The position numbers were made by a program, and so were the translations under genes. A DNA stretch of 24,793 bases from a virus, in IMG/VR virus record IMGVR_UViG_3300010392_001231, positions 1-24,793 of that record. The stretch is one strand, 5' to 3'. Below are positions 1-24,793 of this stretch, in pieces (within the stretch, counting starts at the first letter, position 1; each line of letters begins with the position of its first letter). The notes under the pieces are model-generated. The model worked only from the letters and a program-made list of their open reading frames with translations. It ran no database searches and was not told the DNA's origin.

Positions 1-197
1 TGGCATTTATCCTGTGGTTTTACCCGCGGAGTTTTTTTGCCAATAAAGTATAGGGCTTAAAACAAACTGTACACAATAATGAAATATATTTTGGCTCGAA
101 AAGTCAACGATATTAAGGGTTTCGGGCATGTGTACGCAGAATGCATTCTAAAACGAATTGTACAAATTGATACTATTTAGTATAATTCCACCAACCT

Positions 198-249
198 CAT
201 TTAAACGGTTTTTAAACCAGATTTAAACCCGATTACAATACAACTACAA
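198..249 (-). repeat. 11-bp-periodic TTTAAA array A (five units)
   Basis: Read on the minus strand, units start at 249, 238, 227, 216 and 205, exactly 11 bp apart: TTGTAGTTGTA, TTGTAATCGGG, TTTAAATCTGG, TTTAAAAACCG, then TTTAAATG. The last unit runs into an ATG at 200-198 in the same register as the arrays at 7034, 18981 and 24131. The reading frame behind this ATG closes after seven codons, so here the array does not serve a recognisable gene. It may be a regulator site near the element end, or the remains of a gene start. Confidence 0.65.
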
Positions 250-382
250 TAATAGCGCTAAACCTTGCTAAATAAAGGCATAAAGGGTCGGTGTTTACTA
301 GATTATTGTGCCCTTTCTGGACTTAAATAAAGCTCCTGAAAATTGACAGGTGTTTAAGTTGATTTTTGCTAAATAATTTGAT

Positions 383-418
383 TTGGGGGGTCAATTGGGG
401 GGTCAATTGGGGGGTCAA
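383..418 (+). repeat. Three perfect tandem copies of TTGGGGGGTCAA
   Basis: The 12-mer TTGGGGGGTCAA occurs three times in direct tandem (383-394, 395-406, 407-418) with no mismatch. Each copy carries a run of six G in otherwise AT-rich DNA. It could be a protein-binding array such as transposase sites, a slippage product, or a G-rich structure on the plus strand. No other copy was seen in the window. Confidence 0.85.
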
Positions 419-433
419 TAAAAGGGTTTTGAA

Positions 434-469
434 TACGCAATATAAAAACCCATATTACGCATAATGCGT
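434..469. promoter_or_regulatory. Two TACGCA operator-like boxes and a 13-bp palindrome
   Basis: TACGCAATATA (434-444) and TACGCATAATG (456-466) resemble the operator boxes between the repressor and the early operon (1025-1080). The second is part of a perfect odd palindrome, ACGCATAATGCGT (457-469). They lie downstream of the repressor stop codon and could be an auxiliary operator for DNA looping, or part of the left-end nucleoprotein complex. A further copy, TACGCAGAATG, is at 133-143. Confidence 0.5.
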
Positions 470-614
470 TTGTAAAGTAAAAAAAACGTGAATAAGAGGG
501 GGTATAATACCCTAAAAAACCAGCCACCAATAATGCATTTACATGCATAAATAGCTGTAAAACAACAATATAACAAAATTATCCTGTAATATGAAGGGGT
601 GTGAGAGAGTTTTT

Positions 615-1025
615 TTAAGATTCTGCGGCTATATCGTAGCCTTTTTGTTTACGAAGTTGTTTGTTTTCTTGCTCAAGCTCTCCATTGCGTATGGAAAGTT
701 TGATAATCTTTTCGTCCTTTTCTTTCAGGTACTCCATGATTTCAGCATTGGACTCGGGATAAGTACCTTCTCTTTTTGAATGAACAATATCCTTGTATAT
801 CAACTCGTTGCTTGATGATATATTCTCTACAGTATTATCAAACACCTTATTCCAATCCACTCCTGGACACATATTCACAAGCACATCAATATCAAAGGTT
901 TTTCGAGAATACCATGAGCTCATAGTAGTAGGTGCAATACCCAAATGCTTTGCAAAAGCACTATTGGTCCCGCAATTAAAGTGATTTTTTAACTTGTTGA
1001 GTATAAGTACTTTATCTAGATTCAT
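615..1025 (-). CDS. CI-like phage repressor (HTH plus C-terminal coiled coil)
   Basis: A 136-aa protein from the ATG at 1025. An upstream ATG at 1052 would add nine residues, but it would place the start inside the operator array, so I prefer 1025. The N-terminus (residues 1-55) is a helix-turn-helix of the bacteriophage CI-repressor type: a helix around LNKLKNHFNC, then AFAKHLGIAPTTMSSWYSRK as the DNA-reading part. The last third is charged and heptad-like (EKDEKIIKLSIRNGELEQE), a probable dimerising coiled coil. There is no LexA/CI-type peptidase domain, so induction probably does not go through RecA-stimulated self-cleavage. It is transcribed away from the early operon, as expected for the lysogeny repressor of a Mu-like phage. 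The exact target is inferred from the adjacent repeat boxes. Confidence 0.85.
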   Translation of the reverse strand: MNLDKVLILNKLKNHFNCGTNSAFAKHLGIAPTTMSSWYSRKTFDIDVLVNMCPGVDWNKVFDNTVENISSSNELIYKDIVHSKREGTYPESNAEIMEYLKEKDEKIIKLSIRNGELEQENKQLRKQKGYDIAAES

Positions 1026-1080
1026 TCGCAATATGAGTAAATAAATACGCAAAATGTTTGGTAGATACGCAATATGAGTA
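1025..1080. promoter_or_regulatory. Triple operator array of the repressor switch
   Basis: Three boxes lie 20-21 bp apart on the same helical face: TTCGCAATATGAGTA (1025-1039), TACGCAAAATGTTTG (1046-1060) and TACGCAATATGAGTA (1066-1080). The first touches the repressor start codon. The third fills most of the spacer of the rightward early promoter. A weaker copy, TACGCAAATG (1161-1170), lies inside the next gene. This is the layout expected of repressor/Cro operators. Which protein binds is inferred. Confidence 0.75.
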
Positions 1081-1088
1081 TATATTTG
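1057..1088 (+). promoter_or_regulatory. Early rightward promoter (Bacteroidota type)
   Basis: TTTG at 1057-1060, a 20-bp spacer, and TATATTTG at 1081-1088 match the Bacteroidota -33 TTTG and -7 TAnnTTTG boxes exactly. The start of transcription would be near 1094, about 35 bp before the ATG at 1129. Operator box 1066-1080 lies between the two elements, so a bound repressor would block it. Confidence 0.7.
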
Positions 1089-1102
1089 TCTAACAATTAG
1101 GA

Positions 1103-1135
1103 CAAAGATAGGGAAAAACTCAAATACAATGCAAA
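1103..1135 (-). promoter_or_regulatory. Repressor promoter, facing the early promoter
   Basis: On the minus strand, TTTG (complement of 1132-1135), a 21-bp spacer and TATCTTTG (complement of 1103-1110) form a TAnnTTTG promoter with a start near 1097. The leader would cross all three operators before the repressor ATG at 1025, which allows autoregulation. Transcripts from this and the rightward promoter each run through the other promoter, a mutually exclusive arrangement. Confidence 0.55.
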
Positions 1136-1332
1136 TAATAGAAAAAAAGCAAAGAGGAGATACGCAAATGGTAGCAGATATGTTGGAAATATCCTACCAT
1201 AATGCAGCAAAAGCGCTAACCCGCAAAAATTCAAAATATCATCAGAGAGCAAAAGCTGCTTTGACCAAAATCATTGAAGATAGAGAACGCACAAAAGAGC
1301 AAGGTAAAGTACTATTTGCAGAAGAGGCTTAA
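1129..1332 (+). CDS. Small DNA-binding early protein (Ner/Cro-like position)
   Basis: A 67-aa, strongly basic protein and the first gene of the rightward operon. Residues 10-40 (GDTQMVADMLEISYHNAAKAL) read as a helix-turn-helix: a first helix with VADML, a turn at EIS, and a recognition helix YHNAAKALTRK. The remainder is a charged helix (KIIEDRERTKEQ). Its place opposite the repressor and immediately before the transposase is that of Ner in Mu or Cro in lambda, which turn down early transcription. Five bases separate it from the transposase start, so the two are probably cotranscribed. The family is inferred from size, fold pattern and position, not from a clear homologue. Confidence 0.7.
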   Translation: MQIIEKKQRGDTQMVADMLEISYHNAAKALTRKNSKYHQRAKAALTKIIEDRERTKEQGKVLFAEEA

Positions 1333-1337
1333 TTATA

Positions 1338-3410
1338 GTGGAATATTATCATAACATATTATGCTTTGAGGCTCATTGGCTCATAAATGGGATTACCTAC
1401 CAGGAGAAACAACAAGGTATGGCCCCAACCGGTGGTGTGATGACTCAAAATGATTACAAGAATTACAAGCTTGATAAAAGGGGCCGTGGATATATGGAGG
1501 TTGTTCGAAAAGCTTGCAGAAATACTCCAGCACTTGTAAGCTATGATACGATTCCGCAAAAATTCAAAGATAGGATCATTGATAAAATTGGTGGCGATCC
1601 TTACAAGCTTACTCAGAAATACGGATTTAAAGAAAGTGTAAGACCTGATGCAGCAGCTATGGAATATTATTCCAATTATAAATTGCCTGATGGCAAGAAT
1701 CTACCAGACAAAGCAATAAAGGAATACACCACAAATGCTGCAATTCTAAATACGATACATAGTGAGGTAAATAAGCGCGCTGCTAAGCGCAAAAGTATGG
1801 GGGGCGGCAATAAGTCGCAATTGTGGGAGAGTTTGGCAAAAGAGGTTGAAAAATTAAAGCATGAGACAGGCCATACTCTCCCTTCTAATACCCGCCGGTT
1901 AAAAGAAAAACTGAATCTTTATTTAAAGGATGGTTTTGATTCACTAGTTCACAAAAACTTTTGCAACGATAATCGCCGTAAGGTTACTGAACAACTCAAG
2001 CAATTATTCCTGGCATTATATAGTATGCCAAACAAGCCATATAATACGGATGTGCATGATCTATATCTGCAATTTATGGGAGGCTCTTTGGATATTGCTG
2101 ATCCTATTACGGGCGAGATGTTTGAGCGCGAGGATTTTTACGACAAAGATGGCAAGCCAATTATGGTTAGCGAGTCAACTGTTTGGAACTACATAAATGA
2201 CCCAATGAGTAGGGTGTTTGTAGACAAAGTAAGAACCGGTAGCTTAGAATTTCAAACGAAGCATAGACCTCATCACCAAAGACACGCTCCAAATTTCTCG
2301 CTTAGTAAGATATCAATGGATGACCGTGATCTGCCTCGCAAAATGACCGATGGTAGTAGGGTTAAAGCATACTATAGTTATGATGTTCTAAGTGGTTGTA
2401 TTGTAGGAGCCAGCTTTAGTAAATATAAAGACACGGCCCTATTCATCGACTGTATGCGTGATATGTTCAGGAACCTTAACCAATGGGGTTTGGGCATACC
2501 GATGGAGGCTGAAGTTGAGCATCACCTGGTTAATCAATTTAAGAATGACCTAATGCAAGCTGAGGTTGTATTTCCTTTAGTGCACTGGTGTGTTCCCGGC
2601 AACTCACAGGAGAAATATGCCGAGGTTCTGAATAAGCAAAAGAAGTATGGATATGAGAAGAAATACCAGCAAGGGATAGGCCGTTTTTATGCCAAGCTCG
2701 AAGCCAATCGACCTAAAACGGATAAGATATCGGATAAGTACAACAACAATTATAAAGAAAAAACCTACACCTACGATAAACTGGTTGCTGACGACTTAGA
2801 AACCATTGAATTATACAACAACGATTTACATCCAAACCAAAAGAAATATAAGGGCATGACTCGCATGGATGTTTTGTTGGCTTATCCTAATCCAGACCTT
2901 GTAAAACACAATCCGGCGAAACTTGCCAGGTATATTGGCGAAAGCACTTTAACATCGATAGATCGAAGCCAATATGTGCGTGTGCAGTATGGCAACTATC
3001 AACTACCAACCCCAACGGTGTTGGAGAAACTTGCACCAAATAATTACGATGTAAATGCCTACTACCTACCAAATGATGATGGAACTATTGACGAGGTATT
3101 CATTTATCAAAATGGCAACTATTTGGCTAGATGCGAAAAGGTTGAGCAATACAATCGGGCAAAAGCCGAATGGACTGAAAAGGATAAGGATGCTTACACA
3201 GAGCAAAGTAAGTATGTAAGCAGGTTCGATAAGCTGGTTAAGGACAATAAACCTAAAAAAGTAGCTGTAATTGAGCGCTCCGATCTTGATGAGGTGGTGA
3301 AAGTGGAAGCGGTTCAAATCGAAAAGCCAGCTCCTCCAACGATAGAGGATGACTTTGAAATTGACGATGATAATGAATGGTTAAAAAACAATGCAATAGA
3401 CAACTTATAA
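1338..3410 (+). CDS. Mu-like DDE transposase (MuA type)
   Basis: A 690-aa protein starting with GTG. It would recognise the phage ends and carry out strand transfer, giving integration and replicative transposition. The N-terminal 300 residues would hold end- and DNA-binding domains. The RNase H-like catalytic core runs from about 320 to 440: first acidic residues at D328/D329 (in SMDDRDLP), a middle block MEAEVEHHLV (389-398) where the second carboxylate is presumably one of E390/E392/E394 rather than a plain D, and the final glutamate E425 in GNSQEKYAE. After this comes a beta-rich domain (about 555-625) like the Mu transposase C-terminal barrel, then a basic segment and an acidic tail of the kind MuA uses to contact its ATPase. 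The downstream ATPase supports the assignment. The identity of the second catalytic residue is uncertain. Confidence 0.93.
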   Translation: MEYYHNILCFEAHWLINGITYQEKQQGMAPTGGVMTQNDYKNYKLDKRGRGYMEVVRKACRNTPALVSYDTIPQKFKDRIIDKIGGDPYKLTQKYGFKESVRPDAAAMEYYSNYKLPDGKNLPDKAIKEYTTNAAILNTIHSEVNKRAAKRKSMGGGNKSQLWESLAKEVEKLKHETGHTLPSNTRRLKEKLNLYLKDGFDSLVHKNFCNDNRRKVTEQLKQLFLALYSMPNKPYNTDVHDLYLQFMGGSLDIADPITGEMFEREDFYDKDGKPIMVSESTVWNYINDPMSRVFVDKVRTGSLEFQTKHRPHHQRHAPNFSLSKISMDDRDLPRKMTDGSRVKAYYSYDVLSGCIVGASFSKYKDTALFIDCMRDMFRNLNQWGLGIPMEAEVEHHLVNQFKNDLMQAEVVFPLVHWCVPGNSQEKYAEVLNKQKKYGYEKKYQQGIGRFYAKLEANRPKTDKISDKYNNNYKEKTYTYDKLVADDLETIELYNNDLHPNQKKYKGMTRMDVLLAYPNPDLVKHNPAKLARYIGESTLTSIDRSQYVRVQYGNYQLPTPTVLEKLAPNNYDVNAYYLPNDDGTIDEVFIYQNGNYLARCEKVEQYNRAKAEWTEKDKDAYTEQSKYVSRFDKLVKDNKPKKVAVIERSDLDEVVKVEAVQIEKPAPPTIEDDFEIDDDNEWLKNNAIDNL

Positions 3411-3429
3411 TTTAACTAATACTGGAAAT

Positions 3430-4311
3430 ATGTTAACAGCAGAACAAAAACAAAAAATTATTGATGCAGGATTAAAGGCTGAGAAAAACTTTGATAGTCA
3501 TATCAGGTTTGCTACAGCTATGGGTCTTAATGCTGCACAATGGAGCCGTGCAAGAAAGGGCGAACTTGACGGCGTTTTAAGTAGCGATAAGCTGCTTTCA
3601 TTAGCAAGAAAGTTAGGGGTTAATCTGAGTGAAAAGCGCGAGGTAATCCCTGCAAGTACACCTGTATTTCAATACATTCAGGTGCAATTAAGTGCTTGTC
3701 AAAAACACCAGCTGAGCGGCATTTTATGCGATTCGGCTGACATAGGTAAAACCTTTGCTGCAAAGCACTATGCACGAACTCATAAAAATGCTTTTTATGT
3801 GGATTGTAGCCAGTGTAAAAGTAAGCGTAAGTTAGTTCGCACAATGGCTGGAGCAATGGGTTTGGGCAAAGAGGGTACTTATGGCGAATTGTACGAAAAC
3901 TTAAACTTCTTTATCGAAACAACTCCTAATCCTTTATTTATTCTTGATGAAATTGGCGATTTGGAATATTCTGCATTCCTGGAGTTAAAAGCTCTTTGGA
4001 ATCGCAACGAATATAATTGCGGTTGGTACATGATGGGAGCCGATGGATTAAAAGCAAAAATAAACCGTGGATTGCAGTTTCAAAAAGTTGGTTATGCTGA
4101 AATGTTTAGCCGTTTGGGTAATCGTTTTCAGAGAATTACACCAGAGGGTGATGGAGAGGAAAAATCCTTTGCAAAAAAACAAATTGCCACTATTGCTAAG
4201 GTCAATGGAATAGAAGATAAGAGGGAAATTCAACGTCTATTTGTAAAAACCGATGGTTCGTTACGCAGATTGCATCTTGAAATTCAGAAAATGAAAATCA
4301 AGGAGGTGTAA
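3430..4311 (+). CDS. MuB-like AAA+ ATPase, transposition target selector
   Basis: A 293-aa protein, 19 bp after the transposase. Residues 1-66 form an N-terminal DNA-binding domain of the HTH type (FATAMGLNAAQWSRARKG), as in MuB. The ATPase follows: Walker A CDSADIGKTFAAK (100-112) with GKT but lacking the usual first glycine, as in MuB and IstB-type helpers, and Walker B LFILDEIG (169-176). A sensor-like region and a basic C-terminus with GSLRRLHLEIQK follow. MuB coats target DNA in an ATP-dependent way, delivers it to the transposase and gives target immunity. The order transposase then ATPase is diagnostic for Mu-like elements. Length is close to MuB (about 312 aa). Confidence 0.9.
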   Translation: MLTAEQKQKIIDAGLKAEKNFDSHIRFATAMGLNAAQWSRARKGELDGVLSSDKLLSLARKLGVNLSEKREVIPASTPVFQYIQVQLSACQKHQLSGILCDSADIGKTFAAKHYARTHKNAFYVDCSQCKSKRKLVRTMAGAMGLGKEGTYGELYENLNFFIETTPNPLFILDEIGDLEYSAFLELKALWNRNEYNCGWYMMGADGLKAKINRGLQFQKVGYAEMFSRLGNRFQRITPEGDGEEKSFAKKQIATIAKVNGIEDKREIQRLFVKTDGSLRRLHLEIQKMKIKEV

Positions 4312-4313
4312 TC

Positions 4314-4625
4314 ATGTCAAGGGTATTATACGGATTCGATCCAAAAAATAAGCAAAAACCTTTTGTAATGATTTATCAGAGACACAGGGATGTTTCTGAC
4401 CCTATCAGAATGAGAAGGTATCGAGTAATCGATGAGCGGGCTACCACGGTTCGTGAGGAAACAGATGTTATTCCTAATATTCGCAGAGACAACCGAGTTT
4501 ATAACTACCCAACGGTTGACGACCTAGTTGACGATGAACTTCGTTTTTTGGCTTTCACACCATACATAACCGAACAAAACTTACGCGTATATGAAGCAAG
4601 CTGCAAACAAAAAGCCAAGGCTTAA
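4314..4625 (+). CDS. Hypothetical phage early protein
   Basis: A 103-aa protein with no family I recognise. It is rich in Arg and Asp, with repeated Arg-rich stretches (RHRDVSDPIRMRRYRVIDERA), and looks soluble and mostly beta/coil. It starts two bases after the ATPase stop and has an unusually strong Shine-Dalgarno for this group (AAGGAGGTG at 4300-4308). Its 3' end overlaps the next gene by 35 bases. Position suggests a transposition or early accessory role, but nothing in the protein shows it. Confidence 0.7.
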   Translation: MSRVLYGFDPKNKQKPFVMIYQRHRDVSDPIRMRRYRVIDERATTVREETDVIPNIRRDNRVYNYPTVDDLVDDELRFLAFTPYITEQNLRVYEASCKQKAKA

Positions 4626-5247
4626 CGACAGGGCTGCGAGTGTTCATCAAATCATGAACACCAATTTTAAGACGCTCGATTTTGAGGGTGAATGGCTTAA
4701 TCTGTTAGGATGCCCGGAGCTAAAAGGGGGATGGATTATTTGGGGCCACTCCTTCAATGGAAAAACCAGCTTAGCCTTGCAGCTTTGTAAGTATCTGAGC
4801 AAGTTTGCCAAGGTTGCCTATAACTCATTGGAAGAGGGATTAAGCAAGAGTATGAAAAGCGCCATTATTAGAACTGGCATGGATGGTTGTCGTGGTAATT
4901 TCATTTTGTTAGATCGAGAGCCATTGGCACTATTACGCGAGCGTTTATCTAAAAAGAAAAGCCCTCGAGTTATTGTGATTGATAGTTGGCAATTTACTGG
5001 TGGAACCTATGCCGATTATCAGCAATTAATCAACGATTTTCCAAATAAGCTATTCATCATTATCAGTCATGCCGATGGTAAAAACCCATCGGGTTCCGTG
5101 GCTAAAAAGATCAGATATGATGCTTTTGTGAAAATTTGGGTTGAAGGTTACAAGGCTTTTGCAAATAGCCGCTATGGTGGTGGAAAACCATATACAATTT
5201 ACGATAAGGGGGCTTATGAATATTGGGGTGAAACTGAAAACAATTAA
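4591..5247 (+). CDS. P-loop ATPase, RecA/AAA-like
   Basis: A 218-aa protein with a clean nucleotide-binding core: Walker A GHSFNGKTS at 52-60, preceded by a hydrophobic strand GGWIIW, and Walker B PRVIVIDSW at 125-133. A further strand LFIIISHADG (154-163) ends in a polar sensor position, followed by SGSVAKKIRYDA, which resembles the DNA-contact/lid region of small RecA-like phage ATPases. A helicase-loader, recombination or single-domain RecA-type role is plausible. It follows MuB closely but differs from it. An internal ATG at 4654 (residue 22, MNTNFKTL) would remove the overlap with the upstream gene and is an alternative start. Confidence 0.75.
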   Translation: MKQAANKKPRLNDRAASVHQIMNTNFKTLDFEGEWLNLLGCPELKGGWIIWGHSFNGKTSLALQLCKYLSKFAKVAYNSLEEGLSKSMKSAIIRTGMDGCRGNFILLDREPLALLRERLSKKKSPRVIVIDSWQFTGGTYADYQQLINDFPNKLFIIISHADGKNPSGSVAKKIRYDAFVKIWVEGYKAFANSRYGGGKPYTIYDKGAYEYWGETENN

Positions 5248-5259
5248 TCAAAAGGAATT

Positions 5260-5562
5260 ATGGCAAATCAAGCAAATATAGGCATACTAAAAGGGTTACA
5301 GGTTGAGCTTACGGACGAGGCTAATTATGTAACAGGTAAAAATCGCAGAGGTAAAATTACAGGGATTCATGCAATGCCTCTATGTCATGGGAAAAAGGTG
5401 TTTTTCCATATTGTTGGCCCGGGTATTAAAAACGGTAAAGGGGCTTTTTACACCATTCACTTTTTCAAGTTTGTGGAAAACGAAAACATTCAAAAAAGAA
5501 GCTATGGAAATGGAAACCAGAATGAAACAAAAAAGGCTGTTGATGCACCGGCTCATGTTTAG
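5260..5562 (+). CDS. Hypothetical phage protein
   Basis: A 100-aa protein of unknown function. The middle is beta-rich (GKKVFFHIVGPGIKNGKGAFYTIHFFKFVE) and the tail is polar and low in complexity (SYGNGNQNETKK). It begins 12 bases after the ATPase stop with a modest AAAGGAA upstream, and its last 59 bases overlap the next gene in another frame. No catalytic motif is visible. Confidence 0.65.
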   Translation: MANQANIGILKGLQVELTDEANYVTGKNRRGKITGIHAMPLCHGKKVFFHIVGPGIKNGKGAFYTIHFFKFVENENIQKRSYGNGNQNETKKAVDAPAHV

Positions 5563-5941
5563 ATTGGGTGTTGCTGAAAACAAGCCAGATATACTGGCAC
5601 AATATCAAGCAGAAAGCACATTGGATTTATCGGAGCAAGAGCTTGATGATGTGATTAAGCGCTTATCGGTAAGCACTCATAAACGCAGGGTGGCAACTCC
5701 TGACGAAAGAAAATGGAGAAGCAATGTACTAGTGCAATTGAACCGATGTGGAGTTTATGCCACCAATGGAGATTGGAGCCAAGTAAACAAGTATTTACTA
5801 GATAAGCGCATTTGGGGAAAGCTACTGTACGAGCTTTCTGTAAAGGAACTAAAAAGCCTCTGCACTAAGCTGCGAGTTATTGCAGATAAAAAGGAGGTTT
5901 CTGATAAAAAAGCAGTTACAAACGGATATTCTTTAAACTAA
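5504..5941 (+). CDS. Hypothetical phage protein, possibly GemA/gp16-like
   Basis: A 145-aa protein. The frame is open further upstream, to 5369, but that part overlaps the previous gene and looks non-coding, so I place the start at the ATG at 5504; 5510 and 5522 are alternatives. The N-terminus is basic and helical (MKQKRLLMHRLMFRLGV), then a small helical region with LSEQELDDVIKRLS. The C-terminal part WRSNVLVQLNRCG, then DWSQVNKYLLDKRIWGKLLYELSVKELKSLCTKL, is a helical domain. The pattern of a KxxL helix, an Leu-Ser-x-x-Glu-Leu block and a helical C-terminus recalls Mu GemA/gp16 (DUF1018), which sits in the same region of Mu. That resemblance is weak and unproven. The stop overlaps the next start (TAATG). 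Confidence 0.6.
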   Translation: MEMETRMKQKRLLMHRLMFRLGVAENKPDILAQYQAESTLDLSEQELDDVIKRLSVSTHKRRVATPDERKWRSNVLVQLNRCGVYATNGDWSQVNKYLLDKRIWGKLLYELSVKELKSLCTKLRVIADKKEVSDKKAVTNGYSLN

Positions 5942-6159
5942 TGAGAGAACCACAAAAATATAAGAAAACCTACGTTGCGATCTGTAGAAATTGCAACGGT
6001 AACCGTGTGACAAAAACCAAAGGTTTCGACTATGGGCATGGACATGAGCAAGAACCTAAAGTTGAAAACTGCAATGTTTGTGATGGTGAGGGATTGGTTG
6101 AAATTACCAAAGAAACCACTGTAACAATTAAACCTAAGAAAAATGAGCTCATTAAATAA
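5941..6159 (+). CDS. Small zinc-finger protein, DnaJ-type CxxCxG motifs
   Basis: A 72-aa protein with two Cys pairs, CRNCNG (15-20) and CNVCDGEG (44-51), 25 residues apart. This is one zinc-binding knuckle of the DnaJ cysteine-rich type. It lacks a J domain and is too short to be a chaperone. Small proteins with a single DnaJ-type zinc site are common in phage early regions, where they may bind protein or nucleic acid. Translation is coupled to the upstream gene through TAATG, and the 3' end overlaps the next small gene by 17 bases. Confidence 0.75.
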   Translation: MREPQKYKKTYVAICRNCNGNRVTKTKGFDYGHGHEQEPKVENCNVCDGEGLVEITKETTVTIKPKKNELIK

Positions 6160-6307
6160 ACTACAACACTGGCAACAACGTGCCAGAGACTTAAATGCGT
6201 GGTTAAATACACATGATTTTAACCACCCTGATTACAATCAGAATTTAAAGGATTTTCATCATGCCAAAAGGCAACTGAATCCTAGCAAGCAATTAAATCA
6301 AGTGTAA
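6143..6307 (+). CDS. Small hypothetical protein (54 aa)
   Basis: An open frame of 54 codons from ATG 6143 to TAA 6305-6307. It starts inside the end of the zinc-finger gene and fills the gap before the DUF3164 gene. The product (MSSLNKLQHWQQRARDLNAW at the start) is hydrophilic, rich in His, Asn and Gln, probably helical, and begins in an amphipathic helix. It has a reasonable start context (AAGAAAAATG) and lies in an operon of tightly packed genes, which is the main reason to believe it. Function unknown. Confidence 0.5.
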   Translation: MSSLNKLQHWQQRARDLNAWLNTHDFNHPDYNQNLKDFHHAKRQLNPSKQLNQV

Positions 6308-6326
6308 ACTAAAATTCATAGGGCAA

Positions 6327-7028
6327 ATGAAACAAATGGAAAACAAAAAAGTAAGCGAACTTACTTCAGAGGAGTTAAAGCAGCTACTCGCGCAAAAGGA
6401 AGAGGAGCTTAAAAAAGAACATCAAATTAAGCGCGATGCTTATGTTCTGAGCAGAAATAAACTAGTGTCGGCATTAATTGAACAGGCCAAGCAGATATCT
6501 GAAACACTTACCCATTTTAAAAAAGGGTGCATGCATAGCCTTGAAAATCATAGGATAAAAGCCAATGAATATGGCGATATCCGTAGCAACAGTAAAGGTG
6601 GTTTTGGTATTCGTAATAACGAGACTGGGAACCTTGTTCGTTTAGAGCGAAATGTGGTTCATGAGTATGATGAACGTGCCCAACAAGCGGAGTTGTTAAT
6701 TAAGGAGTTTTTGGAAGACAAGGTAAAAAAGAAAGATTTAAAAACTTTTAAAACCATTACTGCGCTATTAAGCAAAAATAAGGCTGGCGATTTTAATCCG
6801 AGCCAGATTGCCAACCTGTTGAAAGTAAGGGACAATTACAACGATGACCGTTGGACTAAAGCCATGCAGCTTTTTGAGGAGGCATATGTTGAGCGCGAAA
6901 TTAGCTGGAGCGTTAGCTTTTTCACTAAAAATGCAATGGGTAAAGATGAACCAATTGTGTTAAGCTTTCCAAGCATTCCGGTTGCGTTTTCTGATGTTGA
7001 AAACCGAGAGCCTGTTGAAGCTCTTTAG
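6327..7028 (+). CDS. DUF3164 family protein (Mu-like phage)
   Basis: A 233-aa protein with a charged, coiled-coil N-terminus (residues 8-45, LTSEELKQLLAQKEEELKKE). A DUF3164-type body follows: a strand GDIRSNSKGGFGIRNNETGNLVRLER, an acidic helix YDERAQQAELLIKEFL, the segment KAGDFNPSQIANLLKVRD, and DDRWTKAMQLFEEAY leading into the final strand. This family is found almost only in Mu-like phages, in the early region between the transposition genes and the lysis/late genes. Its biochemical role is unknown; DNA binding has been suggested from its position. A second ATG nine bases downstream (6336) could also be the start. It is the last gene of the first early operon, before the repeat array at 7034. 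Confidence 0.8.
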   Translation: MKQMENKKVSELTSEELKQLLAQKEEELKKEHQIKRDAYVLSRNKLVSALIEQAKQISETLTHFKKGCMHSLENHRIKANEYGDIRSNSKGGFGIRNNETGNLVRLERNVVHEYDERAQQAELLIKEFLEDKVKKKDLKTFKTITALLSKNKAGDFNPSQIANLLKVRDNYNDDRWTKAMQLFEEAYVEREISWSVSFFTKNAMGKDEPIVLSFPSIPVAFSDVENREPVEAL

Positions 7029-7033
7029 TAAGG

Positions 7034-7074
7034 TTTAAATCTCATTTAATAACCATTTAAATATCGTTGAAATG
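7034..7074 (+). repeat. 11-bp-periodic TTTAAA array B, ending in the ATG at 7072
   Basis: Units start at 7034, 7045, 7056 and 7067, each 11 bp apart: TTTAAATCTCA, TTTAATAACCA, TTTAAATATCG and TTGAAATG. The last unit contains the start codon of the next gene (A of the ATG at unit position 6). Unit, spacing and register match the arrays at 18981 and 24131. It marks the start of a new block of genes after DUF3164, so I read it as a control site, at the DNA or the mRNA level. Confidence 0.75.
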
Positions 7075-7299
7075 ACACAAGCAAAAGCAATCGTTAAGAT
7101 TGATTCAATGGAGCAGCAAAAGCTCACAAAGGCGGTTTTTGGTACCGCTGTTTTTGAAACAAAAGCCAAAGATAGTAAGGATGAACAACCTACCACGGCG
7201 GTAAAGTTTGTAATTCCAAATGAACTACCTGAAGCTAAGTTTTTTAAAACTGGCGAAGAGGTGGTGTTGACTTTAACCAAAGTTGAAGTAAGCAAGTAA
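7072..7299 (+). CDS. Hypothetical protein under array B
   Basis: A 75-aa protein, basic in the first half, with hydrophobic strands in the second (VKFVIPNELPEAKFF, EEVVLTLTKVEV), so a small beta-rich fold is likely. No known motif. It is the first gene after the 11-bp array, whose last unit includes its start codon. The tRNA-like gene follows eight bases after its stop. Function unknown; its place could suit a small regulator or accessory factor. Confidence 0.65.
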   Translation: MTQAKAIVKIDSMEQQKLTKAVFGTAVFETKAKDSKDEQPTTAVKFVIPNELPEAKFFKTGEEVVLTLTKVEVSK

Positions 7300-7306
7300 A
7301 AGGTTT

Positions 7307-7380
7307 TCCCGGTTCGTCTAGCGGTCTAAGAATCGAGTTTAAAAGACTTGAGAACGCGGGTTCGAATCCCGCACCGGGAG
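7307..7380 (+). tRNA. tRNA-like gene with anticodon AAA
   Basis: A 74-nt cloverleaf. Acceptor stem TCCCGGT pairs perfectly with ACCGGGA (7 bp). The D arm has G18G19 and a stem GTCT/AGAA with one G-A mismatch. Anticodon stem CGAGT/ACTTG has one G-T pair. The seven-base loop TTAAAAG places AAA at 34-36 (7341-7343). The variable region is AGAAC. The T arm is GCGGG-TTCGAAT-CCCGC with a perfect 5-bp stem. The discriminator is G73 and CCA is not encoded. Formally it is tRNA-Phe(AAA), but phenylalanine tRNAs normally carry GAA and A73, so the amino acid is uncertain. The plus-strand position between two operon genes implies processing from the phage transcript. Confidence 0.85.
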
Positions 7381-7409
7381 CTATTTCAATTAAGAATGAA
7401 TAATTAACA

Positions 7410-8393
7410 ATGAAGGTTTTAGTTCAATATTCAGGAGGTAAAGATTCTCAAGCAGCTTTGATCTGGGCTGCTAAGAAATATGGTGTTAAAAACATACAAG
7501 CTGTTTTTTGTGATACTGTATGGGAACATGATTTGACTTATAAGCACATTATTGATACCTGTGCTGATTTAGGAGTTGAGTTGAAGATTCTAAAATCACA
7601 GAAGTATGATGGAATGCTTGACTTGGCAAAAAAGAAAAAGCGTTTTCCTTCCACTAGAGCAAGGTTCTGTACAGAGGAGTTGAAAACAAAAGCTTTCATT
7701 GATTACGTGCTTGACTATTGTAAGGATATATTGGGAATACAAGGAATAAGGAGCGCCGAGAGCTATAATCGTTCCAAAATGCAAGCTCAATGCACTGTGT
7801 TTAAGTACTATTTTGAACCTTATCAAACTAATTCAATGATAGTCGAGTACTTGGAATCGCTCCAAAAACTATCAAAGGTTCAAAATCAAAAACTCACTAA
7901 AGCAAAAAATAGATTAGCTCAGGGCAAAGAAGACCCTAAGTTTCACACTTATCGCAAAGATGAGGTTTTTGACTTTGTTAAGGTTTACGCAACGGATATT
8001 CTTAGACCTCATTTTGATAAATCGGGTCAATACGTAATCGATTTTATAATTGAAAATGGCCAAGTGCCAAATCCTTTGTATTACATGGGGGCTAAACGTG
8101 TTGGCTGTTATCCTTGCTTTATGTCAGGGCATGTTGAAGTATTTCAAATAATAAAACGTGATCCACACAGGATTGATGAAATAGGTCAGTATGAGGATGA
8201 GATTGGATCATCGTTTTTTAAGATCGATTACATTCCTAAAAAATTTCAAACGGGAGTCTGCAAAAGAACGGGCAAATCCTTTACTAAGGCCGCTGACGTT
8301 AAAAAATACCTGTTAGCAAAAAACGCAACTCTCAACATGTTTGAGCCAGATGCTGCAATTTCATGTTCAAGCTATTATCACTTATGCGAATAA
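7410..8393 (+). CDS. PAPS-reductase-family PP-loop protein
   Basis: A 327-aa protein with the PP-loop SGGKDS (8-13), which binds ATP and releases pyrophosphate, followed by VFCDTVWEHDLTY, GIQGIRSAESYNRS (110-122) and NPLYYMGAKRVGC, all characteristic of the phosphoadenosine phosphosulfate reductase family. Cysteines C87, C233 and C236 (GCYPC), C319 and C326 could hold an iron-sulfur cluster, as in DndC-like and related enzymes. Phages carry such proteins often, and their substrates are rarely known. Options are sulfur transfer to nucleic acid (a tRNA base or the DNA backbone) or sulfate reduction. No dnd partner genes are present, so phosphorothioation is not supported. It starts 29 bp after the tRNA-like gene, which makes a tRNA-related role worth testing. 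Confidence 0.85.
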   Translation: MKVLVQYSGGKDSQAALIWAAKKYGVKNIQAVFCDTVWEHDLTYKHIIDTCADLGVELKILKSQKYDGMLDLAKKKKRFPSTRARFCTEELKTKAFIDYVLDYCKDILGIQGIRSAESYNRSKMQAQCTVFKYYFEPYQTNSMIVEYLESLQKLSKVQNQKLTKAKNRLAQGKEDPKFHTYRKDEVFDFVKVYATDILRPHFDKSGQYVIDFIIENGQVPNPLYYMGAKRVGCYPCFMSGHVEVFQIIKRDPHRIDEIGQYEDEIGSSFFKIDYIPKKFQTGVCKRTGKSFTKAADVKKYLLAKNATLNMFEPDAAISCSSYYHLCE

Positions 8394-8406
8394 TTAACTA
8401 AATCAT

Positions 8407-8658
8407 ATGAGCAAATTTAATCAAATATCAAAGGAAGTTGGGTGGGAGCCGCGTGATGTTCGGATTCCTACTCTTGAGGAGGCTGAAACCCTCCGGCGAA
8501 TGGTGGTAACTCGCCATTGTGTAACCAGTTTTAAAAGGGTGCTGGAGCTTAAACGCTTTACACCTGTGTCTGAAACTTCAGATCACTCTCGATCTATGAA
8601 CGTGATTCTTGAAGCATTCGAAAAGGGTAAGGATATATTTGAAAGGTATCACTCATGA
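8407..8658 (+). CDS. Hypothetical protein
   Basis: An 83-aa protein, soluble and mixed in charge, with no known domain. The stretch IPTLEEAETLRRMVVTRHCVTSF suggests two helices. The start lies 13 bases after the PP-loop gene, and its stop overlaps the next start (ATGA), so it is in the same operon and coupled to the HD hydrolase. Function unknown. Confidence 0.6.
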   Translation: MSKFNQISKEVGWEPRDVRIPTLEEAETLRRMVVTRHCVTSFKRVLELKRFTPVSETSDHSRSMNVILEAFEKGKDIFERYHS

Positions 8659-9188
8659 TTGAATTGGATAACAGTACCGGGTGGATAAACACCTATTCAA
8701 CAGAGATTGATTTATTCAATCCTACAGCTGAAATGATAAAATTAGAGGATATCATTCATGGCTTGGCTCACAATCCACATTTTAATGGGCAATCGCCTAA
8801 GTTTTTTTCAATTGCTCAGCATAGTATGTTGGTGTTTTCTTTAATCAATAATGAGGTAGAAAACCCAAATTCTGACCTACTATTGGCCGCTCTTTTGCAC
8901 GATGCTGCCGAGGCGTATGTTGGTGATGTAATCAGTCCAATTAAAAAGCACTTGCCATTTTTCAAGGAGCTTGAGGATAAAATTTTGAAAGTTATTTTTC
9001 AAAAGTTTGGGCTTGATATTGAATTGATGAAGGAGGTTAAACCCTTCGATTTAATGGCTCAAGACATCGAGTTAAATCAATTCTATAACAAAGGTAATTC
9101 GGATTGGATTGAGGAGTACTGGTTACCAGATACAGCCTTATTAATGTTCCGCCATGTTTTAAAAACTGTAATGCTTTCAAGGGAATAG
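8655..9188 (+). CDS. HD-domain phosphohydrolase, YfbR/5'-nucleotidase-like
   Basis: A 177-aa protein with the HD metal-binding signature: H56 in FSIAQHSMLV, H82-D83 in ALLHDAAEAYVGD, E86, and D91 at the start of DVISPIK. The block LHDAAEAYVGDVISPIKKHL is typical of the YfbR-like and phage HD hydrolases that dephosphorylate (deoxy)nucleoside monophosphates. The N-terminal segment WINTYSTEIDLFNPTAEMI followed by LEDIIHGLAHNPHFNGQ is also conserved in this group. A plausible role is adjusting nucleotide pools during phage replication. It is translationally coupled to the upstream gene, and the next gene starts two bases after its stop. Confidence 0.85.
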   Translation: MIELDNSTGWINTYSTEIDLFNPTAEMIKLEDIIHGLAHNPHFNGQSPKFFSIAQHSMLVFSLINNEVENPNSDLLLAALLHDAAEAYVGDVISPIKKHLPFFKELEDKILKVIFQKFGLDIELMKEVKPFDLMAQDIELNQFYNKGNSDWIEEYWLPDTALLMFRHVLKTVMLSRE

Positions 9189-9190
9189 TA

Positions 9191-9409
9191 ATGGCTTACA
9201 ATCGTGAGAACATACTTATTAAAATTATTGAAATTCAGGAAACCACCCTGAAGCATACCAAGCTGGGTGTAACTCAAAAGTTTATTTTCGAAAACCACAT
9301 TAAACCCATTCACCACATTAGCTTGCGCACTTATAAGGAGTACCTGGGTACCAATGCAAAAAAAGAACTAAAACAACTACGAAAACAAAAGGAGAAAAAC
9401 AATGCCTGA
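9191..9409 (+). CDS. Small basic hypothetical protein
   Basis: A 72-aa, strongly basic protein (Lys-rich C-terminus KKELKQLRKQKEKNN), helical in outline, with no recognised family. It overlaps the next gene by eight bases; the AAAGGAG near its end serves as ribosome binding site for that gene. It may bind nucleic acid, but only charge supports this. Confidence 0.6.
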   Translation: MAYNRENILIKIIEIQETTLKHTKLGVTQKFIFENHIKPIHHISLRTYKEYLGTNAKKELKQLRKQKEKNNA

Positions 9410-9812
9410 TTACAAAGTTACAAGCACCAATTTTGATGGCTTTTTATTCTTTTCATTCGATACTGAGGATGTATTGAAGCGATTTGAAAACCATGCCACT
9501 TTAACAGTGGATCAGCAAAAGTTCCTGCATTCAAACTTTCCATTTACTGTGCAGGATATGGGTAAGATTAATGGCCCAGGTGCAACTATTGAAATACATG
9601 AGGATTTGACCTTTGACAAATTTTGGGAAAGTTATGGTAAAAAAAGAGGTAAACGCGAGGCTCAAATTCAGTGGGTAAAATTAAGTGATAAGGACAAGCA
9701 TAAAGCCTTGCAATATATTACCAAATACCGTTACAATTGCAAGCTTGAGGGTATCGAAATGCTTTATCCAGAAAGATATATTAAAAAACGGAGGTGGGAA
9801 GATGAAGAGTAA
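9402..9812 (+). CDS. Replisome-organiser-like protein, C-terminal type
   Basis: A 136-aa protein. Residues 1-65 are unrecognised. Residues 68-134 read FDKFWESYGKKRGKREA, then QWVKLSDKDKHKALQYITKY, then YPERYIKKRRWEDEE. This FW-x2-Y-x-K-x3-K-x2-A ... P-x2-Y/F-I-x2-RRW-D/E pattern recurs at the C-terminus of many phage replication-initiation or DnaT-like proteins, where it may contact DNA or the helicase loader. A Mu-like phage replicates by transposition, so this may be an accessory replication gene acquired from another phage type. It has a good ribosome binding site (AAAGGAG). Confidence 0.65.
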   Translation: MPDYKVTSTNFDGFLFFSFDTEDVLKRFENHATLTVDQQKFLHSNFPFTVQDMGKINGPGATIEIHEDLTFDKFWESYGKKRGKREAQIQWVKLSDKDKHKALQYITKYRYNCKLEGIEMLYPERYIKKRRWEDEE

Positions 9813-10623
9813 AGAATTCAAAGGAAAAGCAATTTATAACCCTTCAGGTAAAGCTGGAGAGTATTCTGTTTGGGCATGTAATTTCTATGTGGGATGCTCC
9901 AATGGTTGTACTTACTGTTACCTCAAAAAAGGTCGTGGTGCAAAAATTTTGGGTGGTGCAACTCCAACCCTTAAGAGTTGCTTTAAAAATGAAGCTCATG
10001 CAATGGAAATTTTCGACCGTGAGTTATTAAAGAACCTCGATGAACTTAAAAAACATGGTTTGTTCTTTAGTTTCACCACCGATCCGATGCTTGATGAAAC
10101 TATTGAGTTAACACAATTGGCTGCGCGCTTTTGTCTTGTTTATGACATCCCTGTAAAAATTCTTACCAAAAGAACCCAATGGGTATATCCATTCTTAAAA
10201 GAGTTAGTTAACAATGATACTATTTGGAATTTGGATTGGCAATATAAGTATCAAATTGCTTTTGGTTTTACTTTAACAGGACATGACGATCTTGAGCCTA
10301 ATGCCTGTGCACATTCTGAAAGGATTAAAGTAATGGAAATGCTCAATAGAGAAGGTATTAAAACCTTTGCCAGTATTGAGCCTATTATCTCTTTTCAAGC
10401 TAGCCTAAACATGATAAACCAAACTGTTGACTTTTGCGACCTGTACAAGGTTGGTTTAGAAAGTGGTAAAAAATATGATGTGGTGGAGGGACAAACATTT
10501 GTTGAACGCCTGATGGAACTGGACAACCCGGTATATTTAAAAGAGTCGTTGCAAAAGCTTACCCATTATACCAATGCAGACTCTGAGAATTTTGTAGAAC
10601 GCGATTTTAATTTATTTGAGTAA
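9802..10623 (+). CDS. Radical SAM protein, SPL/photolyase-related
   Basis: A 273-aa protein. The frame is open upstream, but the ATG at 9802 has a strong GGAGG (9791-9795) eleven bases before it and starts the conserved part. The [4Fe-4S]-binding motif C-x3-C-x2-C is at C32, C36 and C39 (GCSNGCTYCYL). The (beta-alpha)6 pattern continues with SFTTDPM, PVKILTKRTQW, IAFGFTLTGHDDLEPNA, and GIKTFASIEPII. This resembles the SplB-like radical SAM enzymes (COG1533), which include spore photoproduct lyase. In phages this group has no known substrate; nucleic-acid repair or modification is a guess. The stop overlaps the next start (TAATG), so it is coupled to the ASCH-like gene. Confidence 0.85.
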   Translation: MKSKEFKGKAIYNPSGKAGEYSVWACNFYVGCSNGCTYCYLKKGRGAKILGGATPTLKSCFKNEAHAMEIFDRELLKNLDELKKHGLFFSFTTDPMLDETIELTQLAARFCLVYDIPVKILTKRTQWVYPFLKELVNNDTIWNLDWQYKYQIAFGFTLTGHDDLEPNACAHSERIKVMEMLNREGIKTFASIEPIISFQASLNMINQTVDFCDLYKVGLESGKKYDVVEGQTFVERLMELDNPVYLKESLQKLTHYTNADSENFVERDFNLFE

Positions 10624-11102
10624 TGGAAAACAAGGATAAAAAATGCCATGTGATAATGGTTAGCAGGTTCTTTCCTGCTACTCATCCGCGTAAGGGTGAG
10701 AAAACCAATTTTATGAACTCCATTTTTATGGGAACTAAAGTTCATACTATTCGCGGCAATTGTGATCCTGAAAAGGATAGTTATGAGCTATGGCGTAAGC
10801 GCATTGCTGAAGTTAACGAGGGTAAAGCTTATTTAAGTCTGCGTTATTGGGCTGGTAAACCCTACAACAGTAAACAAGTTGAGTTTAAGCAAATCCATAA
10901 GGCGGCAGTAAGCCACTTTAAAATGGTTGATACTGGTGTGTTTATCGATTGGCAAATTGACTGTGATAAACCCATGCATACAATGGAAGAGCTTGCTGCA
11001 AATGACGGCCTCTCAAAAGAGGATTTTTTAAACTGGTTTTTTCCACAAAATCAAAAAGTGGTTAGAACTTTTGAAGGAGCTATAATCTGGTTAAATAAGT
11101 AG
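10623..11102 (+). CDS. ASCH/PUA-like domain protein
   Basis: A 159-aa protein. The segment KVHTIRGN (39-46), then YELWRKRIAEVNEGKAYLSLRYWAG and KPYNSKQVEF, fits the ASCH fold: a THTIR-like strand, a helix, and a strand where polar residues face a groove that binds RNA or modified nucleosides. The C-terminus (DGLSKEDFLNWFFPQNQ ... FEGAIIWLN) is also typical of this phage version. The family is related to PUA RNA-binding domains, and characterised relatives include nucleases and amidohydrolases acting on modified cytidine. Start and stop overlap the radical SAM gene by one base, which argues that the two act together, perhaps on the same nucleic acid. The domain call is by pattern only. Confidence 0.6.
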   Translation: MENKDKKCHVIMVSRFFPATHPRKGEKTNFMNSIFMGTKVHTIRGNCDPEKDSYELWRKRIAEVNEGKAYLSLRYWAGKPYNSKQVEFKQIHKAAVSHFKMVDTGVFIDWQIDCDKPMHTMEELAANDGLSKEDFLNWFFPQNQKVVRTFEGAIIWLNK

Positions 11103-11104
11103 AT

Positions 11105-11278
11105 ATGGGAAAGCATAAAGAAGAAATGCAATATTTAAGGGAGTATGACCCGATTACCTATTATGAAATGACAGACGATCCAACGGGAGTTGATTCTGAG
11201 ATTCCGGGCTGTGCGGGTTTTTTAATTTCATTGATTGTAGTAGCGTTAATAGCTGCTGCAATCTTCTTAATTAAGTAG
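11105..11278 (+). CDS. Small single-pass membrane protein (57 aa)
   Basis: A 57-codon open frame in the gap between the ASCH-like and DnaA-like genes. It starts two bases after one stop and ends two bases before the next ATG. The N-terminal 35 residues are polar and acidic (DPITYYEMTDDPTG). Residues 36-56 form one hydrophobic helix (CAGFLISLIVVALIAAAIFL) ending in Lys. A C-tail-anchored protein with the N-terminus in the cytoplasm is likely. Size and topology would fit a holin-like, superinfection-exclusion or membrane-anchor role; there is no evidence to choose between these. Confidence 0.65.
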   Translation: MGKHKEEMQYLREYDPITYYEMTDDPTGVDSEIPGCAGFLISLIVVALIAAAIFLIK

Positions 11279-11280
11279 TT

Positions 11281-11619
11281 ATGGTAGTTGCAACAAAAAC
11301 GAAACCCACATATATGGCAATGCCTGGAATTGGAGTGCCAACGGTAAATCAAATTATTAACAAGGTTCAAGATTATACCGGTGTTGATATCTTCCAAAAA
11401 ACTCGTAAGCGTGAGGTTGTTGAAGCTCGACAGTTGGCTATGTTCTTTTCGAAGAGGATAACCCGGGCAAGTTTAGCTGCTATTGGCGAAATGTGTGGTG
11501 ATAAAGACCATGCCACCGTTTTGCATGCTTGTAAAACCGTAATGAACCTAAAAGAAACCAACAAAGGTTACATGGCTCAATACGGCAAATTATTTAGATA
11601 TTATAAAATCATTGATTGA
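11281..11619 (+). CDS. Stand-alone DnaA domain IV-like protein
   Basis: A 112-aa protein whose residues 43-90 match the C-terminal DNA-binding domain of the replication initiator DnaA: KREVVEARQLAMFFSKRI, T61-R-A-S-L with AAIGEMCG, and the signature DKDHATVLHAC (74-84), which in DnaA is the HTH recognition helix for DnaA boxes (usual form GGRDHSTVLHA). The AAA+ domain is missing. A protein that binds DnaA boxes without ATPase activity could compete with host DnaA, bring it to a phage site, or repress. The leading 30 residues are unlike DnaA domain III. Downstream, TGATG couples it to the methylase gene. Confidence 0.85.
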   Translation: MVVATKTKPTYMAMPGIGVPTVNQIINKVQDYTGVDIFQKTRKREVVEARQLAMFFSKRITRASLAAIGEMCGDKDHATVLHACKTVMNLKETNKGYMAQYGKLFRYYKIID

Positions 11620-12386
11620 TGATTCTCACCAGACTCGGAAATAAAAGATACATGAAAAACTACTTAGGTGCGTATTTTCCACCACATAAAATGAGAATTG
11701 AATTGTTTTTTGGTGCTGGAGGTAGTTTCTTTTATTTACCCACCCCAAAGTATGCTATTTTAAATGATTACGATGATGATGTTATTAACCTTTACCAGGT
11801 TCTAATAAATCAAAAAGATGAACTGAAAAAGCAGGTTGAAATAATGCCAATTTCTGAGGGTTTGTTAAGGTATTGGAAAAGGAACAATGAAACAGATCCG
11901 CTGCTAAAAGCAATTCGGTTCTTACTGCTAAGTAATTTTACTTACATGGGGAAGGGTGATACTTTGCGCTTAGGGCTTGACAATATTAAACAAAGCCTGA
12001 TTAGCAATATTGAACCAACATTTATTAAGCTGCAAAATGTCAAATTTACTAATGATGATTTTAGGAAGGTTCTTGGAAAAATATCATTTAGCAAAACTGT
12101 ACTTTCTAAGGAATCATCATTTGTTTATTTGGATCCAATTTATTTAGAAACTGAACATTATTATAAGGTGCCTAAATGGTCTGAATCAGATACAGAGGAT
12201 TGTTTTAAAATCATGAAATCATGCGGAATAAAATGCGCTATGTCTGAATTTAATCATAATAGAGTTCTAGAAATGGCAAATGACTACGCAATGAATGTAA
12301 TAATGCTAAAGGAACGTCAGAATATAAAAAACCGAAAGGTTGAAATGTTAATTACAAATTATTCAACACTTAAACTCAACTTATAA
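11619..12386 (+). CDS. Dam-type DNA adenine methyltransferase with DPIY motif
   Basis: A 255-aa protein from ATG 11619, which overlaps the previous TGA; a TTG one codon earlier is unlikely. It has D12-class (Dam-like) N6-adenine methylase motifs: GNKRYMKNYLGAYFP at the N-terminus, SAM-binding ELFFGAGGSFF (28-38), ILNDYD (47-52) as the acidic SAM contact, and the catalytic motif DPIY (172-175) where the family has DPPY. Near the end, MKSCGIKCAMSEFN (199-212) and VEMLITNY complete the fold. There is no partner endonuclease, so it is an orphan methylase, perhaps protecting phage DNA or tuning gene expression. The substituted third residue could lower activity. Confidence 0.85.
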   Translation: MILTRLGNKRYMKNYLGAYFPPHKMRIELFFGAGGSFFYLPTPKYAILNDYDDDVINLYQVLINQKDELKKQVEIMPISEGLLRYWKRNNETDPLLKAIRFLLLSNFTYMGKGDTLRLGLDNIKQSLISNIEPTFIKLQNVKFTNDDFRKVLGKISFSKTVLSKESSFVYLDPIYLETEHYYKVPKWSESDTEDCFKIMKSCGIKCAMSEFNHNRVLEMANDYAMNVIMLKERQNIKNRKVEMLITNYSTLKLNL

Positions 12387-12396
12387 TCGTATTGAT

Positions 12397-13029
12397 ATGG
12401 ACACAAAAACAGAAGATTTTCATAAGAAATTAGAAGCCATTCCTGATAGTGAATTGGCTGAAAAGGCAAGTGCTGCTTTAAGTAAGCTTTGTAAAACCGG
12501 AGCAAAGAGTTTTACAATGACTGTACCGCCTATGGTAACTGATACCGATATGCTATTTAGTGAAATGATAAGGAGGTTTAAGAAGTTGACCGAGGGCAGT
12601 TCTCAATCTCCGGTAAGTAACTACCAATTTATGCAAACAATGCATGATGAGGTAATGAACCAATTTCATGATTATCGTACTACCAACTTCGAAGGTGTTG
12701 AAGTTACCATAACAGGCAAGGAAATGAATGAGATTATAAGACTTGCTAAACTGAAGCTTAAGAAAAGAAACCCTGAGACAATAATACTTGTGGGGAGTGC
12801 CGCTCGTTCTGCTGGTAGGTTGGCTGCGATGGCCGAGCAATTGGCGGGTCATGAGTTGATTGTTATTGACTCTTCAAGTCACAGTGCACAAGAATTACAA
12901 AGAGAGCTTTCGGAACTAAAACCTAGATTGATTGACAAGGAGTTATCTTGTACTGATCATATAATTGATAAGCCAAAAATTAGCAAACATCAGAAAAGGC
13001 ATGGAATGAGGGATCAGGAGCGGCTCTAA
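12397..13029 (+). CDS. Hypothetical protein, last gene of the rightward block
   Basis: A 210-aa protein without a family I recognise. The N-terminal 65 residues (KKLEAIPDSELAEKASAALSKL, then FTMTVPPMVTDTDMLFSEMI) look like a compact helical unit common in phages of this group. Around 126-160 lies a hydrophobic strand, a Gly/Ala-rich helix and another strand (PETIILVGSAARSAGRLA, then ELIVIDSS), which could be a nucleotide- or ligand-binding turn but lacks a P-loop lysine. The C-terminus is charged with a basic patch (KISKHQKRHGMRDQERL). After it the coding direction changes. Confidence 0.6.
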   Translation: MDTKTEDFHKKLEAIPDSELAEKASAALSKLCKTGAKSFTMTVPPMVTDTDMLFSEMIRRFKKLTEGSSQSPVSNYQFMQTMHDEVMNQFHDYRTTNFEGVEVTITGKEMNEIIRLAKLKLKKRNPETIILVGSAARSAGRLAAMAEQLAGHELIVIDSSSHSAQELQRELSELKPRLIDKELSCTDHIIDKPKISKHQKRHGMRDQERL

Positions 13030-13037
13030 TGTTTTAC

Positions 13038-13093
13038 AACGACCGATATAAAAAATAGTGCGGATTTAATGACTTTTCATGTATCGGTTCGTT
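13038..13093. repeat. Imperfect inverted repeat after the early block
   Basis: AACGACCGATA (13038-13048) pairs with 13082-13093 over 11 bp, with one bulged T at 13088, around a 33-base spacer. No T-run follows, so it is not a standard terminator. It stands between the last rightward gene and the leftward DUF4145 pair and could be a boundary element or a Rho-independent stop of poor form. The rest of the gap to 13234 shows only a repeated TAAATTAATTT (13097 and 13142 region). Confidence 0.45.
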
Positions 13094-13234
13094 CATAGTA
13101 AATTAATTTTGAATGCTAATCTAGCAAAAATTTATCTATGATAAATTAATTTGCGGTAAATCTAAATACGAAAGAAAAATCCAGCTACACATGACCCGTA
13201 TTTTTTTTATATTTTGTTGGCAGCTGGTTTTAAA

Positions 13235-13831
13235 TCATCTTGTTGCTTCGATTCCACGAGTTACTTTAGTAGGCAATACAAATAAAAATTCAGCTAAGGT
13301 TTGAGTAAATTCAATAGATTGTTTAGCTTCCTCTGTAGTTGGTAATGTCGCCTCTTCGTCAGAATGTCTTTGGTCGTTTGCTTCCAGTCTAACCTGATGA
13401 GCCCAAGTAGCCATTGCCTTGGTCAAAAGTCCATCATCCACTGCTTTATTTATTCTTGTATAAAGACTTCCTTCTAAAAGTCCTTTCTCCTTAAGCATAG
13501 CATCTACACTGCTTGCGCAAAGCATTACAGATCCAGCAGGAGCAAATACACTATCAATTGCTTGTTGTAAATAAGTCTTGACTTTATTCGGCAAAACTTC
13601 ATTTACACTATTATTTCTAGGATAAATCTCGGATACATTTCTGTTATGTGATTTACATGCAGCTGTTACTACACCTCCACAGCGTGCACATCTATATACT
13701 CTCCATTGTCTTTGGTCGTCTCCATTGTCAGCTCTTGTTTGAAATTCTTTAAAAACGGGAACTAAATTAGGATTATCAACTGAACAGTGAGGACAACGTT
13801 TCAGTTTCAATGATTCTTCAAGGTTTATCAT
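13235..13831 (-). CDS. DUF4145 protein with N-terminal zinc ribbon
   Basis: A 198-aa protein. The zinc ribbon uses CPHC (13-16) and CARC (48-51). A helical DUF4145-type domain follows from about residue 82: YLQQAIDSVFAPAGSVMLCA, SSVDAMLKEKGL, LYTRINKAVDDGLLTKAM, then WAHQVRLEANDQRHSDEE, where the R...N...H pattern (R148, N152, H156) is the family's most conserved part. DUF4145 appears alone or fused to restriction and other defence proteins, and its R/N/H pattern resembles HEPN-type RNA-binding or nuclease domains, which would fit a defence or abortive-infection role. It runs against the flanking phage genes, 11 bp after a small partner gene. Cargo status is inferred. Confidence 0.8.
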   Translation of the reverse strand: MINLEESLKLKRCPHCSVDNPNLVPVFKEFQTRADNGDDQRQWRVYRCARCGGVVTAACKSHNRNVSEIYPRNNSVNEVLPNKVKTYLQQAIDSVFAPAGSVMLCASSVDAMLKEKGLLEGSLYTRINKAVDDGLLTKAMATWAHQVRLEANDQRHSDEEATLPTTEEAKQSIEFTQTLAEFLFVLPTKVTRGIEATR

Positions 13832-13842
13832 AGTTTTACATT

Positions 13843-14055
13843 TTATTTATTAATGTTTTGTACTAAATTAAACATTTCATCTTGTTTTCCTGATAATTGT
13901 CCAAATCCCTTATTTACAAGTTCAGTAAGGCTAGCAATATATAAGGTTTGTAAGAAATTCAAATAAAGTTCTGGATTTGCATTCCAATCCATTCCAAACT
14001 TTTGTTTAAAAGTCTCTTTTTTTGCTTCGAAATTTCTATCAAAATTTGCTAACAT
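13843..14055 (-). CDS. Small hypothetical partner of the DUF4145 gene
   Basis: A 70-aa, fully helical protein (FDRNFEAKKETFKQKFGMDW, then YLNFLQTLYIASLTELVNKG, then KQDEMFNLVQNI) with no known family. It is the first gene of the leftward pair, 11 bp before the DUF4145 start, so the two are probably one operon. An adjacent small helical gene is compatible with an antitoxin or a structural partner, but nothing in the sequence decides this. Confidence 0.6.
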   Translation of the reverse strand: MLANFDRNFEAKKETFKQKFGMDWNANPELYLNFLQTLYIASLTELVNKGFGQLSGKQDEMFNLVQNINK

Positions 14056-14111
14056 ATCTATTGTTTTAGGTTTATATTATTTGCACTGTACTTGGAACTT
14101 GCTGCCAACGC

Positions 14112-14159
14112 GAAAATAAAACAGCCGTTTCAATGGCTTTTATTTTCTGTTGTGAAACG
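14112..14159 (+). other. Interlocked inverted repeats, possible pseudoknot
   Basis: GAAAATAAAA (14112-14121) pairs perfectly with TTTTATTTTC (14138-14147), and a GCC/GGC pair can extend the stem inwards. In its loop, CGTTTCA (14126-14132) pairs perfectly with TGAAACG (14153-14159), downstream of the first stem. The two helices have H-type pseudoknot topology or may exclude each other. The site lies in the divergent gap between the leftward pair and the 57-aa gene, so it may be a regulatory leader for either strand. Confidence 0.45.
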
Positions 14160-14227
14160 CTTAATTCCGCTTTAACTATTATTTAATTAAATTCACTGTT
14201 TTAATATATAACTAAATAGAGAGCGAT

Positions 14228-14401
14228 ATGAACGCAAGAGAATATTACATAGAAGAAATATTACCTAATGATGTCACATTCGATGAATTTTCAGGCTATG
14301 TAGCTTATAATGCAAATGATATGATAGAATTTGCAGAGGATTATCACAAGCAAAAATTAGCGAACGAGGATAATCTAGGCACTGAGCCAGCATTACCTTA
14401 A
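14228..14401 (+). CDS. Small acidic hypothetical protein (57 aa)
   Basis: A 57-codon open frame. The product is acidic and helical (MNAREYYIEEILPNDVTFDE at the start, then a long helix with NDMIEFAEDYHKQKL) and has a hydrophilic tail. It stands alone, with about 170 bp of non-coding DNA before it and 250 bp after. Start context GAGAGCGATATG holds a weak GAGAG. The sequence looks like a real small protein rather than noise because of its even amphipathic pattern. Function unknown. Confidence 0.5.
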   Translation: MNAREYYIEEILPNDVTFDEFSGYVAYNANDMIEFAEDYHKQKLANEDNLGTEPALP

Positions 14402-14651
14402 GATGTTGTTGTGAATCGTTAGTTGGCAAAAATCACCATTTTAGGTATTTGAAAGCAAATCTTTAGAGTGTAATTTTACATTTAAATAGAACGGTAAGAA
14501 ACAAACAGTTGAACGAATTTCACCACCATATGGCAGTTAATCACAACATACCGGTAGATCGTAACATTTTTAGGGTGGAAACGTCATATTTGCACCTAAC
14601 GGCATTCATTTTGCTTATATTTAACATTGCATTATTTTAAAGTAACAACTT
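14402..14651. other. Non-coding gap before the secreted protein gene
   Basis: About 250 bases with no convincing gene, no exact TAnnTTTG promoter and no terminator-like hairpin. A GTTGGCA copy lies at 14422-14428. One frame of 36 codons (14530-14640) ends in a hydrophobic stretch but lacks a credible ribosome binding site. Confidence 0.4.
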
Positions 14652-15194
14652 ATGAAATATCTCGCGATTATACTCTTATTGTTATCCGGCGTACTAGCAA
14701 ACGCTCAGGATAAAGCCTTTGGAACTATCAAATTTGATATGAAACGAAGTGAAGTTAAAAAGCAGATCAATTCCAATAAGGAAGCTCACACCATTAATTT
14801 TGGTGAAATCTCTTTTACTGCAACTACTGAAAAGTCGACTTTTGAAAAAGGTTTGCTTAAGGTGTTGTATCTGAGAAAAAACAACTATCACTTGGCCCTG
14901 CCAGAAGTGCAAGCGCAAGCCTTAATAAAAACAATAAATGAAACCTTTTCAAGTGCAGGATTAGCTCTCACGTATCAACATCCTAATTGGGAGTACCCTG
15001 CATTGGTTTTGGCACAACCAGCGGCGATGGTTTTTAAGAAAGATAATAACCATATTGTTGTAAGTGTACCTGTTTTTTACCAAGGTTACTCCATTAAAAT
15101 ACATGTTTATGGTGCTGAAGCCTGGCAACAAAAACAAACTGAACTAAAAGCGGCAAAACAACAAACCGTTGAAGATGTAAAAGAGAAATTCTAA
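14652..15194 (+). CDS. Secreted hypothetical protein with signal peptide
   Basis: A 180-aa protein. Residues 1-18 are a classical Sec signal peptide (MKYLAIILLLLSGVLANAQ: a lysine, a Leu/Ile-rich core and an ANA-Q cleavage site), typical of Bacteroidota periplasmic proteins. The mature part is a mixed alpha/beta domain with FGTIKFDMKRSEVKKQI near its start and strands such as HIVVSVPVFYQGYSIKIHVY. It ends in a Lys/Glu-rich helix. No enzyme motif was seen. Inside a prophage, an exported protein that is not structural is a candidate lysogenic-conversion gene, perhaps acting at the envelope. Confidence 0.75.
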   Translation: MKYLAIILLLLSGVLANAQDKAFGTIKFDMKRSEVKKQINSNKEAHTINFGEISFTATTEKSTFEKGLLKVLYLRKNNYHLALPEVQAQALIKTINETFSSAGLALTYQHPNWEYPALVLAQPAAMVFKKDNNHIVVSVPVFYQGYSIKIHVYGAEAWQQKQTELKAAKQQTVEDVKEKF

Positions 15195-15272
15195 TAAATA
15201 CTAACTATTAACCACGATGATGAAATATACTTATAATTCTGTACGTTAGTATAAATCAAAACCATCCTATTT

Positions 15273-15488
15273 ATGCACGAACTTGATAAGTTTTTTGAAA
15301 TTGAAGTGCAACCCAAAGAGTTCGCAAAAATACTGGATGAAGTTGAATACCTTATCGCTCATATTGCAATTGCAAAGCCTCATGAAATTCCTGAAACGGA
15401 ATGTAAACCCGAAGACATGATTTATTATATACGAAAACTAAGAAAAGTATTAAATAAAGCGACTGAAGCACAAGAAGCCCCTAAGTAG
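15273..15488 (+). CDS. Small acidic hypothetical protein
   Basis: A 71-aa acidic, helical protein (MHELDKFFEIEVQPKEFAKI at the start, then EDMIYYIRKLRKVLNKA). No known family. It lies 78 bp after the secreted protein and its stop codon lies inside a strong terminator hairpin, so it is the last gene of this rightward unit. Confidence 0.6.
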   Translation: MHELDKFFEIEVQPKEFAKILDEVEYLIAHIAIAKPHEIPETECKPEDMIYYIRKLRKVLNKATEAQEAPK

Positions 15489-15499
15489 GGGCTTTTTTT
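15476..15499 (+). terminator. Rho-independent terminator between convergent genes
   Basis: AGCCCC (15476-15481), loop TAAGTA, GGGGCT (15488-15493), then a run of T to 15499. The hairpin contains the stop codon of the rightward 71-aa gene (15486-15488), and the T-run overlaps the stop of the leftward hydrolase gene (15498-15500), so the convergent genes share it. In the leftward direction no T-run follows the stem, so it should stop rightward transcription best. Confidence 0.85.
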
Positions 15500-16547
15500 A
15501 TTGTAATAATTTAAGAAAGTGAGGAAAGATTAAGTCGGCTATATTTTTACCAGTTACCGTAGCATCAGATGGGTGAACACCTTCGTTTTGTCGTTGCACC
15601 TGTGCGGTGTTTCGGCTGTTTTTGTTTGTGATGGACTTTAACCCAATTCCATCTTTGCGATCGAAGCCATATCCACCAATACAAATTGATGCATTTGCAT
15701 CGTAAGCTCCATTATCAAACTCCAGAATTAGTTTAGAAATTAGGTTTTGCAGATTGGTTATAAAGTGAGAACGGCAAAAGGCAGCACCATAAACCTCGGC
15801 AAATCCATCTAAGCTCGTGGCCCCAAAACTTGGTAGCACAATAACAAACTTACCAGCTGCATTGTGTAGTTTAAAACGATCGAATAAATATTTTGCTTTG
15901 TCCACAATGGAATCTATTGCTGCCTCGGAATGCAGGCTGTTTACAAAGCTATCGTTTACACCTAATTGAAAGCTGATTAAATCGATTGTTGCACCAGCTA
16001 AATAGGTAGTGGAATACCAATCGAAATCAACCGAGCTGCCTGACCAAAACGGGCCTAATGATGTTCCAAAATACGACCATGTTTTACCTAAAATGGCCTC
16101 ATTTTTATAAGCTCCGGCAGTTTTTGAACCAGCTAAATCTGGCTGAGTACCACCTAAAGCCGCAAAGCTGGCCCCAATGGTTTGAGTTATATTGTAACCT
16201 TCAGTTGTGATGGAATCACCGCACATAACAACGGTTGCAGCGCTTGATAATCCAACATTATCAACTACCTCCAGTGTTACATCTTTGCTTTGAATTTCGG
16301 TGCCATATTCATTGAAAAACCTGAACTGTAAGTTATAACTACCCACGGCTGCCGGGGTTATTTTTATAAACTCATCGTAGGCTTTAATCTCAGCTAAACT
16401 TAAATCGGTGGTATAGCATTCAATCAACCTATTAAACTCGGTTGAAAACGATCGAACAAGGTTGTTTTTGAAAATGCAAATCTCCTGACTTTTTACTGCG
16501 TAGATTTTCGCAGGTAATTCAATCTTTATTTTTGATGGATTTATCAT
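15498..16547 (-). CDS. SGNH/GDSL hydrolase with N-terminal beta domain, virion-associated
   Basis: A 349-aa protein, last gene of the leftward structural operon. Residues 1-95 are beta-rich (IKITPAAVGSYNLQFRFFNEYG) and look like an Ig-like or fibre-attachment domain. The hydrolase follows: block I GDSIT (110-114, nucleophile S112), block III GVND (196-199), and block V EGVHPSD (322-328, base H325). The residue paired with the histidine is E322 where the family usually has D. SGNH enzymes in phage tails commonly remove acetyl groups from surface glycans. Position after a fibre-like protein supports a role in binding or processing the host capsule or O-antigen. There is no signal peptide, consistent with a virion part. 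Confidence 0.8.
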   Translation of the reverse strand: MINPSKIKIELPAKIYAVKSQEICIFKNNLVRSFSTEFNRLIECYTTDLSLAEIKAYDEFIKITPAAVGSYNLQFRFFNEYGTEIQSKDVTLEVVDNVGLSSAATVVMCGDSITTEGYNITQTIGASFAALGGTQPDLAGSKTAGAYKNEAILGKTWSYFGTSLGPFWSGSSVDFDWYSTTYLAGATIDLISFQLGVNDSFVNSLHSEAAIDSIVDKAKYLFDRFKLHNAAGKFVIVLPSFGATSLDGFAEVYGAAFCRSHFITNLQNLISKLILEFDNGAYDANASICIGGYGFDRKDGIGLKSITNKNSRNTAQVQRQNEGVHPSDATVTGKNIADLIFPHFLKLLQ

Positions 16548-16551
16548 GACA

Positions 16552-18504
16552 TTAAGCTTTTATGGTTATGTTGGAAATATGGTTATCAGTCTCGGTTTTT
16601 AGTATTTGATTGCTTGGCGAAATTGCTTTAACTGAGTCAAAATCTAAAGGAATAGGATTGCCGTGCATATCGTAAACGCCCTCGGTGGTTAACACACCAA
16701 TTAAGGTTGCATTGTCGGGCCATTCATACAAGTTTATTAAGCCTTTTCCTATAGAATAGGCAGGAACTTCAGCAACTTTAGAATAACCTGTCTTGCTTGC
16801 TAGCGTTGGTTGCCCATTATTGTCGTATGGCGCAATCATGTATTCGCTATCTCCATCGTGTTGAAATAAAGTAAATCCGTTAAATACAGCAATTGGTTTT
16901 GCCGTATCGCTCACGTAATCTCGTGCATCGGATGGTAATACAACTAAGGTTAGGTTGTTTCCGTTTCCCGAGATATCAATGGCAAGGTTATCTTTTTGCT
17001 CTTGAAAATGATGCTCCATTATCGCCGAATTATCATTTTTTACTAGCGATTTAAAATAGAATTGCGCTGGCCACAATGATGCAGAAAATCCATATCTATT
17101 TTGGTAGAATGAATTTCCTGACCAACCTTTAACTAATGATCTTGAATAGGTGTGTTCATCAATAGTAATTAGGAAATCCTCACCCTCAATTCCTGACCAT
17201 TGAAAACGCACTTCATGATCAGTTTTATCCTGAAATTTGTTTACATCTAACAATACGCTTGGAACAGCTTGAGTTGTACCATCAGATGAATAGATATATA
17301 TTCTTTGCGTGCCACCTCCATCTCCTGAGTAATATCTCAAAGTAAATCCTTTTTGATTTGCGGCCAATCCACCGCATCGCATAAAGGTTGAATCTGTGGT
17401 ATTAGCCAGATCGTAAAAGTTTACAATGTACGTTTCATCAAAGGATTGCCCACCTACCTGATAAAATGAAGATTGACCATAACCATTGGTGCCACCCAAT
17501 TTAAGAACCGGTGTATTTAGGATTTTAACTTTATTTCCATTGGTGTCCGGGAAATAATAAAAACCACCCTCTAACACAGGTTCAACGCCAAGGATATTCT
17601 GAACTATTTGCAGGATTGTTTGAAGTGCTGCACTAAGGGTTTTATTCTCAGTCATGGAAATTTGTACAGAGGTCTCACCGCTATCTACATCATTAACCAA
17701 AATGGTTCCCTCATAACCTTCATCAGGAACTAATTCGGCAGTAACTTCGGTATCTATATCCAATAATCCCGGAGCCTCATCTGTGTTAATGGTTCCATTT
17801 GTTGGTTGATTTACAGCCAGCGTAAATTGCTGAATAAAATTTGCAATTGCAGTGATGCTTTTACTTGCTTTTAGTAAAACCACATTGCTCAGATTTTCCA
17901 CCCCGTCGATCAACCAATTCAAGAAACGATAACCTGTAGCAGCATGAGCGCTAAGAGCAATGGTTTTGCCTTTTGGAATATCAACTAAAGAATCACTTGC
18001 AAAAATTTCACCTTCACCAACCTTTTGTGTGGTTATGGTGAATACTTCAGGAATGTTGGAACCATCAAAAATTGAAGTATTAATTTTTACTGTAAAATCA
18101 ATAAACCAAGCTTGCCAGCCCTTTTGCTTCTGAAAACTTTTAATATTGGCAAATTTCGTGGGTTTTTCAGTTATGTTAACATCATTGCCATCCACTGGTT
18201 GAAAACCTTTTAAACGCTTTACAATGGCCTTAGCCTCGGTGTCAAAATTTTCAATATCCGCATCCTCAATGGTGCCATCTTGTTTAGCAACTACCTTTTT
18301 CACGTAATGGACTCTAAAGGGCAAATCAACTCGTTGAGCATCTTTGCTTACCAGGTTGTTTAGTACATCATCAGGAAATTCAATGAAAGCTGAGGTTTCC
18401 ACTACCAATCCATCATCATATTGATTATTGAACCAACCAACAGCTTTTAAAAAGCTTTCTTTTTGAAGCTCGGTTTTAATGCTTAAATACAGTTCGTATA
18501 ACAT
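16552..18504 (-). CDS. Composite tail-completion/fibre protein
   Basis: A 650-aa protein that reads as at least three modules. Residues 1-145 resemble a phage structural (tail-completion or connector-type) protein: a helical start MLYELYLSIKTELQ, FNNQYDDGLVVETSAFIEFP, and KGWQAWFIDFTVKIN. Residues 155-225 and 226-295 are two related beta modules of the InlB B-repeat type (GKTIALSAHAATGYRFLNWL; then TEVTAELVPDEGYEG). From about 300 a lectin/laminin-G-like region follows (GGFYYFPDTNGNKV, then AIMEHHFQEQKDNLAIDISG), then a short C-terminal domain. The fusion of a virion attachment part to extracellular adhesin modules suggests a receptor-binding fibre. It is two bases from the gpG-like gene and four from the hydrolase. 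Individual domain calls are by pattern and moderately certain. Confidence 0.65.
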   Translation of the reverse strand: MLYELYLSIKTELQKESFLKAVGWFNNQYDDGLVVETSAFIEFPDDVLNNLVSKDAQRVDLPFRVHYVKKVVAKQDGTIEDADIENFDTEAKAIVKRLKGFQPVDGNDVNITEKPTKFANIKSFQKQKGWQAWFIDFTVKINTSIFDGSNIPEVFTITTQKVGEGEIFASDSLVDIPKGKTIALSAHAATGYRFLNWLIDGVENLSNVVLLKASKSITAIANFIQQFTLAVNQPTNGTINTDEAPGLLDIDTEVTAELVPDEGYEGTILVNDVDSGETSVQISMTENKTLSAALQTILQIVQNILGVEPVLEGGFYYFPDTNGNKVKILNTPVLKLGGTNGYGQSSFYQVGGQSFDETYIVNFYDLANTTDSTFMRCGGLAANQKGFTLRYYSGDGGGTQRIYIYSSDGTTQAVPSVLLDVNKFQDKTDHEVRFQWSGIEGEDFLITIDEHTYSRSLVKGWSGNSFYQNRYGFSASLWPAQFYFKSLVKNDNSAIMEHHFQEQKDNLAIDISGNGNNLTLVVLPSDARDYVSDTAKPIAVFNGFTLFQHDGDSEYMIAPYDNNGQPTLASKTGYSKVAEVPAYSIGKGLINLYEWPDNATLIGVLTTEGVYDMHGNPIPLDFDSVKAISPSNQILKTETDNHISNITIKA

Positions 18505-18506
18505 GG

Positions 18507-18983
18507 CTATCTTAATTTAAATGCGTTGTTCATTTCCTTATCTAATTTGGTCTCGATCTTATTATCGAGTGCTTGAGACGGCCCCATAAAAGGGCGAGCA
18601 GTCATTGTAAAACCTTTTCCCCTTCCTGCTTTTCCACCTTCGTTATGCACCTCGGCGTAGGGTTTGTCTGTTGATATGATAACTTTGGTACCAACCACCT
18701 CTCCTTTGAAACTATCCTTCAGATGCGTTCCTTTAGTTTGGTTTTTATGGCTTATCATTAAGGCCCTACCAGAATGCTCTCGCTGTGCTTTTGGTGATCT
18801 TGGTTTTTTGCGGGCTTTCCATTTTACCAGATTCTTATCAGTGAAACCTTGATTGTCAAAACTCTCCTCGAAATGCTTAATGGCTTCCACCTTTACAATG
18901 GTTGGTAGCTTTTTTTCAATAACCAATTGGCCTCGCTTCATGAGGCGGTTAATATCTGCTGGGAGTTGACTTATGGGTTTCAT
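18507..18983 (-). CDS. gpG-like virion morphogenesis protein
   Basis: A 158-aa protein of the Mu gpG / phage virion morphogenesis family. Diagnostic parts are KPYAEVHNEGGKAGRGKGFT and ARPFMGPSQALDNKI near the C-terminus (the usual pattern is YA-x-I/V-H-x-GG ... I/M-x-A-R-P-F-x-G). The basic middle (KWKARKKPRSPKAQREHSG) is also typical. In Mu, G works in head and tail completion and tail joining. It follows MuF after a 96-bp gap that holds the 11-bp array, whose last unit contains this gene's ATG, and two hairpins. The gene may therefore be under separate control from the packaging genes upstream. Confidence 0.85.
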   Translation of the reverse strand: MKPISQLPADINRLMKRGQLVIEKKLPTIVKVEAIKHFEESFDNQGFTDKNLVKWKARKKPRSPKAQREHSGRALMISHKNQTKGTHLKDSFKGEVVGTKVIISTDKPYAEVHNEGGKAGRGKGFTMTARPFMGPSQALDNKIETKLDKEMNNAFKLR

Positions 18984-19010
18984 TTAATTGTTGTTTAAAT
19001 GTTATTTAAA
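18981..19010 (-). repeat. 11-bp-periodic TTTAAA array C, ending in the gpG start codon
   Basis: On the minus strand, units start at 19010, 18999 and 18988: TTTAAATAACA, TTTAAACAACA and ATTAAATG. The A of the ATG (18983) is at position 6 of the last unit, the same register as in arrays A, B and D. This array precedes a leftward gene and those at 7034 and 24131 precede rightward genes, so the orientation follows the gene. Confidence 0.75.
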
Positions 19011-19027
19011 TCGTATATTTGTATTGT

Positions 19028-19098
19028 CGAGTTAGCGTCAAGCAACTGGACGCTCGAAACCCGAAATAATTAGCAATAATTACTTCGGGTTTCTTTTT
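19028..19098 (+). ncRNA. Candidate small RNA antisense to the MuF 3' end
   Basis: On the plus strand, TTG at 18991-18993, 20 bp and TATATTTG at 19014-19021 form a Bacteroidota-type promoter inside an otherwise leftward operon. A transcript from about 19028 would contain hairpin 1 (AGCGTC 19034-19039 with GACGCT 19049-19054) and hairpin 2 (19057-19092), which ends in a T-run. This makes a unit of about 70 nt. The last part, from 19080, is complementary to the end of the MuF gene, and the first part to the gpG leader. The promoter overlaps array C. This is a prediction from promoter plus terminator only. Confidence 0.45.
19057..19098 (+). terminator. Strong hairpin with GCAA loop and T-run
   Basis: AAACCCGAA (19057-19065) pairs with TTCGGGTTT (19084-19092). 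After one A-C mismatch, TAATTA pairs with TAATTA (19067-19072, 19077-19082) around a GCAA tetraloop. CTTTTT follows on the plus strand (19093-19098), so it would terminate plus-strand transcription. On the minus strand the MuF stop codon lies in the stem and no T-run follows; there it may act as an attenuator or processing site between MuF and gpG. Confidence 0.65.
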
Positions 19099-20330
19099 GC
19101 ATATTTGTTAAGTTTACCCTTTCGGATATACCATAATTCCTTGATCTCAGGCACATTGGCAAAAACAGATTCGAAGCGCTTAAACATGGCAGCCTCATTC
19201 TCGAAGTTTATGTAATACACTACCCTTTTTGCTCCTTGTTTGGCTGCTGTTTTAGCACGGTTTAGAATGTTTCTTTCGCCATTCATCACCTTTATTTCAG
19301 TTGGTAAATTGTTCAGGTTTAAATCAATATTCTTTTTGCCATAAACATCAGCAAGCAGCTCAGTTTGGTGTCCGTTTTTAGCCAATATTTTAGCTGTTTT
19401 TCGTTCAAACTTGCCTGTAACCGGGTCGAATTTATGCTTTAAACTTTCCACATAAAAGCCACCGGTATTGCCATCGAAATAGATCTGTTTATGCGTAGCT
19501 TTTTTAAATTTTCCAAAGGTTCTAAAACTGGATCTGATTTGTGCAACAGTGCGAATGTTGCGTGCAATGAATTTCAGTACCTCAGTTTTGTTACCTTCCT
19601 TCACCATTGGGTGATCATCGGTAAATATTTTGCTGGTTTTACCAACATTGGTTGCAAAAGGATCGTCTTTATCGAAGGTCAATCCTTCAATTTCATTTAA
19701 AGCTTTGTCGGTAGGTCTTGCTGTGCAACGACACGCCCAACCGTTTGGTGGGTAATTTTTGTTCCAAAATGGATGATCAATAGGGAATATGGCACCATGA
19801 AGTTTTTCGTGCTCAGGGCGTGTGTGGTCGTCGCGAACAGCAATATATTCTAAGTTTGGATAAAGGTCTGCGGTATTTACAGCCTCGTTCCATCTTTTGG
19901 CTTGATTTGCACTTTGATGTGATTGGTTAAACTCAGTTTGTAACCAAACTTTGTTGTATTGATTGGTTACTTTTTCAGCCTCTTCTTTAAATTCCTTCCA
20001 GGAACGTTGCTTTCCTTTTTCATCGGTAAGCAATTTGTAAAGCTCTTTATTTTGCTTGTTGAGTTTAAAGGCATCGTAAACCGCAGTATTGTAACGTAGG
20101 TTTTGAATCATTTCCCAATCAGGTGTATCGTACTTCACCTTTGAGAATTTTAACCCGGTTCCCATTTCAATAGCCCGTTCAAAATCTTGCATTTCTTGTT
20201 TCCAAAGATCAGGTGCAATTCCTGTAGAATGAGCCTCTTGATACATGCGGCGAATTACGCGCTTTTGTAACTCCTCAAAATTGGTGATACTCATGCCTTG
20301 GTTTTTAATGGCAAGGGCCATCAATGGCAA
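19080..20330 (-). CDS. MuF-like head protein with C-terminal toxin-like nuclease domain
   Basis: A 416-aa protein. Residues 110-205 contain the Mu F-like (SPP1 gp7) core: helix LQTEFNQSHQSANQAKRW, then YIAVRDDHTRPEHEKLHGAI (162-181) and FWNKNYPPNGWACRCTA (188-204). MuF proteins ride in the head next to the portal. The last 140 residues are not needed for this: KTAKILAKNGHQTELLADVY (311-330), D336 and E345-I-K347, then NRAKTAAKQGAKRVVYYINF. The order D ... ExK with a following helix and strand is that of PD-(D/E)XK-like or CdiA-type nuclease tips. MuF proteins with variable C-terminal toxins are a described class of phage polymorphic toxin. No clear immunity gene follows directly. An alternative start is Met13. 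Confidence 0.85.
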   Translation of the reverse strand: MPLMALAIKNQGMSITNFEELQKRVIRRMYQEAHSTGIAPDLWKQEMQDFERAIEMGTGLKFSKVKYDTPDWEMIQNLRYNTAVYDAFKLNKQNKELYKLLTDEKGKQRSWKEFKEEAEKVTNQYNKVWLQTEFNQSHQSANQAKRWNEAVNTADLYPNLEYIAVRDDHTRPEHEKLHGAIFPIDHPFWNKNYPPNGWACRCTARPTDKALNEIEGLTFDKDDPFATNVGKTSKIFTDDHPMVKEGNKTEVLKFIARNIRTVAQIRSSFRTFGKFKKATHKQIYFDGNTGGFYVESLKHKFDPVTGKFERKTAKILAKNGHQTELLADVYGKKNIDLNLNNLPTEIKVMNGERNILNRAKTAAKQGAKRVVYYINFENEAAMFKRFESVFANVPEIKELWYIRKGKLNKYAKRNPK

Positions 20331-20332
20331 TT

Positions 20333-21514
20333 TTACTCCGGCGTAGAGATAACCCAGGAGGGCAACTGCATTACCGTTTTTTTTTTACTGTTGGTGGTAG
20401 TTTTCTTGTTGCCATCGGTACCATCATCATCAACCTCCTGAGTTTTTTCTGTGTTGGATTTTTCATCCAATATTGGGAAATGTAATTTGCAGCCTTCTAC
20501 TTGCCATCCCTTGCGGCTAAGGAAAGGAATCAGCTTATCATTTACGATGTTTTTGGCGTTACGTAAACGGCCCTTGGTAAAATCATCTAGCACGCGTTCA
20601 TGAACTTCAGCAGAACCAACAAAGGCTTTTTCATCAGAGGTACCCGTTTGCCCGTTCATTATTTTGCTGATTTCCTGATTACAAAACTCAGCTTTTGGCT
20701 GGAATTGTGAACCGTTGGCAGAACCTTGAGGACTTAACATATCAACCTCATCATCAACATCGCGAACAATCCAACCATTGGAACCAAAGTTTTTAGCCAT
20801 GTCAATCTTATTGGCAACCTCGTCATCATCATCGGTATTGCAGGCAATATCTAGTAAAGGTTTTCCAAAACGTTCATTGTACTCAGACCAATCGGAACGT
20901 GCGTAGTTTTTCCAGATAACCTCACGGGCCACACTTTCAAATTCGCCCAAATCATTTGGATCGCCCAGCTCAATGAGGTTCAATTTATCCAGTAAACCCT
21001 CATAAGGAAAACCCTCAGTGCCACCCGGCTCAATGGTTACTATCTTTTTAAATGGGTTAATATGTTCGCTTAAAATAGGTGTGATATCAGTAAATCCCAA
21101 TTGCTCATCATCATCACCAAATTCACAAAGGGTATAACCCATGAACTCAACATCGATAACCAACTTTAGAAAGTTTTCGAACCATGTTTTTTGGAATTGT
21201 TTTATTTTTTCATCTGATTCCGTATCGTTATCCAGAATAATAAATGGTTCAGCAATAATTTTATTCTTAGCGGTTTTATGTTGCGCTTTTACATGGCCAT
21301 CTTTGCGGGTTAATTCATAAATGGCATACAAATCGGTACGGTTGCAATTTTCACGATCCAAAGCATCCTCGGCAGCACTTTTTAACTTTTCCAAAGTCAT
21401 AATGCCCGTGCGTTCTTTTGGCTCCGGTTTCAGTTTACTACTGATTCGCTTTTTGTCTTTACCTCCAGAAGATGCTTCGTTTTTAACCTTTTTGAATCTA
21501 TCGAAAATTGCCAT
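20333..21514 (-). CDS. Portal protein, DUF935 (Mu gp29) family
   Basis: A 393-aa protein. It forms the dodecameric ring through which DNA enters the head. Features of the Mu-type portal: an N-terminal region with LTRKDGHVKAQHKTAKNKII, the clamp-like part VEFMGYTLCEFGDDD, EVIWKNYARSDWSEYNERFGKPLLDI (198-223), the helix GSANGSQFQPKAEFCNQEISKIMNGQTGTSDEK, and GSAEVHERVLDDFTKGRLRNAKNIV. The N- and C-termini are low-complexity and charged (a Lys/Thr tail). Slightly shorter than Mu gp29 (about 510 aa), but in line with shorter relatives. It lies between gp36-like and MuF in the leftward packaging operon. Confidence 0.85.
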   Translation of the reverse strand: MAIFDRFKKVKNEASSGGKDKKRISSKLKPEPKERTGIMTLEKLKSAAEDALDRENCNRTDLYAIYELTRKDGHVKAQHKTAKNKIIAEPFIILDNDTESDEKIKQFQKTWFENFLKLVIDVEFMGYTLCEFGDDDEQLGFTDITPILSEHINPFKKIVTIEPGGTEGFPYEGLLDKLNLIELGDPNDLGEFESVAREVIWKNYARSDWSEYNERFGKPLLDIACNTDDDDEVANKIDMAKNFGSNGWIVRDVDDEVDMLSPQGSANGSQFQPKAEFCNQEISKIMNGQTGTSDEKAFVGSAEVHERVLDDFTKGRLRNAKNIVNDKLIPFLSRKGWQVEGCKLHFPILDEKSNTEKTQEVDDDGTDGNKKTTTNSKKKTVMQLPSWVISTPE

Positions 21515-21524
21515 GATTGCTTAA

Positions 21525-21947
21525 TTAAAATGGGTTATTATCTCTCTTATCTGCACTGCCCCAATTGAATCGGGTTTTTTTGTTACCATCGCTATCGGTC
21601 ATTTTTGTTAATGATGATAATGATAGTTTGCCCTGATTGATCTGGTTTAAATCTTCCAGAGTATCATCGTATAACTTAACCACACGCTCAGGCACATCCA
21701 CATCAGGCATGCGTTCGTAAATACGAAATACAGCCAAGTTTAAGGCATAGTCCAATAAGGTTCCATCACGAGCATCACCTTGCTTAGCCAATTCAGTGGT
21801 CATGTTGTAGCGTTCGCCTAACATATTTTTCAAAGTATCATCGGCATATTTAATGGCTGCGGTGGTAATATCCTCATCATCCTCAGTGATTTTGATCCTT
21901 AAATCATCATCAATTTTATTATTGAAGTCGGTTGTTGCTAAAAACAT
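21525..21947 (-). CDS. gp36-like protein (DUF1320 type)
   Basis: A 140-aa protein with the features of the Mu gp36/DUF1320 family: FLATTDFNNKIDDDLRIKIT, a helix ITTAAIKYADDTLKNMLGERY, then LLDYALNLAVFRIYERMPD and VPERVVKLYDDTLEDLNQINQGKL, followed by a disordered polar tail (RFNWGSADKRDNNPF). Proteins of this helical type act as head-tail connectors or completion factors. Its start overlaps the terminase stop by one base (TAATG). In this element it lies between terminase and portal, not after the capsid gene as in Mu, which hints at local gene shuffling. Confidence 0.75.
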   Translation of the reverse strand: MFLATTDFNNKIDDDLRIKITEDDEDITTAAIKYADDTLKNMLGERYNMTTELAKQGDARDGTLLDYALNLAVFRIYERMPDVDVPERVVKLYDDTLEDLNQINQGKLSLSSLTKMTDSDGNKKTRFNWGSADKRDNNPF

Positions 21948-23524
21948 TATGCCCTCCTTGAATTATTGCGTTTGTACTTTCCGGTTGCTCCACCGGTTTT
22001 CTTTTTACTTTTCACCTTGCGCTTATTTAAGATGTATATTCCACCTTCCACGGCATCGGGACCATCATCCCACTCATAGTCCGGGAAGCCCAAAAACTGA
22101 TCGCGTAACTCAATCATATCAGGATTATCCTTTTCGGCTGCATTAAAGCGAATCAAACCCACTTCAGTAAAAGGTGTAAGGTTTTCAACACGTACCTCTT
22201 TGTCTGGCTTTTGGCGTTTATCACCACGAATACGAAGCAATTCGCCCCCATTATCCTCTGAGCCATAACGCCAATATTCATCCAACATTAAGTCCTGGAT
22301 AAAATTGGCCTCCATATAATGCCTGCACGCCATTTTATCAGGAACAAAAGTACTGATGGTATAATGAGCACGTACCATTTCAGGTGTTGAACATTGGCGA
22401 ACGTAAGCTTTGAAAATATCAAAGTAATTGCCCTTGCGACCGATTAAAACAATCCCTTTTTTGTCGCTGGTAGCGGATTTTTTATAAGATGGATCGTTGT
22501 AGGTTACAATGGCATCGTAAGTATGAATAGGGTCTAATTTTGCCCAAGGTAAATCTTGCTCCTTAAATACCTTTCCAATTACCACATGTTGGTGGAAAAA
22601 TTCACGCAGGGCCAAACGATTACCCATCTTACGCATTTTCTCAACAATTTGCTCTCGCGTATAACGTTCTTTCCATGCTGGAACTCCTTTAAGCGAAAGG
22701 TCTTTTTTATGGGTTTTTGGGTTCTCAAGTGCATAAACCTTTGAATGATACAAACCTTCACGTTTTGGATCGTCCGGCTCAATATCTCCAACTATTTTTG
22801 CTACAATACTGGTTTTGTGAATCCGGTTACCCAAACCAATCAAACGCGCACCATGAATAGACATTGCTCCAAAGAAATCACCTAATATCCAATCAACAGC
22901 CTCATCAACGCGCTTTTCATTGCGCACCAAAACAGCATCATCCATATCATCGAAGGTGCCATAATTAGGTCTTTTATCTGCATTACGAGTACCACGAGGA
23001 CTTTGCCCACGACCAAAAGCCCAAAAGCCAATATTATCGGAGGTTATAAAATAACCATCTTTCCAGTTACCAAAACTTACCTGTTCACCAAAATCGTTAA
23101 TGTAACGTTGGTTAAACATTAGTTCGGCCTGAAGGTCAGATAGTAACACACGGGCTTTGCTTTCATTGGCACTTGCCAACATCATCCCGGTAAGCTCTCC
23201 CTTTGCCTTTAAAAGCATTGGAACAATTACATTATATATCACTGATTTTGCACCCTCACGGTGGTACTCCATCATAGCAAATATATCGGGGTCTGCGAAT
23301 ACTTTTTTGATATCACGTTTGTGAAAATACGCGAATTCAGATTTTGCCAAATGACCAAAGTAGTATTTTGCTGCTTTTATTGGATGGTCTAATAGCAGTT
23401 TAATTCGCTTTGACTTTTGCGTAGCAGTTTCATTTATTTCAGGTGTGGCCCGTTCAATAGCTTCCTTTTCCCGAAGCCACTGTTGATATTCGTTTTTATC
23501 TTTATTTGTCCACTTACTACTCAT
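21947..23524 (-). CDS. Terminase large subunit, Mu gp28-like
   Basis: A 525-aa packaging motor. ATPase: a Walker A-like REGAKSVIYN (89-98), lacking the exact GxxxxGKT as in many terminases, and Walker B around GTFDDMDD (189-196), where a catalytic carboxylate follows the acidic pair. C-terminal RNase H-like nuclease: D344 in TYNDPSY, E405 in MEANFIQDLML, and DDGPDAVEGG (487-495). These three blocks fit terminases of Mu type. The tail is basic (RKVKSKKKTGGATGKYKR). It cuts and threads phage DNA into proheads; in Mu-like phages packaging starts inside the phage end and takes some host DNA. It is coupled to the small subunit by TAATG. Confidence 0.9.
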   Translation of the reverse strand: MSSKWTNKDKNEYQQWLREKEAIERATPEINETATQKSKRIKLLLDHPIKAAKYYFGHLAKSEFAYFHKRDIKKVFADPDIFAMMEYHREGAKSVIYNVIVPMLLKAKGELTGMMLASANESKARVLLSDLQAELMFNQRYINDFGEQVSFGNWKDGYFITSDNIGFWAFGRGQSPRGTRNADKRPNYGTFDDMDDAVLVRNEKRVDEAVDWILGDFFGAMSIHGARLIGLGNRIHKTSIVAKIVGDIEPDDPKREGLYHSKVYALENPKTHKKDLSLKGVPAWKERYTREQIVEKMRKMGNRLALREFFHQHVVIGKVFKEQDLPWAKLDPIHTYDAIVTYNDPSYKKSATSDKKGIVLIGRKGNYFDIFKAYVRQCSTPEMVRAHYTISTFVPDKMACRHYMEANFIQDLMLDEYWRYGSEDNGGELLRIRGDKRQKPDKEVRVENLTPFTEVGLIRFNAAEKDNPDMIELRDQFLGFPDYEWDDGPDAVEGGIYILNKRKVKSKKKTGGATGKYKRNNSRRA

Positions 23525-23964
23525 TAGGCTTGGCGTTTAATGTTCAAATAATTATCAATAAAAGCGGTAAGCTCTTTGGCCAATTCAATATCTTCGAGCT
23601 TGAGCCACTCCATAAACTCACGAAACGCCTTAACAAGCTGGCTCCATTCCAATTCCTTTTCCTTAACGGCGGTAAATAATTTGGATAAACCATCGATATC
23701 ACCACGAGCAATTAATGCGGTACCACCTTCCTTTTCATATCCTTCCTTTATTTTTTGAAGTGCTGAAAGTTGGTATTGAATGAGTTCGTAAACATGGTCT
23801 TTTATGGTATTTTCCTGAAGGGTTGAAGTTGCACGATGCTTATCCCACTCATCAGCTTTTTTCCAGTTGCTAATGGTTTTTTCAGTGCGCCCAAGTGTTT
23901 TGGCAATCTCCTTTTGAGTAGCCCCTTCTTTATATAAAACATAACCGGCTTTACGATCGTCCAT
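23524..23964 (-). CDS. Terminase small subunit with N-terminal HTH
   Basis: A 146-aa protein with residues 3-40 forming an HTH (RKAGYVLYKEGATQKEIAKT, then LGRTEKTISNWKKADEWDKH), the usual DNA-recognising start of phage small terminases (and Mu gp27-like proteins). The rest is long helices with oligomerisation character (TIKDHVYELIQYQLSALQKI, then KEKELEWSQLVKAFREFMEW). It would recognise the pac site and load the large subunit. It is the first gene of the leftward structural operon, about 130 bp from the promoter at 24098-24129. Confidence 0.8.
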   Translation of the reverse strand: MDDRKAGYVLYKEGATQKEIAKTLGRTEKTISNWKKADEWDKHRATSTLQENTIKDHVYELIQYQLSALQKIKEGYEKEGGTALIARGDIDGLSKLFTAVKEKELEWSQLVKAFREFMEWLKLEDIELAKELTAFIDNYLNIKRQA

Positions 23965-24022
23965 TTGGCATTTTTTACCAACAAAAATGGCTAATCAAGT
24001 ACATATATTATAATAACAGTGA

Positions 24023-24055
24023 AAGGGTTGCACTGAATGGTGCAAGGGTTGCACT
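24023..24055. promoter_or_regulatory. Pair of 12-bp direct repeats, likely late-activator site
   Basis: AAGGGTTGCACT occurs at 24023-24034 and 24044-24055, 21 bp apart (two helical turns). Inside, TGCAC (24029-24033) and GTGCA (24040-24044) form an inverted pair. The second repeat ends four bases before the -33 TTTG of the rightward late promoter, where an activator would bind. It lies in the leader of the leftward promoter, so the same protein could block that direction. Confidence 0.6.
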
Positions 24056-24059
24056 ATTG

Positions 24060-24091
24060 TTTGATTTTCAGTACAATACGGTCAATATTTG
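24060..24091 (+). promoter_or_regulatory. Late rightward promoter for the protease operon
   Basis: TTTG at 24060-24063, 20-bp spacer, then AATATTTG at 24084-24091, one mismatch from TAnnTTTG. The imperfect -7 box and the upstream direct repeats suggest a promoter that needs activation. Start near 24097, about 70 bases before the ATG at 24169. Confidence 0.5.
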
Positions 24092-24097
24092 TATCTG

Positions 24098-24129
24098 CAA
24101 AGTTATATCAGAAATGATGAGAAAACAAA
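24098..24129 (-). promoter_or_regulatory. Late leftward promoter for the packaging operon
   Basis: On the minus strand, TTTG (complement of 24126-24129), 20 bp and TAACTTTG (complement of 24098-24105) match the Bacteroidota consensus exactly. Start near 24092, leading to the small terminase at 23964. It faces the rightward late promoter, as the two promoters at 1057-1135 do. Array D begins directly upstream of its -33 box. Confidence 0.55.
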
Positions 24130-24130
24130 A

Positions 24131-24171
24131 TTTAATTATCATGTAAATCGAATTTAAACTGCATTTAAATG
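24131..24171 (+). repeat. 11-bp-periodic TTTAAA array D, ending in the protease start codon
   Basis: Units at 24131, 24142, 24153 and 24164: TTTAATTATCA, TGTAAATCGAA, TTTAAACTGCA and TTTAAATG. The last contains the ATG of the protease gene (24169-24171), in the same register as arrays A to C. It touches the -33 region of the leftward late promoter, so a bound protein could influence both late operons. Confidence 0.75.
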
Positions 24172-24793
24172 GAATTAAAAACCAGCCATATTGTTAATCG
24201 TGATAAGAAGGAAATTACCTTTCTATTATATGGTATAATTGGTGAAAAAATTGATGGTGATTATTTTGCCCAGGAGTTAAATTGGGCAGGTCGTAATTAT
24301 GATATAATTACCATTAGAATCAACTCGGATGGTGGTGATGTTACTCAAGGTTTATCTATTATTTCTGAAATTTTTGCCAGCTCTGCTCATGTGATAACAA
24401 AAATTGATGGTGTTGCAGCAAGTATTGCTGGTGTTATTGCATTTGCTGGAGATGAAATAAAAGCTAACGATTACGCACAGTGGATGTGCCATGAAGCTTA
24501 TTATATTGATAAGTCTGGCAAAAGAGTCCCCAACGAGCAGCTTTCAGCAAAAGATAAGAAAGCCATAAAAAAGGCTAATGAACAGTTAGCCTTCCTATTA
24601 AGCAAGCGTGGAAAAAGTGAGGAAGAAATTGCCAAGCTAATGAAAAAGGAAACTTGGTTAAAAGCTGATGAATTGCTAGCTGACCAACTTATTGATGAGG
24701 TTATTGAAACCGGACGTAAGTCAGAATTAGCCGCCCTTGCTCCACAAAAATTAGTTGCTAAACTAATTGATGAAAACCCGCAAACAACTCGAA
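24169..24793 (+). CDS. Clp-like prohead protease (partial, runs off the window)
   Basis: 208 codons from ATG 24169, open to the end. The fold is that of ClpP-like phage head-maturation proteases: ITFLLYGIIGEKIDG, the strand IRINSDGGDVTQGLSI (49-64) that forms the oxyanion loop, the nucleophile S85 in GVAASIAGVI, and H108 in WMCHEAYY; the third catalytic residue is presumably an Asp further on (KADELLADQLIDEV). Such proteases free the scaffold during capsid assembly, and some also carry the scaffold at their C-terminus. It is the first gene of a rightward operon that should continue with scaffold and major capsid protein. In Mu the protease lies in line with terminase and portal; here it diverges from them. 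Confidence 0.85.
   Translation, partial: MELKTSHIVNRDKKEITFLLYGIIGEKIDGDYFAQELNWAGRNYDIITIRINSDGGDVTQGLSIISEIFASSAHVITKIDGVAASIAGVIAFAGDEIKANDYAQWMCHEAYYIDKSGKRVPNEQLSAKDKKAIKKANEQLAFLLSKRGKSEEEIAKLMKKETWLKADELLADQLIDEVIETGRKSELAALAPQKLVAKLIDENPQTTR

Follow-up and report, generated by a model that had tools for sequence, protein, structure and literature searches.

The virus record IMGVR_UViG_3300010392_001231 is 24,793 bases long and was analysed over its whole length (the window). Its genes follow a Mu-like order, worked out in part by tblastn to related phages: transposase-type genes (1338-4311) and an early gene block come first, and the minus strand then carries the terminase, portal, and minor-capsid genes. 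Annotated phages with similar transposases come from Bacteroidota, and the carrier is a Mu-like Bacteroidota phage whose early region holds the sole tRNA gene of the record. The closest phages have transposases that are 46-57% identical, and a transposase search of 395 Bacteroidota genomes returned no prophage kin, a result of little weight alone. Further along the window, at 9850-10623, lies a gene for a radical-SAM protein (DUF5131 / PA0069-like) that the nearest phages share at 61%.

The tRNA gene occupies positions 7307-7380 on the plus strand and sits between two genes of the same orientation. Upstream, a 75-aa open reading frame (7072-7299) ends with its stop codon 7 nt before the tRNA; no family was found for it, and with the search method used IMG/VR yielded no relatives. 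Downstream lies a gene (7410-8393) for a 327-aa PP-loop protein of the PAPS-reductase family (PF01507, phrog_424), whose ATG is 29 nt past the tRNA. Promoter and terminator counts near the tRNA did not rise above chance, so that the tRNA would probably be co-transcribed with its neighbours and then trimmed from the surrounding message.

ARAGORN calls the gene as tRNA-Phe(aaa) at 7307-7381, and Rfam places it in the tRNA family (RF00005; 47.1 bits, E 2.4e-7, gathering threshold 29). The tRNA is therefore real by two methods, as is the combination of anticodon AAA with G73 that the original prediction had described. Its RF00005 score ranks among the bottom few when compared with the 88 tRNAs of a Chryseobacterium genome under the same family model, still inside the normal range. 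The acceptor stem (UCCCGGU/ACCGGGA) forms 7 of 7 pairs, beginning with U1-A72 and followed by the discriminator G73, with no encoded CCA. The D arm, GUCU-AGCGGUCUA-AGAA (7316-7332), resembles that of tRNA-Glu in the cmscan alignment and by comparison; it keeps U11-A24, has U13-A22 in place of the U13-G22 of tRNA-Glu, and forms three of its four pairs, G10-A25 being a mismatch. The anticodon arm, CGAGU-UUAAAAG-ACUUG (7334-7350), has standard 5+7 geometry with all five stem pairs formed (one of them G.U, at 28-42) and a loop that reads U32 U33 A34 A35 A36 A37 G38, the anticodon lying at 7341-7343, A37 at 7344, and G38 at 7345. A variable loop of 5 nt, AGAAC (7351-7355), includes position 47, which most tRNA-Glu lack, and the T arm, GCGGG-UUCGAAU-CCCGC (7356-7372), is made of 5 of 5 standard pairs. 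Across all stems, 20 of 21 pairs are standard, so that the cloverleaf, earlier described as sound in all stems, is sound in all but one pair of the D stem. A register shift of the anticodon to UUA or UAA was rejected, since alternative foldings of the arm merely lengthen the same stem and hold the same register; a simple error in homopolymer length is likewise an unlikely explanation, because the loop has the normal 7 nt.

Isotype was assessed with the anticodon masked, against 850 other distinct tRNAs from the Bacteroidota genomes and phages fetched, which are not a random sample. Glu was the best isotype for the body as a whole, with a best score of 31 compared with 27 for Lys, 22 for Gln, 15 for Asn, and 7 for Phe; at the head of the Lys group stand genes that have a Glu body and an enlarged anticodon loop and that ARAGORN labels as Lys. 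In the Bacteroidota compared, the D-arm segment UUCGUCUAG is characteristic of Glu, and the likeness to Bacteroidota tRNA-Glu (UUC/CUC) takes in the UUCGUCUAGnGGUnUA segment, the T arm, and the overall body. In contrast, those tRNAs carry mostly G1.U72 or G1-C72 with A73, where the phage tRNA has U1-A72 and G73 besides its AAA anticodon; A22 and A25 are also unlike tRNA-Glu, and the variable loop has 5 nt rather than mostly 4. Among 46 scored tRNA-Glu, the acceptor end is G1.U72-A73 in 33 and G1-C72-A73 in 6, and in none is it U1-A72-G73, a combination that elsewhere in the set occurs only in tRNAs for Asn (16), Gln (14), and Trp (1). G38, too, is rare in the comparison tRNAs.

None of the published identity sets for Glu, Gln, Asn, or Phe is complete in the phage tRNA. 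Glu identity draws on U34 U35 C36 A37, U11-A24, U13-G22:A46, and the lack of residue 47 (PMC9976931), of which the phage tRNA keeps only A37, U11-A24, and A46. For Gln the set is G73, U1-A72, G2-C71, G3-C70, G10, and U34 U35 G36 A37 U38 (PMC9976931); here the phage tRNA has the acceptor end of bacterial tRNA-Gln and tRNA-Asn, U1-A72 with G73, together with G10 and A37, but it differs at C2-G71, C3-G70, the anticodon, and G38, and its body is unlike both Gln and Asn. U1-A72 is also relied on by the Gln/Asn amidotransferases (PMC9976931). From the Asn set, anticodon GUU plus G73, only G73 is present. Phe requires G34 A35 A36 and A73, with G34 and A73 strictly conserved determinants (PMC9976931), which agrees with the earlier judgement that G73 is wrong for phenylalanine; the phage tRNA shares A35 A36 and U20 with tRNA-Phe and departs from it at A34, G73, U1-A72, A59, and the entire body. 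A point mutant of a Phe tRNA was rejected as an origin on account of this body. By its sequence, then, the phage tRNA is of mixed identity: its body is of Glu type, its acceptor end of Gln/Asn type, and its anticodon of Phe type. The original prediction had rightly picked out AAA and G73 and had overlooked the Glu-like body and the Gln/Asn-like acceptor end, and its suggestion of a new tRNA identity found no support. The question moves from an odd Phe tRNA to a tRNA without a coherent identity.

The anticodon AAA is, as had been claimed, almost never used: among 851 distinct tRNAs in the collected loci it was called in the phage tRNA and in one other, doubtful prediction (L269), compared with 18 for Phe GAA. 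Comparison with related phages for conservation of loop and stems, which the original prediction had proposed, yielded no homologue, as the nearest phages (those with 46-57% transposase identity) have no tRNA at the equivalent site or elsewhere in the records searched. Among 395 genomes of one Bacteroidota class, that of a Flavobacterium genome, not one carried a Glu-bodied AAA tRNA. A complete two-gap scan of IMG/VR, with a pattern that combined a D arm of CTAG type with a UUAAAA loop and a T arm, recovered no other such tRNA either; its 11 stretches are each a Leu-UAA tRNA or not a tRNA. The records closest to the window possibly fell outside these scans. Two further patterns were discarded: a looser one of Glu body plus TTAAAA gave chance matches only, among the matches listed, and 68 of 70 tRNA calls from a TTAAAA-to-T-arm pattern were Leu-UAA, again among the matches listed. 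A literature search for phage tRNAs with an AAA anticodon turned up nothing on point. The phage tRNA thus has no homologue in the sequence collections searched, and the finding is an unusual one based on one sequence.

Is such a gene decaying, or is its fold constrained? Compared with well-parsed host tRNA-Glu, the stems show 13-17 base differences, and in 5-7 pairs both partners have changed (six tRNA-Glu sequences were used, and L353, probably mis-parsed, was set aside). Random substitution of the same number of bases would retain about 11-12 pairs, and the 20 of 21 observed despite this divergence point to selection on the fold through most of it, whether in the present phage line or in an ancestor. 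The broken stems of a pseudogene are not seen. In addition, the 1-72 pair differs from Glu on both sides along with N73, a change more suggestive of re-specification than of decay. Some relaxed constraint would fit with the G10-A25 mismatch, the rarity of G38, and the low covariance score. The earlier suggestion of a decaying gene is therefore borne out in part, since identity has been lost and no conservation is seen, and is at odds with the nearly intact stems.

The adjacent PP-loop gene had suggested that the tRNA might be a substrate of a neighbouring modifying enzyme. Proximity on the same strand favours this idea, as does the fact that some PP-loop enzymes thiolate or otherwise modify tRNA, and one relative of the gene (L012) likewise has a tRNA just upstream. 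The protein itself points elsewhere. Its AlphaFold2 model (mean pLDDT 86.8) matches APS/PAPS reductases best (Z 13-14.5, rmsd 2.5-3.8, 168-183 residues aligned), and the tRNA-acting PP-loop enzymes TtuA, NcsA, and MesJ/TilS rank lower in the fold list; among defence proteins its best match is SspD, which belongs to DNA phosphorothioation systems, followed by BrxP and DndC. Moreover, among about two dozen relatives, L012 alone has a tRNA directly upstream. We thus consider it very improbable that the tRNA is a modification substrate of this protein. At L012 itself (5375-5854 of that IMG/VR contig), ARAGORN calls a permuted tmRNA and then an ordinary CAU tRNA directly upstream of the PAPS-reductase-type gene.

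The usual explanations for phage tRNAs are codon supply and the replacement of tRNAs cut by host defences, both of which require decoding. UUU makes up 75% of Phe codons in this AT-rich phage, where it is an ordinary, common codon, and the usual bacterial GAA tRNA already reads it; there is therefore no evident decoding need, codon supply is unlikely, and codon compensation was rejected. A working elongator for UUU, with A34 unmodified or converted to inosine and charged with Phe or another amino acid, would be in keeping with U33, A37, the 7-nt loop, and the standard cloverleaf, with the frequency of UUU, and with the agreement of A35, A36, and U20 with Phe determinants. We nevertheless judge it decidedly unlikely, as both strictly conserved Phe determinants are missing, the body scores poorly against Phe tRNAs, and 3.6% of codons would be mistranslated if the charge were not Phe. 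Nor is the gene likely to replace a tRNA that host defences have cut, because in a tested case, where a phage tRNA replaces the cleaved one, a changed anticodon abolished rescue (PMC11555353), and in phage tRNAs with changed anticodon loops that are predicted to be nuclease-resistant, the anticodon and the codon assignment are retained (van den Berg 2023, PMC10264068).

The explanation that we tentatively favour, at a little short of an even chance, is that the phage tRNA is a structurally intact relict that has lost its decoding identity. It would be an accessory tRNA gene of Glu-type body, its tRNA fold still in place, in which AAA, U1-A72, G73, A22, and position 47 would jointly fit no single aminoacyl-tRNA synthetase; the product would thus most likely be charged poorly or not at all and carry no weight in translation. 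The main rival to the relict reading is a functional mimic that decodes nothing and acts outside translation, binding a host tRNA-directed factor, such as an anticodon nuclease directed at tRNA-Glu, but not as its normal substrate. Retention of the fold while identity was lost is consistent with such a role, and the anticodon nuclease RloC, expressed in Escherichia coli, favoured tRNA-Glu (PMC2610378); it is tempting to speculate, by analogy, that an RloC-type nuclease is one concrete factor that a Glu-bodied mimic could engage. The predicted nuclease resistance of changed-loop phage tRNAs (PMC10264068) and the presence in other phages of tRNA-like genes whose anticodon arm is extended by an insert also argue for it. 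On the other hand, the absence of a homologue leaves no sign of conservation, in a tested case the phage tRNA works by replacement and fails once its anticodon is changed (PMC11555353), and the genes beside the tRNA include none recognised as defence or counter-defence except the SspD-like PP-loop match. A mimic is therefore possible, if somewhat unlikely. Perhaps identity was even stripped by selection, leaving an RNA that decoys or inhibits a host factor for tRNA cleavage or tRNA charging and that would be loosely comparable to the insert-bearing tRNA-like genes; this we regard as unlikely, and the decoy already raised in the original prediction, while possible, has no homologue to show its conservation.

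The insert-bearing phage tRNA-like genes may be stronger leads than the AAA tRNA. A contig of Chryseobacterium indologenes (L003:12036-12141, the same as L024) carries, near the gene of PAPS-reductase type, a tRNA-like gene in which the acceptor, D, and T arms are intact and the anticodon arm is longer by about 33 nt with internal hairpins; homologues with 90% identity and a nearly unchanged insert occur in 2 of 147 other genomes of the genus (L406, L407). More phage tRNA-like genes have tens of extra bases within or close to the anticodon arm (L022:723-867, L013:11461-11557, L074, L127, L077, L217, L228, and L249), and L074 and L127 have Glu-type bodies. In the collected loci, a biased sample of 1.9 Mb, 13 long ones were found, compared with none in the reversed control; such genes are missed by ARAGORN. 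In bacterial genomes, near base 1500 on the minus strand of L327, L328, L330, and L337, lie Glu-bodied tRNA genes whose anticodon loop has 9 nt (UGUUUUCAG or a variant of it), named Lys or Glu by ARAGORN, the first three in a near-identical setting. A Chryseobacterium genome (L190; G003 contig C1, 737169-739664) contains divergent tRNAs, most of them low-scoring, in a dense array that looks phage-derived.

If the phage tRNA is functional, a folded phage tRNA with conflicting anticodon, acceptor, and body would require a third explanation beyond the two usual ones. If it is non-functional, it would indicate that the identity of a phage tRNA can be lost while its fold persists. Among known systems, the tRNAs described by van den Berg (2023) resemble it in being phage-borne and in having a changed anticodon loop; those tRNAs, however, retain both anticodon and codon assignment, whereas here the anticodon itself has been replaced. 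A phage tRNA of the nuclease-resistant kind would be expected to preserve its codon assignment, to have loop changes at a known cleavage site, and to restore translation.
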